Positions 1 to 64,000 of a stretch of 64,000 nt of DNA are shown here, piece by piece; position 1 is the first letter of the stretch; each line of letters opens with the position of its first letter. Source of the stretch: Natrarchaeobaculum aegyptiacum. GTDB taxonomy: Archaea > Halobacteriota > Halobacteria > Halobacteriales > Natrialbaceae. The DNA is taken from contig NZ_CP019893.1 in NCBI RefSeq assembly GCF_002156705.1, positions 558,001-622,000 of the forward strand, in the 5' to 3' direction. The notes beneath the pieces were generated by a model that searched no databases, had not been told where the DNA came from, and saw nothing but the letters and a program-made list of their open reading frames with translations. The translations under genes and the position numbers were made by a program.

Positions 1-309
1 GTAACCGTCGAGAACACGGGTGACCGGCCGGTACAGGTCGGCTCGCACTTTCACTTCTTCGAGGTTAATCCCGGGCTCGCGTTCGACCGAGAGGCAGCCT
101 ACGGGATGCGACTGAACATTCCTGCAGGAACGGCCGTCAGGTTCGAACCCGGCGTCGAACGCGAGGTCGACCTCGTCGCGATCGGTGGCGACCGCATCGT
201 GCACGGGATGGGCGGCCTCGTCCAGGGTGACCTCGACGACGACGGCGCGAAAGAACGGGCGCTCGAGCGGGCTCGAACCGAGGGCTACCTCCAGGAGGAC
301 ACCGAATGA
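1..309 (+). CDS. ureB: urease beta subunit, 5' partial
   Basis: C-terminal about 102 residues of the urease beta subunit, a structural subunit that packs against the catalytic alpha subunit. The visible protein has the family motifs [10 protein letters not shown] and [17 protein letters not shown]. The start lies to the left of the window. Its TGA overlaps the ATG of the next gene (ATGA at 306-309), so translation is probably coupled. It heads the visible operon in the order B-C-C-A-G-D-E-F. Confidence 0.97.
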
Positions 310-2057
310 GTCGGGACCTGTCCCGGCGGGAGTACACCGACCTGTTCGGACCGACGGCGGGGGACCGACTCCGTCTCGGCGACACGAATCTGCTCGCGAA
401 GATCGAGACGGACCACACGGTTCCCGGCGAGGAGGCGGTCTTCGGCGGCGGGAAGACGATGCGCGACGGCATGGGGATGCAGTCGGGGACGACCCAGGCC
501 GAGGGAACGCTCGACTGGGCCTTTACGAACGTCGTGATTCTCGATCCAGTCCTCGGCGTCCGAAAGGGAGATATCGGTGTGCGAAACGGCCACATCGTCG
601 GCGTCGGGAAGGCGGGCAACCCCGACACGATGGACGACGTCGACATGGTGATCGGCTCGAGTACGGACACGGTTCCCGGTGACGGGCTGATCGCCACGGC
701 CGGGGCGCTCGACATTCACGTCCACTTCAACAGTCCGCAGCTGGTCGATCACGCGCTCGCCTCGGGCGTGACGACGATGCTCGGGGGCGGGTTTGGCGGC
801 GGGGCGACGACCTGTACGCCGGGCCCGGAGAACATCAAACGACTCTTGCAGGCCGCAGAAGAGTGGCCGGTCAACGTCGGCGTCTACGGCAAAGGCAACA
901 GCAGCGGCCCCGAGGCAATCTACGAACAGATCGAGGCCGGTGCCTGCGGGCTCAAACTCCACGAGGACTGGGGCTCGACGCCCGCGGCGATCGACACCTG
1001 CCTCGAGGTCGCCGACGAGGAGGACGTCCAGGTCTGCATCCACACGGACACGCTCAACGAGTCGGGTTTCGTCGAGCATACCTTCGACGCCATCGACGGC
1101 CGGACGATCCACACCTTCCACATCGAGGGTGCCGGCGGCGGTCACGCCCCGGACGTCCTCGAGTTGATCGGCCACGAGCACATGCTGCCCTCGTCGACGA
1201 ACCCGTCGATGCCCTACACGGAGAACACGTTCGACGAACATCTGGACATGGTGATGGTCTGTCACCACCTGAACCCGGACGTGCCGGAGGACGTCGCCTT
1301 CGCCGAGTCGCGCATCCGCGCGGAGACCATCGGCGCGGAGGACGTCCTTCACGACACGGGAGCCATCTCGATGATGACCTCCGATTCGCAGGCGATGGGA
1401 CGGATGGCCGAGGTCATCTGCCGGACGTGGCAGACTGCCCACAAGATGAAGGCCCAGCGCGGCCCGCTGCCGGCGGACGAGGGCACCGGCGCGGACAACG
1501 CCCGCATCGAACGCTACGTCGCGAAGTACACGATCAACCCGGCGATCACCGCGGGCATCGACGACGACGTCGGTTCGCTCGAGCCCGGCAAACTCGCCGA
1601 CGTCGTCCTCTGGAAGCCCGCGTTCTTCGGGATCAAGCCGGAGGTCGTGATCAAGGGTGGCTTCCCGGTCTACTCCCAGATGGGCGAGGCCAACGGCTCG
1701 CTGATGACCTGCGAGCCGGTGATGGCCAGAGAGCGCGCTGGTGCCCAGGGGCGGGCAAAGCACGACCTCTCGGTCACGTTCGTCAGCGAGGCAGCCCACG
1801 AAGACGACGTCGGCGAACGCTACGACCTGAAGACGCCGGTACGCCCGGTCCGGGACACTCGAGCGATCGAGAAGTCCGATATGTTACACAACGATCACTG
1901 CCCGGACGACATCGAGATCGACCCACAGACGTTCGAGGTGCAGGTCGGCGAGGAGCGAAGCTCCTCGAGCACTCGGACGCAGTCCGATGACGACGGCGAG
2001 CACGTCACCTGCGACCCGGCCGACGAAATCCCGCTCGCACAGCGATACCTGTTATGA
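306..2057 (+). CDS. ureC: urease alpha (catalytic) subunit, copy 1
   Basis: Hydrolyses urea to ammonia and carbamate at a dinuclear nickel centre in the cytoplasm. 583 residues, slightly longer than the usual ~570. All known nickel ligands and catalytic residues are present: His138 and His140 (HVHF), Lys217 (carbamylated, GLKLHEDWG), His246, His272, Cys319/His320 (MVCHHL) and Asp360 (TSDSQAMGR). The conserved TTCTPGP segment near residue 168 is kept. A Ser/Asp-rich insert of roughly 15 residues ([17 protein letters not shown]) sits just before the C-terminal CDPADEI...QRYLL tail and is absent from the second copy. ATG overlaps the ureB stop; its own stop overlaps the start of the second ureC. 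Confidence 0.97.
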
Positions 2058-3787
2058 CACGAGAACTCTCATCCGACGAGTACGCTGGACTGTACGGTCC
2101 CACGGCGGGCGACCGACTGCGGCTCGCGGACACGTCGCTCGTCGCCGAAATCGAGGACGACCGAATCACCCGCGGCGACGAGGCCGTCTTCGGTGGCGGG
2201 AAGACACTCCGAGACGGTCAGGGGCTCGAGCCCGGTCTCACCGCCGAAGACGGGGCTCTCGACTGGGTGCTGACGAACCTCACGGTTCTCGATCCCGTTC
2301 TCGGCGTCCTGAAAGCCGATATCGGGATCAAGGATGGATTCATCGCCGGCGTCGGTAACGCCGGTAACCCTGAGACGATGGACGGCGTCGACGACGACCT
2401 GATCGTCAGCGCGAACACGGAGGTGATCTCTGCGGAGGGGATGATCGCCACCGCCGGGGGGATCGACGCCCACGTCCACTTCAACTCAGCCCAGTTGCCG
2501 ACCCACGCCATCGCCTCGGGCGTGACGACGATGCTCGGCGGCGGCGTCGGTCCGTCGACGGTGGGCATCATCACCAGCGGCGAGCGCAACCTCCAACTGA
2601 TGATGCAGGCGGCGGACGCCTGGCCGATCAACTTCGGCTTCTACGGCAAGGGCAACTCCTCCCGGCCGGCCGTCATCCACGAGCAGGTCGAGGCCGGCGC
2701 GATCGCACTGAAGATCCACGAGGACTGGGGCGCGACGCCCGCCGTGATCGACACCTGCCTCGAGGTGGCCGACGAGACCGGCGTGCAGGTGGCGATCCAC
2801 ACGGACACGCTCAACGAGTCGGGGTTCGTCGAGAACACCTTCGACGCCATCGACGGCCGGACGATCCACGCCTTCCACATCGAGGGCGCGGGTGGCGGCC
2901 ACGCCCCCGACGTCCTCGAGCTCGTCGGCAAGACGCACATGTTACCGTCGTCGACGAACCCGTCGATGCCCTACACGGAGAACACGTTCGACGAACATCT
3001 GGACATGGTGATGGTCTGTCACCACCTCAACCCGGACGTGCCGGAGGACGTTTCCTTCGCCGAATCCCGCATCCGCGCCGAGACCATCGCCGCCGAGGAC
3101 GTCCTCCACGACGAGGGAGCCATCGCGATGATGACGACCGACTCCCAGGCGATGGGCCGGATGGGCGAACTGATCGCCCGCACCTGGCAGACCGCGGACA
3201 AGATGAAGCGCCAGAGGGGGCCGCTTCCGGAGGATGCGGATGGGGGCAACGATCGGGACGGCAACAGCAACGACAACCACCGGATCAAACGCTACCTCGC
3301 CAAGTACACGATCAACCCGGCGATCACGGCGGGCATCGACGACTACGTCGGCTCGCTCGAGCCCGGAAAGCTCGCCGACGTCGTCCTCTGGAAGCCCGCG
3401 TTCTTCGGGATCAAGCCGGAGGTCGTGATCAAGGGCGGCTTCCCGGCGTACTCCTCGATGGGCGAGGCCAACGCCTCGCTGATGACCTGCGAGCCGGTGA
3501 TGCAGCGACCCCAGTACGGGGCCTTCGGCGGTGCGAAACACACCACGAGCCTGCAGTTCGTCAGTCAGCAGGCCTACGACCGGGACGTCGGCGAGAGATA
3601 CGGCCTCGAAACCCCGACGGCTCCCGTCGCCGACACCCGGTCGATCACGACCGACGACTTCGTCTGCAACACGTACAGCCCGTCCGTCGACGTCGACGCC
3701 CAGACGTTCGAGGTGTCGATCGACGGCGAACCAGTCACCTGCGATCCAGCAGACGAGATCGCACTCACCCAGCGGTACCTCCTATGA
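2054..3787 (+). CDS. ureC: urease alpha (catalytic) subunit, copy 2 (tandem paralogue)
   Basis: 577 residues, full length and in frame. The nickel and catalytic residues are again complete: His140, His142, Lys220, His249, His275, Cys322/His323 and Asp363. It differs from copy 1 in the N-terminal third and at the C-terminus. The normally conserved TTCTPGP segment is replaced by [13 protein letters not shown], and there is a short Gly/Asn/Asp-rich insert ([15 protein letters not shown]) before [15 protein letters not shown]. Long internal stretches are almost identical to copy 1 at the DNA level. ATGA overlaps join it to copy 1 upstream and ureA downstream. Most urease operons have one ureC; whether this copy assembles into active enzyme cannot be told from sequence. 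Confidence 0.96.
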
Positions 3788-4230
3788 ACCTCTCACCGAA
3801 AGAATCCGAACGACTCACGATCTTCATGGCAGCAGAGCTCGCCCGCCGGCGGAAGGCCCGCGGCGTGAAACTCAACCACCCCGAGACGGTCGCGTACATC
3901 TCCGACTGGGCATGCGAGGCCGCTCGAGACGGCAAGTCCGTCTCCCGAATCCGTGCGGAGGCGACCCAGCTCCTCACCCGCGAGGACGTCATGGACGGCG
4001 TTCCCGAGATGGTCGGCATGATCCAGGTCGAGCCCGTCTTCCCCGACGGCACCAAGCTCGTCACCGTCCACGACCCAATCCGGGCTGACAGTCGCGATCA
4101 GCTCGAGGGCGAGCCGCCGTCGCCGGACCCGAACCCGACGGCTCGAGCGGTCGATGGTGCCGGTCGTGTCGACGACCCCTCGGGCGTTGCCAGCGCCACG
4201 AATGACGATGCCGCGGAGGGTGATTCCTGA
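3784..4230 (+). CDS. ureA: urease gamma subunit with acidic C-terminal extension
   Basis: Small structural subunit of urease. Residues 1 to about 100 are a canonical gamma domain ([35 protein letters not shown]-like [20 protein letters not shown]). The family usually ends near residue 100; here about 48 more residues follow, rich in Asp, Pro and Gly and looking disordered. The ATG overlaps the end of the second ureC and the TGA overlaps the ureG start, so it is in the same translationally coupled operon. Confidence 0.95.
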
Positions 4231-4850
4231 TGGGGTACCGTGACGTCGCGAAGGTCGGCCTCGGTGGCCCCGTCGGCTCCGGGAAGACGGCCCTCGTCAG
4301 GCGACTCGTGCCGAAACTCGTCGAGGAAGGATACGAGGTCGGCGTCATCGCAAACGACATCATGACGCAGGAGGACGCCGACGTCTTCCGCGAGTCCTTC
4401 GCCGATCTCATCCCCGAGGACCTCGTCGAGGGCGTCGAAACCGGGGCCTGCCCGCACACGGGCATCCGCGAGGACCCCTCGATGAACCTCGCCGCCATCG
4501 ACGAGTTCACCGAGCGTCACCCCGACCTCGACGTGGTCCTGATCGAGAGCGGCGGCGACAACCTCGCGGCCACCTTCAACCCCGAACTGGCCGATTACTT
4601 CCTGTTCATCATCAGCGTCGCCGAGGGCGAGGACATCCCCCGCAAGCGCGGGCCCGGTGTCACGCAAGCTGACCTCCTCGTGGTCAACAAGACCGACCTC
4701 GCCCCCTACGTCGACGCCGACCTCGAGGTGATCGACCGGGACGCGACCGCAGTCCGGGACGGAGAGCCGTTCGTCTTCACCGACTGCAAATCGGGCGAGG
4801 GAATCGACGCGGTTCTCGAACACGTCGAGCGGGAGGTGCTGTTCGCGTGA
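4230..4850 (+). CDS. ureG: urease accessory GTPase UreG
   Basis: SIMIBI-class GTPase that carries nickel and drives its insertion into apo-urease with UreD, UreF and UreE. 206 residues. The P-loop GPVGSGKT is at residues 13-20, the nickel-binding CPH motif is in [14 protein letters not shown], followed by [11 protein letters not shown] and the guanine-specificity motif NKTDLAPYV. The start codon overlaps the ureA stop. Confidence 0.97.
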
Positions 4851-5812
4851 GCACCGCCGAGGCGGTCGACCCCGACGCGAACCGTCTGCCGCCCGCGTTC
4901 GAGGCCTACGCCGAGGAACCCCTCGAGCAGGCCCCTGCGATGGGACCGGGAAAGAACGGGCTGCTCGAGGCGACCCTCGCCCGCTCGGGCGACGCGCCAA
5001 CGCGACTCGTCCGCGATCACGTCAAGGTGCCCTACCACCTCACCGGAACACTCGAGACCGATCCCGCCCCCGGCCTGACGACGCTCGTCACCCAGGAGCC
5101 TACGGGCGGCGTCGCCCAGGGTGACTGCCACCGGATGGTGATCGACGCGACCGCCGGGTCGCGCGCTCACGTGACGACCCAGAGCGCGACAAAGGTCCAC
5201 AGCATGCAGGCGAACTACGCCCACCTCGACGCCTCGCTCACCGTCGAATCCGGCGCGTACCTCGAGTACATGCCCGGCTCGACCATCGTCAACGAGGACG
5301 CCCGCTGTCTCCAGACGGTGGGCCTCGACCTCGAGCCCGGATCGGTCGCCGTCGTCTCGGACGTGCTCGTCCCGGACGGACTCAGCGACCACGAGCCGTT
5401 CGGGTTCGATCACTACCACGCACGAGTCGAGGCGACCTGCGACGGGACGCTCGTCTGTGCGGACGCGGTCGACCTTCGGCCAGCCGAACGCGACCCGCGG
5501 GACCCCGCGAGCGTCGGCGAGTACGGCGTCGTCGGTTCGCTGTACGTGTTCGCTCCCACAGGCGACGAGGGAAGCCTCGTCGAGGATGCCCCGACACCAC
5601 CCCTCGAGTCCCTGACCGAAGCCATCGCCGACCGACTCGACGACCTCGCGGCCGTCCACGCGGGCGTCTCGACCCTGCCTGCAGATTCGGGAACGATCGT
5701 CCGCGTGCTCGGCCATCAGGAACGGGCGGTCACCGCGGCGATTCGGACGGCGTGGGACGAGACGAGACAGCAGACGCTTGGCGTCGGCACACCAGCCGAC
5801 CGTCGGTACTGA
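4847..5812 (+). CDS. ureD: urease accessory protein UreD (UreH)
   Basis: Scaffold of the nickel-insertion complex; binds apo-urease and recruits UreF and UreG. 321 residues beginning at a GTG that overlaps the ureG stop. Family features visible are [21 protein letters not shown], followed by [13 protein letters not shown] and [17 protein letters not shown]. The N-terminal ~40 residues are acidic and poorly conserved in type, as common in haloarchaea. Confidence 0.93.
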
Positions 5813-5815
5813 CCC

Positions 5816-6487
5816 ATGGAGCGAATCGATACCGTCCTCGGCAACGTCCACGCCGACGACGACCTGGCGGTTGCACGCGACGACCACGACCGTGCCGGCA
5901 CGCTCGAGCGGCTGGTGATCGACGCCGACCGTCGTCGCCGCTCGCGCTTCCGGACGACGACCGACGCGGGGACCGACGTCGGCGTGGTCCTCGAGCGGGC
6001 GGCGCTCTCGGCAGGGGACGTCCTCCTGTGTGAGGACGACCGGATGATCGTCGTCGCCTTCGAACCGCTGGAGGCCTTCGCCGTCGACTTGCCCGAGCCC
6101 TCGCCAGCGACGCTCGAGGCCGCGGTCGAACTCGGTCACCGTGTCGGGAACCAGCACTGGGATCTCGCGGTCGAAGCGGGGACGGTCTACGTCCCGCTCG
6201 AGGCCGATCGCCACATCGTCGAGCGCGTCGTCGCGGACGTGGTGCCGGGCTCCGAGATCCGGGAGGTGACCGTCGAGGCGGATCTGTTCGTGACCGACGT
6301 GGATGCCGAACCGTCGGAGCACGATCACCACCATCACGACTCGAGTCACGAACACGAACACGGCCATACGCACGACCACGGACACAGTGACGGTGATCAG
6401 CACCACAGTCACGCGCGCTGCCACGACGACGGCGACGCTCACCACCATCACCACGGCCACGACCACACCCACGACCATGACCACTGA
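5816..6487 (+). CDS. ureE: urease accessory protein UreE, nickel metallochaperone with His-rich tail
   Basis: Delivers nickel to the UreDFG-urease complex. 223 residues. The N-terminal domain carries RLVIDADRRRRSRFRTTTDAG, the next domain contains the peptide-binding/metal domain with VELGHRVGNQHWDLAVE (GNQHW is the family signature). The last 56 residues hold 26 histidines interleaved with Asp, Gly, Thr and Ser, an expanded nickel-binding tail. It begins 3 nt after ureD and overlaps the start of ureF. Confidence 0.94.
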   Translation: MERIDTVLGNVHADDDLAVARDDHDRAGTLERLVIDADRRRRSRFRTTTDAGTDVGVVLERAALSAGDVLLCEDDRMIVVAFEPLEAFAVDLPEPSPATLEAAVELGHRVGNQHWDLAVEAGTVYVPLEADRHIVERVVADVVPGSEIREVTVEADLFVTDVDAEPSEHDHHHHDSSHEHEHGHTHDHGHSDGDQHHSHARCHDDGDAHHHHHGHDHTHDHDH

Positions 6488-7229
6488 TTCCGCTGCCTTC
6501 CTCGCCGCGCTCAGACTCGGGGACTCGTTCCTCCCCGTCGGCGGCTACACCGCCTCCTACGGCCTCGAGCAGTACGTCAACGAAGGCCGCGTCGAGACCG
6601 CTACCGACTTGCGGAAACTCCTCGAGGCCTACCTCCGGCGGGTCGTCGGTCCCTGCGAGACCGTCGCACTCGCGAACGCCCACGCGGCGAGTGCAGCGGG
6701 TGAGCTCGAGACCCTGCTGGCCGTCGACGAACGGCTCCACGCCGTCACGATGCCTCGAGAGTTCCGCGAGAGTTCGACGAAAGCCGGCGCGAAACTCGCC
6801 GAACTGTTGCTCGAAGAGGGGTCAGCCGCGGCTGACGGCGGGGCTGACGTCGCAGTGGCTGCCGATGGACGACTCGAGGATGGCGACGCAGCTACGGGAT
6901 TCGCCGCGGCGATCGCTGCCGACGAGACGCCCGGCAACTATCCTGTCGCCTTCGGCGTCGTCGCCCAGTCGCGAGGGATCTCACGGCTCGAGGCCTGTCT
7001 GGCGCACGCGCACGCGTTCGTGACCGGGTTACTGGGAGCGGCCCAGCGACTCGGCCGGTTCGGCCACACCGAGATTCAGGAGGTGCTCGAGGACCTGCGA
7101 CCGGTGCTGGTCGAGGTCTGTGAACACCACGTCGACGACGATCCGGCGGCGATGGCCGCGTTCGCTCCGTTCGCGGAAATCATGGGAATGCGCCACGAGC
7201 GCGCTGGACGGCGGCTCTTCGTCAGTTGA
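6477..7229 (+). CDS. ureF: urease accessory protein UreF
   Basis: All-helical activator of the UreG GTPase within the nickel-insertion complex. 250 residues when started at the ATG at 6477 (MTTDSAAFLAALRLGDSF), which lies within the last codons of ureE. The reading frame stays open further upstream, but only as an out-of-frame reading of the UreE histidine tail. Motifs SFLPVGGYTASYGLEQY and PREFRESSTKAG are typical of the family. Last gene of the operon; it converges on the TFB gene. Confidence 0.94.
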   Translation: MTTDSAAFLAALRLGDSFLPVGGYTASYGLEQYVNEGRVETATDLRKLLEAYLRRVVGPCETVALANAHAASAAGELETLLAVDERLHAVTMPREFRESSTKAGAKLAELLLEEGSAAADGGADVAVAADGRLEDGDAATGFAAAIAADETPGNYPVAFGVVAQSRGISRLEACLAHAHAFVTGLLGAAQRLGRFGHTEIQEVLEDLRPVLVEVCEHHVDDDPAAMAAFAPFAEIMGMRHERAGRRLFVS

Positions 7230-7231
7230 GT

Positions 7232-7250
7232 GGTGCGAGCGGGCCGCACC
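7232..7250. terminator. short hairpin between convergent ureF and tfb
   Basis: GGTGCG (7232-7237) and CGCACC (7245-7250) form a 6-bp GC stem with a 7-nt loop in the 27-nt gap between two convergent genes. The position suggests a role at transcript ends. Archaeal termination mainly uses U-tracts, none of which is obvious here, so this is weak. Confidence 0.3.
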
Positions 7251-7256
7251 GCCAGC

Positions 7257-8240
7257 TCACGCTGCCTCGATCGAGTCCCGGGACTCGAGTGCGAGTTCGA
7301 GTAGCTCCTGATACCGGTTCCTGATGGTGACCTCGCTGACGTCGGTCGCCGCCGAGACGTCCTCCTGGGTCAGGTATTCGTCGGTGATCCGGGACGCTGC
7401 GTAGAGGGCTGCTGCGGCGAGGCCGACCGGGTGTTTGCCGCTGTGAACTCCGGCTTCCATCCCGACCTCGAGGACCTCGCGGGCGGTCCGTTCGGTCTCG
7501 TTCGAGAGGTCGAGCGTGGAGGCGTACCGGGGAACGTACTCGAGTGGATCCGGCGGTGCCATCGGGAGTTCGAGTTCCCGCAGGAGGTATCGGTAGGCTC
7601 GCGTCGCCTCGAGGTAATCGATCCGGCTCACGGTCGCGAGTTCGTCGATCGATCGCGGGATGCCGGCCTGCCTGATCGCCGCGTAGAGGGCTGCCGTGGC
7701 CATTCCCTCGATCGAGCGGCCCGGTAGCAGGTCCGCCCCGAGAGCTCGCCGGTAGATGACACTGGCAGTTTCACAGGTGTCGTCAGGAATCCCGAGGGCA
7801 CTCCCCATCCGCTCTATCTCCCCGAGTGCGTGTTGCAGGTTCCGATCGGTCGCGTCTTTCGTGCGAAACCGCTGGTCCCATCGGCGGAGCCGCTGGAACT
7901 GCCGTCGTCGATCGTTCGACAGTGCCTCGCCGTAGCCGTCTCTGTCCCGCCAGTCGATCGTCGTCGAGAGCCCGCGGTCGTGGAGCATCGTCGTGGTTGG
8001 TGCCCCGACGCGGGATTTTCGGTCCCGTTCGTTCGCGTCGAAGGCTCGCCACTCCGGACCACGGTCGATCCGGTCATCCGAGACGACGAGGCCGCAGGAT
8101 TCACAGAACGTTTGCTCCTCGTCGCGTCGGAGCCGACTGTCACACTCGGGACACTCGTCGGCTCCGTTCGTTCGCTCCGATCGCGTCGTGCGGTTCCTCG
8201 CGTCCGTCCGCCGTCGTGACTCGGTTTTCGTCGTCGGCAT
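7257..8240 (-). CDS. tfb: transcription initiation factor IIB (TFB)
   Basis: Archaeal basal factor that binds the BRE/TBP-TATA complex and recruits RNA polymerase. 327 residues from the ATG at 8240. The N-terminal zinc ribbon has Cys30, Cys33, Cys46 and Cys49 (CPECDSR...FCESCGLVV); the B-finger region is GPEWRAFDANERDRKSRVG; two cyclin folds follow (about residues 130-215 and 225-315). An in-frame ATG at 8279 would add 13 residues. Haloarchaea usually have several TFB paralogues, so this could be a specialised one. A TATA-like AAAATATAT on the plus strand (8389-8397) could be its promoter with a long leader. Confidence 0.95.
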   Translation of the reverse strand: MPTTKTESRRRTDARNRTTRSERTNGADECPECDSRLRRDEEQTFCESCGLVVSDDRIDRGPEWRAFDANERDRKSRVGAPTTTMLHDRGLSTTIDWRDRDGYGEALSNDRRRQFQRLRRWDQRFRTKDATDRNLQHALGEIERMGSALGIPDDTCETASVIYRRALGADLLPGRSIEGMATAALYAAIRQAGIPRSIDELATVSRIDYLEATRAYRYLLRELELPMAPPDPLEYVPRYASTLDLSNETERTAREVLEVGMEAGVHSGKHPVGLAAAALYAASRITDEYLTQEDVSAATDVSEVTIRNRYQELLELALESRDSIEAA

Positions 8241-8473
8241 TGTCCATGGTCGTCCCGGCGCGTCTCCGCTGGCCCGCATCCTCGTCGGCCAGTCAGGAGG
8301 TCGGTGACTATCGGTGCTTGTGAACGAAGTGTAATTACTGTTTCCCCAAATAGTGTTCTGCCGAAACCACTCATAGTTACGTTCCGGCAAAATATATCTA
8401 TCAGGAAATCCACCACGTTTCCGCTCGGCAACTGTGCAGGCCCCACTACCAGTGTGGGCTGTTGCCACACCGT

Positions 8474-8887
8474 TCACTCGAGGTCGGGTCGCGGCGCGTT
8501 CTCGTACCGGACCATCTTCTCGGGTTTGTCCTCGATCGTCCCGTAGAGGGCCTCGAGGGTCTCTTCGGCAGCGAGCAGGTTGTGTCGCTCGAGGAACTCC
8601 CGACCCTCGTCGCTCGCTCGATAGAATTTCCACGGGTAGCCTTGCTGGCGCTGCTCCTCGGGGAGCGTGACGGCCTCGAGGACGCCCGCGTCGACCAGTT
8701 TCTGGACGTGTTTGTAGACGGTGGCCTCGCTCACGCTCGGATTCAACTGCTCGAGTTCGTACATCGACGGCATCCCCTCGGGGTGGCCGAGGACGTTCGC
8801 CAGCAGGGAAAAGCGGGTCTCCTGGGTCAAAAAATGCAGCAATTCGCGGGTTTCGGTCCCCTCGCCGGCGTCGAACCGAGTGCTCAT
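8474..8887 (-). CDS. winged-helix transcriptional regulator
   Basis: 137 residues from the ATG at 8887; an ATG at 8914 would add nine. A winged-helix DNA-binding domain is visible: LLHFLTQETRFSLLANVLGH, then MYELEQLNPSVSEATVYKHV as the recognition helix region and LVDAGVLEAVTLPEEQR leading into the wing. The closest family feel is PadR/ArsR-like haloarchaeal regulators, but the exact family is not assigned. Its promoter carries a tandem repeat and an inverted repeat (8919-8948), which suggests autoregulation (inference). Confidence 0.8.
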   Translation of the reverse strand: MSTRFDAGEGTETRELLHFLTQETRFSLLANVLGHPEGMPSMYELEQLNPSVSEATVYKHVQKLVDAGVLEAVTLPEEQRQQGYPWKFYRASDEGREFLERHNLLAAEETLEALYGTIEDKPEKMVRYENAPRPDLE

Positions 8888-8918
8888 GTGGGCAAGTACG
8901 AGTGCAAGGGCCATGTAG

Positions 8919-8948
8919 TTTACCTTCGAGTAAATCACCCTAGAGTAA
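8919..8948. promoter_or_regulatory. candidate operator: tandem 12-mer plus inverted repeat upstream of the winged-helix gene
   Basis: ACCTTCGAGTAA (8922-8933) and ACCCTAGAGTAA (8937-8948) are copies of one 12-mer at a 15-bp spacing, and TTTAC (8919-8923) pairs with GTAAA (8930-8934) around the first copy. The block lies 5-35 bp before the possible ATG at 8914, where an archaeal repressor would block TBP/TFB or polymerase. Binding is inference. Confidence 0.45.
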
Positions 8949-9020
8949 CCGAGCGCGGGTCGACTCTCGAACGAGCCGTTTTCGGAAACAGAATCGGAAA
9001 CGGAAACGACCCGGAAAGGA

Positions 9021-9030
9021 TTATTTTCTA
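9021..9030 (+). promoter_or_regulatory. TATA-like element for the gene at 9050
   Basis: TTATTTTCTA in otherwise GC-rich sequence, 20-30 nt before the ATG at 9050, the spacing expected for leaderless haloarchaeal transcripts. Confidence 0.45.
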
Positions 9031-9049
9031 TCCTCGTGAACGTCGAAGC

Positions 9050-9595
9050 ATGACCGACGAGTCGTCGCCTGATCGGGACCCCGCCGCGACTGCGAGCGAC
9101 CGACTCGAGTCGTCTTCGATCACGCTCGCAGACCACGAGGGGCTGTTAGGTGAGGTCAGCGAGCTGACGGGACTCTTCGCCCACGAGCGGTCGTACTTCG
9201 TGCTGGGGAACTACGACCGGGAGCCGATTCGTCGGCTAAATCTCGTAGTCGACCGGCTCAACCGCCGCCCCGACGCCTACGCGTTCCGGATGGTCGACGT
9301 CCGCGGCGACTGGGACAACGGCGTCCAGAAGTTCTGCCTGCTCGCCGATCTGGTCACCCACGTCGTCGGCGTCGCCGAACGCGAGCCCAGCGACTTCCTC
9401 GTCGAACAGGGATTGCTGCTGGGCAGCGAGGAGTACGCCGCAAAGAGCTACGTCCTGAAGCGCGAGTATTCCGACGCCGACCACCCCTACGGCTGGATGC
9501 AGGACGGCGTCTTCGACCTGCTCGAGCGAGAGGATCGACTCTATCGCTGGGAGACCGAGGCCGACCTGGTCGAGGCGACGGATCGAATTCCCTGA
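9050..9595 (+). CDS. conserved hypothetical protein
   Basis: 181 residues, soluble and acidic, from the ATG at 9050. The first ~30 residues are low-complexity acidic, followed by a compact domain with LADHEGLLGEVSELTGLFAH, RRLNLVVDRLNRRPDAYAFR and VGVAEREPSDFLVEQG. No family is recognised and no catalytic motif stands out. It is divergent from the winged-helix regulator gene, with about 160 bp between the starts, and could be one of its targets (inference). Confidence 0.8.
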   Translation: MTDESSPDRDPAATASDRLESSSITLADHEGLLGEVSELTGLFAHERSYFVLGNYDREPIRRLNLVVDRLNRRPDAYAFRMVDVRGDWDNGVQKFCLLADLVTHVVGVAEREPSDFLVEQGLLLGSEEYAAKSYVLKREYSDADHPYGWMQDGVFDLLEREDRLYRWETEADLVEATDRIP

Positions 9596-9640
9596 CCGGC
9601 CACGCCGGACCGGAACGCAACCGCCGACCCACTTCCAGCG

Positions 9641-10615
9641 TCAGCGGTGTCCCGACACCTCGACCGGCTCGTACGGTTCCTCGAGATAGGCCATGTCCGA
9701 TGCGGAGAGGTCGATCTCGAGGGCTTCGACGGCCTGTTCTAGGTGTTCGACGCTCGTCGTGCCGACGATGGGTGCGTCGACCCAGTCTTTGTGGAGCAGC
9801 CACGCGAGCGCGATCTGAGCCATCGTGACACCCTTGTCCGCGGCCAGTTCGGCGACGCGCTCGTTGATCTCCTGCCCACCGCCGTCGCGGTACGGGTGCT
9901 CGTACATGTGCTCTTCTGTCTCGCCGCGAGTCGTCGCGTCGATTTCTTCGTGTGGACGGGTGAGGTAGCCCCGAGCCAGCGGCGACCACGGCACGACTCC
10001 AACCTCTTCTTTCTCACACAGCGGCAGCATCTCGCGTTCTTCCTCGCGATAGACGAGGTTGTAGTGATTCTGCATCGTGACGAACCGCTCGAGGCCGAGG
10101 TGGTCACTCGTGTGTAGCGCCTCGGCGAACTGGTGGGCCCACATCGAGGAGGCACCGACGTACCGGACCTGTCCGCGACGAACGGCGTCGTCGAGCGCCC
10201 GCATCGTCGTCTCGATCGGGGTCTTGCGGTCCCAGCGGTGGGTCTGGTAGAGGTCGACCGTGTCCATCCCGAGTCGATCGAGACTCGCCTCGAGTTCCTG
10301 TTCGATCGTCTTCCGGGAGAGTCCACCCGAGTTCGGATCGGCCTCGCGCATCTGGAGGAACACTTTCGTGGCGACGACGGCCTCCTCGCGCCGACCTTCG
10401 AGCGCTTCGCCGAGGATGCGTTCCGATTCACCCAGCGAGTAGACGTTCGCCGTATCGAAGAAGTTGATTCCGAGGTCGATCGCCCGGTCGATGATCTCCT
10501 TGCTCTCCTCGTCCTCGAGTACCCACTCGCGCCAGTCGCTCGAGCCGAAGCTCATACAGCCGAGGCAGATCCGACTCACCGTCGTTCCCGTGGTACCGAG
10601 TGTCGTGTACTCCAT
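9641..10615 (-). CDS. aldo/keto reductase
   Basis: NAD(P)H-dependent oxidoreductase with a TIM-barrel fold; substrate unknown. 324 residues from the ATG at 10615 (MEYTTLGTTGTTVSRICLGC). The catalytic tetrad is readable: Asp and Tyr in FFDTANVYSLGESE, Lys in VVATKVF and His in YQTHRWD. The cofactor-binding C-terminal part (GVTMAQIALAWLL...IVGTTSVEHLEQ) is intact. It resembles the auxin-induced/YghZ-like group of reductases. It stands alone, between convergent and divergent neighbours. Confidence 0.93.
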   Translation of the reverse strand: MEYTTLGTTGTTVSRICLGCMSFGSSDWREWVLEDEESKEIIDRAIDLGINFFDTANVYSLGESERILGEALEGRREEAVVATKVFLQMREADPNSGGLSRKTIEQELEASLDRLGMDTVDLYQTHRWDRKTPIETTMRALDDAVRRGQVRYVGASSMWAHQFAEALHTSDHLGLERFVTMQNHYNLVYREEEREMLPLCEKEEVGVVPWSPLARGYLTRPHEEIDATTRGETEEHMYEHPYRDGGGQEINERVAELAADKGVTMAQIALAWLLHKDWVDAPIVGTTSVEHLEQAVEALEIDLSASDMAYLEEPYEPVEVSGHR

Positions 10616-10718
10616 AGAACGGGACTCGAGGGCGAGCGTCAAAACTGTGGGTGGCCCGGCACGGTCGCATCCGCACGCGACGGGATTCGAAGACCTATCT
10701 GAACACACATTCGATTCT

Positions 10719-10913
10719 ATGTCGAACGACCGGACGTCGAGACTGGTATTCGCACTGGTTATTCTACTGTGGATGACTGTCCACCACTTTTTTGGTAGAT
10801 CGTTGCCTTACTCCCACGTGGCTATGGCGGACAATCAGAACGACCGAACTCGCGACGGTAACGACGACGATGGTATCGTCTCGCGAATCAAGAGCGTAAT
10901 CAGTCGCGACTGA
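10719..10913 (+). CDS. possible small protein with one membrane segment
   Basis: 64 residues from the ATG at 10719: one hydrophobic segment (LVFALVILLWMTVHHFFG) and then a charged tail ending GIVSRIKSVISRD. A second in-frame ATG at 10824 would give only the 29-residue polar tail, and a T-rich stretch (ACTTTTTTGG near 10790) is well placed as a TATA element for that shorter form. No family recognised; which start is used is undecided. Confidence 0.4.
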   Translation: MSNDRTSRLVFALVILLWMTVHHFFGRSLPYSHVAMADNQNDRTRDGNDDDGIVSRIKSVISRD

Positions 10914-11007
10914 GCCGTTCGATCGGCCGTTCTCGAGCCGTTACCGCGATTTTTCTCGCGCTGTGTACCGCCGGGCCCTCGAGCGGACGGTCCCGCCTCC
11001 ACGTCAG

Positions 11008-11355
11008 TCATTCGATCCCCCGAATCAACGATCCCAGGACAGGGAGTCCAAGCGCGCTCGCGACTGCGAGCCAGACGATCGGCGTCATCTCGAGCGTCGG
11101 CCCCAGCGCACCTCCCAGCGTCAGCGCGAAGGCGATCAGGACGACCAGCCCCACGACGAACCCGCCAGCGATCGCCCGCCACAGCGAGGGGGAGACGAGC
11201 CCCACGAGCGCGCCGGCGAGGACGAGTCCAAGCCAGTGAATCCAGGCGAGTGCGACCCCCACCAGAACGACGACGGCGAACGCGGCCGCATGGCTCGTCC
11301 GGTCAGTTCGAACGCGCTCGAGGGCCCCGCGCAGGCCACGTGCCTCGTCGGTCAT
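11008..11355 (-). CDS. small integral membrane protein
   Basis: 115 residues with about four predicted membrane segments ([62 protein letters not shown]). The ATG overlaps the TGA of the upstream penicillin-acylase gene (11352-11355), so the two are co-transcribed and probably coupled. Function unknown. Confidence 0.75.
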   Translation of the reverse strand: MTDEARGLRGALERVRTDRTSHAAAFAVVVLVGVALAWIHWLGLVLAGALVGLVSPSLWRAIAGGFVVGLVVLIAFALTLGGALGPTLEMTPIVWLAVASALGLPVLGSLIRGIE

Positions 11356-13904
11356 CCGTCTTCCTCCTCGAGGAAGGTGACGTCGGGGTCGTCCCCGCTT
11401 GCGTCTCCGTCGTCGACCGTTCGATTCATCGGCTTCAACTCGCCGTCGAGCCACGGCTGGAACTGGTCGGCGTAGTGGTCGCTGAAGTAGTTGCCCGAGT
11501 TTCCGCCGGGGAGGATCGCTCGAGCGCGCCCGCCCGGTTCGGCGACCATCCGCCAGCTCGCTCCGACCGCCGAGTCGACCCGGTAGTTCTTGACCGTCGC
11601 CAGCGACCCGTCGGCGGGTCGCTCCTCGTAATTCAGGAACGGAGCTTCGACTCCGAAGGGGTGTTCGATCACCCGCGTCGAATTCCAGTCGCCGTAGGTC
11701 GCCCACCCCTCCCTCTCGATCTCCTCGAGTGCCCCGGCGAGCGCCTCCACCATCGCGTCGGCTCGCGATCGGTCCTCGAAGAGTTCGTGATCGGCCTCGA
11801 GTCTGGCGAGAACCCAGTCGTTCGGGTAGTAGGAGTCGTCGAGGCCGGTGTCCTCGAACGTGGGCTCGAAGACGGCCCGTCGGTAGTGTTCGAGCCAGCG
11901 GGCGAATACCAGTGCGCCGCGGGAGTCGCGGTCCATGCGATGATCCCAGTCCTCGAGGGTCACTGCGGCGCGCTCGAGGTCTGCGGTAGCGACGTCGATT
12001 GCGTCGTCGAGACGATCTCCGTCGGCACGGTCTGCGATGGCCTCGAGCAGGTCAGGGAGCAACTCCGGGGCGCGGCCGTCAAACACGTCGTTCTGGAGGT
12101 CCCGATGGAACTCGAGGTCGGTCGGGTCGCCGGAATCGACGCGTTCTTCGAGTCGGTCGTAGATCCGCGCGCCGCGGTAGGGAGTCGCGTAAGCGACGCC
12201 GACGTAGTGGTCGGGGTCGTCGACGACCCGCTGATTGGCAGTCGCCAGCACGTCGGCGTCGATCGCGTGGGGTTTCTCCTCGAAGGGGACGAAGCCGCCC
12301 TCCTCCCACGAGGATTCGCCGAAGGGGGTGAAACCCTCCCACTCGCCGTCGCCCGCTGAGCCGTCGAAGAGTCGATTTCCGGAGACGACCTCGCCGTCGA
12401 CCTCTCGGATCGGAAGCTTCCCAGTGGCGTAGTAGAGGGTCCGACCGTCGGCGTCGGCGTAGACGAGGTTCTGGGTCGGCAGATCGAACATCCGGGTCGC
12501 CTCGAGGACGTCTTCGATCCCCTCGCTGCGCTCGTACTCGAAGATCGCCTCGGTCGTTCGCGTCGCGCTGTGACCCGTCCACGCGACCCCGACCGTCTGG
12601 CCCTCTCGCTCGAGTAGGGGTCCGTGGACGGTCTTGCGAACCGTGACGCCCCGGTTCTCGCCACCGGAGACGGCGATTTCACGCTCCTCACGGTCGAACT
12701 CGCGCCACTCGCCGTCGTAGCGGTAGCGCTCGTTTTCCTCGTCGATCTCGTAGGTGTAGCAGTCGAGGACGTCCGCGCCAACGTTGGTGAACGACCAGAC
12801 GCCGGCGTCGTTCGCCCCCGTGATGACGAACGGGACGCCGGGGAAGGTTGCACCGCGGACCGAGGTTTCTGGAGTCTCGACGTGCTGTTCGTACCAGAGC
12901 GCCGGCGTCATCAGCGCCAGGTGAGGGTCGTAGGCCACGATCGGCGCGCCGCTGTCGGTGTACTCGCCAGAGACCACCCAGCTGTTCGAGCCGACGCCCG
13001 TCGGCGATTCGAACCGGGAGAGCCACGCGGTCAGTGCCGGCCCGACTCGAGGTGTCTCCGGATCGTCGCCTTCGTCACCATCGGTGCCGGACTCCTCCGT
13101 GGACGCGTCGTCGGCCGTTACATTGTCACGCCCCTCGGCAGTCTCGTCTTCCTCGAGCCCGTTCGACAGGTCGATCCCGTCGGCCGACTCGAGCGTGTCG
13201 TACGCGAGGTCCTCGAACAGGATCGGCACGTCGTGGTCCATCCGCTCGGGAAACAGCGCCTCGAGGAGCTCCTCGCCCAGTCGGTCCCGGATGACCGCCC
13301 GGCGCAGTTCCCCGAAATTCCCCGTCAGGTCCCACGAGATCTGTTTTTCCATCAGCATCGAGTCGACGGGCGTCCACGGGTCGGGCTCGTAGCCCAGCAA
13401 CTGGAACTCGAGCGGGAGCGGTTGCTCGTCGATCACCGCGTTGACGCCGTCGGCGTAGGCCTCGACCAGCGGGCCGGCCGGCGTGTCGACGATCAGGTCC
13501 CACGTCGCCTCGGCCGCGCCCGCGAAGTCCATCTGGACGTGGAACTCGTCGTCCTCAAGAGTCGCCTCACCGGCCAGTTCAGAAACCTCCCCGCGCATAA
13601 CCCGGCGCTGGAGGTCGAGCTGGAACAGCCGGTCGTAGCCCTGCACCCAGCCGACTGCGTAGTAGGCTGGGGCCTCCCCGTCGGCTTCGATGGTGGGGAC
13701 GCCGTACTCGTCGTACCGAACGGTCGCCTCACCGTATTGGCTCTCGACCCGGTCGGGACGTGGTCGGTCGGCCGCCCGCCAGGCGTCCCCCGACAGCGGG
13801 GCGAACGACTCGAGGAGGCCTCGAGCGTCGGTCAGTGTCAGGCCGCCGACGCCCGCGGCAAGGACGGCGGCCAGCACACCACGCCTCGTGGTATCTCTTC
13901 GCAC
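11352..13904 (-). CDS. penicillin acylase family Ntn-hydrolase, TAT-exported
   Basis: Self-processing N-terminal-nucleophile amidohydrolase; such enzymes cleave amide bonds in beta-lactams, acyl-homoserine lactones or related amides, and the natural substrate here is unknown. 850 residues from a GTG at 13904, chosen because it puts the twin-arginine signal (RRDTTRRGVLAAVLAAG) at the N-terminus; a Met 20 codons upstream is an alternative. The cleavage site and nucleophile are in PTGVGSNSWVVSGEY (Ser306 in this numbering). A ~40-residue acidic insert (about residues 250-285) lies in the linker just before the nucleophile. A membrane protein gene follows with an overlapping start. Confidence 0.92.
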   Translation of the reverse strand: MRRDTTRRGVLAAVLAAGVGGLTLTDARGLLESFAPLSGDAWRAADRPRPDRVESQYGEATVRYDEYGVPTIEADGEAPAYYAVGWVQGYDRLFQLDLQRRVMRGEVSELAGEATLEDDEFHVQMDFAGAAEATWDLIVDTPAGPLVEAYADGVNAVIDEQPLPLEFQLLGYEPDPWTPVDSMLMEKQISWDLTGNFGELRRAVIRDRLGEELLEALFPERMDHDVPILFEDLAYDTLESADGIDLSNGLEEDETAEGRDNVTADDASTEESGTDGDEGDDPETPRVGPALTAWLSRFESPTGVGSNSWVVSGEYTDSGAPIVAYDPHLALMTPALWYEQHVETPETSVRGATFPGVPFVITGANDAGVWSFTNVGADVLDCYTYEIDEENERYRYDGEWREFDREEREIAVSGGENRGVTVRKTVHGPLLEREGQTVGVAWTGHSATRTTEAIFEYERSEGIEDVLEATRMFDLPTQNLVYADADGRTLYYATGKLPIREVDGEVVSGNRLFDGSAGDGEWEGFTPFGESSWEEGGFVPFEEKPHAIDADVLATANQRVVDDPDHYVGVAYATPYRGARIYDRLEERVDSGDPTDLEFHRDLQNDVFDGRAPELLPDLLEAIADRADGDRLDDAIDVATADLERAAVTLEDWDHRMDRDSRGALVFARWLEHYRRAVFEPTFEDTGLDDSYYPNDWVLARLEADHELFEDRSRADAMVEALAGALEEIEREGWATYGDWNSTRVIEHPFGVEAPFLNYEERPADGSLATVKNYRVDSAVGASWRMVAEPGGRARAILPGGNSGNYFSDHYADQFQPWLDGELKPMNRTVDDGDASGDDPDVTFLEEEDG

Positions 13905-14003
13905 AGCCAGTCCTTTCGCTGCACTGGACTTAACCGCCGCGAAGTAAACGATTCGCCACGGCAACCGAGTTTGGACCCCGGTTGCCAGTGCTCCCGTTGA
14001 AGG

Positions 14004-15152
14004 CTAGAGCGTTTCACCGTCGAGTCGACCGACGTGCCAGCGGAGGCAGGCGACGGCGACGACCGCGAGCAGACAGGAGGTCGCGAGCAACAGCCACGTC
14101 GTCGCCGTCGCGTTCCCGATCGCGAATTTGGCGACGCTGTTTGCGGGATGTTCCGGCAACAGCGTCGAGACGACGAGCGCACCAACGATCACCACGGAGT
14201 ACAGCAACTGGGCCTGCCGCCGATCGGGGGCAGCGAGCGCCAGTGCGGCTCCGACGGCCACGACCAGCACCGCGAGGGCGGTCACGAGAACGATCAGCGC
14301 GACGGGACTGGCGATGGCGGTCCCGTTGACCGCCAGCAGCGCCAGCCACGCGATCGCCTGAATCGGTGCCAGTGCCGCCGTCGCGAGGACCTTCGCGTCG
14401 ACCACGTCGACGAGCGAGGGGGGTGCCACCCGGAGCAACTCGAGGGTCCCGCGCTCGCGTTCTTCGACCAGCGAGTCGACGACGATCGAGCCGCTGATGA
14501 ACGCCGGCAGGAACAGCAGCAGCGGCAGCAAGATGGTGTAGGTGAATCCGACATACGGACTCGCGTCGATGGCGTCGGGGATCGACAGCGGTTCGCTCTC
14601 GAGCCGGTCGACGTTCTCGAGGCGCTCGGCGTGTTCGACGGCCTCGAGCGTCTCCCGGAGCTGGACGACGAGTAGCGTCGAGACCAGTCCCTCGTCGGGG
14701 ACCGTCGCCCTGACGACGAGCCGGTCGTCGTCGGTTCGCGTGGCGTCGACGATGGCGGCGACCCGGCCCTCGTCGAAGGCATCGTACGCGGTTCCGGGAT
14801 CGTCGTACTCCGTGGCCGAGAGGCCGTCCTGCTGGCTCGCCGCGGCGAGCAGTTCGTCGACGTCCGTACCAGTGACGGCGATCTCCGTCTCGGGCCCGTC
14901 GACGGCGTTCGGATCGTACATCGAGACGAGACCGACGACGAGGAACGACGAGAACGCCGCGATGAACAGCTGGATGGCGATCGCGAGCAGGATCGTCTTC
15001 TCGGATCGGAGCGAGCGGAGCTCCCGACGGGTGATGGCCCAGCGGGCGTTCCATCCCGACCTCGAGTCGTCGCTGCCCGACGCAGGTGGGTTCGGCCCGC
15101 GTGGCCCGCGCTCGTCGTCCCGGTCACGCCAGTCGTGGCGATCAGGCGACAA
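14004..15152 (-). CDS. ABC-2 type transporter permease
   Basis: Membrane subunit of an ABC exporter. 382 residues. The start chosen is a TTG at 15152, which overlaps the end of the upstream permease gene; no ATG or GTG occurs before the first helix. Topology is typical of ABC-2 permeases: one N-terminal helix (ILLAIAIQLFIAAFSSFLVV), a ~150-residue external domain, then about five helices, with SLVEERERGTLELLRVAP between them. Third gene of an ATPase-permease-permease operon. Confidence 0.9.
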   Translation of the reverse strand: MSPDRHDWRDRDDERGPRGPNPPASGSDDSRSGWNARWAITRRELRSLRSEKTILLAIAIQLFIAAFSSFLVVGLVSMYDPNAVDGPETEIAVTGTDVDELLAAASQQDGLSATEYDDPGTAYDAFDEGRVAAIVDATRTDDDRLVVRATVPDEGLVSTLLVVQLRETLEAVEHAERLENVDRLESEPLSIPDAIDASPYVGFTYTILLPLLLFLPAFISGSIVVDSLVEERERGTLELLRVAPPSLVDVVDAKVLATAALAPIQAIAWLALLAVNGTAIASPVALIVLVTALAVLVVAVGAALALAAPDRRQAQLLYSVVIVGALVVSTLLPEHPANSVAKFAIGNATATTWLLLATSCLLAVVAVACLRWHVGRLDGETL

Positions 15153-17055
15153 GGCCGATCACCCCCACGTTGTAGCCAGCGTGAACGAGGGTTGCGAGGC
15201 CCACCGCGGCCACGTAGGTGGATCGTCCTCGCGTCGCGCCGACGGCAGCGATAGCGGCCGTCACGACGTGGAGGACCAGCGGCGCGAGCAATATCGCCAC
15301 GAGGACCAGTGGATCACTCGAGAGGGCCGGCCCGAAGGCGGCCACGCCGACCGACAGGTCGGGCAATCCGACGAGCTGGACGGCGTGGGTGACCTTCTCG
15401 GCGACGAAGAACCCGATTCCCGAGACGACGCCGAGGACGATTCCCGTTCCGATGGTGGCCTCGAAGCGCGAGCGGGCGTACCCGGCGTAGATGTGGACGC
15501 TCTTTGCGACCTCTTCGACGGCCGCGGCAAGCAGGAACGTGATCGGGACTGCGATCGACGCCGGGACGGCGAACAGCAAGGCGACGACGAGCAACTGGGC
15601 ACCGAAGACGAACGGGACGAACAGGGCCGAGAGGACGGCCGGAGTCGCGTACGGGTGGCTTCGACTCGAGATGGCGTCGATCTGGCTGACGATGGCGTCG
15701 AGGGCCTTCCCGGGGACCGGCTTCTGGTCGAACATGTCCTCCTCGCGGTAGATGCCGAGTCCCAGCAGGGCACAGACCAGCGAACCGAGGTAGAACGGTC
15801 CGGTCGAAAAGAGGTACTCGGCGAGTGCGACGCTCTCGCCCTGGAGATCGAGGACGACGAGCGTGAGCGGCGAGATCAGGGCGATCGGCGTCACGTCGCT
15901 GAAGATCGCCGGCACGAACACGTAGGTAGTGAGCACGACGCTGATCGTGACGGTGACGAAGGTGAGTTCCTTGAACGACCGTGCGAACATCGCGCCCGTG
16001 AACGTCGCCGCCAGAAACGCCAGCCCGATGGGGAGGGCACCGGCGACTGCGAGGATGCCACCGCCGATGGCGTAGACGATCCCGACGACGATCGCGAGGA
16101 GTCCGAGGAGATAGGGAAGCGTCTTCCCGGCGACGATCTCGAGCGGCGACGCCGGCGAGACGAGCAGGAGTTCGCCCCGGCGTCCGATGCGCTCGTCCAT
16201 GATCGTACTCCCGTAGGCCTGAATCACGAGGTTCATCGGCACGATGAGCAAGAACGCGAGTACGAGCGACTGGAACGGGAACGGCGGCGCGAGACTCCCC
16301 GGGGTCCCCGGTGCGGTCTGGGCCTCCCCTGCCGATCCGACGTCGGGGACGGCCAGTCGGCCGTCGTCTGCCTCGAGTGACGGCTCGAGATCACCTGCAG
16401 CCAGATCGTCTTCACCGGTGTCGTTCTCGGCACCTGCGTCGGCCCCGTCGTCCCGAACTGTCTCGTCGGCTGTCAGGTCGTCGTCGGCCACGTCTGCAGT
16501 TCCGTCGACTTCCTGACCGGTCACCCCACCGAACGATCGGTCCTCGTAATCGAGCGTGACCAGCACCGGAAAGGCCGCGCCCTCGTCCGGTTCCGCGGCC
16601 ATCTGACGTTCGGTATAGGCAGCGACGGCGTCCCGGAACGCGTCGTAGGCGGCCCCACCGTGGTCGCCGACGGTCTCGATCTGCCCGCCGGGGAGTATCA
16701 CGAGGTCGACGTTCCCATCACCGTCCTCGACGTGGACCTCCTCGAGTGGGATCGACCGGAACTGGTTGCTCTCGAGGGCCACGTCGTGGTATGGGTCGTC
16801 GCTGTCGACCCCGACGACGTAGATTTCGTCGTCGAGTCCGAGCCCGTCTTCGGCGGTCGAGAGGCCGACGACGCCGACGACGGCGAGCACCGCGAGGACG
16901 ACCAGAACGGTCTCGCGGTCGACGGTTCCGGTACTGCGGCTGAGTTCCCAGCGGGCGATCCGGACCGTCCGTCCGAGCCGTTCGGAGAGACCGTCTGCAG
17001 CGTCGTCGGGAGCCCCTCGAGCGCCGTCCGGTCGAGGCTGGTCGCCCTCGGTCAC
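15142..17055 (-). CDS. ABC-2 permease fused to a PrsW-like membrane protease domain
   Basis: 637 residues. The N-terminal part resembles the NatB-type ABC-2 permease: a first helix after RIARWELSRSTGT, an external domain with an acidic low-complexity stretch, then helices with MDERIGRRGELLLVSPASPLEI. The last ~200 residues form a second polytopic domain with PrsW-type intramembrane metalloprotease motifs: EEVAK at 514-518, FFVAEK at 549-554, His596 and HAGYN at 625-629. ATGA overlap links it to the ATPase gene upstream. The proteolytic role is inference. Confidence 0.88.
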   Translation of the reverse strand: MTEGDQPRPDGARGAPDDAADGLSERLGRTVRIARWELSRSTGTVDRETVLVVLAVLAVVGVVGLSTAEDGLGLDDEIYVVGVDSDDPYHDVALESNQFRSIPLEEVHVEDGDGNVDLVILPGGQIETVGDHGGAAYDAFRDAVAAYTERQMAAEPDEGAAFPVLVTLDYEDRSFGGVTGQEVDGTADVADDDLTADETVRDDGADAGAENDTGEDDLAAGDLEPSLEADDGRLAVPDVGSAGEAQTAPGTPGSLAPPFPFQSLVLAFLLIVPMNLVIQAYGSTIMDERIGRRGELLLVSPASPLEIVAGKTLPYLLGLLAIVVGIVYAIGGGILAVAGALPIGLAFLAATFTGAMFARSFKELTFVTVTISVVLTTYVFVPAIFSDVTPIALISPLTLVVLDLQGESVALAEYLFSTGPFYLGSLVCALLGLGIYREEDMFDQKPVPGKALDAIVSQIDAISSRSHPYATPAVLSALFVPFVFGAQLLVVALLFAVPASIAVPITFLLAAAVEEVAKSVHIYAGYARSRFEATIGTGIVLGVVSGIGFFVAEKVTHAVQLVGLPDLSVGVAAFGPALSSDPLVLVAILLAPLVLHVVTAAIAAVGATRGRSTYVAAVGLATLVHAGYNVGVIGLVA

Positions 17056-18068
17056 ACCTCACCCTCCAGTCGGTCCTCACGAACCCGTCGATCCCGGTCG
17101 TCACGATCAGCCGGTACGTCTTCTGCAGGCTGCGGACTACCGTTCGCTCCAGCATCAGCAGCGTCACCGGCGGCGATCTCGAGGAAGATGTCCTCGAGAC
17201 TCGGCGTTTCCGTCTGGATGTCGATGACCTGCCCACCATGGGCGTCGACGACCTCCCGGATCGCCTCGACGTGAGCCATCGACTCGACGACGTGTTCGAC
17301 GTAGTCGTCGTAGCTGGTCGTCTCGAGGCGTGGGTCGGGCTCGAGGGCCGCGAGCGCGTCGCTGCAGTCGACGGTCGTGGTGACGTGGTACTCGGTGGTG
17401 CCGTGGGCCTCGCGAATCTCTTCGACGGTGCCACGAGCGACGATTCGACCGTCGTTCATCACGGCGACTCGGTCACAGATGCGCTCGACGTGATAGAGGT
17501 TGTGCGCGCTGAAGACGATCGTCTTGCCCGTCTCGCGCAACTCCTCGACGAACTCGATGATGTAGTTGGTCGTCAGCGGATCGAGTCCGGACGCGGGTTC
17601 GTCGAAGATCAGGACGTCCGGATCGTTCACCAGTGCGCGGGTGATCGCCACCTTGCGTTTCATCCCCTTCGAGACGTTCCCGAGGGGTCGATCCCGGTGG
17701 GTCAACTCGAGGCGGTCGAGCGTGCGTTCGATCCGCCCGTCGGCGACGTCCCCCGGAACGCCGTAGAGGTCGGCGAAAAACGAGAGGTACTCGCGGGCAG
17801 TCATGTCCTCGTACAGCGGCGACTCTTCGGGGAGGAAGCCGAGCCGACGCTGCATCGCTGGCTCGCCGGGCTCGTGACCGGCGACGACCGCGGTGCCAGC
17901 AGTCGGTTCGATCAACCCGGCGAGCATCTTCAGCGTCGTCGTCTTGCCAGCACCGTTGGGCCCGACTACGCCGAAGACCTCTCCCCGGTCGATCGAGAAC
18001 GTACTTCCCTCGACTGCGGCGAACGCGCCGTACTCCTTGCGAAGCCCATCGACCTCGACGATTGCCAT
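17052..18068 (-). CDS. ABC transporter ATP-binding protein
   Basis: 338-residue nucleotide-binding subunit for the two permeases downstream, of the DrrA/NatA export type. Walker A is GPNGAGKTT, the signature region is LGNVSKGMKRKVAITRALV (divergent from LSGGQ, as in this group), Walker B is VLIFDEPASGLDP and the H-loop follows in IVFSAHNLYH. The C-terminal ~60 residues are acidic and charged. ATGA overlap with the next gene shows an operon of three. Confidence 0.95.
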   Translation of the reverse strand: MAIVEVDGLRKEYGAFAAVEGSTFSIDRGEVFGVVGPNGAGKTTTLKMLAGLIEPTAGTAVVAGHEPGEPAMQRRLGFLPEESPLYEDMTAREYLSFFADLYGVPGDVADGRIERTLDRLELTHRDRPLGNVSKGMKRKVAITRALVNDPDVLIFDEPASGLDPLTTNYIIEFVEELRETGKTIVFSAHNLYHVERICDRVAVMNDGRIVARGTVEEIREAHGTTEYHVTTTVDCSDALAALEPDPRLETTSYDDYVEHVVESMAHVEAIREVVDAHGGQVIDIQTETPSLEDIFLEIAAGDAADAGANGSPQPAEDVPADRDDRDRRVREDRLEGEV

Positions 18069-18207
18069 TCGTTCCGGACAGTGTCTCGAGCCGAAGTAAA
18101 TGTAGCGGGCACGTTCGAACCGACGGAAATGTAGCGGACACGATGGTTCCTGGCTGATCTCCCGGCGACCCTGCCCCGCCCCTCAGAAACCGACCAGCGA
18201 ACCCCGT

Positions 18208-18226
18208 GTGAGTTATACTCTCTCAC
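18208..18226. promoter_or_regulatory. TATA box inside nested inverted repeats, GNAT gene promoter
   Basis: GTGAG (18208-18212) and CTCAC (18222-18226) flank TTATACTCT, and GAGT-TAT-ACTC forms an inner palindrome. The centre lies about 26 nt before the ATG at 18243, the correct place for a leaderless TATA box. A repressor site overlapping TATA is inferred. Confidence 0.4.
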
Positions 18227-18242
18227 GACAGAGTCGGGGCCG

Positions 18243-18860
18243 ATGACCGATACGTCCGGGATCGCCGTCGAACGCGTCGATCCGACCGACAGGGCCCGCG
18301 CGATCGATACGATCGTCCTCGCGTTCGGAGCCGATCCGCTGATCCGGTGGCTCTTCTCGACACCGCAGGAGTACCTCGAGGAGTTTCCGTCGTTCGTGGA
18401 GCGATACGCAGGTGCCGCGTTCGACGCCGACGGTGCCTATCACGTTCACGACTTCGCGGGTGTCGCACTCTGGGAACCGCCGGGAACCAGTTCTGCGGAG
18501 GGACGAACCGCCGAATTCCTGTCCGAACGACTCGAGGAAACTGCCTTCGTCGATCTCGGGACGGCGTTCGAACAGGTGAACCGATCCTACCCGGACGATC
18601 GGCGCTGGCACCTCCCGTTCGTCGGCGTCGATCCGATCCACCAGAGATCGGGATACGGGTCGCGGCTCCTCGAGCACGTCCTGACGAGATGCGATCAGGA
18701 GAACGTCGTCGCGACACTCGAGTCGACGAACCCGCGAAACCTGTCGCTGTACGCTCGACACGGGTTCGAGCTCTGTGAGACGATCCAGATAGGAGACGTG
18801 CCACCGATCTATCCGATGGTCCGGACGCCGCGGTCCCACGAGGACGCCACCAGTCGGTGA
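18243..18860 (+). CDS. GNAT family N-acetyltransferase
   Basis: Acetyl-CoA-dependent acyltransferase of unknown substrate. 205 residues. The acetyl-CoA site is in LPFVGVDPIHQRSGYGSRLL, a variant of the R/Q-x-x-G-x-G/A motif, followed by LESTNPRNLSLYARHGFEL, the usual beta6-alpha4 region. Single gene between the ABC operon (divergent) and the HxlR gene. Confidence 0.88.
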   Translation: MTDTSGIAVERVDPTDRARAIDTIVLAFGADPLIRWLFSTPQEYLEEFPSFVERYAGAAFDADGAYHVHDFAGVALWEPPGTSSAEGRTAEFLSERLEETAFVDLGTAFEQVNRSYPDDRRWHLPFVGVDPIHQRSGYGSRLLEHVLTRCDQENVVATLESTNPRNLSLYARHGFELCETIQIGDVPPIYPMVRTPRSHEDATSR

Positions 18861-18895
18861 TCGTTCCGGACACCGCCAGTGTCGGAAGGATAGCT

Positions 18896-18919
18896 GGTTC
18901 GTATCCGAACCACTATACC
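18896..18919 (+). promoter_or_regulatory. inverted repeat and TATA box upstream of the HxlR gene
   Basis: GGTTCG (18896-18901), TATC, CGAACC (18906-18911) is a perfect 6-4-6 palindrome that abuts ACTATACC (18912-18919), a TATA-like box 26-33 nt before the ATG at 18945. The arrangement fits an operator covering the BRE position; autoregulation is inference. Confidence 0.45.
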
Positions 18920-18944
18920 TGTGGGGGGCGAACACGACGTATCC

Positions 18945-19289
18945 ATGTCATCGACGCCATCCCAGGCTGCCGAAACCGCCGCCGACGCCTGCCCCGTCAT
19001 TCAGTCGCTCGAGCAGATCGGCTCCCAGTGGCGACTGGCCGTTCTTCACGAACTCCAGCAGGGCGAACAGCGGTTCAACGAACTCAAGCGGTCGACAGGG
19101 GCCAACGCCCGGACGCTCTCGCGCGTCCTCGACGACCTCGGCGAGATGGGGTTCGTCGACCGGCGCATCGAAGAGGACGCGCCGATCGCGACCTACTACA
19201 GCCTGACCGAGAAGGGAGAGTCACTCGAACCCGTCTTCGACGAAATCGAGTGCTGGGCCGGCACCTGGCTCGAGGGCGACCTCGAGTAG
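18945..19289 (+). CDS. HxlR family winged-helix regulator
   Basis: 114 residues from the ATG at 18945; a GTG eight codons upstream is less likely given the promoter spacing. HxlR signature: CPVIQSLEQIGSQWRLAVLH, then ELQQGEQRFNELKRS, ANARTLSRVLDDLGEMGFV (recognition helix) and the wing IATYYSLTEKGESL. The Cys at the start of the domain is the residue sensed in some redox-responsive members. Target unknown. Confidence 0.92.
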   Translation: MSSTPSQAAETAADACPVIQSLEQIGSQWRLAVLHELQQGEQRFNELKRSTGANARTLSRVLDDLGEMGFVDRRIEEDAPIATYYSLTEKGESLEPVFDEIECWAGTWLEGDLE

Positions 19290-19387
19290 CCACTGACTGC
19301 CAGTGCACACCCGATCGCCCGACAGCTGTGCGATCGGTGTGGAAACCGTTTCAGTTGTAACTACACCACTGCAGTCCCGGTTTTCGA

Positions 19388-19639
19388 TCACTCGGTCTCT
19401 GACTTCGCCGCCTCGAGACTCGCGAAAAACCCGAAGTAGGCGACGATCCCGGCCAGCATGAGCATGTAGTAGGCGTAAGTCGGCCCCTCGATGATGCGAA
19501 ACAGCACGTCGACCATCGTCACCCAGATGATCGCGAACAGGAGGTCGACGAACAGTCCCCACCGTTCGGCGCGGGCGGTTTCGATCCACTCGCGAATTCC
19601 ACCGCCGTCACGTCCGGCGGTCCCATCCTCGTCGTTCAT
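19388..19639 (-). CDS. small membrane protein
   Basis: 83 residues from the ATG at 19639. A charged N-terminus (MNDEDGTAGRDGGGIREWIE) precedes two membrane helices (LFVDLLFAIIWVTMVDVLF and YYMLMLAGIVAYFGFFA). Its start is divergent from the Trm56 gene. Family not recognised. Confidence 0.65.
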   Translation of the reverse strand: MNDEDGTAGRDGGGIREWIETARAERWGLFVDLLFAIIWVTMVDVLFRIIEGPTYAYYMLMLAGIVAYFGFFASLEAAKSETE

Positions 19640-19776
19640 CGGCCGATCGACCTCCCACACTCGAGCCTGGCCATTGGCTTCACAGAGGGCGAGCGGGTGA
19701 AAAAGCCTGTCGGCGGGTCGCACCGGCGAACGGCAAAAGCGAAACCCCCTAACCGCGTCCGCGAGAGTACTCGAGC

Positions 19777-20322
19777 ATGCACGACGAACCCGAAGTCGCC
19801 GTCCTCCGGCTCGGCCACCGGCCCGGACGCGACGAGCGGATGACGACCCACGTCGGCCTGACTGCGCGAGCGCTCGGAGCCGACCGGGTCACGTTCCCCG
19901 ACAACGCCGGCCAGTCCAGGGAGACCGTCGAGGACATCACTGAGCGGTTCGGCGGCCCGTTCGAGGTGTCACTCACCGACTCACCGAAAGCGATCGTCCG
20001 AGACTGGGAAGGTCGGGTCGTCCACCTCACGATGTACGGCGAGCGCATTCAGGACGTCGAAGCCGACGTTCGCGAGGCCCACCAGAGCGGAGCCCCACTG
20101 TTGCTCGTCGTCGGCTCCGAGAAGGTCACCTTCGACGTCTACGAGGCGGCCGACTGGAACGTCGGCGTCACGAATCAGCCCCACTCCGAAGTCGCCGGCC
20201 TCGCCGTCTTCCTCGACCGGCTCTTCGAGGGCCGCGAGCTCGAGCGCGAGTGGGAAGACGCAGACCGGCGGGTCGTTCCGATGGAAACCGGCAAGCGCGT
20301 GGTACCGACCGACGACGGCTGA
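19777..20322 (+). CDS. tRNA (cytidine(56)-2'-O)-methyltransferase, Trm56 type
   Basis: SPOUT-class archaeal methylase that modifies C56 in the T-loop of tRNAs using S-adenosylmethionine. 181 residues. Family features: VAVLRLGHRPGRDERMTTHV at the N-terminus, LTARALGADRV, VHLTMYGERI and the knot region LLLVVGSEKVTFDVYEAADW followed by VTNQPHSEVAGLAVFLDR. Length fits the archaeal family. Confidence 0.93.
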   Translation: MHDEPEVAVLRLGHRPGRDERMTTHVGLTARALGADRVTFPDNAGQSRETVEDITERFGGPFEVSLTDSPKAIVRDWEGRVVHLTMYGERIQDVEADVREAHQSGAPLLLVVGSEKVTFDVYEAADWNVGVTNQPHSEVAGLAVFLDRLFEGRELEREWEDADRRVVPMETGKRVVPTDDG

Positions 20323-20462
20323 GAGTGGGCGATACTCCTCGTTCTGGCCGTGTTCGCCGGTCGACGGCCCTCGATCCTCGATCGGAGGGTGAATCGACGC
20401 CACTGCGAGCCGGATCGAGCGCGAAGGGGCAGTTTTTCGATCCTCGGGGGAGGAGGTCGCGT

Positions 20463-20684
20463 ATGACCGAGGGTCAGGTGCTTCCGGGAACGGCGATCGA
20501 GTGGTACGCCTTCGGCGCGTTGCTCGTCGTCGGGAACATCGTGATTCGCGTACTGACCGGACACACGCTCGCGGCATCGTTCGCCATGGGGCTGTTCTAC
20601 GGGCTCGCGATGGCCATGCTCGCGGTGATACTCGTCGCCGCGTGGGTCACGCTTACCGGCGACGACGACGGGGAGACCGAGTGA
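20463..20684 (+). CDS. small membrane protein
   Basis: 73 residues from the ATG at 20463, with two hydrophobic helices (WYAFGALLVVGNIVIRVL and FAMGLFYGLAMAMLAVILVA) and an acidic tail GDDDGETE. A T-rich box (AGTTTTTCG near 20430) sits about 30 nt upstream. No family recognised. Confidence 0.6.
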   Translation: MTEGQVLPGTAIEWYAFGALLVVGNIVIRVLTGHTLAASFAMGLFYGLAMAMLAVILVAAWVTLTGDDDGETE

Positions 20685-20740
20685 GCGACCCCTGACAGTT
20701 CGCCGCCAACGTACTTCCGTCAGGTCGTGGGAGTGTGCCC

Positions 20741-20992
20741 ATGGCCGAAACCACGGCTCACGACCAAGACGTCGAACGCGAACACGCTGCCGACCTCTTA
20801 CAGGAACTGGCGCGCGAACTCCGCGGAGAAGACACCGCAAACGTGCAGGTCGGAAACAAAACGTTGACGCTCACCCCCGCATCGACCGTCGAGTACGGGA
20901 TCAGCGTCGAGGAACGATCCCCGATGTTCGGCGGCGATCGCGAGGAGATTACGGTCACACTCGAGTGGAAGGTGCCGAAACCGGAGAGCTGA
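20741..20992 (+). CDS. amphi-Trp domain-containing protein
   Basis: 83 residues. One amphi-Trp domain: LLQELARELRGEDTANVQVG, then LTLTPASTVEYGISVEER and EEITVTLEWKVPK. Small proteins with this domain are common in haloarchaea; their role is unknown. Starts six nt after an in-frame upstream codon; the ATG at 20741 is preferred. Confidence 0.85.
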   Translation: MAETTAHDQDVEREHAADLLQELARELRGEDTANVQVGNKTLTLTPASTVEYGISVEERSPMFGGDREEITVTLEWKVPKPES

Positions 20993-21044
20993 GAACGGAA
21001 CACCGCTGCCTGTGCGTAGCGCTTACATCGTTCGATGACATCCT

Positions 21045-21064
21045 CCCCGTGGTGAACGACGGGG
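21045..21064. repeat. right-end hairpin of TnpB element 1, candidate 3' end of its guide RNA scaffold
   Basis: CCCCGT (21045-21050) and ACGGGG (21059-21064) form a 6-bp stem with an 8-nt loop about 30 nt after the tnpB stop. In known TnpB systems the RNA scaffold ends at the right end and the guide is the adjacent flanking DNA. Here that would begin near 21035 reading leftwards. The RNA is inferred, not seen. Confidence 0.5.
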
Positions 21065-21095
21065 TTTCCTCTCCGACGTGGGGGTCTCAGCCGGT

Positions 21096-22502
21096 CTAGG
21101 ACTCCCCGGAGGCAACATTCCCATCACGGTGGACGGTACTCGGGTCCGTGCGCTGTTCGTTGGGACTTTCCCTCGCGGGAGAGCGTGGTGACTCCGACCA
21201 TTCATGATCGTCCCACTTGAACCGCACGGGCCGTGCCATCGGCCTGACTTCTTGCTCTGTGTGCCGTTGACGAGACACGTCGTGTCTCGTTCGCCAATCA
21301 GAACTCCCCGAGTTCTGATGACGCTTCAGGAACGTTTTTGACGCCGTGAGGTCGGCGTGTCCTTCAAACCCACACGGACAGGTGAGTGTGTCCTGATCCC
21401 GTGTTGTCCGATCTGCTGAACCGCACTGCGGACACTCTTGACTGGTCCACGCTTCCGACCGAACCTCGACCGAGATATCGTATTCCTCGGCCGTGCAGGC
21501 CAATCGCTCGGTGAACTGCTTGAACGCCCAGAAGTTGTGCGTCTTCGCATTCGTTTCGACCGACCAGTGTGTTTCCAGCACGTCGGTCAAGCCACCGATA
21601 TACACGGTATCCACACCTTCGTCGTACAACCGTTCGATTAGGTCACGACACAGGGCTTCTTGTGCGTGATCCCGTCGACGGGTTCGCTTGCGGTACAGTC
21701 GCCGGATACGCTTGCTACTGTATCGCCCCTCCTCGAGTTTGGACTGTAGCCGGGCGATCTCTGCGGTCGTTTCACGGAATCGCTGGAACAGCTTGCGACC
21801 TTCGTACAGATATTGCTCGCCGGTCGTTGTAGTACAGGCAACGAGATTGTTCGCACCAATGTCCAGAGCGGCCGTCTCGTCGGCCAGTGGAGTTGCCTGA
21901 TCATCTGGAGAAACCGTCACAGGCTGCGATGCTCTAAACGTGCTATCAATCTCGTCATACCACAATTCTAACCGGCCTTGATCATCGTAGTTAGGCCAGT
22001 TCGGGTCGCCAACGATTTCTAGACGGAGACGGCTTTTCGGGCTATTGTGGCTGTCCCGGAGTTGTTCTCCGACGACCATCTCAACTCGAGAGCGGTCACC
22101 CCATTCGACGGTGTATGCGTCCTTTCGGACGACGCCTTTGAGCACACGTCCGTCGTCTTCGTTGCCACGGAAGCCTGGGGGTTCTGGGTGTTTCGTAACT
22201 GACGTATTCGACTCATCGTAGTACGCTTTCTTGTTCTCGAAGAACCCGCGCCACGCTTCACTGTTAGCCCGGCGGACAGTCTGAGCAGTGGACGCGGCGA
22301 GAACGGCTTTGTATTTCCCTTCGAGAGCGCCAGTATTGGCGTCCCACACGCCTCCCTCAAAGCCGTCTTCGTCGTTGTAGCGCATAAGGCGCTGATAATT
22401 GATCTCGTTCCAGAGAGCAGCGGAAGCGTCCAACAGATCCCGTAGCACTCGCTCATCGTCGTCGGTGAGCGGTCGCACGGTGAACGTATTGGTACGCTTC
22501 AT
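21096..22502 (-). CDS. tnpB: TnpB, RNA-guided endonuclease-like protein (IS200/IS605 OrfB)
   Basis: 468 residues from the ATG at 22502 ([16 protein letters not shown]); a Met 15 codons upstream is possible. RuvC-I Asp214 is in ALDIGANN, RuvC-III Asp384 in [14 protein letters not shown]. The zinc ribbon has Cys357, Cys360, Cys375 and Cys377 (CPQCGS...LTCPCGF). At the usual RuvC-II glutamate (V-x-E-D-L) this protein reads [10 protein letters not shown], with the next Glu at 310 (VLETHW). The long polar C-terminus ending [10 protein letters not shown] is typical of this haloarchaeal subgroup. Function in guided cleavage is inferred from the family. Confidence 0.92.
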
Positions 22503-22650
22503 CAGCCACTCCAGTATACATTCGCTTCGGTCTTGAACGTCAGCCATCCACGGTGAAAGTGAAACTCATCGCCTGCCTCGTTGGAGACTCACGACCAGCA
22601 GTAACACGAAAGTTTCTCACCAGAGCGTACGCGATTCACTCCCGCCCTGC

Positions 22651-23709
22651 TCAGTCCTCGGTTCCGACTGAGCGTCGGAACCCTCGTCCTTCGCGGGAAG
22701 GGCGGGATTCTCTCGCTGAATCAAGATAGTACCGCACACCGTCGTCGACCTCGTAGGTCACCGCACCGCGTCGCTCGAGCGTGCCGAGTGCTCCCATCGT
22801 ATCCAGCACCGGGGCGATGTACCTGACGGTGTCGACCCGCTCTGTCGCGATCGACAGCGGTGTCGCGGGTTCGACCGCAGCGACGGCCTCGAGGGTTCCT
22901 GCGACCAGTTCGTCGAGCCGATCGCGGGTGAGTTTGACCGTTCCCTGTGGGTCTTCGAAGACCTGACCGTGGCCGGGGTAGGCCCGGACCGCGTCCGTTC
23001 CCTCGAGTCGGTCCATCGCCTCGTAGTAGGCGTCGACGGCGTCGTACGCGCCGGGTGCGATCCCGACGTGGAACGCGCCCGCCCGAAAGGACTCGATGAG
23101 CGCGTCTCCGGAGAACAGCACTCGCTCGCCGTCGAGGTCGGTCTCGAAACACAGGTGATCGGCCTCGTGGCCCGGCGTCTCGATCGACCGAAACTCCCGG
23201 CCGCCGATCTCGAGCGGCTGGCCGGCCTCGAGTTCCTGCGTCTCCTCGTGGGCGACGAGTCGGCGATCTCGCTCGAACGACTCGAGTTCCTCGCTGACGA
23301 CTTCCTCGAGTTTGTCGCCGTCGTAGCCCGCCGACCGGGCGACGCGCTCGAACCCCTCGCGGAGCACCGAGTCGTCGACCTCGAGGCGCTCGAGGGCCGC
23401 CGCCGGGACGTGGATCGTCGCTCCCGCCTCGCGGAGGGCGTCGACCTGACCGATGTGGTCGCTGTGGACGTGCGTTATCAGGACGTGGGCGACGTCCGCG
23501 AGTCCGTATCCGACCTGTTCGAGTTCCTCCCTGAGAGTGGTTTCGGCGTCTGAATCGTACCCGCCGGCGTCGACGAGGATCGGTTCTGACCCCTCGATGA
23601 GGTACGCCGCGACGTGTTTCGGCGGCCACGGCACGTCGAACTCGAGGCGGTGAACTGCCGATCCGGCCGACTGCTCGCGACCCACCCCACAGGTAGCGTC
23701 GATGTCCAT
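22651..23709 (-). CDS. MBL fold metallo-hydrolase
   Basis: 352 residues. Metallo-beta-lactamase fold with the metal-binding motif HVHSDHIG, downstream His in ETPGHEADHL, Asp in LFSGDALIES and His in YPGHGQVF. About 100 residues after the catalytic domain include a likely winged-helix-like cap (VLDTMGALGTLERRGAVTYE). It resembles the glyoxalase II/lactonase-like group with a C-terminal domain. Substrate unknown. Its 5' side faces the TFE gene. Confidence 0.92.
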   Translation of the reverse strand: MDIDATCGVGREQSAGSAVHRLEFDVPWPPKHVAAYLIEGSEPILVDAGGYDSDAETTLREELEQVGYGLADVAHVLITHVHSDHIGQVDALREAGATIHVPAAALERLEVDDSVLREGFERVARSAGYDGDKLEEVVSEELESFERDRRLVAHEETQELEAGQPLEIGGREFRSIETPGHEADHLCFETDLDGERVLFSGDALIESFRAGAFHVGIAPGAYDAVDAYYEAMDRLEGTDAVRAYPGHGQVFEDPQGTVKLTRDRLDELVAGTLEAVAAVEPATPLSIATERVDTVRYIAPVLDTMGALGTLERRGAVTYEVDDGVRYYLDSARESRPSREGRGFRRSVGTED

Positions 23710-23850
23710 CGGCTGCTATACGGCGACCTGCGTACGTGAATGTTACTCTCTGTCTCGCTCCCGGTTTGCTCCAGTCGGAAACGCGACCCCTCTCACGACG
23801 CCCGCCGCGGCTCAAAAGACTTAATGGCGACATACCGTTACACGTAGGTA

Positions 23851-24375
23851 ATGGCTTTTGAGGACCTCCTCGAGGACCCGGTTATCCAGAAGTACTTACA
23901 CGAGCTGGTCGGTCCGAAGGGGATGCCCGTCGCGGCGGCACCCCCGGACGGCGAAGTGACTGACGAGGAACTCGCCGAGGAGCTGGACCTCGAGTTGAAC
24001 GACGTTCGCCGGGCGCTGTTCATCCTGTACGAGAACGATCTCGCGAGCTACCGACGGCTGCGCGACGAGGATTCGGGCTGGCTGACCTACCTCTGGACGT
24101 TCGAATACGAGAACATCCCGGAGAATCTCGAGTCGGAGATGTACCGACTCCACGACGCGCTCGAACAGCGCGAGGAGTACGAGCGCAACCACGAGTTCTA
24201 CCTCTGTGAGATCTGCTCGATTCGCTTCGAGTTCGGCGAGGCGATGGACTTCGGCTTCGAGTGTCCCGAATGCGGCTCACCGCTCGACTCGATGGACAAC
24301 CAGCGGCTGGTCAACGCGATGCACGAGCGGATCGACGCGCTCAGAGACGAACTCAACGTCGATGCAGACGCCTGA
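23851..24375 (+). CDS. tfe: transcription initiation factor E alpha subunit (TFE)
   Basis: Archaeal homologue of TFIIE-alpha that helps promoter opening and holds the polymerase clamp open. 174 residues: an extended winged helix (residues 1 to about 95, with VTDEELAEELDLELNDVRRA) and a C4 zinc ribbon with Cys119, Cys122, Cys138 and Cys141 (CEICS...CPECGS). The DUF2110 gene follows with an ATGA overlap. Confidence 0.96.
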   Translation: MAFEDLLEDPVIQKYLHELVGPKGMPVAAAPPDGEVTDEELAEELDLELNDVRRALFILYENDLASYRRLRDEDSGWLTYLWTFEYENIPENLESEMYRLHDALEQREEYERNHEFYLCEICSIRFEFGEAMDFGFECPECGSPLDSMDNQRLVNAMHERIDALRDELNVDADA

Positions 24376-25100
24376 TGGCAGGAACAGAATACGTCACCCT
24401 CGCGACCAAACTGTACGTCGACGGCGACGCTCGTCAGCGCGCCACCGACTCTCTGCGATCGCTGATCAACAACGAAATCGGCGACCTCGAGGTCTCGGTC
24501 GATCTCTCGATTCGCGACGACGACTTCCCCGACGTCACCCTCGAAGGCGAGGACCGGGTCGTCGCGGCCAACGTCCTCCGCGAGGAGTTCGGCGAGATTC
24601 CCGACGATCTCGAGCGCGGCGAGACCTACGTCGGCACGCTCGAATCGTGGGACGAAGACGGCTTCGTCCTCGATGCAGGCCAGCCGGTTCGCATTCCGGC
24701 CGATGAACTCGGCCTCGGACCGGGCACGCCGGAGCAGATCCGCGATCGGTTCGGACTGGTCCAGCATATGCCCCTGCGGTTCGTCTACGGCGACGAGGAT
24801 GTAGCCGGCGACGCCGAGGAAGACGGCGACGCGCCGGCCGTCTCTCGGCTGGCCGACGACGAACGCGATCGGCTTTACGACTGGACCCGCGGTGACGGCC
24901 GACTCACCGTCAACAGCGCCACGCGCGCTGAGGTTCGTGCGACGCTGAACCGCGCTGGCCACGCTCAGGACTACGTCACCGTCGAGCGACTCGGCCTCCT
25001 GGAACAGAGTGTCGTCTGCACCGAAGACACCGACCCGCCGGGACTGCTCGCGAGCGTCGGACAGTACCTCCCGGCCGAACTGCGCTGTGTCGTCCCCTGA
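24375..25100 (+). CDS. DUF2110 family protein
   Basis: 241 residues, start overlapping the tfe stop. Conserved archaeal protein of unknown function; the TFE-DUF2110 pairing fits what is known of the family's context. N-terminal alpha/beta region (YVTLATKLYVDGDARQRATD), a central part with VGTLESWDEDGFVLDAGQPV that looks like a small beta-barrel nucleic-acid-binding fold, and a C-terminal region ending AELRCVVP. A link to transcription is inferred from the coupling only. Confidence 0.88.
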   Translation: MAGTEYVTLATKLYVDGDARQRATDSLRSLINNEIGDLEVSVDLSIRDDDFPDVTLEGEDRVVAANVLREEFGEIPDDLERGETYVGTLESWDEDGFVLDAGQPVRIPADELGLGPGTPEQIRDRFGLVQHMPLRFVYGDEDVAGDAEEDGDAPAVSRLADDERDRLYDWTRGDGRLTVNSATRAEVRATLNRAGHAQDYVTVERLGLLEQSVVCTEDTDPPGLLASVGQYLPAELRCVVP

Positions 25101-25161
25101 CCACAGATCAGTCCGAACCACGAGCTAACCCGACCCTGACCACCGATCAAAACCTGACCAC

Positions 25162-25935
25162 ATGAACCGACGGCTCCTCCTCGCAACGATCGCGGTCCTC
25201 CTCCTGATCGGCCTCGCAGGCTGTGCGGCGATCTTCGGCGGCATCTCCGACGAGGACCTCGACCGCGACCAGGACTACGAGGACCTCAAAGACCGCGACG
25301 CCGACGTCGCCGTCGACATCGGCGAGAGCGGGATCATCACCGACGGCGAGTTCCGCGCCGTCTACGATCTGAACGGCACCGAGGAACTCTCGCTCTATCG
25401 ATCGACGTTCTACACAGATCACGCCCTCGACATCCACAGCGTCCGCTACTGGTACCCCAACGGCACCGAGGTCACCGGCTCCGATCTGTACGTCGATCAG
25501 GGGCGCTCGAGCACCGAGGTCCGGGTCCCCGACGGCAACGGCACGCTCGCGTTCACCGGGAGCGCGGGCAGTCACACCTTCCAGCTCCCGGCCTACACAC
25601 ACGGCTCCTACGAGGTGACCACGCCCGCGGGCTATCGCACCTCGAACTTCCTGTTCGGGAACGTCGCCCCGGGTGGCTACGACCGCGAGGTGGTCGACGA
25701 CCAGGAACGGCTGACCTGGGACCACGTCGACAGCACGATCTCGTTGCGCTACTACAACGAGCGGAACATCCCACTGTTCCTCGGCCTCGTCGGGGTGGTC
25801 ATCCTGCTCGGCGGCGCCGGGATCGGCTACTACTACCGGGAAGTCAATCGCCTTCAGGAACAACGTGAGGAGATGGGGCTGGACGTCGACATCGACGACG
25901 ACGACGATCGCGGTCCCCCGCCCGGCTTCGGCTAG
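25162..25935 (+). CDS. lipoprotein with C-terminal membrane helix (DUF5803-like)
   Basis: 257 residues. The N-terminal signal ends in the lipobox LAGC (Cys21), indicating a lipid-anchored exported protein. A ~185-residue mostly beta external domain follows (NGTEELSLYRSTFY, VRYWYPNGTEVTGSDLYVDQ), then a membrane helix LFLGLVGVVILLGGAGIGYYY and a short charged cytoplasmic tail with an Asp run. Assigned to DUF5803 with moderate certainty. It lies 61 nt after the DUF2110 gene. Confidence 0.8.
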   Translation: MNRRLLLATIAVLLLIGLAGCAAIFGGISDEDLDRDQDYEDLKDRDADVAVDIGESGIITDGEFRAVYDLNGTEELSLYRSTFYTDHALDIHSVRYWYPNGTEVTGSDLYVDQGRSSTEVRVPDGNGTLAFTGSAGSHTFQLPAYTHGSYEVTTPAGYRTSNFLFGNVAPGGYDREVVDDQERLTWDHVDSTISLRYYNERNIPLFLGLVGVVILLGGAGIGYYYREVNRLQEQREEMGLDVDIDDDDDRGPPPGFG

Positions 25936-25951
25936 CGAACGCCGCCGGGGC

Positions 25952-26485
25952 CTACTTTCGAACGTGCATCACTCGCTCGTCGAGTACCATCGCCCGCCCG
26001 GACTCGAGTACGACCTGTCCGCGAATCACTCGTGCACTGGTTCGAACGGGCTGGATGGTGGCTGGATCCACCGTCTCGGTGACGCCAACGTCGTCGACCA
26101 GCCAGCCGTACCGCTGGCTCGAACTCTCTGCAGCTGTGCCAGTCGCGTCGCTCCCGACGGCGTCGGCCGTCAGCACGACGAGCGCCGGATCGTCGACACG
26201 CTCGACTGTGCCGGCAGAGAAAACTCGCGGCAGATCCACGACGCGGACCGGCGTTCCGTCGACGGTGACGGTCCCGGCGTTCCACGGGTCGGGGGCCGAC
26301 TCGAGCGGGTCGGCCTCGGTGACGCCGACGACGGCATCGACAGCCGAAAGCGAAATACAGTAGCGGTCGGCTCCGACCGTGAACGCGAGAACCGTCCACC
26401 GGTCGCCAGTCGGAGAGTTGTCAGATTCGTCCGCAGGACCAGACGTCGGACGGCTCGTCATCTCGTCTGCGACTTCGATTGGCAT
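25952..26485 (-). CDS. CheW domain protein
   Basis: 177 residues from the ATG at 26485; a TATA-like GGTATTACG lies about 30 nt upstream. CheW fold: TVLAFTVGADRYCISLSAVD, GVTEADPLES, VDGTPVRVVDLPRVFSAG and the C-terminal VVLESGRAMVLDERV. CheW couples chemoreceptors to CheA; no other chemotaxis gene is in the window, so it may be a stand-alone adaptor. The N-terminal 25 residues are polar. Confidence 0.83.
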   Translation of the reverse strand: MPIEVADEMTSRPTSGPADESDNSPTGDRWTVLAFTVGADRYCISLSAVDAVVGVTEADPLESAPDPWNAGTVTVDGTPVRVVDLPRVFSAGTVERVDDPALVVLTADAVGSDATGTAAESSSQRYGWLVDDVGVTETVDPATIQPVRTSARVIRGQVVLESGRAMVLDERVMHVRK

Positions 26486-26619
26486 TCCGTATACGTGTAT
26501 CGGCTCTCGTAATACCCGATTGACATCTATATCCGGTCGAGCCCGAACTGCGAGGTTCATTCGGTGGCGGACCCCCGATTTCGCTGGTCGGTCGACGCGT
26601 GAACGGTATCAGCTGGTTG

Positions 26620-27639
26620 CTACAGCAGACCGCGGCTCTCGAGGTGATAGTCCAGAATCGGATCGAACGCCTCGAGGTACGTCTCGAGATCGACCGACTC
26701 CACGCCGTCGGTGTGGGAAGCGGCCGCGTCGTACTCGGCGTGCCAGCGTTCGAGAAAGTGCGTTTCCGCGTGACTGTCACGAATCGTGTCGACGACCGGC
26801 TCGACGGTCTCGGGGGTCGGATCGGCCTGTACTGCGCGGAGTTGGTCGAACGAAACGACGCCAGTCTCGAGTGCGTGGACGACGACGCCCGAGACCGGGT
26901 CGCCCTCCTCGAGTTCGCGTTCCCAGGTGACGAGCCAGTTACAGATGCGCGCCAGCCGCTGGGCGTGAGCGACCACCCGCCGAAGCCCCGCGAGTTCGGT
27001 CGCGTCGAACGCGGAGGCGTTGCAGAGGTCCACGGTCGCGTAAAAGCAGATCATCATGTTGTGGACGTCGTAGCGCCAGAGGTCGTCCATCGAGACGATC
27101 CCGAGGTGATCGTCGGCCAGCCCCGCGTAGGTCATCGCGGCAACGATTTGCTCGAGGTCGAACCGGAGAAGGTCGGAAAACTCCTCGTACCGGGGGCTCT
27201 CGGCCAGCCGTTCCTCGGCGGCTTCCCAGACCGACTCGAGGTACCGGATCACGTCGGCATCGACGCCCGCTCGATTCGGATCGGCTGTCGCGTGGTCGAA
27301 CGGAATCTTCGTGGCCTCACGGAAGGTCGCCTCGTCGCCGTGACGTTCGGCGAGGTCGTCGATGGTCGTGACGAACAGCGAGGCGAGTAATTTCGCTTCC
27401 TGGGTCCGTTCTCGTCGACCGTCGTCGACGCAGGAGAGCGTAAACGTCGGAAAGAGGTGAGCGAGCCACTGCCAGAGGTACGGATCGCGATCTCCGACGG
27501 TGGTTTCGTACTCGGCGAGTAGCGGCTGGATCGATTCGGGCAACGATTCCTCGCGGACGATCTCGACGAGGTCGGCACCTTCGTCGACGTCGAACTGTTG
27601 ATGTCGGCTCACTGCCGTAACGATTACCGATGGTAACAT
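26620..27639 (-). CDS. class I terpene synthase-like protein
   Basis: 339 residues, all-helical by composition. Two motifs of class I terpenoid cyclases are present in the right order and spacing: DDLAE at 94-98 (DDxxD/E, first metal site) and N234-T238-E242 in CNWLVTWERE (NxxxS/TxxxE, second metal site). Arg189 (LWRYD) lies 45 residues before Asn234, where bacterial enzymes have the pyrophosphate-sensing Arg, and Arg-Trp appears downstream in FLERWH where an RY pair is common. These enzymes ionise prenyl diphosphates with three Mg2+ ions. Product unknown. The alternatives are an inactive relative or an unrelated helical protein. No prenyl-diphosphate synthase is adjacent. Confidence 0.62.
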   Translation of the reverse strand: MLPSVIVTAVSRHQQFDVDEGADLVEIVREESLPESIQPLLAEYETTVGDRDPYLWQWLAHLFPTFTLSCVDDGRRERTQEAKLLASLFVTTIDDLAERHGDEATFREATKIPFDHATADPNRAGVDADVIRYLESVWEAAEERLAESPRYEEFSDLLRFDLEQIVAAMTYAGLADDHLGIVSMDDLWRYDVHNMMICFYATVDLCNASAFDATELAGLRRVVAHAQRLARICNWLVTWERELEEGDPVSGVVVHALETGVVSFDQLRAVQADPTPETVEPVVDTIRDSHAETHFLERWHAEYDAAASHTDGVESVDLETYLEAFDPILDYHLESRGLL

Positions 27640-27666
27640 TACTTTTCGCGTGAAACAATTAGGCCG

Positions 27667-27676
27667 ATAAAAATAT
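27667..27676. promoter_or_regulatory. AT-rich element between the terpene-synthase-like and MBL genes
   Basis: ATAAAAATAT is the most AT-rich spot in the divergent gap. Read on the minus strand it lies 28-37 nt before the ATG at 27639, a good TATA position. On the plus strand it would start a transcript near 27700, leaving a ~70-nt leader for the MBL gene. Confidence 0.45.
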
Positions 27677-27772
27677 GCACAGATCGGGACACGGTTGGCT
27701 GACGGGCGACACGGACACGCCTCGAGCCGAGATCACCCAGAGCTATCACGGTGTATCGAGAATCCAACGTCC

Positions 27773-28453
27773 ATGTCCGAGACTGAACGAGCGAACGTTC
27801 ACGCACTCCCGATCTCGATCGAGTACGGCGGACGACCGCTCACGATCACCCCGGTCGTCCTCGAGACAGATCGCGGCCTCGTCCTCGTCGACGTCGGGCC
27901 GGAGGGAGCTATCGATGCCATCGCGAGCCACGTCGAAGACCTCGGTTACGACCTCCAGGACGTCTGGCTGGTGCTCTGTACCCACCACGACGGCGATCAC
28001 GTGGCCGGACTCGCCGAACTGCTCGAGCGAACTGACGCGATCGTCGCCGCTCACGAGGCGGAGGCACCCTACGTTCGTGGCGACGAGGAGCCGATCAAAG
28101 GGGACGGGGACCGCTATTCACCCGTCCGCGTGGACCTCGAGCTCGCCGACGGCGTCCGGATTCCGACGCTGGACGGCCCGGTCGAACTGGTCGAGACGCC
28201 GGGACACTCCCCCGGCCACGTCTCGCTATACAAACCCTCGTCGTCACTCCTGATCGCCGGCGACGCCCTCGTCGCTGACGGCGACGAACCGCTGTCGGGA
28301 CCGAAACCGGAGTATACGCCCGACGAGGAACGAGCACTCGAGTCGGTCGGGAGACTGGCCGACCTCGAGATCGATCAGGTCGTCTGTTATCACGGCGGCC
28401 ACGTCGAGGCCGGGAGCGACCGCATTCGCGAGATTGCGGCGACTCGAGACTGA
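27773..28453 (+). CDS. MBL fold metallo-hydrolase
   Basis: 226 residues from the ATG at 27773; a TTG 26 codons upstream is possible but less attractive. Metal-binding motif CTHHDGDHVAG (HxHxDH variant THHDGDH), then ETPGHSPGHVSLY, IAGDALVAD and YHGGHVEAG. Glyoxalase II-like hydrolase of unknown substrate. Divergent from the terpene-synthase-like gene and ends against the palindrome at 28487. Confidence 0.9.
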   Translation: MSETERANVHALPISIEYGGRPLTITPVVLETDRGLVLVDVGPEGAIDAIASHVEDLGYDLQDVWLVLCTHHDGDHVAGLAELLERTDAIVAAHEAEAPYVRGDEEPIKGDGDRYSPVRVDLELADGVRIPTLDGPVELVETPGHSPGHVSLYKPSSSLLIAGDALVADGDEPLSGPKPEYTPDEERALESVGRLADLEIDQVVCYHGGHVEAGSDRIREIAATRD

Positions 28454-28486
28454 CGGTCGCTGGCTGAAGACGAGAGCGAACGCCCT

Positions 28487-28573
28487 CTCATACGGATTCC
28501 TGTACCGATGTCCCGGCGCAACCGCGGCACGGGTCGCGGGTATGCCGGAACTGACGGACAGGAAACCGTATCA
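28487..28573. repeat. convergent-gap palindrome, copy A
   Basis: Left arm TCATACGGATTCCTGTAC (28488-28505) pairs imperfectly with ACAGGAAACCGTATCA at the right (28558-28573), and weaker pairing continues inward through CCCGGCGCA and TATGCCGG. It fills the gap between two convergent genes, and the right arm contains the TGA stop of the minus-strand gene at 28571. A second copy is at 59928. It may act as a bidirectional transcript-end structure. Confidence 0.7.
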
Positions 28574-29320
28574 GAGGTAGGAAGCGTCCCAGCGGGTCGC
28601 CTTCCGCTCGTTCCCACAGGCGTTACAGACGATCCGTCCCATCGAGTCCATCGCGTTGTCCAGCGAGTCACACTGCCCGCAGAACCAGCCGTACAGTTCC
28701 TCGCGATCCTCGGTCGCGTAGGTCCGGTAGAACGGCGCCGATTCGCCGCGGGCAGCCTCGCCGTAACTCACGAAGACCGTCTCGCCTTCGACCTCGAGTT
28801 CGTCGATCGCGGCCCAGCCTTCGTCCTCGAGCGTTCCCTCGACGTAGACGTTCTCGGTGAACGTCTCCTCGCCGATTTCGACCTCGCGAGTGTCGGCCCG
28901 TTCGAATCCGTGGTTCTGGTAGAAGGTGTTGCCGCCGTCGTTGTCCGCGAGAACGAGCCCCTGGACCTGTTCGGCACCCTCCTCGAGGAGAGTCTCGCGG
29001 GTGCGCACGAGTAATCTGACGCCGGTCCCGCCACCGCGGTGGTCGGGATCGACGTGGAGCCAGAGGATGCGCCCGGTCTTGTGAACGTCACCGATCAGGT
29101 CACAGTGGGCGAAACCGGCGGGTTCGCCGTCGCGTTCGACCAGCAGGGCGATCGTCTCGTCGGCAGCGAGTTCGTCGGCGAACTCGTCGTCGTACCACTG
29201 GTCGATCGCGCTCTCGATCGTCTCCTCGTCGAGAAAATCCGTGTACGAAGAGTCGAGTGAGTTCCTGGCGATCGAGCGGACGGCCTCGAGATCTCCCGGC
29301 GTGGCTTCACGAATTTCCAT
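28571..29320 (-). CDS. GNAT acetyltransferase with C-terminal zinc ribbon
   Basis: 249 residues from the ATG at 29320. GNAT core: MEIREATPGDLEAVRSIARN, FLDEETIESAIDQWYDD, acetyl-CoA loop LHVDPDHRGGGTGVRLL and NDGGNTFYQNHGFERAD. After the transferase domain come ~60 residues with EGETVFVSYGE and then a zinc ribbon with Cys214, Cys217, Cys232 and Cys235 (CGQCDS...CNACGN). The zinc ribbon suggests a protein or nucleic-acid partner. A TATA-like ACGTTTTGTA lies about 27-35 nt upstream. Confidence 0.88.
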   Translation of the reverse strand: MEIREATPGDLEAVRSIARNSLDSSYTDFLDEETIESAIDQWYDDEFADELAADETIALLVERDGEPAGFAHCDLIGDVHKTGRILWLHVDPDHRGGGTGVRLLVRTRETLLEEGAEQVQGLVLADNDGGNTFYQNHGFERADTREVEIGEETFTENVYVEGTLEDEGWAAIDELEVEGETVFVSYGEAARGESAPFYRTYATEDREELYGWFCGQCDSLDNAMDSMGRIVCNACGNERKATRWDASYL

Positions 29321-29494
29321 ACCCCATCTACCATCCCCTCCTACAAAACGTATGCCCACGTGGCACCATTCGCGACGCCCGTCCAGTTCGACGACGAGAT
29401 GCACACGAATCGTCGGAACGTACGGACGTCGGTGGCTGGAACTGCCGATAGCCCGGGGGATAAGATTCACGTCGCTGTCGCGGGACGTACGGGT

Positions 29495-30592
29495 ATGACC
29501 GACGACGCTGCCGAGCCGCCCGACGGAAGCGACCCGCCCGACGGCGTACAGGATCTCGAGTACGACAACGAACCGTTCACCTACGACGGGGGACGGGTCG
29601 ATCCCGGCGAGTCGGCGAACATCCGCTACGGAATCAGCGAGACCTATCTCGGCGATCCCGTCCGGATCCCGGTGACGATCGTCAACGGCCCGTACCCCGG
29701 TCCGACCGTCTTCCTCTCTGCGGCGGCCCACGGCGACGAATTAAACGGCATCGAGGTCGTCCGGGAAGTCGCACACGACTGGGACCACACCGACCTCCAC
29801 GGGACGCTGGTCTGTCTCCCCGTGTTGAACGTCCCGGGGTTTCTGGCACAGGAACGCTACCTCCCGATCTACGACCGGGACCTCAACCGCTCGTTTCCCG
29901 GGCGAGAGGGATCGACCAGCGCCCGACGGATGGCCCATCGCATCTTCAGGAACTTCGTCGCCCCCTGCGACCTCGGAATCGACTTTCACACCTCGACCCG
30001 CGGCCGGACCAACATGCTCCACGTGCGGGCGAACGTCAATAATTTTACCGTGAACCGCCTCGCGCGGGCGTTCAGTTCGAACGTCGTGATCGGGGGCGAA
30101 GGACCCTCGGGAACGCTTCGTCGCGAGGCGACCGACGCCGGCGTCCCGACGATCACCGTCGAGATGGGCGAGGCTCACCGCTTCCAGCGCCGACTGATAG
30201 ACCGCGCGCTGACCGGCGTCGCGAGCGTCCTCGCGGAATTTGGCTGTCACCCGGATTCGTCGGTCCACTGGCCCGGCTGGCGAACCGTCATCGACGCCGA
30301 CGACGAGAAAACCTGGCTTCGCGCGGATGCCGGTGGAATCGTCGACATGAAACGCGGTCGGGGTGCCCTCGTCGAGGAAGGCGAGGTCATCTGTACGATC
30401 ACCAACCCGTTCAAAGAAGAAGACGAGGTCGTCACCGTCGAGGCCCCCTTCACGGGACTGATCGTCGGTGTCCTCGAGAACCCCGTCGTCTACCCCGGAA
30501 ACCCGCTGTGTCACCTCGTCGGCCTCTCGGCTGACACCAGGATCGCACTCGAGCGCGAACAGACGACCGAGCGCTCTCGAAGCGAACTCTAG
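29495..30592 (+). CDS. succinylglutamate desuccinylase/aspartoacylase family protein
   Basis: 365 residues from the ATG at 29495; the frame extends 45 codons further but the TATA-like GGATAAGATT near 29459 favours this start. Zinc carboxypeptidase-like fold: AAAHGDELNGIEVV gives the first His and Glu ligands, DLNRSFPG the arginine/substrate motif, DFHTSTRGR the second His and TVEMGEAHRF the catalytic Glu region. The C-terminal ~100 residues form a biotinyl-like beta domain (LVEEGEVICTITNPF, VEAPFTGLIVGVLENPVVYP). Hydrolyses an N-acyl amino acid or similar amide; substrate unknown. Confidence 0.9.
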   Translation: MTDDAAEPPDGSDPPDGVQDLEYDNEPFTYDGGRVDPGESANIRYGISETYLGDPVRIPVTIVNGPYPGPTVFLSAAAHGDELNGIEVVREVAHDWDHTDLHGTLVCLPVLNVPGFLAQERYLPIYDRDLNRSFPGREGSTSARRMAHRIFRNFVAPCDLGIDFHTSTRGRTNMLHVRANVNNFTVNRLARAFSSNVVIGGEGPSGTLRREATDAGVPTITVEMGEAHRFQRRLIDRALTGVASVLAEFGCHPDSSVHWPGWRTVIDADDEKTWLRADAGGIVDMKRGRGALVEEGEVICTITNPFKEEDEVVTVEAPFTGLIVGVLENPVVYPGNPLCHLVGLSADTRIALEREQTTERSRSEL

Positions 30593-30728
30593 GGACCAGT
30601 AAATCACCGTTCGCGGCTCCGAACACGTCGGCCGTCGCGTGACCCGGAACATCGATCGTTACTGTCCGAGGTCTCGAGGCGTCAAAGGTAAGTTCTATAC
30701 CCTCACGGTCGAACGTCCACACGAGCGC

Positions 30729-31193
30729 ATGAGTCAGTCTTACAATCGCGGCCTCGTCGAGGACTTCGGTCGCTGGAAGGAGTTCTCGGCCGGGATGTGG
30801 GCCTGGATCTTCCACAAGTTCACTGGGTGGATCCTCATCGGCTACCTGTTTACCCACATCGCGGTGTTGAGCACGGCCGTTGGTGGTGTACAGGGCGAAA
30901 CGGTCGAAGTGGACACTGCGGCGTTACCGAACGTCGAGAACATCGGCGTCGCAGACGTCGACATCTACACGGCCACGCTGGGTGGACTCGAGAGTCTCCT
31001 CATCATCCGGATTCTCGAAGTCGGCCTCCTCGCCGTTGCCGTCTTCCACATTCTCAACGGCCTCCGGCTGTTGCTGGTCGACCTCGGGATCGGTCTGGAC
31101 TCCCAGGACAAGAGTTTCTACGCGTCGCTGATCCTCACGGGGATCATCACCGTCGCGTCCGTTCCGACGTTCACCACGGGGGTGGGCTTCTAA
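30729..31193 (+). CDS. sdhC: succinate dehydrogenase cytochrome b subunit SdhC
   Basis: Membrane anchor of complex II. 154 residues from the ATG at 30729. Three helices: [50 protein letters not shown] and [16 protein letters not shown]. The motif [13 protein letters not shown] is the haem/quinone-region signature in variant form. First gene of sdhCDBA; its stop overlaps the sdhD start. Confidence 0.93.
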
Positions 31194-31558
31194 TGGCCGA
31201 ACGACACTCCTCGTTCGTCCCCGGGGGTACCGCCTGGTTCCTCCAGCGCGTGACGGCGGCGTTCCTGATCGTCGTGCTGGCGATGCACTTTTTCCTGTTG
31301 CACTTCGTCAACCACGCCTACGCTGTCACCCTCGACGACACGGTTGCTCGCATGGAGAACGTGGGCTACTTCCTGACGATGGTGTTGTTCCTCTGGGCCG
31401 GCGCGTTCCACGGTATCAACGGCGTCTACAACGCACTCGTCAACCAGGGACTCAGCGGCACCCCGAAGAAGGTAGTGCTTGCAGTCCTTACACTGGCAGG
31501 CCTCGCACTCGTCGCACAGGGCACCTACGTTGCACTCGTCATGGCGGGGTGGATGTAA
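31193..31558 (+). CDS. sdhD: succinate dehydrogenase membrane anchor SdhD
   Basis: 121 residues with three membrane helices: WFLQRVTAAFLIVVLAMHFFL, YFLTMVLFLWAGAFHGINGV and VVLAVLTLAGLALVAQGTYV. The His residues in AMHFFLLHFVNH and FHGINGVYN are placed as haem or quinone ligands. The ATG overlaps the sdhC TAA (31191-31193) and sdhB starts 2 nt after its stop. Confidence 0.92.
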   Translation: MAERHSSFVPGGTAWFLQRVTAAFLIVVLAMHFFLLHFVNHAYAVTLDDTVARMENVGYFLTMVLFLWAGAFHGINGVYNALVNQGLSGTPKKVVLAVLTLAGLALVAQGTYVALVMAGWM

Positions 31559-31559
31559 C

Positions 31560-32435
31560 ATGAGCACGCAACAACAAGAACCCGAATCGCAGGAAGCACC
31601 GGCAGACCCCGAGATGAAGGGGACGCAGTCGCCCCAGGAGCGGCGACTCGAGGAGAAAGAAGCGGGACTCGACGCCCAGGCCGAAGCGGATGCGGAAGCC
31701 GAGGGCGAGACGGTCCACATCAAGGTCTTCCGATACGACCCCGAAGTCGAAGCCAAGCAGGAACCGCGCTTCGACGACTTCCACGTCCCCTTCGAGAAGG
31801 GGATGACTGTCCTCGACGCGGTCATGTACGCCCGCGACGAGTTCGACTCCTCGCTTACGTTCCGCCACTCCTGTCGGCAGGCCGTCTGTGGCTCCGACGC
31901 CTTCTTCGTCAACGGCCGGCAGAAACTCGGCTGCAAGACCCAGCTCGCCGATCTCGAGCAGCCGATTCGTATCGAACCGCTACCCCACCAGGAGGTCGTC
32001 AAGGACCTGGTCGTCGACATGGACCACTTCTACGACCAGATGCACGCCGTCGAGCCGTACTTCCAGGACGAAGATACGCCGGATCCGGCCGACCTCGAAG
32101 AACAGCGCCAGAGTCCCGAGAACCGCGAGAAGATCAAGATGTCCTCGCGCTGTATCTGGTGTGGCGCGTGTATGTCCTCGTGTAACATCGCTGCCGGTGA
32201 CAACGAGTACCTCGGTCCCGCGGCGATCAACAAGGCCTACAAGTTCGCGATGGACGACCGCGAAAGCGAGGAGATCAAAGAGCATCGGCTCCGCATCTTA
32301 GAGCAGGAACACGGCGTCTGGCGTTGCCAGACCCAGTTCTCCTGTACCGAGGTGTGTCCGAAAGACATCCCGCTCACCGAGCACATTCAGGAGCTCAAAC
32401 GGGAAGCTGTGAAGAAGAACCTGAAGTTCTGGTAA
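31560..32435 (+). CDS. sdhB: succinate dehydrogenase iron-sulfur subunit SdhB
   Basis: Electron-transfer subunit of complex II. 291 residues. An acidic N-terminal extension of about 50 residues precedes the plant-type [2Fe-2S] domain (HSCRQAVCGSDAFF...GC). The C-terminal domain has the [4Fe-4S]/[3Fe-4S] cysteines in CIWCGACMSSCN, CQTQFSC and CTEVCPKDIPL. The long extension is common in haloarchaeal versions. Confidence 0.96.
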   Translation: MSTQQQEPESQEAPADPEMKGTQSPQERRLEEKEAGLDAQAEADAEAEGETVHIKVFRYDPEVEAKQEPRFDDFHVPFEKGMTVLDAVMYARDEFDSSLTFRHSCRQAVCGSDAFFVNGRQKLGCKTQLADLEQPIRIEPLPHQEVVKDLVVDMDHFYDQMHAVEPYFQDEDTPDPADLEEQRQSPENREKIKMSSRCIWCGACMSSCNIAAGDNEYLGPAAINKAYKFAMDDRESEEIKEHRLRILEQEHGVWRCQTQFSCTEVCPKDIPLTEHIQELKREAVKKNLKFW

Positions 32436-32436
32436 T

Positions 32437-34275
32437 ATGTACGAACACGACGTCATCGTGGTCGGCGCCGGCGGCGCCGGCCTCCGGGCCGCAATCGCAG
32501 CGCACGAGGCGGGAGCCGACACGGCGCTCGTCACGAAACTCCACCCGGTCCGCAGCCACACCGGTGCCGCGGAAGGTGGGATCAACGCCGCCCTCCAGGA
32601 GGGCGACGACTGGGAACTCCACGCCTACGACACGATGAAGGGTTCCGACTACCTGGGCGACGCCCCGGCAGTCGAGACCCTCGCACAGGACTCCCCCGAG
32701 GACACGATGCGACTCGAGCACTGGGGGATGCCCTTCTCGCGCGAAGAGGACGGGACAGTCTCCCAGCGGCCGTTCGGTGGTCTCTCGTACCCACGAACGA
32801 CGTTCGCTGGCGCCGAGACCGGTCACCACCTGCTGCACACGATGTACGAGCAGGTCGTCAAGCGAGGCATTCAGGTCTACGACGAGTGGTACGTGATGAA
32901 CCTCGCGGTCACCGACGAGGACGACCCCAACGATCGGACCTGCCACGGCGTCGTCGCCTACGACGTCCAGACCGGTCAGATCGAGGGCTTCAAGGCCAAC
33001 AGCGGTGTCATCCTCGCGACCGGTGGCCCCGGTCAGGCGTTCGACCACACCACCAACGCCGTCTCCTGTACCGGTGACGGTCACGCGATCGCCTACCGCG
33101 CCGGCGCGCCGCTCGAGGACATGGAGTTCATCCAGTTCCACCCGACTTCGCTGCCGTCGACGGGCGTCCTGATCTCCGAGGGTGTCCGTGGCGAAGGTGG
33201 CATCCTCTACAACAACGAGGGCGAACGGTTCATGTTCGAGTACGGCTACGCGAACAACTCCGGCGAACTCGCCTCTCGCGACGTCGTCGCCCGTGCCGAA
33301 CTCACCGAGGTTGCCGAAGGCCGGGGCGTCAACGACGAGTACGTCCACCTCGACATGCGCCACCTCGGTGAAGAGCGCATCCTGGACCGCCTCGAGAACA
33401 TCCTCCACCTCGCAGAGGACTTCGAAGGCGTCGACGGGCTCGTCGAACCGATGCCGGTCAAACCCGGCCAGCACTACGCGATGGGTGGGATCGACGTCGA
33501 CGAGAACGGTCAGACCTGCATCAACGGCCTCTATGCCGCTGGCGAGGCTGCCTGTGTCTCCGTCCACGGCGGTAACCGACTCGGCGGCAACGCGTTACCC
33601 GAACTGATCGTCTTCGGCAAGCGCGCCGGTCGCCACGCCGCCGGTGAGGACCTTGGCGAACCCCAGATCCAGACCGGCTACGGCGACGACGTCGAAGACG
33701 AAACCGACGCGGACCTCCCAGTCCAGCCCGGCGAAGCCGGCCTCGAGACCGCGGGTGGCGTCGCCGCAGACGGTGGCGTTGCAGCCGACGCCGAGGGCAT
33801 TCTGGAGCGGACCGTCGAGCGCGAACGCGAACGCGTCGACCGCCTGATGGATCGCAACGAGGGCATCCAGCACGCCGAGATCCGTCAGAAGCTCCAGAAG
33901 GCGATGACCGACCACGTCAACGTCTTCCGTACCGAAGAGGGCATCAAGAAGGCGCTCCGGGTTATCCGCGAGTGCCGCGAGCAGTATCAGGACGTCTACG
34001 TCGACGACCCCTCGCGCACGTTCAACACCGATCTCCAGCAGACCTACGAGACACGCAACTTGATCGACGTCGCCGAGACGATCGCACTCGGCGCGCTCGT
34101 GCGCAACGAGTTCCGTGGTGCCCACTGGCGACAGGAGAATCAAGAACGCGACGACGAGAACTGGCTCAAACACACGCTCATCTCCTGGAACGGCGGCGAG
34201 CCCAGGATCTTCTACCGCCCGGTGATCCTCGAGGGCGAAGAGAAGACCTACGAGCCGAAAGAGCGCAGTTACTGA
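32437..34275 (+). CDS. sdhA: succinate dehydrogenase flavoprotein subunit SdhA
   Basis: Catalytic subunit that oxidises succinate to fumarate with covalently bound FAD. 612 residues. Dinucleotide-binding motif VVGAGGAGLRAAIAAHEAGA at the N-terminus, FAD-linked His in VRSHTGAAEGGINAA, active-site regions QFHPTSLPSTGVL, EGVRGEGGILYN and the GAGEAACVSVHGGNRLGGN-type motif (AAGEAACVSVHGGNRLGGNA). The C-terminal helical domain includes EYRGAHWR-like EFRGAHWRQENQERDD. Last gene of the operon. Confidence 0.97.
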   Translation: MYEHDVIVVGAGGAGLRAAIAAHEAGADTALVTKLHPVRSHTGAAEGGINAALQEGDDWELHAYDTMKGSDYLGDAPAVETLAQDSPEDTMRLEHWGMPFSREEDGTVSQRPFGGLSYPRTTFAGAETGHHLLHTMYEQVVKRGIQVYDEWYVMNLAVTDEDDPNDRTCHGVVAYDVQTGQIEGFKANSGVILATGGPGQAFDHTTNAVSCTGDGHAIAYRAGAPLEDMEFIQFHPTSLPSTGVLISEGVRGEGGILYNNEGERFMFEYGYANNSGELASRDVVARAELTEVAEGRGVNDEYVHLDMRHLGEERILDRLENILHLAEDFEGVDGLVEPMPVKPGQHYAMGGIDVDENGQTCINGLYAAGEAACVSVHGGNRLGGNALPELIVFGKRAGRHAAGEDLGEPQIQTGYGDDVEDETDADLPVQPGEAGLETAGGVAADGGVAADAEGILERTVERERERVDRLMDRNEGIQHAEIRQKLQKAMTDHVNVFRTEEGIKKALRVIRECREQYQDVYVDDPSRTFNTDLQQTYETRNLIDVAETIALGALVRNEFRGAHWRQENQERDDENWLKHTLISWNGGEPRIFYRPVILEGEEKTYEPKERSY

Positions 34276-34427
34276 GCCACCGCTCACCCGGTAGATTCAG
34301 CCGGATTTCCGTTTCTCTTCCCGTTCGATTCGAATCAGCTATCGGCGATTCAGCCGCTCACAACCCGTCACGTACCGGCCAGTCGACACCAGCAGGCCTA
34401 TCCGTGCGTGCCCCCGAGTTCGAGACG

Positions 34428-34610
34428 ATGAGCCTCGAGCGATTCGTCAAAGCCAATCTCCTGGTCTTGCCTATCGTTCTCGTCGTCGGCTACTTCTACC
34501 TCGCTTCGCTCCCGGTGATCGTACTTCCGATCGGCGTGGCGTACGTCACTGCCTCCGTGCTACTCACGTTCGCGTGGATCATGTCGCGGCTCTCCTTGCG
34601 GCTGTGGTAA
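34428..34610 (+). CDS. small membrane protein
   Basis: 60 residues from the ATG at 34428, two helices (LLVLPIVLVVGYFYLASL and VIVLPIGVAYVTASVLLTFAW) and a basic end RLSLRLW. About 150 nt after sdhA, so it may share or follow its transcript. No family recognised. Confidence 0.55.
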   Translation: MSLERFVKANLLVLPIVLVVGYFYLASLPVIVLPIGVAYVTASVLLTFAWIMSRLSLRLW

Positions 34611-34683
34611 CCGACGTGAGAGTCTCGACGACGACCGAGTGGGAAGTTCTCACTTCGTCCGCGTTCACCCGGAACTGCTGCTC

Positions 34684-34878
34684 TCACAATCCGAGGGCAT
34701 CGAGGAGGTCGACGCCGATGTCCGCGTAGTCGATCAGTTTGTATCCGATGAAGATTCCGACGATCCCCATGATGCCGGGGAGTTCCGGCGGCGCCGGGAT
34801 TGGGACATTGAGAAACCGGAACAGGGCACCGGTGAGCAATCCGGTGAGTAGCGCGAGGACAGTAATCTGCGTCGACAT
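34684..34878 (-). CDS. XapX domain-containing small membrane protein
   Basis: 64 residues. XapX-type pattern: two helices separated by the signature FLNVPIPAPPELPGIMGIVG (PAPP followed by a glycine-rich helix), then IGYKLIDYADIGVDLLDALG. Members are small membrane proteins of unknown function. It is convergent with the small membrane gene at 34428. Confidence 0.85.
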   Translation of the reverse strand: MSTQITVLALLTGLLTGALFRFLNVPIPAPPELPGIMGIVGIFIGYKLIDYADIGVDLLDALGL

Positions 34879-35120
34879 CCCTTCTCACTCTGGCGGGAGG
34901 ACACAAAAACGGCACGTCCATCCTCTCTCGGTCGGACATTAGCCCCGACGCCGCTCGAGTCGCTCGTTAGCCGGTGGAGTACCACGACCAGCGATAGCCG
35001 TCTCGTCGATTGGTACAAATTCCGGACTGTCCGATTGTAGTGGCCTGAAGACGTGATGGATGAAATTTCGACGACGGGATGCTGACGATACCGGCAAGTG
35101 AACTCGGCGGGGAGCAATGA

Positions 35121-35160
35121 TTTCGACGATCGTTGAAATAGGGATTTATTATCGTCGAAA
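35121..35160. promoter_or_regulatory. TATA box flanked by 10-bp inverted repeat, winged-helix gene promoter
   Basis: TTTCGACGAT (35121-35130) and ATCGTCGAAA (35151-35160) are perfect inverted repeats 20 bp apart, flanking the TATA-like ATTTATT (35144-35150), 25-31 nt before the ATG at 35175. A further half-site ATCGTTGAAA (35129-35138) overlaps the first arm, and TTTCGACGA recurs at 35066-35074. This is probably an operator array for the gene it precedes. Confidence 0.6.
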
Positions 35161-35174
35161 GACATCGTCCGACT

Positions 35175-35417
35175 ATGCAACCGAATCCACCGGAACCGAT
35201 CGACACCGACCTCGATCTCTCCGTGCCGCCGGCCCTCGAGTCACCACGAGCCAAGCTGATCTACCTGTACGTGAGCGCTCGCGACGGTGCCACAGTCGAA
35301 CAGCTACAGGTGGACCTCGCGATCAAGAAAGGGACGGCGCTGTCGATCGCCAGCACGCTCCGAAAGCGAGGATTCCTCGAGCGAACCGACGATGGATTCG
35401 ATATCTGTGGCCAGTAG
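35175..35417 (+). CDS. small winged-helix DNA-binding protein
   Basis: 80 residues. One winged helix-turn-helix: SPRAKLIYLYVSARDGATVE, LQVDLAIKKGTALSIASTLR (recognition helix) and KRGFLERTDDGFDICGQ (wing). It consists of little more than the DNA-binding domain, as in MarR/TrmB-related small regulators. The promoter repeats at 35121-35160 make autoregulation likely (inference). It ends 4 nt from the convergent HD gene. Confidence 0.85.
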   Translation: MQPNPPEPIDTDLDLSVPPALESPRAKLIYLYVSARDGATVEQLQVDLAIKKGTALSIASTLRKRGFLERTDDGFDICGQ

Positions 35418-35420
35418 CGT

Positions 35421-36236
35421 CTAGAGTTCGATCCGTTCGACGAGTTGTTCCCGGTTTTCGTTCGTGTTGACCGCGACGATCCTGATCTGGTCCTCGAGGC
35501 CGGATCCACTGAGTTTCGCCTTCAGAAGGTTGTCCACCTGGTAGACACCCGCGGCGTTGGTCATCGCGATCTCGACCATCACCGGACGTGTGTCACCTTC
35601 GTACAGCGAGACGCGTTCGATCGCCTGACTCGAGAGGGTGTTGATGCCCCGCCCGCCGTGTTCGTAGGGGATGCGCGATCGCCCGCGTTCCATGTCGAGG
35701 GCGTCAGCGACGCGGATGACGCCTGCTTCCGTCGTCAGCGGCGTCTCGGCGCGGTGGTGACAGAGGATCGCGTGGAGGACCTCTCCTTTCACCCGGACTC
35801 GTCCGGCGACGTCGTAGAACTCCGGGAGGATGCGATCCAGAATGTCAGCTGCGAGCGGGATCGAGTAGTAGGCGTGGTCGTCGCGGTGGACGACGTGGCC
35901 GACGTCGTGGAGCATCGCAGCCAGCGCGATGATCACCGACTCGTCTTCTTCGGCCAGATCCTGTTCGCGGGCCCCGTTGAAGTCGACGTCGCTCGCCTTG
36001 AGCAGGTCGTACAGACAGAGCGCGCGGTTGCGGACGATCTCGATGTGTTTCGGACCGTGGTCGTTGTAGCGCATCCGGTCGACCGCGTTGACGTTCTGGG
36101 CCTCGAGATAGGTCTGAATTTCCTCGTCGTCGTCGACCACCTCGAGGACGGCGTTGAGCTTCTCGTCGGGGAAGTTGTGACTGTCGTCGGGGTCGTACAC
36201 CCGGCGGGACCCCTCGTCGGCGGCGCGTTCGCTCAT
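35421..36236 (-). CDS. HD domain metal-dependent phosphohydrolase
   Basis: 271 residues. HD-domain metal ligands: His in KHIEIVRNRALCLYDLL, the HD pair in AAMLHDVGHVVHRDDHAYYS, further His in ILCHHRAET and the distal Asp in RVADALDMERGRSR. The last ~80 residues form an extra domain (VSLYEGDTRPVMVEIAMTNA). Such proteins hydrolyse nucleotides or cyclic nucleotides; the substrate here is unknown. Confidence 0.9.
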   Translation of the reverse strand: MSERAADEGSRRVYDPDDSHNFPDEKLNAVLEVVDDDEEIQTYLEAQNVNAVDRMRYNDHGPKHIEIVRNRALCLYDLLKASDVDFNGAREQDLAEEDESVIIALAAMLHDVGHVVHRDDHAYYSIPLAADILDRILPEFYDVAGRVRVKGEVLHAILCHHRAETPLTTEAGVIRVADALDMERGRSRIPYEHGGRGINTLSSQAIERVSLYEGDTRPVMVEIAMTNAAGVYQVDNLLKAKLSGSGLEDQIRIVAVNTNENREQLVERIEL

Positions 36237-36304
36237 AGAGGTACGTCCGTGGCTGGTAGCAAAAGGGCTGCGGCGACCACGTCTTGGTGCAGGTTTGACA
36301 TCCT

Positions 36305-36310
36305 CCCGCG
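36305..36310. repeat. distal arm of the split right-end hairpin of TnpB element 2
   Basis: CCCGCG at 36305-36310 pairs with CGCGGG at 37710-37715 once the 1387-bp insertion and one TAAA copy are removed. Confidence 0.7.
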
Positions 36311-36316
36311 CCTAAA

Positions 36317-36329
36317 CAGTAGTTGCTGA
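36317..36329 (+). repeat. left terminal inverted repeat of the IS
   Basis: CAGTAGTTGCTGA, exact reverse complement of 37691-37703, with TAAA immediately outside. Confidence 0.88.
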
Positions 36330-36370
36330 AGTGACCAAGTGACGATTGCCGTCGCGGTCGTTGTCTCGAT

Positions 36371-37501
36371 ATGGTCGAGACAACTGAGGCAACGCAGGTG
36401 ACTCGTGCAGCGTCGTCGATGCTGTTTCCAGAACTTGAGTTCGGGATCGCTGCGAACGGCACCTATCCGAGCGAGGACTTCCAGCAAGTCCTCGCTCGGA
36501 TCGCATTCGACAATGAATTCGCCAATACTGGTGCGAAAGCCTATCAGCTCGCCCGTGGCGACGATATCGCCATTGACGCAACCGCTCGAAATCCGCTCGC
36601 ACGAGCGCTCCTCTACCATCTACGTGGACTCGACGCGGACGCGGTCGACGATCAGTTCGACCGCGTCCGCGACGCAATCCTCGACGAAGCCGCTCGCAAC
36701 CGCGTGTTTACCAGGCCAGTAGACGTCGCAATCGACGTTCACGACTGGCTCTATTACGGGGACAAAGAGACTCCTCACGTCTGTACAACGAATCCAGCGC
36801 AGGGCACCGATCGCGCGTACAAGTTCGCTACCGTCTGTATCGTCGATCCGAGCGTCCGTTTCACGCTTGGATCGGTAGCCTTGGAGGGCAGCGATACCGA
36901 CGAGTTGGCGGATGCACTCCGCCAACTCGTCTCAGACGTCCGCGAGTATGTCGAAATCAACCGCCTTTATCTCGATCGTGGCTTCTATCGTGTTCACCTC
37001 GCCCTAGCGCTCGAAGAACTCGACGTTGAGTTCCTCATGCGTGCGCCGCAAACACAAAAGGTACAGCAATTTATTGATGACCACGACAGCGACACGTTCA
37101 TTGCAGAGTACGAGATGGCTCGGTCGAATCCGCCGACGGGCCGAACGACAGTCCGGCTCGTCGTCGTTCCGCATCGAACACGAAATGACGACCACTTCTG
37201 TCTGGTTACCAACCGCGATCTCGACGTCGGCACTGACGTCGAGATCGCCCGGCCACTGGCTGAAGCATATCGCCGTCGTTGGGGAATCGAAACGTCCTAT
37301 CGCAAGATTACGGAGTTTCTCCCGAGAACGTCGTCACCGACGTTCTCAGTACGGCTCTTTTACTTCCTGTTCGCCGTCGCGCTGTACAATCTGTGGGTGT
37401 TGACGAACCTGCTCGTGACGTCCCGCCGGGCGGTCGGGACGGATCCAGTCGTCCCGACCGCCCTGTTTCGCGCGTTTCTCGGGCAAATACCGTACGGGTA
37501 G
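36371..37501 (+). CDS. DDE transposase of the ISH3-like element
   Basis: 376 residues. RNase H-like catalytic core: Asp122 in VDVAIDVHDWLYYGD, Asp202 in RLYLDRGFYRVH and Glu307 in the YREK-type motif AEAYRRRWGIETSYRKITEF. The N-terminal region is a helical DNA-binding part. The start is 42 nt inside the left inverted repeat. The gene looks intact, with no frameshift. Confidence 0.9.
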   Translation: MVETTEATQVTRAASSMLFPELEFGIAANGTYPSEDFQQVLARIAFDNEFANTGAKAYQLARGDDIAIDATARNPLARALLYHLRGLDADAVDDQFDRVRDAILDEAARNRVFTRPVDVAIDVHDWLYYGDKETPHVCTTNPAQGTDRAYKFATVCIVDPSVRFTLGSVALEGSDTDELADALRQLVSDVREYVEINRLYLDRGFYRVHLALALEELDVEFLMRAPQTQKVQQFIDDHDSDTFIAEYEMARSNPPTGRTTVRLVVVPHRTRNDDHFCLVTNRDLDVGTDVEIARPLAEAYRRRWGIETSYRKITEFLPRTSSPTFSVRLFYFLFAVALYNLWVLTNLLVTSRRAVGTDPVVPTALFRAFLGQIPYG

Positions 37502-37516
37502 CGGTTATCTCGGCGA

Positions 37517-37544
37517 CTGACTCGGGCTGAGCAGCCCGAGTCAG
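37517..37544. terminator. strong hairpin after the transposase gene
   Basis: CTGACTCGGGCT (37517-37528), GAGC loop and AGCCCGAGTCAG (37533-37544) make a perfect 12-bp stem 15 nt after the transposase stop. It may end the transposase transcript or block read-through; no long T-run follows. Confidence 0.5.
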
Positions 37545-37562
37545 TACGCCCCTCAGTACTGG

Positions 37563-37685
37563 TAAGACTGGAAGAACAAGGCTGAGGAAACGCTTCGACA
37601 GCTGTTACGCTCTCTGGACAGCACTGAGAACGGTTTCACGAAGCCGGAGTTGAGAACGACACTCCAATCCTTGCGGCTTTCCTGA
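37563..37685 (+). other. coding-like tail without start codon inside the IS
   Basis: After an in-frame TAA at 37563 the frame reads DWKNKAEETLRQLLRSLD and continues to a TGA at 37683-37685, with the composition of a helical protein end and no ATG or GTG. It is in a different frame from the transposase. It may be a remnant of a longer ancestral product or only a chance open frame. Confidence 0.25.
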
Positions 37686-37690
37686 TCGAA

Positions 37691-37703
37691 TCAGCAACTA
37701 CTG
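37691..37703 (+). repeat. right terminal inverted repeat of the IS
   Basis: TCAGCAACTACTG, exact reverse complement of 36317-36329, followed by TAAA. Confidence 0.88.
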
Positions 37704-38979
<1,276 letters not shown>

Positions 38980-39050
38980 TATAATTGTAATTAGTTACGA
39001 TTGTTTGAATATCTGTTGGAATATCTGACTGTGCTATCGTCGGCGGGTTG

Positions 39051-39093
39051 CGTCACTAAGTGACGGCGCGTATCCACGGCCTAAAGACCGTGG
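39051..39093. repeat. left-end hairpins of TnpB element 2
   Basis: CGTCACTAAGTGACG (39051-39065) is a palindrome with 7-bp arms, and CCACGG (39074-39079) pairs with CCGTGG (39088-39093) around an 8-nt loop. Subterminal hairpins of this kind mark the left end of IS200/IS605-related elements. Confidence 0.6.
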
Positions 39094-39105
39094 CATTGCG
39101 CCTGT

Positions 39106-39125
39106 TCAACCTGTAAACCGTATCA
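39106..39125. repeat. half copy of the convergent-gap palindrome
   Basis: CCTGTAAACCGTATCA matches the right arm ACAGGAAACCGTATCA of the copies at 28558 and 60000, and again supplies the TGA stop of the minus-strand gene (39123-39125). The partner arm is missing; the TnpB element ends next to it. Confidence 0.5.
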
Positions 39126-40130
39126 GACCGCGTCGACGACCGCTTCCATCGTCGTGCGCTTTTCTCCTTCGCTCATCTCGTTGACGAACCCGACACGAAT
39201 CGCGTCGACACCCTCGAGGCTGGCGTACTCTTCGACCCACTCGCTGACCTCCTCGGGCGTCCCCGCGGGAGCGAGCGCGTCGAGCACTTCGTCGGGCAGC
39301 GCGGCGGCCATCGCTTCCGTATCTCGTTCGCCCCACGCCTCGCGGACGTCCTCGACCACGTCGGGGTAGCCCTGTTCTGCGACCGAGTTCCCGTAGTAGG
39401 GGCCGTACGCACCGAGCATGAACGCGATCGTTCCCCGGGCTTTCGCCCGTGCCGTCTCGCGATCCTCGCTCGCGATGCCACGGACGATGGGCGCGACCCG
39501 GAGGTCATCGAGGTCCTTCCCCGCGAGGTCTGCCCCCCGCTCGAGGTCCTCGAGTCGCTCCTCGAGGCCGTCCCTGGTGAACATCTGTGGTGCCCAGCCG
39601 TCGCCGAAGCGGCCGGCCATCTCGGTGGCTTTGGGGCCGAGCGTTGCGACGTCGATCGGCGGCGGGTTCTCGGGCGTCTCGCGTTCGTAGTTGAGACCGG
39701 CAATGTCGAATATTTCGCCCTCGTAGGCTGGACTTCCGTTTTCGTAGACCGACCGGACGATCTCGATCGTCTCGCGAGTACGACGCAATGGTCGATCGAA
39801 CTCGAGACCGTGCCAGCGTTCGGTGATCGCGGGCGAGCTGGGGCCAATACCGAGGCGGAATCGGCCGTCGGCGGCCGCGTGCAGCGCCAGTGCGGTCTGG
39901 GCCAGCATCGCGGGTGATCGTCCAAACGGCGAGACGACGTCGTTCGAGATGCCAAGCTCGTCGGTGCGGTCGGCCGCGAGCGTCAGCGCCGGGACGATGT
40001 TCCACCCGGTCGTCTCGCCGACGGTGATCCGGTCGAAGCCGAGTTCCTCTGCCTCGCCAGCGCGGTCGCCGACCTCCTGTGGACTGTCGTAGTCGCCCAG
40101 CCTGATCAGCAGGTCGCGTTCGGCGGTCAC
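39123..40130 (-). CDS. LLM class F420-dependent oxidoreductase
   Basis: TIM-barrel oxidoreductase of the luciferase-like monooxygenase superfamily, probably using coenzyme F420; substrate unknown. 335 residues from a GTG at 40130 preceded by GGAGGGG; a GTG at 40202 would add 24 residues. Motifs: GLGYDRI-like ELGFDRITVGETTGWN, SPFGRSPAMLAQTALALH, FRLGIGPSSPAITERWHG and VATLGPKATEMAGRFGDGW. The stop is inside a repeat half copy. Confidence 0.9.
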   Translation of the reverse strand: MTAERDLLIRLGDYDSPQEVGDRAGEAEELGFDRITVGETTGWNIVPALTLAADRTDELGISNDVVSPFGRSPAMLAQTALALHAAADGRFRLGIGPSSPAITERWHGLEFDRPLRRTRETIEIVRSVYENGSPAYEGEIFDIAGLNYERETPENPPPIDVATLGPKATEMAGRFGDGWAPQMFTRDGLEERLEDLERGADLAGKDLDDLRVAPIVRGIASEDRETARAKARGTIAFMLGAYGPYYGNSVAEQGYPDVVEDVREAWGERDTEAMAAALPDEVLDALAPAGTPEEVSEWVEEYASLEGVDAIRVGFVNEMSEGEKRTTMEAVVDAV

Positions 40131-40282
40131 GCTGCTCCCCTCCGGGTCGGTTCGTACGTCTCTGGCGTGTGCGTCATCATCGTTCGTCCACAACCCCGTC
40201 ACGAATTCACATAAAGTTCAGCGTTTCCGACAGACTCGAGCGCGCCGCTGTCGGGCCGTTCCTGGCCGGAGCCGACGCCGGT

Positions 40283-40597
40283 TCAGGACTCGAGGAGGTC
40301 CGTACACTCTCGTCGTGCCGCCGCGAGGTGCTGATCGGCCTCGTCGTGGCCCGTCTCTTCGACTTCCGCGAGGAGGCCGCTGATCTTGCTGACTCGCCGG
40401 GCGACCGTCTCTCGATCGAGGTCGCTCGTCGCCAGGTCGCGCGCGATGCTCTCTGCCTCCCCGAGCCAGCGGTTGGACCGACGATCGATCGGCAGTTCGC
40501 CGGTGGCCTCGAGGTGGTAGCGTAGCCGGGCGAGTCGCTCCTCCAGGGCGTGCTCGTCGATCGCGTTGGTGATCGTTGGGTCTCGGTTCTCGCCCAC
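40283..40597 (-). CDS. conserved haloarchaeal hypothetical protein
   Basis: 104 residues from a GTG at 40597. Acidic and helical: LEERLARLRYHLEATGELPI, DRRSNRWLGEAESIARDL and ARRVSKISGLLAEVEETGHD. No family is assigned with certainty. It is divergent from the FAD oxidoreductase gene. Confidence 0.65.
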   Translation of the reverse strand: MGENRDPTITNAIDEHALEERLARLRYHLEATGELPIDRRSNRWLGEAESIARDLATSDLDRETVARRVSKISGLLAEVEETGHDEADQHLAAARRECTDLLES

Positions 40598-40725
40598 GGC
40601 TGTGTGTTCGACTCCCGTTCCTGTAATCCTGTGCCAGAACTGGCCGGCCGACGGTCGACCAGTACGGATGACCGGACCCACGCCCACGTGGAAACGTTGA
40701 TACGGATTCTGACCAACGTGAGCGT

Positions 40726-42144
40726 ATGACACACGATTGCGCGTTCCTCACGGATCTCGCGCTCGCAGACGACCAGGTCTCGTTCGACGAGGGCCGTCGT
40801 GACTCTCACGCCGCAGACTGGGGGACCGAAGGGTCGCCCGACCGAACGCTCCCCGACGCCGTCGTCTGGCCGGAGTCGACCGACGACGTGTCGACTGTGC
40901 TCGCCGCGGCGACCGATCACGGGGTGCCGGTCACCCCCTACGCCGCGGGGACGGGCCTCGAGGGTGGTTCACTGCCGGCTCACGGCGGGATCAGTCTGGA
41001 CCTGACCCGGATGGACGACGTCTACGAGTATCGACCGGAGGACTTCCAGATCGACGTCGGCCCCGGAATCATCGGCTCCGACGTGGAGGGGTACGTCGCC
41101 GACGACGGCCTCTTCTTCCCGCCGTTGCCCTCCTCGGGCGACATCTCGACGATCGGCGGCATGATCGCCACCGACGCCAGCGGCATGCAGACCGTCAAGT
41201 ACGGCGAGATCCACGACTGGGTGCTCGGCCTCGAGGCCGTCCTCGCCGACGGCACGGTGATCGAGACCGGTTCGCGGGCGATCAAGACCTCGAGCGGCTA
41301 CAACCTGACCGATCTGCTGGTCGGCAGCGAGGGAACTCTCGCTGTCGTCACCCGCGCCACGCTGCAACTGGCGGGCCGCCCCGAACAGATCCGCGGCGGG
41401 CGGGCGATCTTCGACTCGCTCGACGACGCAACGGCGGCGATCCAGGAGGCGATCCGCACCGAAGTCGACGTCGCCCGGATCGAACTGCTCGACAGCCTGA
41501 GCGCTCGCATGGCCAACGCCTACCTCGACACCGGCCTGCCGGACGCCCCGATGGTCTTCCTCGAGTTCCACGCCAACCACGGCGTCGAGGAGGAAGTCGA
41601 CCTCTGCCGGGCGATCTTCGAGGCCCACGGCGTCGAGCGCTTCGAACTGAGCGACGACGAGCGCGAGATGGAAGCCCTCTGGCGGGCCCGCCGGGAACTC
41701 GCCTACGCCACGCGCCAGTGGGACCCAGACCTCGAGCCCCAGCACCCCGGCGACGTGACGGTGCCGATCAGCGCCTACGGGGACGTCGTTCGCGAAGCAA
41801 AGCGCCTCGGCGAGGAGTACGACGTGCTCGTTCCCTGTTTCGGCCACGCGGGGGACGGCAACGTCCACTACAGCGTACTCGCCGATCCCGAGGACCCGGA
41901 CCACGTCGAGCGCGCGCACACGGTCTATCGAGAGATCGTCGACCTCGCCATCGACCACGGCGGCACCGCAACGGGCGAACACGGCATCGCACTGGGCAAG
42001 CGCAAATTCCTCGAGCGCGAACACGGGTCGGGCGCAGTCGACGCGATGCGCGCGGTCAAACGTGCGCTCGATCCGACCGATACGCTGAACCCGGGCAAAC
42101 TGTTCCCCGAGACGCTCGAGGGCGAGCGGGTTCGGGAGGAGTGA
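40726..42144 (+). CDS. FAD-binding oxidoreductase, GlcD/D-lactate dehydrogenase type
   Basis: Oxidises a 2-hydroxyacid such as glycolate or D-lactate. 472 residues. FAD-binding (PCMH/VAO-type) domain: VTPYAAGTGLEGGSLPAHGG, PGIIGSDVEGYVADDGLFFP, GGMIATDASGMQTVKYG and NLTDLLVGSEGTLAVVT. The C-terminal cap domain has the metal-binding FGHAGDGNVHYS and the final GEHGIALGKRKFLEREHG. No separate iron-sulfur subunit lies next to it. Confidence 0.94.
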   Translation: MTHDCAFLTDLALADDQVSFDEGRRDSHAADWGTEGSPDRTLPDAVVWPESTDDVSTVLAAATDHGVPVTPYAAGTGLEGGSLPAHGGISLDLTRMDDVYEYRPEDFQIDVGPGIIGSDVEGYVADDGLFFPPLPSSGDISTIGGMIATDASGMQTVKYGEIHDWVLGLEAVLADGTVIETGSRAIKTSSGYNLTDLLVGSEGTLAVVTRATLQLAGRPEQIRGGRAIFDSLDDATAAIQEAIRTEVDVARIELLDSLSARMANAYLDTGLPDAPMVFLEFHANHGVEEEVDLCRAIFEAHGVERFELSDDEREMEALWRARRELAYATRQWDPDLEPQHPGDVTVPISAYGDVVREAKRLGEEYDVLVPCFGHAGDGNVHYSVLADPEDPDHVERAHTVYREIVDLAIDHGGTATGEHGIALGKRKFLEREHGSGAVDAMRAVKRALDPTDTLNPGKLFPETLEGERVREE

Positions 42145-42186
42145 TCTGGGCGAGTTACCCGATGGCCGGTGGTCATCTCAAACTGG

Positions 42187-42528
42187 TCACAGCCAGTCGT
42201 CGGGTAATTCGTCGGCGTGGTTCTGCAGCAACTCGAGCAGTGGTTGAATCTCGTCGAATTGAGGCCCCTTCTGTATTGAGTTTGTGTCCCGATCCCACTC
42301 GATGAATTCTGATTCTTCCAGCTTGGGAAGGTGCTTATGCCATGTGTGAATAGTGAGCGTTTCCAAGTTCTCAGTCGCGGATTCAGTGTCTGAAGAAATC
42401 TGTGGGTTGTCGGCAACCTGTGGATTGTGTTCCAGCAGCGCGACGAGCAGGCGACGGCGATATCGTTTTTCCAGGACGTTTAAAACGGTATCCATAGACG
42501 GTGGCGGACTCTCTTCTTCAGTTGCCAT
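42187..42528 (-). CDS. DUF7344-type winged-helix protein
   Basis: 113 residues. Haloarchaeal ArsR-like winged-helix: MDTVLNVLEKRYRRRLLVAL, LETLTIHTWHKHLPKLEESE (recognition helix) and FIEWDRDTNSIQKGP (wing). Probable DNA-binding regulator of unknown target. It is in a stretch with lower GC than the surroundings. Confidence 0.8.
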   Translation of the reverse strand: MATEEESPPPSMDTVLNVLEKRYRRRLLVALLEHNPQVADNPQISSDTESATENLETLTIHTWHKHLPKLEESEFIEWDRDTNSIQKGPQFDEIQPLLELLQNHADELPDDWL

Positions 42529-42790
42529 ACTTTCGATCCCCGTTGATGTGACCCCTGGCTCTCACGGTACCGTCGGCCGCAAGCAATGGGCGATCCGATG
42601 CGACCCGTGCTATAATTTTGTCGCCGGAAACCTGTTCGTCTTGTTTCGAGAGCTGGAACGTAATTCGCCGGTTGTTTCGGTCACTCAGCCTACTGAGCAT
42701 TTCCGATAGCGCTGATGGTACATTCGTGTTGGATGATAGTTCCCTCGGTTCGTGTTCAGTATAACTGCGTATCTCTTGATTGCAAGTCAC
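42518..42790 (-). pseudogene. possible truncated DUF7344-like regulator
   Basis: A 90-residue frame whose residues 25-65 (ALSEMLSRLSDRNNRRITFQ, then LSKQDEQVSGDKIIARVASD) look like the first half of a haloarchaeal winged-helix domain before it becomes nonsense-like (RPLLAADGTVRARG). Its end overlaps the start of the similar gene at 42528. It could be a decayed duplicate or a genuine short protein. Confidence 0.35.
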
Positions 42791-43019
42791 ACCCTCAATT
42801 GGGGCGGGACCATCGAAAGAACAGTCTCGGTAAACTACGACAGGACTCGACGCTCAATCGCACTATTGCGAAAGTGGGCTGGTCTCAGCCACAGGTACTG
42901 TCTTCCGGATACTTCTGAAACTCCACCAGTTCCGATGTAAAGGAATATGTAGGGGTGATGGGTGAGCGAAAAAGAGAATACAGAACGCAATAATGAGATA
43001 AATGGCAACTGGTGTTCAA
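42791..43019. other. intergenic, no gene recognised
   Basis: The region from 42529 to 43019 has lower GC than average and, apart from the regulator fragment at 42518-42790, contains only short frames without family features. No repeat or RNA structure stood out. Confidence 0.5.
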
Positions 43020-45968
43020 CTACGCCTGTGGTTCGTAGTCGAACACCATCGTCAGGAGTTCCCGTTCGCCCCCTCTGAGGTGATAATTGAACGTCGACTG
43101 TGAGAGATCCAGCGCATCGGAGAGTTCCTTGCCCGTTTGGACGCGGGGCGACTCGAAGTACCCACTCCGGTAGGCCAGTTGGAGGATCTCCTGTTGACGA
43201 GGTGTAAGACGCTGTTCGAATGCAGTTTGGAGTCGCTGTTCAGTGTCGGGCGGCCTGGTTCGAGACCGGCGAGCGAGCAAGTCGAGATCTGGAATATCAC
43301 CCCTCACACCCTCGACGAACTCGCGAACGTCGACTGCCTCCGACAACTCTACGACGGCAGTAGCCGTCCCCGCGTCGATGTTTAGCGAGCGGATCGTTAC
43401 GTCCCGCTCGAGGAATTTGCCGACGAGCGTTGAATTTGGCAGCCGTGCTTTGAACAGGGAAGCCGAATCACGTTCAGCCAACAAAGATAAGTTCTTGATG
43501 GTGAGTGATTGCTCGCTTGCAGTCAGTGCCTCGTCGGGAGACACGTCCCTCCCAGTGAAGAACACTGTCATGTCCCCATCGTCTCTGGGCACTGCTCCGG
43601 TAAAGTCGATCGTACAGTCGGCCTCCTGGGCGAGGCGAACGAGTGGCATCTCTGCCGTCGTTTGGAGCGTGAGTTCGACGGTACTATCTGATTGATGGGT
43701 GATCCTGGTTTCGACTGCATGAATCGCGTGGGCAATCGTCTCTCCGAGTTCCGAAAGGACGTCCACGTTCTGCTCGTTGGGTTGTGGCGTCCTGCCGTAC
43801 ACCACCAAGACACCGTAGATAGACTCCTCGTAGACGAGTGGAATACAAAAACACGACCGTCCACCAGCTCTCAGCGCGGCTTCGCGCCACGGCGTTGCCC
43901 GTGGATCCGTTGCAGTGTCAGTGACGACTTCAGCCTCACCCGTTCGGACTGCGGTGACGACCGGCCGCTCACCGAGGACAGACTCCTCGTCCGTAGTGAG
44001 TTGCTCTAGAGAGGTACTATCGATCCCCGACCACTCTCGTGGGGCAATCGTGCCGACGGTGACGTCGAACTCGCCGACCCAGGCGAACTCGAACAGGGGT
44101 GACTCGGCCAAGTGTTCGCAGACGGCTTCATCGATAGCTCCGACCGTCTGTGCCTGAACGAGCGCTTGATCGATCTCCCTGATCAACATGTTGAGCTGAT
44201 CGAGCCGAACTAACTCCGTGTTCTGCTGCTCCAACTTCGCTTTGCTGTTGGCACGGTCCCACGCGGTCTCGACCGTGGTGGCGACCGTCTCTACGAGGTC
44301 AACTAACCTATCGTCGAACGTGTCGGCCCGCGTCGAGCCGGCACAGATGACACCATGTCTCCCCAGTGGGGCGAAGACATAACTTCGCAGTGGTGAGGCC
44401 CCCGCTTCGCTCTCACCAACCTCGACGTCGTTTTCGACGTTCACATCGTCACCGACGAATGTCTGCCAGACTTGCCCGGAAAGGTGAGCTGGCAGGTGAA
44501 CTGAATCAGGTTCGATTTCGGGGCTCGTTCGACTGGCGTATTCGTCGAGCTCGCCGCTCGTCTCGTCGTATTTCCAAAGCGCGGCGTACTCGATGTCGAG
44601 GACCGATTGGACGATGTCGGCGGTCCGGATCGGTATATTCTCGGGATCAGCGTCGATCAGTTCCTGGGTTGCGACGTTGAGCCGTTCGAGCGCCGCCTCG
44701 TTCTCACGAATGCGTTTTTCTGCGCGCTTGCGCCCGGTGATGTCGCGTGAGAGTGCGAGGACGTATGCACGATCCAGTTGATCCAGCTCGATGTACGAGA
44801 CGTTAACTTCAACCGGGAATGTGGAGCCGTCCTTCCGCTGATGCGTCCCGTTAAATGTGGTGTGCCCATCGGATTTGAGGGCCGTCACGAACGCCCGGTA
44901 GTCCTCCAGCGTAGGGAGGTCGGTATCGATGTCGGGCACCGTTAAGTCCAGTAGTTCCTCGCGAGAGTAGCCAAGCTGTCGGGTAGCGGTGTCGTTCACA
45001 GTGAGAATCTCACCGGTTCCGGGATCTTCGACGAAGACGGCGTCGGTGGAGTAATCGAGTAGCGTGCGGAACAGTTCGCGGTCGCGTTCGCGCTCACGCT
45101 GCTCGGTTACGTCCTGAAAATAGAGTGATAGACCGGATGTAGACGGATAGGCGTGAACCTCGAACCAGCTGTCGAGTGGTGGGTAGTACTCCTCAAATGA
45201 AGTGGGCTCCTGGGTGGTAACCACCTTACAGTATTGCTCCTCAAACGTCGTTCCGAGCGCCGGCTCGAACACGTCCCACAGGTTCCTGCCTACAGGTCCT
45301 TCGCCGTCGAAACCAATCAGCTCCGCTCCACGCTCGTTGATATATGTAATGGTCCAATCGGCATCCATTCCGATGAATCCATCAGTGATGCGATTGAGCG
45401 TCTCTTTGAGCTCACTTTCCCTTTCGTGATACTGTTTCTTCAATCCCACTTCTACAATCGCTGACGAAAGCACGTTTGCAATGCTCTGAATGAAGTTCAC
45501 GTCGTGGCCGGTGAACTCGCGGTGCTCAGCCGTGTGTACTCCAAGAGCGCCCCATGGTTCCTCTACAGAGCCTATGATAACGCTGACACCACTGACGACG
45601 TTATGGTTGGTGAGCAGTTCAGGCCCGGAAAACCGTTCATCAGTCCGAAGGTCATTCACGATGGTCGGTTCCTCTGAAAGCAAGGTGTAGCCCGCTTGAG
45701 AGTCAACCTCCGTCGGCACCGTTGTGTCGCCCACGAGGCCATCGCGCCAGCCGAAACCCTGTCGGAGGATCATTTCGTCCCTATCAGGGAGCAATTCCAG
45801 CACCTTGGCGTAATCACTATCGAGTATCTCGGCAATAGCAACCGTAGCGTCGTGCATCAACTGGTCGAGATTGTCGGTTTCGAGCGCTTGTTGGCCGAGC
45901 TCAGCGACGACTTCCTGCTGCCGGACTCTGGTGTGCAACTCGGTATTCTGTCCGACAGTCGAATCCAT
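43020..45968 (-). CDS. BAT-family sensor and regulator (GAF-PAS-PAS-GAF-GAF-BAT-HTH10)
   Basis: 982-residue soluble sensor/transcription regulator related to the bacterio-opsin activator. Approximate domain order: GAF (25-180), PAS (185-295, ITYINERGAELIGF), PAS (300-415, ILTVNDTATRQLGYSREELL), GAF (430-575), GAF (595-745), BAT domain (755-910) and a C-terminal HTH_10 (LTPRQQEILQLAYRSGYFES and LDLSQSTFNYHLRGGERELL). There is no kinase or receiver domain, so it is a one-component system. Target genes unknown. Base composition is more AT-rich than its neighbours. A TATA-like GATTTATTAC is upstream on the minus strand. Confidence 0.93.
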   Translation of the reverse strand: MDSTVGQNTELHTRVRQQEVVAELGQQALETDNLDQLMHDATVAIAEILDSDYAKVLELLPDRDEMILRQGFGWRDGLVGDTTVPTEVDSQAGYTLLSEEPTIVNDLRTDERFSGPELLTNHNVVSGVSVIIGSVEEPWGALGVHTAEHREFTGHDVNFIQSIANVLSSAIVEVGLKKQYHERESELKETLNRITDGFIGMDADWTITYINERGAELIGFDGEGPVGRNLWDVFEPALGTTFEEQYCKVVTTQEPTSFEEYYPPLDSWFEVHAYPSTSGLSLYFQDVTEQRERERDRELFRTLLDYSTDAVFVEDPGTGEILTVNDTATRQLGYSREELLDLTVPDIDTDLPTLEDYRAFVTALKSDGHTTFNGTHQRKDGSTFPVEVNVSYIELDQLDRAYVLALSRDITGRKRAEKRIRENEAALERLNVATQELIDADPENIPIRTADIVQSVLDIEYAALWKYDETSGELDEYASRTSPEIEPDSVHLPAHLSGQVWQTFVGDDVNVENDVEVGESEAGASPLRSYVFAPLGRHGVICAGSTRADTFDDRLVDLVETVATTVETAWDRANSKAKLEQQNTELVRLDQLNMLIREIDQALVQAQTVGAIDEAVCEHLAESPLFEFAWVGEFDVTVGTIAPREWSGIDSTSLEQLTTDEESVLGERPVVTAVRTGEAEVVTDTATDPRATPWREAALRAGGRSCFCIPLVYEESIYGVLVVYGRTPQPNEQNVDVLSELGETIAHAIHAVETRITHQSDSTVELTLQTTAEMPLVRLAQEADCTIDFTGAVPRDDGDMTVFFTGRDVSPDEALTASEQSLTIKNLSLLAERDSASLFKARLPNSTLVGKFLERDVTIRSLNIDAGTATAVVELSEAVDVREFVEGVRGDIPDLDLLARRSRTRPPDTEQRLQTAFEQRLTPRQQEILQLAYRSGYFESPRVQTGKELSDALDLSQSTFNYHLRGGERELLTMVFDYEPQA

Positions 45969-46149
45969 GTTGAGGTCTGTACGGCGGGAAGATGGGTAAA
46001 CTTCTCGATATTAATTCACACCGTAATAAATCAGATTAATAGAACGGTTCTAACAGGCACTGTTTCCACCCGGACGTGAATATACACGTCTATTTTAACA
46101 TATCTGTCTCAGTCACACTGGGAAGTGTGCGAATCTACGCTGCTCCTGA

Positions 46150-47841
46150 TCAGTCCTGCACCAGCACGTCGAGCACGTCGACGCCGTCGTTCTCGAGCGC
46201 TTCCTCGAGTGCGTCCTCGATCTCGTCAGGCGTTTCGACCAGCTGGGCGTTTGCGCCGTGGCTCTCGGCGTTTTTCACGAGGTCGACGGGCGGGTCGAAG
46301 TCCATCCCGACGAACGCGTAGTCGTCTTCCTCGCCGCCCATCAGGTCGAGCGTGTTGTCCTTGAGGATGCGGTAGTTGCGGTTGTCGGAGATGACGACGG
46401 TGAGGTCGAGATCGTGGCGAGCGGCGCTGTAGATCGAGTGGGGGTAGTACTGGTAGGAGCCGTCACCGATGAATCCGATCACCTCGCGTGGATCCTCGCG
46501 CTGGCCCTCCGCCACGGCGGCACCGACGGCCGCCGGCAGGCCGTAGCCGAGCCCACCACCTTTGTTCGAGATGTACTGTTCGGCGTCCATCTCCCAGCGG
46601 GTAAGCATCGCGTACTTCGAGGTGATCCCCTCGTCGACGACGTACGGATCGCTCACGACGCGCTCGATCGTATCGACCAGCTGGGCCTTCGACGCCCGCG
46701 GATCGTCGTCGCCTGATCCCTCGCCGATGCTCGAGAGTCGAGCCCCGACCATCTCCTTGACCCCCGCAACGTTCTCGAGGCGGGACTCGAGGGTCTCCTC
46801 GTCGACCCGGTCACCGACGCGGTCTGCGAGATTCTGCAGGACGAGACCGGGGTCGCCGAGGACGGCGCAGTCTGCGTGTTCGTTCTTGCCGAGTTGCCAG
46901 GCGTCGTGGCCGAGGTGGACGATGGTCGCGTCGGTGTTGTACAGCGACCCCTCGTGGCGGGTCAGCGTCGTGTGGGTCGAACAGCCGGCGAACACCAGGG
47001 TGTCGGTGTCCTGCAGCATCGAGGCGAGTTCCTGGTTCGGCGGCACGTGAGAGACCCACTGGTCGTGGTCCGTCGGGAACGCGACCTCACTCGAGAGGAT
47101 CTCGCCGTGGACTCGCGCGCCCGAGGCTTCCGCGAAGTCGACGGCTGCGTCGACGGCGTCGGCTCCGGCGCGGGCGACGTGATCGCCGACGACCATCACG
47201 GGACTGTCGGCCGCCGCGACGATGTCGGCCGCCAGCTCGAGCTGGGCAGGGTCACCGCGACCAGCGTTCGGAATCGGGCCCAGGGGTTCGGGATCGGCCT
47301 CGGTTTCCTCCATGACGACGTCGAGGGGGAGCCCGAGGAAGACGGGACCCGTCGGCGGCGTCATGGCGACCCGAAACGCCCGCCGGAGCATCGTCGGGAG
47401 CGCCGCGACGTCGAGGACCTCGTCGGACCACTTGCAGAACTGGTCGGCGAGGTCGACGAGGTCGCCCGAGAGTATCGGTTCTTCGTGTCGGAAGTCCGTG
47501 CTGTGGTTGCCCGCGGTGACCACGAGCGGCGCGCCAGTGATCTTCGCAGCGTAGAGGTTCCCCAGCCCGTGGGCCAGCCCCGGTGCGATGTGCAGGTTCG
47601 CGACCCCGACGGGTAACACGGAGTCGTCGTGGTGGCTGTGATACCGCCGGGTCTGAGCATAGCCACCGGCCATCCCCACTGCGATATCCTCGTGCAGCCC
47701 GAGGACGTACTCGAGGTCGCTCTGCCCGATGGCCTCGACGATCGGAAGTTCCGTCGTCCCGGGATTCCCGAAGACGTAGTCGACGCCGTAGGACTCGAGT
47801 GCGTCGACGAACAGGTCGGCACCCGTGTACGCGTCTGTCAT
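46150..47841 (-). CDS. thiamine diphosphate-dependent enzyme, benzoylformate decarboxylase/acetolactate synthase type
   Basis: 563 residues from the ATG at 47841. N-terminal Pyr domain with YVFGNPGTTELPIVEAIG and the catalytic Glu in LHEDIAVGMAGGYAQ; central DHS-like domain; C-terminal PP domain with the ThDP motif GDGSYQYYPHS...NRNY (GDG-x~26-N). It groups with 2-oxoacid decarboxylases and related lyases; the FAD-independent benzoylformate decarboxylase branch seems closest, but the substrate cannot be fixed. Divergent from the UbiA gene. Confidence 0.88.
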   Translation of the reverse strand: MTDAYTGADLFVDALESYGVDYVFGNPGTTELPIVEAIGQSDLEYVLGLHEDIAVGMAGGYAQTRRYHSHHDDSVLPVGVANLHIAPGLAHGLGNLYAAKITGAPLVVTAGNHSTDFRHEEPILSGDLVDLADQFCKWSDEVLDVAALPTMLRRAFRVAMTPPTGPVFLGLPLDVVMEETEADPEPLGPIPNAGRGDPAQLELAADIVAAADSPVMVVGDHVARAGADAVDAAVDFAEASGARVHGEILSSEVAFPTDHDQWVSHVPPNQELASMLQDTDTLVFAGCSTHTTLTRHEGSLYNTDATIVHLGHDAWQLGKNEHADCAVLGDPGLVLQNLADRVGDRVDEETLESRLENVAGVKEMVGARLSSIGEGSGDDDPRASKAQLVDTIERVVSDPYVVDEGITSKYAMLTRWEMDAEQYISNKGGGLGYGLPAAVGAAVAEGQREDPREVIGFIGDGSYQYYPHSIYSAARHDLDLTVVISDNRNYRILKDNTLDLMGGEEDDYAFVGMDFDPPVDLVKNAESHGANAQLVETPDEIEDALEEALENDGVDVLDVLVQD

Positions 47842-47992
47842 GGTCGTTCGTGAGTTGAGCCGGAACATCAAAGTGCGTGTTTCGGAACTCGAGGCCGGCT
47901 TCCACTCGCTCGCTTTTCGGAAGTTCGATCGTTCCTGTCCCACCGACCGCCGCTGGGACAGGAACTATGGCGTCGTTCGTTGGGGCTAGGGT

Positions 47993-48868
47993 ATGTCCCT
48001 GCTGCGACACGATCGCGGTGTCGGTGGCGTCGCTCGAGCCTACTGGTCGCAGGTGCATCCGGTGTTCATGCTGCCGCCGGTCGCGGCCTCGCTGTTCGGT
48101 GCGATTCTCGCGGGCGACGGCGCTGGCACTGCGACGACGACTGCCACTGCAGTCCACGCGGTCGCGATCTTCGCTGCGGTCTACACGGCTCACCTCAAAG
48201 ACGGCTACGTCGATTTCCACGTCCGCGGCGAGGACGACGACCACCCGCTGACCGAACGCGGCTGTCGCGTCGGTCTGGTCGCCTCGAGTGCGCTCTTCGC
48301 ACTCTGTTGTCTGCTCCTGTGGGAACTCGCCGGCTGGCTCGCAGTCGCGCTCACCGTACCAACGTGGGGTATCGCGTACCTTCACGCCCCGCAACTCGAC
48401 ACGAACCCGCTGACCGCCACCACGGGGTACCCCCTCGGCATCGCGCTGGCGATCCTCGGCGGGTACGCCGTCCAGACAGGCACCGTGAGCGGCGTCGCCC
48501 TCGGCTTCGCACTCGTCTTCCTCGTCTTGCTCACGGGGATCAAGGTGGTCGACGACGCCCAGGACTACGACTACGACCGCTCGATCGACAAGATCACCGT
48601 CGCCGTCCGGGTCGGGCCGGCGCGGGCACACCGCGTCGCCTACGGGCTCATGGCGACCGCACTGGTTGTGGTCGTCGCACTCGCAGTCAGTCAGATCTTC
48701 CCGCCGACTGCCGTCCTCGCCGCGCTCGCGTTCGCTGCCGTGGCCCTCGTTGCTCGACGGGCCGAACCGGAACTGGCGACCATGCTCCTCGTACGCGGCT
48801 CGTACGTCTTCCTCGCCGTGCTGGTTGCCGCCGTCTGGTTTCAACCGCTCTCGAGGCTCGGCATCTGA
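47993..48868 (+). CDS. UbiA family prenyltransferase
   Basis: Polytopic membrane enzyme that transfers a prenyl group to an aromatic or glycerol acceptor. 291 residues with about nine helices. The two Asp-rich motifs are KDGYVDFHVRGEDDD and VVDDAQDYDYDRSIDKIT, matching the two Mg-prenyl diphosphate sites in variant form. Acceptor unknown: quinone, haem or lipid synthesis are all possible. Confidence 0.88.
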   Translation: MSLLRHDRGVGGVARAYWSQVHPVFMLPPVAASLFGAILAGDGAGTATTTATAVHAVAIFAAVYTAHLKDGYVDFHVRGEDDDHPLTERGCRVGLVASSALFALCCLLLWELAGWLAVALTVPTWGIAYLHAPQLDTNPLTATTGYPLGIALAILGGYAVQTGTVSGVALGFALVFLVLLTGIKVVDDAQDYDYDRSIDKITVAVRVGPARAHRVAYGLMATALVVVVALAVSQIFPPTAVLAALAFAAVALVARRAEPELATMLLVRGSYVFLAVLVAAVWFQPLSRLGI

Positions 48869-48918
48869 GTATCCGCCCGCCGCTGCCCGCGTATGCAGCC
48901 GAGAACGAACCGCCCGGA

Positions 48919-49185
48919 TCAGCCGCCGATGTAGCCAAGCTGGAGAAGGGCGATCGTCAGCATCGACAGCGAGAAACTCGCCAGCCCGATTCCAGCGAAG
49001 ACCAGACCGAACCAGCGACGGTGCATCACCGTCATCAGCCTGTAGCCGCTGTAGGCGGCGACGATGCCGACGAACGGGAGCAACAGCGAGACCACTGCCG
49101 AGATGATCGCCAGCCACAGGTGTACCATGTGCTGCTGGCTGGCGATTTCGACGTCTTCCATCAGGGTTCGCGTGGGTTCGGGCAT
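48919..49185 (-). CDS. small membrane protein
   Basis: 88 residues from the ATG at 49185. Polar N-terminus followed by three helices: LWLAIISAVVSLLLPFVGIV, YSGYRLMTVMHRRWFGLVFA and FSLSMLTIALLQLGYI. Family not recognised. Lies downstream of S2 and the 40-residue gene on the same strand. Confidence 0.65.
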   Translation of the reverse strand: MPEPTRTLMEDVEIASQQHMVHLWLAIISAVVSLLLPFVGIVAAYSGYRLMTVMHRRWFGLVFAGIGLASFSLSMLTIALLQLGYIGG

Positions 49186-49280
49186 CGGTCGTCGTGTCGG
49201 TGTGATCTGGGTCGGCAGTACCACGTCTGCGCGAATACACGCGCGACAGTTCCACTCGAGTGAGCCCGCGAGTGAGCCGG

Positions 49281-49403
49281 TCAGAAGAGTCCGAGGAGCA
49301 CCCGAATCGGGATACCGACCGCGAAGATGGCGATCAGTGCTGCCGCCGCCAGTAGCACGACCGTCGGGAGTTCCTCTTCTTCGAACTCGAATAGCCACTC
49401 CAT
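49281..49403 (-). CDS. very small membrane protein
   Basis: 40 residues from the ATG at 49403: MEWLFEFEEEELPT followed by one helix VVLLAAAALIAIFAVGIPIR. A TATA-like GGATTACG lies about 30 nt upstream. The frame could start 36 codons earlier. No family. Confidence 0.45.
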   Translation of the reverse strand: MEWLFEFEEEELPTVVLLAAAALIAIFAVGIPIRVLLGLF

Positions 49404-49640
49404 GGAGACGCGTTGGGAGGGTTCGCACGTAATCCTGTCGTTCGTCGGTTCGACGTCGGTCGAGAGCGAGTCGGTACCAGTTCGGGTCTCGTCCCCTCTC
49501 GAGTCGGACACTTTTCACCTTCCTCTGAGCAGTGCAACCGCTCTCGAGTCGGATCGCCTGTGAAAACACGTCGTCGTCTCGAGTCCGTCGATCGGGTCTC
49601 GTTCCGGCCCGAAATCGTCCGTCCCGAACGTAAAAACGGT

Positions 49641-50459
49641 TCAGACCACGCTCTCGAAGTCCTCGAGCGAGTACGACGGCTCTGCGCCGCGGCGGTCGAG
49701 GACTTCGTTCGCGAGCAACCAGTAGACGACCGAGAGAGCCTTGCGACCCTTGTTGTTCGTCGGGACGACGAGGTCGACGTTGCTGACCTGGTTGTTCGAG
49801 TCACACATCGCGATAACCGGGATACCCACGGTGATGGCCTCCTTGACGGCCTGAGCGTCACCGATCGGGTCCGTGACGACGACCACGTCGGGTTCGATGT
49901 AGCCGTCGTACTTGGGGTTCGTCAGCGTGCCGGGGATGAACCGGCCCGTTCGCGCTCGAGCGCCGACCGCTTCGGCGAACTTCTCTGCCGGGAAGCGACC
50001 GTACTGGCGGCTCGAGGTGACGAGGATCTGTTCGGGTGCGTAGTTGGCGAGGAAGTCCGCAGCCGTGCGGATGCGGCCGTCGGTCTTCGCGACGTCGAGC
50101 ACGTAGAGCCCGTCGGTGCGGACGCGGTGGATGAACCGCTCCATGTCCGCGGTCTTCTGCTGGGTACCGATGTGGACACCGGCACCGAGGTAGTCCTCGA
50201 CGGGGATGAGGAGGTCGGCTTCCTCGTCGCCCATGACGTCGTCGTCGAGAGCCGGCCCGGCGTCTTCCGGTTCGGCTTCGACGTCGTCGTCAGCGGCTGC
50301 TTCTGCGTCGGCCTCGTCGTCGGCCTCGGCGGACTGTTCGTCGACTGGCTCGACGTCCTCTGCGGGGTCGGCAGCGGGACCGGCACCTTCGGCCGGCTCC
50401 TCGTCTACCTCGTCCGCGGCGGCGTCGAGCCCTTCCTGGGTCGCGTCGTTTTCTGTCAT
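49641..50459 (-). CDS. rps2: ribosomal protein S2
   Basis: Small-subunit protein uS2. 272 residues; the family core ([20 protein letters not shown] to the Tyr-rich C-terminus) follows an N-terminal extension of about 80 residues made almost only of Asp, Glu and Ala, a halophile feature. Motifs: [54 protein letters not shown]. The start overlaps the enolase stop. Last gene of the conserved cluster. Confidence 0.97.
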
Positions 50460-51667
50460 GTCGCGTCGTCTGCGATTCTGATGAGTTCGTTGAGTTTGGC
50501 GGTTCGCTCGCCCCCGACGGCGCCCGTCTTAACGTACGGAACGTCCGTCGCGACGGCGAGGTGTGCGATCGTCGCGTCTTCGGTCTCACCCGAGCGATGG
50601 GAGACGACCGACTCGTAGCCGTTCGCGCCCGCAAGTTCGATCGCGTCGAAGGCGTCGGTGAGCGTCCCGATCTGGTTTGGCTTGATCAGGATGCTGTTTG
50701 CGGCGCCGCGATCGATCCCCTCCTGGAGGCGCTCGGTGTTGGTGACGAACAGGTCGTCGCCGCAGACGAGCGTCTCCTCGTCCACTTCGTCAGTGAGGTC
50801 GGCGAAGGCGTCGTAGTCGTTCTCGTCGAGCGGGTCCTCGACGTAGACGAGGTCGTACTCGGAAACGAGGTCGGCGATGTAGGCGATCTGCTCGGCCGTA
50901 TCGCGGCTTTCGCCGGCGGATTCGTACTCGTACGTTTCCGAATCCGCGTCGTACATCTCCGCAGCGGCGACGTCGAGTCCGAACCGGACCTCGAAGCCAA
51001 CCTCGTCTTCGACGCGCGAGACTGCCTCCTCGACGATCTCGAACGCCTCGCTGTCGTCGATCGAGGGTGCCCACGCCCCTTCGTCGCCCTTGCCCGAGGG
51101 AACGTCTCGCTCCTCGAGCAGGTCGGCGACGGCGGCGTGTGCGGCGGCGTTGGCGAAGACGGCGTCTTCGACGCTCGGTGCGCCGACGGGTGCGACGAGG
51201 AACTCCTGGATGTCGGTCGCGTCGGCGGCGTGTTCGCCCCCGCCCACGACGTTCCCCAGCGGAACCGGGAAGTTCTGGCCGCGGAAGGTGCCACCGAGGT
51301 GCTGGAACAGCGGCGCTCCGAGCACGTCGGCGCCGGCTTTCGCGGCGGCCATCGAGATGGCAACGGCGCTGTTTGCGCCGATTTCCGAGAAGTCGTCGGT
51401 GCCGTCTGCGGCGTGCAGGATGGCGTCGACCTCTCGTTGATTGCCCGCGTAGGCCTCACCGACGAGTCGCGGCACGGCGTGTTCGCGGGCCGCGGCGATC
51501 GCCTCGGTCGGCGGTCGTTCGACGGCCTCGTACTCGCCGGTGCTGGCACCGCTCGGTGCGGCCGCCCGACCGAACCCGCCGCTCTCGGTGAGAACGTCGG
51601 CCTCGACCGTGGGGTTGCCACGTGAATCGAGGATCCGCCGCAGGCGGACGTCGGTGATCAGCGTCAT
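50456..51667 (-). CDS. eno: enolase
   Basis: Phosphopyruvate hydratase, which converts 2-phosphoglycerate to phosphoenolpyruvate. 403 residues from the ATG at 51667 ([20 protein letters not shown]), overlapping the rpoK stop. Catalytic elements: GASTGEYEA loop, Mg ligands in [22 protein letters not shown] and [11 protein letters not shown], catalytic Lys in [10 protein letters not shown] and the phosphate-binding SHRSGETED. The location within the rRNA-protein/RNA polymerase cluster is usual for haloarchaea. Confidence 0.97.
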
Positions 51668-51849
51668 TTCCGATCCTTCCCCCGCTTGACCGTGAAGGGC
51701 AACGCGCCCGCATCGTACTCTTCGGCAGCGATCAGGATCGGCTGGGTCTGGTCGGTCTCGACCAGCACCGGTGCCCCGTAGGAAACCTGCAGGGCTCGAG
51801 CGCCGAGGATTCGTGCCTTCTCGTAGCGGTTGTGACGTTGCTGTTGCAT
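51664..51849 (-). CDS. rpoK: RNA polymerase subunit K (Rpb6/omega)
   Basis: 61 residues. Family motif [20 protein letters not shown] followed by [20 protein letters not shown]. It supports assembly of the largest polymerase subunit. ATGA overlap with enolase downstream; 3 nt from rpoN. Confidence 0.96.
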
Positions 51850-51852
51850 AGT

Positions 51853-52047
51853 TTACTGGTACGGAGAGACGATGTCGACGAGGTCCTGGTGGGAGACGAG
51901 CATCCGCCGGCAGCAGTAGCGCTCGACGCCGAGTTCGTCGAGGACCTCCTGTGGGTCTTCGTCTCCCTCGTTGGCTCGCTCGTCGAACTCTTCCCAGTGT
52001 TCGCCGACGACGTTGCCGCAGGTGAAACACCGAACCGGTACCATCAT
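51853..52047 (-). CDS. rpoN: RNA polymerase subunit N (Rpb10)
   Basis: 64 residues. Zinc bundle with CFTCGN near the N-terminus and the CC pair in [13 protein letters not shown]; usual [13 protein letters not shown] start. Two adjacent ATGs at 52047 and 52044 leave the exact first Met open. Confidence 0.96.
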
Positions 52048-52059
52048 ACCTGCATCACC

Positions 52060-52458
52060 TTAGCGGTACGATTTCTGGTAGCGTGCCCGAGCGCCCGGGC
52101 CGCCCCACTTCTTCGGTTCGGACTGGCGAACGTCGTTGACCAGCAGCGAGCGATCGAACTCCATGAACGCGTCGCGAAGTTCGGCGTCGTTGGTGTGCTG
52201 GACGATCCCGCGGGCGATGGCCGTGCGGACGGCGTCTGCCTGCCCGCTGATGCCACCACCGTCGACGCGAACGTCGATGTCCATCTCGCTTCGCAGGTCG
52301 TCGCCGACGATGCGGAACGGTTCGAGCATCTTGAGCCGCGACATCTCGGGCTCGACGAGCTCGACCGGCTGGGAGTTGATTCGCACGCGGCCTTCCCCCT
52401 CGCGCACGGTGGCGCGGGCGACGGCCGTCTTCTTCTTGCCACTCGTGTTCGTTACCAT
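52060..52458 (-). CDS. rps9: ribosomal protein S9
   Basis: uS9, 132 residues. [20 protein letters not shown] at the start, [20 protein letters not shown] in the middle and the basic C-terminal tail [14 protein letters not shown] that reaches the P-site tRNA. Start overlaps the L13 stop. Confidence 0.97.
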
Positions 52459-52901
52459 GTGACGTTAGCACCGAGTTGGTCTGCGACTTCGCCCAGATGG
52501 ACGAAGCGGATGTTCGACAGGCGGTCCAGCGACGTGTCCTCGAGAATCTCGGCCTCGCGGTCGTCGTCGTCCTCGTAGGGGTTGCCCACGTAGACGCGGA
52601 CGTTCGAGAGTGCCTCGCGACCGCGGGGCTTCTTGTACGGCAGCATGCCGCGGATCGATCGCTTGAAGATCGTGTCCGGTCGGCGCGGATAGGCCGGCCC
52701 CTGGTCGGAGCCGAGGCCGATCCGGGTACGGTAGGTCTCGAAGACGTCTTCCTTGTCGCCGGTGATGACGGCGTCTTCGGCGTTGACGACGGCGACGCGC
52801 TCGCCGTCGAGGGCGCGCTGGGCGACCTCGCTGGCGACACGGCCGAGGATGCAGTCACGGGCGTCGACGACGACGTCCGCGTCGAATTCGGCGACGCTCA
52901 T
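52452..52901 (-). CDS. rpl13: ribosomal protein L13
   Basis: uL13, 149 residues. [60 protein letters not shown] are family sequence. The ATG overlaps the L18e stop (ATGA). Confidence 0.97.
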
Positions 52902-53251
52902 GCGATCACCCGCACGTTGGATCCGTCTGGATTCTCTTCGAGCAGTTGCTCGAGCGATACTGGCTCGCCGACCTGGTCGATCTTCGTCTCGGCGGACGAG
53001 GAGAAGTCGACCGCGGCGACGGTCACCGACTTCTGCAGCGCGCCGGATCCCAGCACTTTGCCGGGGACGACGACGGTCTCTTCTTCGCGTGCGTATCGGT
53101 CGATCCGACCCAGGTTCACCTCTGCGTGGTTCGCCCGGGGCTTTTCGAGTCGATCCGCGACGTCTCGCCAGACGTCGGCGTCCGCGTCGTGGGACGCAGA
53201 CTTCAGCTCGGCGATGAGGTCGTTGAGCCTCGGATTGGTCTTGCTACTCAT
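52898..53251 (-). CDS. rpl18e: ribosomal protein L18e
   Basis: eL18, archaeal/eukaryal-specific, 117 residues. [40 protein letters not shown] and [20 protein letters not shown]. First protein gene after tRNA-Leu. Confidence 0.96.
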
Positions 53252-53422
53252 TGGTTTCCTCCAAATGCTGTCGGTGGCAAAACGTCGGAGCGTTCTGCCG
53301 ATCGCGATGCTGGAATCGAACGCGACGCCGTGGCGGCGTCGTCGTGTCGACTCGACCGAGTGGGTGCCGGTCGTCCGCGACGGACGTGGCTTCGTCGATC
53401 AGTCGACAGGTCAGAAGTGGAG

Positions 53423-53507
53423 TGCAGGGAGCAGGATTTGAACCTGCGGACTCCTACGAGACAGCGCCCTGAACGCTGCGCCGTTGGCCAGACTTGGCTA
53501 TCCCTGC
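53423..53507 (-). tRNA. tRNA-Leu (anticodon CAG)
   Basis: Acceptor stem GCAGGGA (53501-53507 as complement) pairs with TCCCTGC (53424-53430 as complement), discriminator A. Class II tRNA with a long variable arm; anticodon stem CAGCG/CGCTG encloses the loop TTCAGGG, giving anticodon CAG for CUG codons. T-arm reads GCAGGTTCAAATCCTGC. No intron is apparent. It lies between RpoD and L18e. Confidence 0.95.
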
Positions 53508-53633
53508 TCGCACTTCTTCGTAACCGTCGCCCCTTCAAACCCCTTTCGATTCCAGCGGACGAACCGAAGCCGGTCTCGTCGCTCACGGCGTCGGCGTTCG
53601 GTTCGCGGGTGGGTCGGGGGCGTCGGATCATGT

Positions 53634-54383
53634 CTACAGCTGTACTGCGTCCTCGAGTTCGGTCGCACGCGCTTCGATCGAGTCTGCGGCGCGGGTGACC
53701 AGTTCCTCGACGGTGAACGAGCCGTCGGTCTCGACGTGGAAGACGAAGGCGTTCGGGACGTCCTCGACGGCGACCTCTTTTCCGGGATAGCGCTCGGAGA
53801 GGTCGTGGCCGAACTCACTCGTCGAAACGAGTTCGTCGCCGTCCTGAATGACGCCGCGAACGATCTGCGGTTCCTCGTCTTCGAACTCCGGCAGGTCGCC
53901 GACGACCTCCACGCGCTGGAGGTGTCGGTATCCCACGGCGACGCCACCCTGGTGTTTGGCGTGGTCTTTGCCACGGCCGAGGGTCGCGTCGGCTTCGGCC
54001 TCGAGTCGCTGGCCGTCTTTGAGTTCGATGATCGGAACGTTCTCGTCGGCGGGCTGGACGAGGTCGTCGCTCGAGACGAGGTCGCCCGAGTAGGCCGTTC
54101 CTGGCCCTTCGACGTCGATCGAGAGCGTAACGACGTCGTCTTCGGCGAACTCGCCTTCGGGTGGGGTCGTCAGTGGGACGAGGCCCAGCCGGAGGGCGAG
54201 TTGCTCGTCGAACATGACCGACGAGTTCTCGACGAACCGGACGGTATCGATCGCCATCGTCGGCACGTCGGCGAGCATGGCTCGCCGGATGCCGTTGGCG
54301 AAGGCGGGCGTGACGCCCCGAACGAGGAACCGTGCGTTACGATCCTCGCGTTCGACGAACTCGACGTCGTACTCCTCTGTCAT
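53634..54383 (-). CDS. rpoD: RNA polymerase subunit D (Rpb3)
   Basis: Alpha-like assembly subunit. 249 residues. N-terminal dimerisation part [40 protein letters not shown], then the insert domain and the C-terminal [20 protein letters not shown]. The sequence has no cysteine, so the Fe-S cluster present in some archaeal D subunits is absent, as is known in haloarchaea. Not the bacterial sigma factor of the same symbol. Confidence 0.96.
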
Positions 54384-54386
54384 GGT

Positions 54387-54773
54387 CTAGTAGCCGCCCT
54401 TGCCTTTGGGTGCGCGCGATCCGTCGTGGGGGATCGGCGTGACGTCCTCGATGCGTCCGATCTCGATGCCCGAGCGGGCGAGCGCGCGGATCGTCGCCTG
54501 CGCGCCGGGACCGGGGGACTTCTGGAGGTTCCCGCCGGGGCCACGAACGCGGACGTGAAGCCCGGTGATGCCTGCGGCTTTGACCTCCTCGGCGACGGAC
54601 TCGGCCATCTGCATGGCCGCGTACGGCGACGCCTCGTCACGGTTCTGCTTGACCGCGGTCCCACCGGAGGACTTGGCGATCGTTTCGGCGCCCGTGAGGT
54701 CGGTCACGGTCATGACGGTGTTGTTGAACGATGCGTGCACGTGGGCGATGCCCCACTTGTCGTCGTCTGCCAT
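54387..54773 (-). CDS. rps11: ribosomal protein S11
   Basis: uS11, 128 residues. [60 protein letters not shown] and the C-terminal [19 protein letters not shown]. Ends 3 nt from RpoD. Confidence 0.97.
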
Positions 54774-54774
54774 G

Positions 54775-55296
54775 TTATTGACCCTCCGCTCGTTCCGGGT
54801 GGAGTTCGTCCGCGAGTGGACTGTTCTCGTCGAACGCGACGAGGTCCTCCTCGTCGACGTCGACGACGTACGACGGGACGCGGTGGCGCTGTTCTCCGAT
54901 CACGACGTGACCGTGGGTGATGAACTGGCGGGCCTGCTGTGGCGTGTTCGCCAGTCCCTTTCGGTAGGCGACGGTCTGGAGACGGCGCTCGAGAACGTCT
55001 TCGATCTCGAGAGAGAGGACGTCGCCGAGTTCGTCCGTCTCGTCGAGGACGCCGACGCGCTTGAGTCGGCCGAGGAACTCGTCGGTTCGGCGGATAACGG
55101 CGGCTTCGTCCTGGGGCTGGGCCAGCAGGTCGCGGGCCTCGCGCCGGTAGGATCGAAGCTCCGACTGTGCACGCCAGAGTTCCTCTTTGTTCCTCAGGCC
55201 GTAGCGGTCGAGCAGCGAGTGTTCGCTGGCGATTCGCTCACCCTGGTAGGGGTGATTCGGAGTTTCGTACTGCTTGGTCTTCGTTCCGATTGGCAT
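54775..55296 (-). CDS. rps4: ribosomal protein S4
   Basis: uS4, 173 residues. [40 protein letters not shown] and the S4 RNA-binding domain [20 protein letters not shown]. The start codon touches the S13 stop. Confidence 0.97.
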
Positions 55297-55811
55297 TATT
55301 CGTCACCCTCGTCGGCGGCTTCTTCGGCCGCTTCTTCGCGGATCTCCTCGACGTTGACTCCGATGGTGCCTTCGGTACGGCCGGTGGACTTGGTCCGCTG
55401 GCCGCGTACCTTCTGGCCTTTCTTGTGGCGAACGCCACGGTAGGAGTCGATCATCTTCATCCGGTTGATGTCGTGCTGACGGGTCAACTGGAGATCGTTG
55501 CTGATCTCGTGGGTGGTCTCGCCGGTGTAGAAGTCCTTCTGGCGGTTGTTGAGCCAGTCTGGAACTTCCTCGGCGTAGTTCTCTACGATCTCGACGACCT
55601 CGTCGATGACCTCTTCCTCGAGCGCACCGAACGTGGCCGTTCGGTCGACGCCCGCTTCCTCGGCGATGATCCGGGCGGTGCGTCGGCCGACCCCGTTCAG
55701 TTCCGAGAGCGAGCGCTCGACGGATTTGGTCCCGTCCAGGTCGGTCTGGCCGATCCGGACGAAGTACTGCAGGTCGTCGTCCTGTTGTTCTTCGGGTGCT
55801 TCCTCGCTCAT
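55296..55811 (-). CDS. rps13: ribosomal protein S13
   Basis: uS13, 171 residues. YFVRIGQTDLDGTKSVERSL, NGVGRRTARIIAEEAGVDRT, DWLNNRQKDFYTGETTHEIS, and the basic GVRHKKGQKVRGQRTKSTGR. Acidic extensions at both ends. First protein gene of the cluster, after tRNA-Ser. Confidence 0.97.
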   Translation of the reverse strand: MSEEAPEEQQDDDLQYFVRIGQTDLDGTKSVERSLSELNGVGRRTARIIAEEAGVDRTATFGALEEEVIDEVVEIVENYAEEVPDWLNNRQKDFYTGETTHEISNDLQLTRQHDINRMKMIDSYRGVRHKKGQKVRGQRTKSTGRTEGTIGVNVEEIREEAAEEAADEGDE

Positions 55812-55950
55812 GTATTGGGTATGTGTGTCTGGTCTGCGCGCGGTGCACGGTGACTGACGGAAAACGTCAGTCCTCCCGTCGAACGGTACGATGGTCGACC
55901 GATCGGTTCCGAACGGTCGCCATCGGGTCGTCCGACAGCAGTGGTTCCGA

Positions 55951-56033
55951 CGTCGTGGCGGGGATTCGAACCCCGGAGGCTTGACGCCACATGGTTAGCA
56001 ACCATGCGCCTTGGGCCGCTTGGCTACCACGAC
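55951..56033 (-). tRNA. tRNA-Ser (anticodon GCT)
   Basis: Acceptor stem GTCGTGG/CCACGAC (55952-55958 and 56027-56033), discriminator G as expected for serine. Long variable arm. Anticodon stem CATGG/CCATG encloses TTGCTAA, so the anticodon is GCT (AGC/AGU codons). T-arm CGGGGTTCGAATCCCCG. Located just upstream of S13. Confidence 0.95.
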
Positions 56034-56218
56034 ACCGTGTGTCTTGTATCGTCGCCCTCTCGGACTCGGGGACCGTCTCCCCTACACGTATCGCAGGAGA
56101 AGCTACCAGTGTCGACTACTTAAGCGCAACGAAAGCCCCCGACCCGAACCTCCGCCCGCACCCGCCACGGTGGCGCCTTCGGGAACCTTCTTGGCGATCG
56201 ATCCACATCGTCCATCGA

Positions 56219-57172
56219 GTGTCACGGTCGATCAACCCCACGCGGTTGCTTGCCGCCCTCTGCGGAATCACCGCCGTCGCCCTCGCCGCAGCCACGCTTC
56301 CCTCACCACTCGAGACCGGCGGCGAGGGTGGCGACCTCGGAACCGGCGACGGCGGCGACGCCGAGCGACGGCCACCCGGGACCGTGCTCGAGCCGGAGGC
56401 CAGCGAGGGGGTCCCGCCGGTACTCGAGTATCTCGCGTACCTGCTGGTCCTGCTTGCCGCGGTCGCGCTCGCGTGGTATCTGATCGTCCACCGTCGAGAG
56501 GTCGTCAAGTGGCTCGCCGTGGGCGCGGTCGTCCTGTTCGTTCTCTTCGTCGTTGGCGAACTCCTGCCGACGATCGCCGAGCCCGACCTCGTTCCGGTCG
56601 AGGAACAGCCACCGGCAGACGACGCCCTTCCCGGCGAGGGAGACGGCGAGCAGACACCGATGCCGGTGAACCCGGTGGTCCTCGTCCTCGCCGCCGTCGC
56701 CGCGGTGTTTCTGATCGCCCTCCTCGCCACTCGAGGCGGGGGTTCGCTCCCGTCGCCACCTGGCCTCCGTGGTGACCGCTCGGCGTCGACCGATTCCGAG
56801 CCAGACGCGGCAGCGATCGCCGACGCCGCGGGGCGAGCGGCCGACCGGATCGAGGATTCGACCGTAGACAACGACGTCTACCGGGCCTGGCAGGAGATGA
56901 CCGAACTGCTGGAGGTCGACCGGCCGGAGGTGACGACGCCACGGCAGTTCGCCGACGCGGCCGTCGACGCCGGGATGGGCCCTGCCGACGTCGAGGAACT
57001 CACCCGCCTGTTCGAGGACGTCCGTTACGGCGAGACCGAGCCGACGGCCGAACTGAACGAGCGTGCGAAGACGGTGTTTCGTCGAATCGAGTCGGAGTAC
57101 GGAGCGCCTGCGGCCACATCCAGCGACGAACGCGCGGCTCGAGACGAGTCATCCGGGGGTGAGACGGCGTGA
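56219..57172 (+). CDS. DUF4129 domain membrane protein
   Basis: 317 residues from a GTG at 56219 (VSRSINPTRLLAALCG). Three helices: an N-terminal LLAALCGITAVALAAATL, LEYLAYLLVLLAAVALAWYL with KWLAVGAVVLFVLFVVGELL, and VVLVLAAVAAVFLIALLA. The C-terminal ~110 residues are a cytoplasmic DUF4129 domain (VYRAWQEMTELLEVDRPEVT, TPRQFADAAVDAGMGPADVE, LTRLFEDVRYGETEPT). Usually linked to transglutaminase/DUF58 gene sets. The stop overlaps the next gene. Confidence 0.85.
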   Translation: MSRSINPTRLLAALCGITAVALAAATLPSPLETGGEGGDLGTGDGGDAERRPPGTVLEPEASEGVPPVLEYLAYLLVLLAAVALAWYLIVHRREVVKWLAVGAVVLFVLFVVGELLPTIAEPDLVPVEEQPPADDALPGEGDGEQTPMPVNPVVLVLAAVAAVFLIALLATRGGGSLPSPPGLRGDRSASTDSEPDAAAIADAAGRAADRIEDSTVDNDVYRAWQEMTELLEVDRPEVTTPRQFADAAVDAGMGPADVEELTRLFEDVRYGETEPTAELNERAKTVFRRIESEYGAPAATSSDERAARDESSGGETA

Positions 57173-59268
57173 ACGCGACGCGTGCGGCCATCGGACTGGG
57201 ATTACTCGCGTTCCTCGCCGGCCTCGCTGTCGCGGCCGGGACTGTCCCGCTCGCGATGGACCGACTCGCGATCGGCGGCGTCGGACTGGCCGTCCTCCTG
57301 GCGGCCCTGATGACGCTCCGTCGCCGCCGAACCGGCCGTCACCTCCGCTCGACACCCAGCCCCGAGCGTCGGTCACCGGTTCCCGTCCCTGCAGTGCAGC
57401 CGCGAGCCGTCCTCGAGGAGTTCGAGCCGGTCACCGACCGGTACGACGTCCTCGGTCGCCACGTCCAGCGTGGGCTCGCCGCGCTCGCCATCGCCGTCTT
57501 CACGCGGATCGACGGCGACTCGACCGACGCCGCGCTCGATCGAATCGAGGACGGAAGCTGGACGGACGATCCGGTCGCTGCGGCGTTCCTTTCGCCGACG
57601 CTCGAGGCCCCCGACCGGAATCTGCGTGCGAAGCTGTCGTCGATCGTCGGTGAATCGCAGTTCATCACGTCGGTTCGGCGCGTCGTCGCGGCGATCGACG
57701 CCGTGGCCGATCGCGACCGACGAGTCGACGGCGACGGCTCGCTCCCAGCCTGTGACTTCTTCGACGGTTCGCGGCGCTTCGAGCCGTGGACCGACACGGG
57801 AGGGCTCGGTTCGGCTCGTGGCTCGAGCCGGTCTCGCGGTCGCCGTGGTTCCGACGACAGCCACCACGAACCGATCCGAACGACCGAAGACGACGCGGAA
57901 CTGGCCGCCGGCGAGGTCGTCTCGACCGGCGGCGTCCGCGGGACCGACTACTGGACGGGGGTCGGCTTCGTCGCGCTGTTCGCCGTCGGCGTCGGTGCGG
58001 CAGCGAGTTCACCACCGGTCTTCCTCGCGGGCGTCGTCGGCATCGGTTTCGCGGGGTTCGCCCGGACGTTCGAGCCGCCGAAACCCGACCTCGAGATCGA
58101 ACGAACCGTCCACGAGGACGAGCTCGAGCCCGGCGACGAGGTCGAGGTCACCCTGCGAGTTACCAACCGGAGCGGTCGGTTCCTCCCCGACGTGCGCCTG
58201 ATCGACGGCGTCCCACCCGGTCTCGCCGTCGTCGAGGGTGCGAGCCGGCTCGGGACCGCGCTCCGCCCGGAAGAGACCGTCACGCTCGAGTACACCGTCG
58301 CCGTCGAGCGCGGCAGTCACGAGTTCGATCCGACTCTCGTGCTCGTCCGCGACTTCGCGCGCTCGCGCCAGCGCGAGTACCTCGTGGGGGCCGAGACGAC
58401 GGTTCACTGTGAACCCCGGTTGCGCCCGCTGCCCCGACGCGTCCCCCTGCGGGCCGTGACGACGCCGTACCCCGGCCGTCTCGAGAGCGTCGAGCCCGGC
58501 TCCGGCACGGCGTTTCACTCCGTCCGCAACTACCGGCCGTCGGACCCGCGCTCGCGGATCGACTGGAAGCGCCGCGCGAAGACCGGCGAACTGGCCACCC
58601 TCGAGTTCCACGAGGAACGACCGGCGCGGGTGCTCCTGCTCGTGGACGCCCGCCGGACGGCCTACTGCGCACCCGATCCCGACGGTCGCCACGCGGTCGA
58701 TCGGTCGGTCGAGGCGGCCGGTCGGTTCGCGGCAACGCTGCTCGAGCGAGGAAACGCCGCCGGGCTCGCCGCGATCGGCCCACTCGAGCGTGACGGAGAG
58801 CAGGCAGAGCCGTGCTGGCTCGCTCCCGCGACCGGCCGCGACCACGAACAGCGACTGCGCGAGGCGCTGGCTCGCCACCCACAGCTGTCGACCGAGCCGC
58901 CGGCGCTCGGGACGCGCTGGCGGTACCAGCTTCTGGCGATCCGCCGACGACTCGACGCACAGACCCAGGTCGTCCTCTGCTCGCCGCTGGTCGACGCCCG
59001 TGCGGCGGCGATCGCGCGACAGCTCGAGAGCCACGGCCATCTCGTGACGGTCGTCAGCCCGGACCCGACGACCGACGGGACCACGAGCGAGGTCGCGGCC
59101 GGACTCCTCCGCCGGCTCCGGATCGTCGACCTCCGCCGGGCTGGCGTCCCGGTCGTCGACTGGTCGGACGAGCAGGGGCTCGAAGAAGTACTCGCGAGTA
59201 CGGGCGCGAGGCAGCGGACGACGTCCGGGGCCGCAATCGGCTCGACGAGTGGAGGTGGCAGTCGGTGA
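57169..59268 (+). CDS. DUF58 domain protein
   Basis: 699 residues starting at a GTG that overlaps the previous stop. Two N-terminal helices, a ~200-residue variable region, two more helices (FVALFAVGVGAAASSPPVFL), a beta-sandwich (VEVTLRVTNRSGRFLPDVRL), then the DUF58 domain with the signature VRNYRPSDPRSRIDWKRRAK and a von Willebrand-A-like end (VLLLVDARRTAY). Such proteins are normally encoded with a MoxR AAA+ ATPase; none is in this operon. Longer than typical DUF58 proteins (~430). Confidence 0.88.
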   Translation: MNATRAAIGLGLLAFLAGLAVAAGTVPLAMDRLAIGGVGLAVLLAALMTLRRRRTGRHLRSTPSPERRSPVPVPAVQPRAVLEEFEPVTDRYDVLGRHVQRGLAALAIAVFTRIDGDSTDAALDRIEDGSWTDDPVAAAFLSPTLEAPDRNLRAKLSSIVGESQFITSVRRVVAAIDAVADRDRRVDGDGSLPACDFFDGSRRFEPWTDTGGLGSARGSSRSRGRRGSDDSHHEPIRTTEDDAELAAGEVVSTGGVRGTDYWTGVGFVALFAVGVGAAASSPPVFLAGVVGIGFAGFARTFEPPKPDLEIERTVHEDELEPGDEVEVTLRVTNRSGRFLPDVRLIDGVPPGLAVVEGASRLGTALRPEETVTLEYTVAVERGSHEFDPTLVLVRDFARSRQREYLVGAETTVHCEPRLRPLPRRVPLRAVTTPYPGRLESVEPGSGTAFHSVRNYRPSDPRSRIDWKRRAKTGELATLEFHEERPARVLLLVDARRTAYCAPDPDGRHAVDRSVEAAGRFAATLLERGNAAGLAAIGPLERDGEQAEPCWLAPATGRDHEQRLREALARHPQLSTEPPALGTRWRYQLLAIRRRLDAQTQVVLCSPLVDARAAAIARQLESHGHLVTVVSPDPTTDGTTSEVAAGLLRRLRIVDLRRAGVPVVDWSDEQGLEEVLASTGARQRTTSGAAIGSTSGGGSR

Positions 59269-59888
59269 CGGGACCGCGACCCGACCTCGGGATCGGCCTC
59301 GAGCGTGGAGCAGGCGACCGAAGTGAAAGCGAGCGTGAATCGGCGACAGACACCGACGCAGGATCTGCCCGCGACGTGGGCCAGTCGATCACCCGCGAAC
59401 CGGCCGTCGCCTCGAGCGTCGCCGCCGTCGGCCTCTCTATCGTCGCTGCCGCGCTTGCCGGCGTCGGCTCGCCGGTGGGCCTCCTCGTCGGACTCGCGGG
59501 GATCGTCCTTCTCGCGGTCGCGCTCGTTCGCAACTCGAGACGGCTCGTCGACGTCGCCGGCCTCGTGTGCTTCGTCGGCGTCGTCGCGGGCGGACTCGAG
59601 GCCACGGCAGTCGAACCGTCGCTCCTCGCCACGCTCGCCGTCGTCCTCGCCTGGGACCGCGCCCACGGCGCGATCGACGTCGGAACGCAACTCGGGCGGG
59701 AAGCCCCGACGCGTCGGCTCGAGGCCGTCTCGTTCGCCTCGAGTCTGTTCGTGGGGGTGTTCGCTGGAACGCTCGGGTACGCAGTGTATTTGATCGGTGG
59801 GACGGGCCAGCCGGTCGCCGCCGTGGTGCTGTTCGTGATCGCCGCGGCGCTGGTGACGCTGGGACTCGGGAGCGACGGCAGATGGTGA
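59265..59888 (+). CDS. membrane protein of the DUF58 operon (DUF7519-like)
   Basis: 207 residues from a GTG overlapping the DUF58 stop. About 45 polar residues, then six helices, e.g. VGLSIVAAALAGVGSPVGLL, VGLAGIVLLAVALV, LLATLAVVLAW, AVVLFVIAAALVTLGLG. The central loop RAHGAIDVGTQLGREAPTRR is the conserved-looking part. Family assignment is tentative. Third and last gene of the operon. Confidence 0.75.
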   Translation: MTGPRPDLGIGLERGAGDRSESERESATDTDAGSARDVGQSITREPAVASSVAAVGLSIVAAALAGVGSPVGLLVGLAGIVLLAVALVRNSRRLVDVAGLVCFVGVVAGGLEATAVEPSLLATLAVVLAWDRAHGAIDVGTQLGREAPTRRLEAVSFASSLFVGVFAGTLGYAVYLIGGTGQPVAAVVLFVIAAALVTLGLGSDGRW

Positions 59889-59926
59889 GACGGAAGCGAA
59901 AAACGGTGGAGGATCGTCGCGGTCGA

Positions 59927-60013
59927 CTCATACGGTTTCCTGTACGTCAGTTCCGGCGCACCCGCGATCCGTGCGGCTGTTGTGCCGGTAAATCGGTACA
60001 GGAAACCGTATCA
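59927..60013. repeat. convergent-gap palindrome, copy B
   Basis: TCATACGGTTTCCTGTAC (59928-59945) is the near-perfect reverse complement of GTACAGGAAACCGTATCA (59996-60013). Inner parts TTCCGGCGCA and TGTGCCGG also pair. It occupies the gap between two convergent genes and supplies the TGA of moaA at 60011-60013, exactly as copy A does for the gene at 28571. Confidence 0.75.
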
Positions 60014-61072
60014 GGCTTCGGCCTGCGTCTCGAGGTACTTCTCGTTCAGTTCCCACTCGCCGTCGTCGGATCTGACCATGTACTCGCCGTAGAAGGGGAC
60101 GCGGTCGGCGACGACCTCGCGGTAGGCCTCGCGAATCTCCGGTCTGGTCATCTCACCCATCGGTTTCAGGTCGTCGTTGCGATTGAGACAGCCCTTGAGG
60201 TAGCCGTCGTGGGTGACGCGCACGCGATGGCAGTTCGCACAGAACGTCGGGTTCTCGACGGGGTCGACGATCTCGACCATCCCGACGTTCGGATCGTCGG
60301 CGATCGCGTCCACGCCGTCGCACTCCTCGTCTCCCTCGAGAGCGATGTCGGCGTCGTCGCTCGCGATCCAGTAGCGCCGTCGATCGTGCATCTCGCGGTG
60401 TTCGACCCCGACGGCCTGCTCGGCGAGCCACTCGTGGACGCGCTCGATCTCGACGTTCCACTCCGGCTTGCCCGTCAGCTCCGGCATGTACTGGATCAAC
60501 TGGAGCTGTAGCCCCTCGTTCTCGGCGACGTGGTCGACCATCTCCGGGACGTAGCCGGCGGTGTGCTGGAAGACGACCATGTTGAGCTTGACCGGATCGA
60601 GGCCCGCCTCGAGCGCCGCGTCGACGCCCTCGAGCACGCGGTCGTAGGCCCCGCTCTGGGTGACCGCAGCGAACTGCTCGCGGTCGAGGGCGTCCTGTGA
60701 GACGTTCACGCGCTCGAGACCGGCGTCGACGAGGTCGCCAGCGCGTCCGGGGAGGAAGGTGCCGTTGGTCGTCATCGAGATTTCCATCGAGTCGGGCGTC
60801 CGCGCGATGATCTCCTCTAAGTCCTGGCGCAGCATCGGTTCGCCGCCGGTGAACTTGACCGCCTCGACGTCGAATTCGGCGGCGACCTCGAGGAAGCGAA
60901 CGACGTCGTCGGTCGACATCTCGTCGTCCTGTGGATCCATCGGGCCGCGGGTGTCCCCGAGTCCTTCGTTGTGGCAGTAGACGCAATCGAAGTTACACCG
61001 ATCGGTGAGAGAGACCCGGACCCCCCTGACCTCGCGCCCGAAGTCGTCCGTGAGCATATCACCGGGTTGCAT
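60011..61072 (-). CDS. moaA: GTP 3',8-cyclase MoaA
   Basis: Radical SAM enzyme of molybdenum cofactor synthesis; converts GTP to 3',8-cyclo-7,8-dihydro-GTP. 353 residues. N-terminal [4Fe-4S] motif [23 protein letters not shown], and the second cluster motif [14 protein letters not shown]...GC. The usual C-terminal Gly-Gly is not present; the protein ends ETQAEA, as in other haloarchaeal versions (from general familiarity, not checked). No other moa gene is nearby. Confidence 0.95.
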
Positions 61073-61251
61073 TCGGATCCGCTTAAGCGCGCTGGATATC
61101 TCACCGACACGTAATGCATTTCGGTTACGGAACGTGTGGCCGCACGTGTGGCCACCGTCCAGATCGGTCGGTTCCGAGACAGTTTACGTCACCTCCGCCG
61201 GACATGTCGATACTGTAACCATATGTGCGGCGGCTCGCAACGTTTTGCGCG

Positions 61252-61632
61252 ATGGCACGCTCACGTGCGATCCTGATGGCGAAGTGGGGGCCGCACCTGA
61301 CCCTGTTTCTGATCGTCGGCTACGTCTTTCTCTGGGCCGGCGTGGGTCTCGTCTTCGGCGACCCCCTCACCGTAAACCAGCGTATGAGGCTTTTCGGTCT
61401 CCTCGTGGTCTGTCTCGCGATCACCGTCTTTTATCAGTCGTGGGTCATGATCCTGCTCCCGGGGCGAACTCTCGAGCACGGCATCGCGCCCCCGGTGCCG
61501 ATCAAACGCTATTACCTCCGATCGCTGGTGACTCCTTCGAGCCGGCTGGGGTCCCGGCTGATCGGTCTTCTCCACCTCTGGAACGGACTCACGTCGTTCT
61601 GGTTCGCGCTCTTTCTTCTGGCCAGTTACTGA
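61252..61632 (+). CDS. membrane protein of unknown function
   Basis: 126 residues from the ATG at 61252; AACCATATG about 30 nt upstream could be the TATA element. Three helices (PHLTLFLIVGYVFLWAGVGL, RLFGLLVVCLAITVFYQSWV, IGLLHLWNGLTSFWFALFLL) with a conserved-looking PPVPIKRYYLRSLVTPSS loop. No family recognised. Confidence 0.65.
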   Translation: MARSRAILMAKWGPHLTLFLIVGYVFLWAGVGLVFGDPLTVNQRMRLFGLLVVCLAITVFYQSWVMILLPGRTLEHGIAPPVPIKRYYLRSLVTPSSRLGSRLIGLLHLWNGLTSFWFALFLLASY

Positions 61633-61742
61633 TCGCGATCGCCACCGGAAGCCCGACCGTTGCTGCTGTCGGCGACGGTGTCGACACCCTGCCGGAATCG
61701 GTCGGGGGAACACATACCACCTCGAGTCATGAACGGGACCGT

Positions 61743-61967
61743 ATGGACGAAGACATGCTCGCCGACCAGCGCCGACTCGTCGACCTGATCGAATCCGAAG
61801 GCTGGGACGTCACCGACCTCGAGATTTCGGCCTACGACAGCCCGTGGTCCGACGAGGACGACCCGGAGGCGACGATCACGATCACCGCTCGCAAACCCTA
61901 CGACGCGCACGACGAGGACGGGCTCGACGAAGACGAAGACGACGAGAACCCGTTCCGCCTGAAGTAG
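61743..61967 (+). CDS. small acidic hypothetical protein
   Basis: 74 residues: MDEDMLADQRRLVDLIESEG, WDVTDLEISAYDSPWSDEDD, PEATITITARKPYD and a strongly acidic tail. Compact alpha/beta look. Conserved-type haloarchaeal small protein without recognised function. It is convergent with the histidine kinase gene. Confidence 0.65.
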   Translation: MDEDMLADQRRLVDLIESEGWDVTDLEISAYDSPWSDEDDPEATITITARKPYDAHDEDGLDEDEDDENPFRLK

Positions 61968-62001
61968 CTGGGCGTTCGACGTTCGAGGAGTCTGCCGTGC
62001 C

Positions 62002-64000
62002 TTAGCGAACCGTCGCAGGGTCGGCGACCGGTAGCTCGACGACGAACACCGCCCCGCGTGGCTCGTTGTCCTCGACCCGGACCTCGCCGTCGTACCGATC
62101 GATGAGCGTCTGGACCAGATAGAGCCCGAGGCCGGTTCCAGCACTCTCGAGCCCTTTCTCACCTCGGCCGAAGATCGCTGCTTTCTGGTCGTCGGGGACG
62201 CCGGGCCCGTTGTCAGCGACCTCGATGGTGACCGTGTCCGGATCGTCGGCAGCGGAGTGCTCGTCCGCCGAGACTGCCACCCTCACCTCGGGCACGGGCG
62301 CGTCGTTGTGCTGGATCGCGTTCGAGAGCAAGTTCCGGAAGACCGCATCGAGCATCTGGTCACCGACGACGCTCGTCTCCGGGAGCGGCCCCTCGACGAC
62401 GACGCTGGCTTCCGGATGTGCGGACCGAATCTCTTCGAGTTGGCCCTCGAGAGCTCGATCGACCCGGACGCACGTCCCGTCGACGTCGGTCTGTAACATG
62501 ACTTCCGCCAGGTCGCGGGCGGTCTTCGTGAGTTCGACCGCGTTCTGGACGCTCTCGTCGACTACCTCGAGTCGGTCGCTGCCCGCCTCGTCGACGTGGT
62601 CCTCGAGGGCGTCGGCGTACGCCTGGATCAGTTGCAGGTCGTTGCGGATGTCGTGGCGAACGACCTCGTTCAGCAGTTTCAGGTTGTCCCGCTGGGACTC
62701 GAGACGGCGCTCGGAGGCGACCCGTTCGGTGATGTCGATGTTACTCTCTGCGATTTTCGTCACGGTTCCGTCTTCGTCGGTCATCGGTGCCGCGTGGACC
62801 CGGTAGTGTCGTCGATCACCGTCCTCGTCGTAGTGGACGTGCTCGACGGCTGCCGGTTCACCCGTTGCCGTCACGTCTGCGATCGGGCAGGGAACGGCGT
62901 CGTCGCCTTCGTCACACGGCCGATCACGACGATGGGTCACCTCGTAGCAGGCGTCACCTGGGTCGACGTCGGCCCGCGAGTTCATCCACTCGACGGTGTA
63001 GTCCTCGACGTCGAGGACGTAGAAGGGATACGGCAGGCTCTCGATCGCCTCGGCGAAGAACGACCGCTCGGCCTCGAGTCGTCGTTCGACCGCCCGGCGG
63101 TCGGTGACGTCGATGCCGACGCCGACTACTCGTGTCGGCTCGCCCGCGTCGTCGGTGTGGACCGTCGCTCGAGCCAGCACCCAGAGCGACTCGTCGTCGT
63201 CTCGTTGTAGCCGAAACTCGTGTTCGAATCCGTCCGCCGTCTCGAGTGCCTCGCAGACGACTTCCTCGGTGAGATCGCGGTCGTCCGGGTGAATCCGTTC
63301 GACGAACGCCTCGTCGGTCCCCTCGAACGAGCCAGGCTCGAGTCCGAGCAGTTCCTCCATCGATTCGTCCCAGACGACCCGATCGGTCTCGAGGTTCCAC
63401 TCCCAGACGCCGGCGTCGGCGGCCTCGAGCGCGAGTGAGAGTCGCCGTTCGGTCTCCTCGAGAGCCCGCGTTCGACGATGTCGTTCGGTCACGTCGACGA
63501 GGTAGCCCAGCCGGTGGCTGATCTCGCCGTCGACGCGACGGTTGGTCGTGAAGTCGAGCACCCATTTTACCTCACCGTCGGCGGTGACGACCCGGTACGG
63601 CTCGTGGCGAAAGCGGTCGGTGTCGGGATCGCTGTTGGCCTCGACCTCCGCCCAGACGCGGTCACGGTCGTCCTCGTGGATCACGTCGGCGAACGAGCGC
63701 TCGCCAGAGCGAAACGACTCCGGGTCGTAGCCGAAGACCGACGCGACGTTGTCCGAGACGAACTCGACCGGCCAGCCCGGCTCCTCTCGCCAGCGAAAGA
63801 CGACTGCCGGCCCCTGCTCGAACGCCGCCCGCTCCTCCGCGAGCGTCCGCTCGAGTCGCTCCCGGTCACGGACGTCGCTCGCGATTCCGACGAGGGCCGT
63901 AATCCGATCATCCCCGACGACCGGGCGGATCGTCGTCGGCCACGGGAGCGTCTCCTCACCTCCTTCGAGTCCGGGTTCGTACTCGACGGGCTCGCGTCGC
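62002..64000 (-). CDS. PAS-domain sensor histidine kinase, N-terminus beyond the window
   Basis: At least 665 residues; the frame stays open to the right edge, so the start is not visible. A first PAS-like domain ends near 63600-63800 (PVEFVSDNVASVFGYD), then PAS domains at about 63459-63085 and 63070-62712. The phospho-acceptor His is in LNEVVRHDIRNDLQLIQ (codon near 62653). The ATPase domain has NLLSNAIQHND, DNGPGVPDDQK and GTGLGLYLVQ. No membrane helix is seen in the visible part. The cognate response regulator is not in the window. Confidence 0.95.
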   Translation of the reverse strand, partial: RREPVEYEPGLEGGEETLPWPTTIRPVVGDDRITALVGIASDVRDRERLERTLAEERAAFEQGPAVVFRWREEPGWPVEFVSDNVASVFGYDPESFRSGERSFADVIHEDDRDRVWAEVEANSDPDTDRFRHEPYRVVTADGEVKWVLDFTTNRRVDGEISHRLGYLVDVTERHRRTRALEETERRLSLALEAADAGVWEWNLETDRVVWDESMEELLGLEPGSFEGTDEAFVERIHPDDRDLTEEVVCEALETADGFEHEFRLQRDDDESLWVLARATVHTDDAGEPTRVVGVGIDVTDRRAVERRLEAERSFFAEAIESLPYPFYVLDVEDYTVEWMNSRADVDPGDACYEVTHRRDRPCDEGDDAVPCPIADVTATGEPAAVEHVHYDEDGDRRHYRVHAAPMTDEDGTVTKIAESNIDITERVASERRLESQRDNLKLLNEVVRHDIRNDLQLIQAYADALEDHVDEAGSDRLEVVDESVQNAVELTKTARDLAEVMLQTDVDGTCVRVDRALEGQLEEIRSAHPEASVVVEGPLPETSVVGDQMLDAVFRNLLSNAIQHNDAPVPEVRVAVSADEHSAADDPDTVTIEVADNGPGVPDDQKAAIFGRGEKGLESAGTGLGLYLVQTLIDRYDGEVRVEDNEPRGAVFVVELPVADPATVR

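Follow-up and report, generated by a model that had tools for sequence, protein, structure and literature searches.

The terpene-synthase-like gene P0001 lies in the complete, 3.93 Mb genome of Natrarchaeobaculum aegyptiacum, within a stretch of 64,000 nucleotides, called the window below. Features of the locus, and related synthase genes of other haloarchaea, are collected in Table 1. The 339-residue reading frame given in a preliminary description of this DNA is indeed open; its orientation, which that description did not state, is on the minus strand. The position of the TATA-like element suggests that the promoter is probably of the leaderless archaeal type. The CheW gene is probably an incidental neighbor. 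The product of P0001 matched no family in NCBIfam, and the plasmid copies of the P0001 family in haloarchaeal plasmid records are all annotated as "hypothetical protein" at NCBI. Elsewhere in the window, an open frame on the minus strand (21096-22547) resembles, as judged by eye, an IS-type RNA-guided TnpB/OrfB protein.

Table 1. Features of the P0001 locus (first nine rows, window coordinates) and canonical PF19086 synthase genes of other haloarchaeal loci.
Feature	Location	Strand	Remarks
Terpene-synthase-like gene P0001	26620..27639	minus	open frame, 339 aa; ATG at 27639
Aspartate-rich metal motif D94-D95-x-x-E98	27346..27360	minus	C-terminal end of helix 73-98
NSE-type metal triad N234-W-x-x-T238-W-x-R241-E242	26914..26940	minus	in helix 213-244
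Codon of Arg189, claimed pyrophosphate sensor	27073..27075	minus	unconserved; one residue off canonical sensor
Codon of invariant Arg220	26980..26982	minus	45/45 and methanogens; N234 helix
Codon of invariant Arg231	26947..26949	minus	45/45 and methanogens; one turn before N234, same helix
TATA-like element ATATTTTTAT	27667..27676	minus	about 30 bases 5' of P0001 ATG; read from sequence
CheW gene	25952..26560	minus	same strand, 59 bp downstream of P0001; Pfam
Metallo-beta-lactamase-fold hydrolase gene	27773..28453	plus	divergent from P0001; Pfam
Canonical PF19086 synthase	L020 1357-2799 (G389)		
Canonical PF19086 synthase	L021 1348-2784 (G244)		
Canonical PF19086 synthase	L023 805-2238 (G288)		
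Canonical PF19086 synthases, two	L140 5403-6824 and 7563-8954		Actinarchaeum halophilum plasmid
Canonical PF19086 synthase	L141 5542-6981		Halocatena marina plasmid

Profile searches of archaeal genomes showed that the P0001 family is distributed patchily within the order, where it was found in 119 of 392 genomes, representing 42 of the 95 genera. In a phylum-wide sample of 295 genomes, eleven more carry it; these represent three families and lie outside the order. Methyl-coenzyme M reductase is present in four of the six genomes tested outside the order, which identifies those four as methanogens. Two methanogen genomes of one genus match the family profile with E-values of 1e-99 and another genus with 1e-86, and in one of the four methanogens the copy is degenerate and lacks the motifs. 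Full-length identity between P0001 and the strong methanogen copies is 31%. A search with a methanogen member matched haloarchaeal plasmids only. Viral spread of the family was considered and set aside, as a search of viral contigs with one peptide pattern gave no match. In three distant members outside Halobacteria (L169 9108-10085 in G531, L170 3022-3738 in G523 and L168 9195-9968 in G486), one of the metal motifs, or both, has been lost; these members are possibly pseudogenes or non-catalytic paralogues.

Both metal motifs named in the preliminary description are present at the residues it gave, DDLAE at 94-98 and N234/T238/E242, with D94 and N234 exactly 140 residues apart. Conservation was counted in an alignment of 45 haloarchaeal family members. 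In the aspartate motif, D95 is found in all 45 sequences, D94 in 42 (with Asn in the other three), and a Glu or Asp at residue 98 in all 45. In the triad, N234 and E242 are invariant and T238 is replaced by Ser in a single sequence, and on the same helix W235 and W239 are invariant and R241 is found in 43 of 45. Methanogen members retain the motifs as DDIAD or DDVSD and NWxxTWERE. Conservation of both motifs in homologues, the lack of which the preliminary description had named as a refutation, holds in haloarchaea and methanogens.

A check proposed in the preliminary description, a search with the Pfam profile Terpene_syn_C_2 (PF19086), places P0001 just over the threshold, with a marginal 24.6 bits against a gathering cut-off of 23.7. 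Individually, 32 of the 45 relatives match PF19086 (E<=0.01), the best family member found in the genome search reaches an E-value of 1.6e-8, and the methanogen members score below the cut-off. Searches of PDB sequences with P0001 alone and with the family profile gave no meaningful match. In profile-profile comparisons with hhalign, ten sequences from PF19086-type loci ranked first (E=0.003-0.005 over 224 columns, with DD aligned on DD and N/T/E on N/S/E), followed by prenyl synthases (E 0.026, 58 columns) and squalene/phytoene synthases (E 0.96, 21 columns); these E-values come from single comparisons with a probability of only about 7-11%, and are usable as a ranking only.

An AlphaFold2 model of P0001, built with 16 homologues, is all-helical and confident (pLDDT 90.3, pTM 0.88). 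Foldseek returned 72 PDB matches at E<=0.001, and the best 50 of the 72 are all isoprenoid-synthase folds. The matches listed, among them the terpene synthases for aristolochene and T-muurolol and VenA, have query-normalized TM scores of 0.45-0.59, and prenyl synthases rank alongside terpene synthases. The predicted structure thus agrees with the class I alpha fold proposed earlier; assignment to the isoprenoid-synthase fold class is well supported by the model, and the structural distance to known members is large. A control model of a canonical haloarchaeal terpene synthase, made from a four-sequence alignment, reached a pLDDT of 46 and was left out of the comparison.

The preliminary description had also argued that co-occurrence of the motifs by chance is unlikely. 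They are indeed rare in composition shuffles of P0001: DDxx[DE] and Nxxx[ST]xxxE spaced 125-155 residues apart occur in 0.17% of shuffles, and together with an Arg 45-47 residues before the Asn in 0.03%. However, the two-motif pattern is also present in 3 of 555 unrelated neighbor genes (at least 200 aa, taken from the neighborhoods), which implies several chance occurrences in a genome of some 4000 genes, and the argument from motif rarity alone is therefore weak at proteome scale. It is because the motifs are conserved, and are joined by the Pfam match and the predicted fold, that they are significant. The chance occurrences in unrelated genes are what favors the explanation that P0001 is an unrelated helical protein with fortuitous motifs, but conservation in at least 45 sequences, the 32 Pfam matches and a confident fold of the isoprenoid-synthase class largely refute this explanation, and we regard it as highly improbable.

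The metal motifs of class I enzymes are DDxxD/E and NSE/DTE, and typically three more basic residues bind the diphosphate (PMC10563020). Here the P0001 family departs from the canonical pattern. In the ten PF19086-type sequences the sensor R192 is invariant, 46 residues before N238, and a C-terminal Arg is invariant and its Tyr partner nearly so. Arg189 of P0001, put forward earlier as the pyrophosphate sensor, does lie 45 residues before Asn234, but in the profile alignment the canonical R192 falls on W188, one residue away. Nor is Arg189 conserved, with Arg in 16 of the 45 haloarchaeal members, Thr in nine, Gln in five and others including Ala, Val, Tyr and Glu in the remainder, and with no Arg at this position in the aligned methanogen homologues. 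Residue 188 varies as well (Trp in 12, Arg in 6, Glu in 6, and others, in the same 45 members). On these grounds we rejected Arg189 as the sensor. Class I enzymes have a break in helix G at the effector triad. In the P0001 model DSSP assigns helices 184-189 and 191-194, with a break at residue 190, but the effector residues are unconserved. The C-terminal Arg-Tyr pair has no counterpart in the profile alignment, where the P0001 family ends earlier. The "full motif set" of the preliminary description is thus not upheld, with the sensor Arg unconserved and the RY pair missing. The family has arginines of its own. Arg220 and Arg231 are candidate diphosphate ligands, and by helix periodicity would lie near the face carrying N234, T238 and E242; R51 is near-invariant.

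Comparison with bacterial PF19086 enzymes of the pentalenene or selinadiene synthase type shows both shared and divergent features. The P0001 family resembles them in its all-alpha predicted fold and size of about 330 aa, in the distance of 140 residues from DDxx(D/E) to Nxxx(S/T)xx(K/R)E, with R241 as the Lys/Arg that precedes the Glu, and perhaps in a predicted helix break upstream of the triad helix. It differs in overall sequence (about 13% identity in the profile alignment), in having NW where the bacterial enzymes have ND, and in its lack of a conserved sensor Arg and of the RY pair. R51, W56, W58, D204, R220, R231, W235, W239, D247, W299 and D317 are invariant or near-invariant residues that belong to the P0001 family itself. 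Squalene/phytoene synthases (PF00494) have the same superfamily fold and act on isoprenoid substrates, as P0001 would, but the P0001 family lacks their paired DxxxD motifs and has no profile similarity to them.

Trans-isoprenyl diphosphate synthases (FPPS/GGPPS, PF00348) have the superfamily fold and a high Foldseek rank, as high as that of terpene synthases, and this raises the alternative that P0001 has the fold and metal site of a class I enzyme but is not a cyclase, and consumes a prenyl diphosphate to give an acyclic prenol or a prenylated acceptor. Altered handling of the diphosphate is also suggested by the absence of the sensor Arg and RY pair and the presence of other invariant arginines. 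At one methanogen locus, moreover, the family member is divergent from a gene for a DUF92 membrane protein (L162 10325-11719). The plant member of DUF92 is a phytyl-phosphate kinase, and this neighbor is a possible isoprenoid link, although it was seen at this locus only. Against a non-cyclase stands the NxxxTxxRE motif, which is that of terpene synthases and occupies the place of the second DDxxD of PF00348 enzymes. We consider this alternative unlikely, and prefer to read P0001 as a terpene synthase.

A few haloarchaea hold a separate, canonical PF19086 synthase (Halocatena, Actinarchaeum, and genomes G389, G244, G397 and G288), and in G389 a P0001-family copy and a canonical synthase lie about 2 kb apart. 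These proteins are annotated as "SRPBCC family protein" or "hypothetical protein". They share the Pfam family and the metal motifs with the P0001 family but match PF19086 far more strongly (E 1e-39 to 1e-51), and several carry an SRPBCC-like part at the N terminus and are encoded next to a polyprenyl synthetase gene. Among bacteria, the relatives of the canonical synthases are mainly enzymes of Streptomyces. The canonical synthases and their polyprenyl synthetase neighbors are likely to be genuine bacterial-type terpene gene pairs. The synthases appear to have been acquired, and they are not of the P0001 family.

The gene neighborhoods were compared in sixty stretches of 12-20 kb. Their recurrent theme is regulation and not a biosynthetic cluster. 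A gene for a FilR1-type HTH protein lies directly downstream on the same strand in several genera of four families, often overlapping or touching the synthase gene and sometimes followed by a HalOD1 gene. Other families have a bacterio-opsin-activator gene less than 1 kb away, with or without HalOD1. The targets of bacterio-opsin activators include isoprenoid genes, and such neighbors are compatible with a regulated terpenoid enzyme but no proof of one. At L117 (8463-9977, G211), a 505-aa open frame comprises a response-regulator receiver, a HalX domain and a synthase-like domain, and represents either a fusion or two proteins made by way of an internal start. Likeness to a biosynthetic cluster is confined to a few loci. 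A P450-family gene lies within 5 kb in four loci, too few to weigh, and none of the neighborhoods compared has a dedicated prenyl synthase beside a P0001-family gene. The metallo-beta-lactamase-fold gene is the divergent neighbor of most Natrialbaceae copies. An obligate link between the two was rejected, and the pairing is probably positional, because this gene is also found in relatives without the synthase gene.

The recurrent regulators, together with the PAS histidine kinase gene that adjoins the methanogen copy and the receiver and HalX domains that precede the synthase domain in the 505-aa frame, could also point to a sensor or signaling protein, derived from a terpene synthase, that binds prenyl diphosphates and controls the neighboring regulator. 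The strong constraint on the whole metal triad and on the aspartate motif, a constraint with no purpose in a pure sensor, speaks against such a role. Family members without regulator neighbors are also common, and the regulators may merely control expression of the enzyme. We judge a sensor role to be quite improbable.

Taken together, the earlier proposal of a class I terpene synthase is supported by the Pfam match, the predicted fold and both metal motifs; the sensor Arg named in it is not upheld. P0001 is probably a divergent class I (ionization-initiated) terpene synthase, and the members of its family identified to date belong to Halobacteriota. We infer its metals, substrate, cation chemistry, product and arginine roles as follows. 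The reaction would be metal-dependent and use a C15-C25 prenyl diphosphate. D94 and E98 at the end of one helix, and N234, T238 and E242 on another, would bind a trinuclear Mg2+ cluster, which would hold the diphosphate group of the substrate. This prenyl diphosphate, of C15, C20 or C25, would come from the polyprenyl synthases of the cell itself, three of which are encoded in the genome. The metals would then abstract the diphosphate to leave an allylic cation, and its cyclization or quenching would yield a terpene hydrocarbon or alcohol. As the family lacks both a conserved sensor Arg and the RY pair, the diphosphate is probably recognized by the family's own arginines, namely the conserved R220, R231 and R241 and perhaps R51. 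A fuller picture, which we advance tentatively as having a little short of an even chance, is of a class I branch that is old within Halobacteriota, in haloarchaea and methanogens alike, and binds the diphosphate with its own invariant arginines in place of the canonical sensor and RY pair. Under the control of light- or redox-type regulators, such an enzyme would convert C15-C25 lipid precursors into an archaeal terpenoid not yet described.

The enzyme class is known, and the P0001 family falls marginally inside PF19086; in the open-access literature we found no class I terpene synthase of archaea that had been characterized or given a name. Counts of antiSMASH "terpene" clusters normally include carotenoid and squalene genes. 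Two papers report such clusters in archaea. According to a 2023 paper (PMC10105419), halocin and bacterioruberin were the only secondary metabolites to which an archaeal gene cluster had been linked with confidence. The terpene metal-binding signature, as read from sequence, suggests that the archaea carrying it may make a terpene compound as yet unknown. Archaeal secondary metabolism is poorly known, and here a conserved family is present in about 30% of the sampled haloarchaea and in some methanogens. If P0001 works without the usual diphosphate sensor, it would bear on how ionization is triggered in class I enzymes. More broadly, the family bears on whether the terpenoids of archaea, besides carotenoids, squalene and membrane lipids, include further cyclic compounds.
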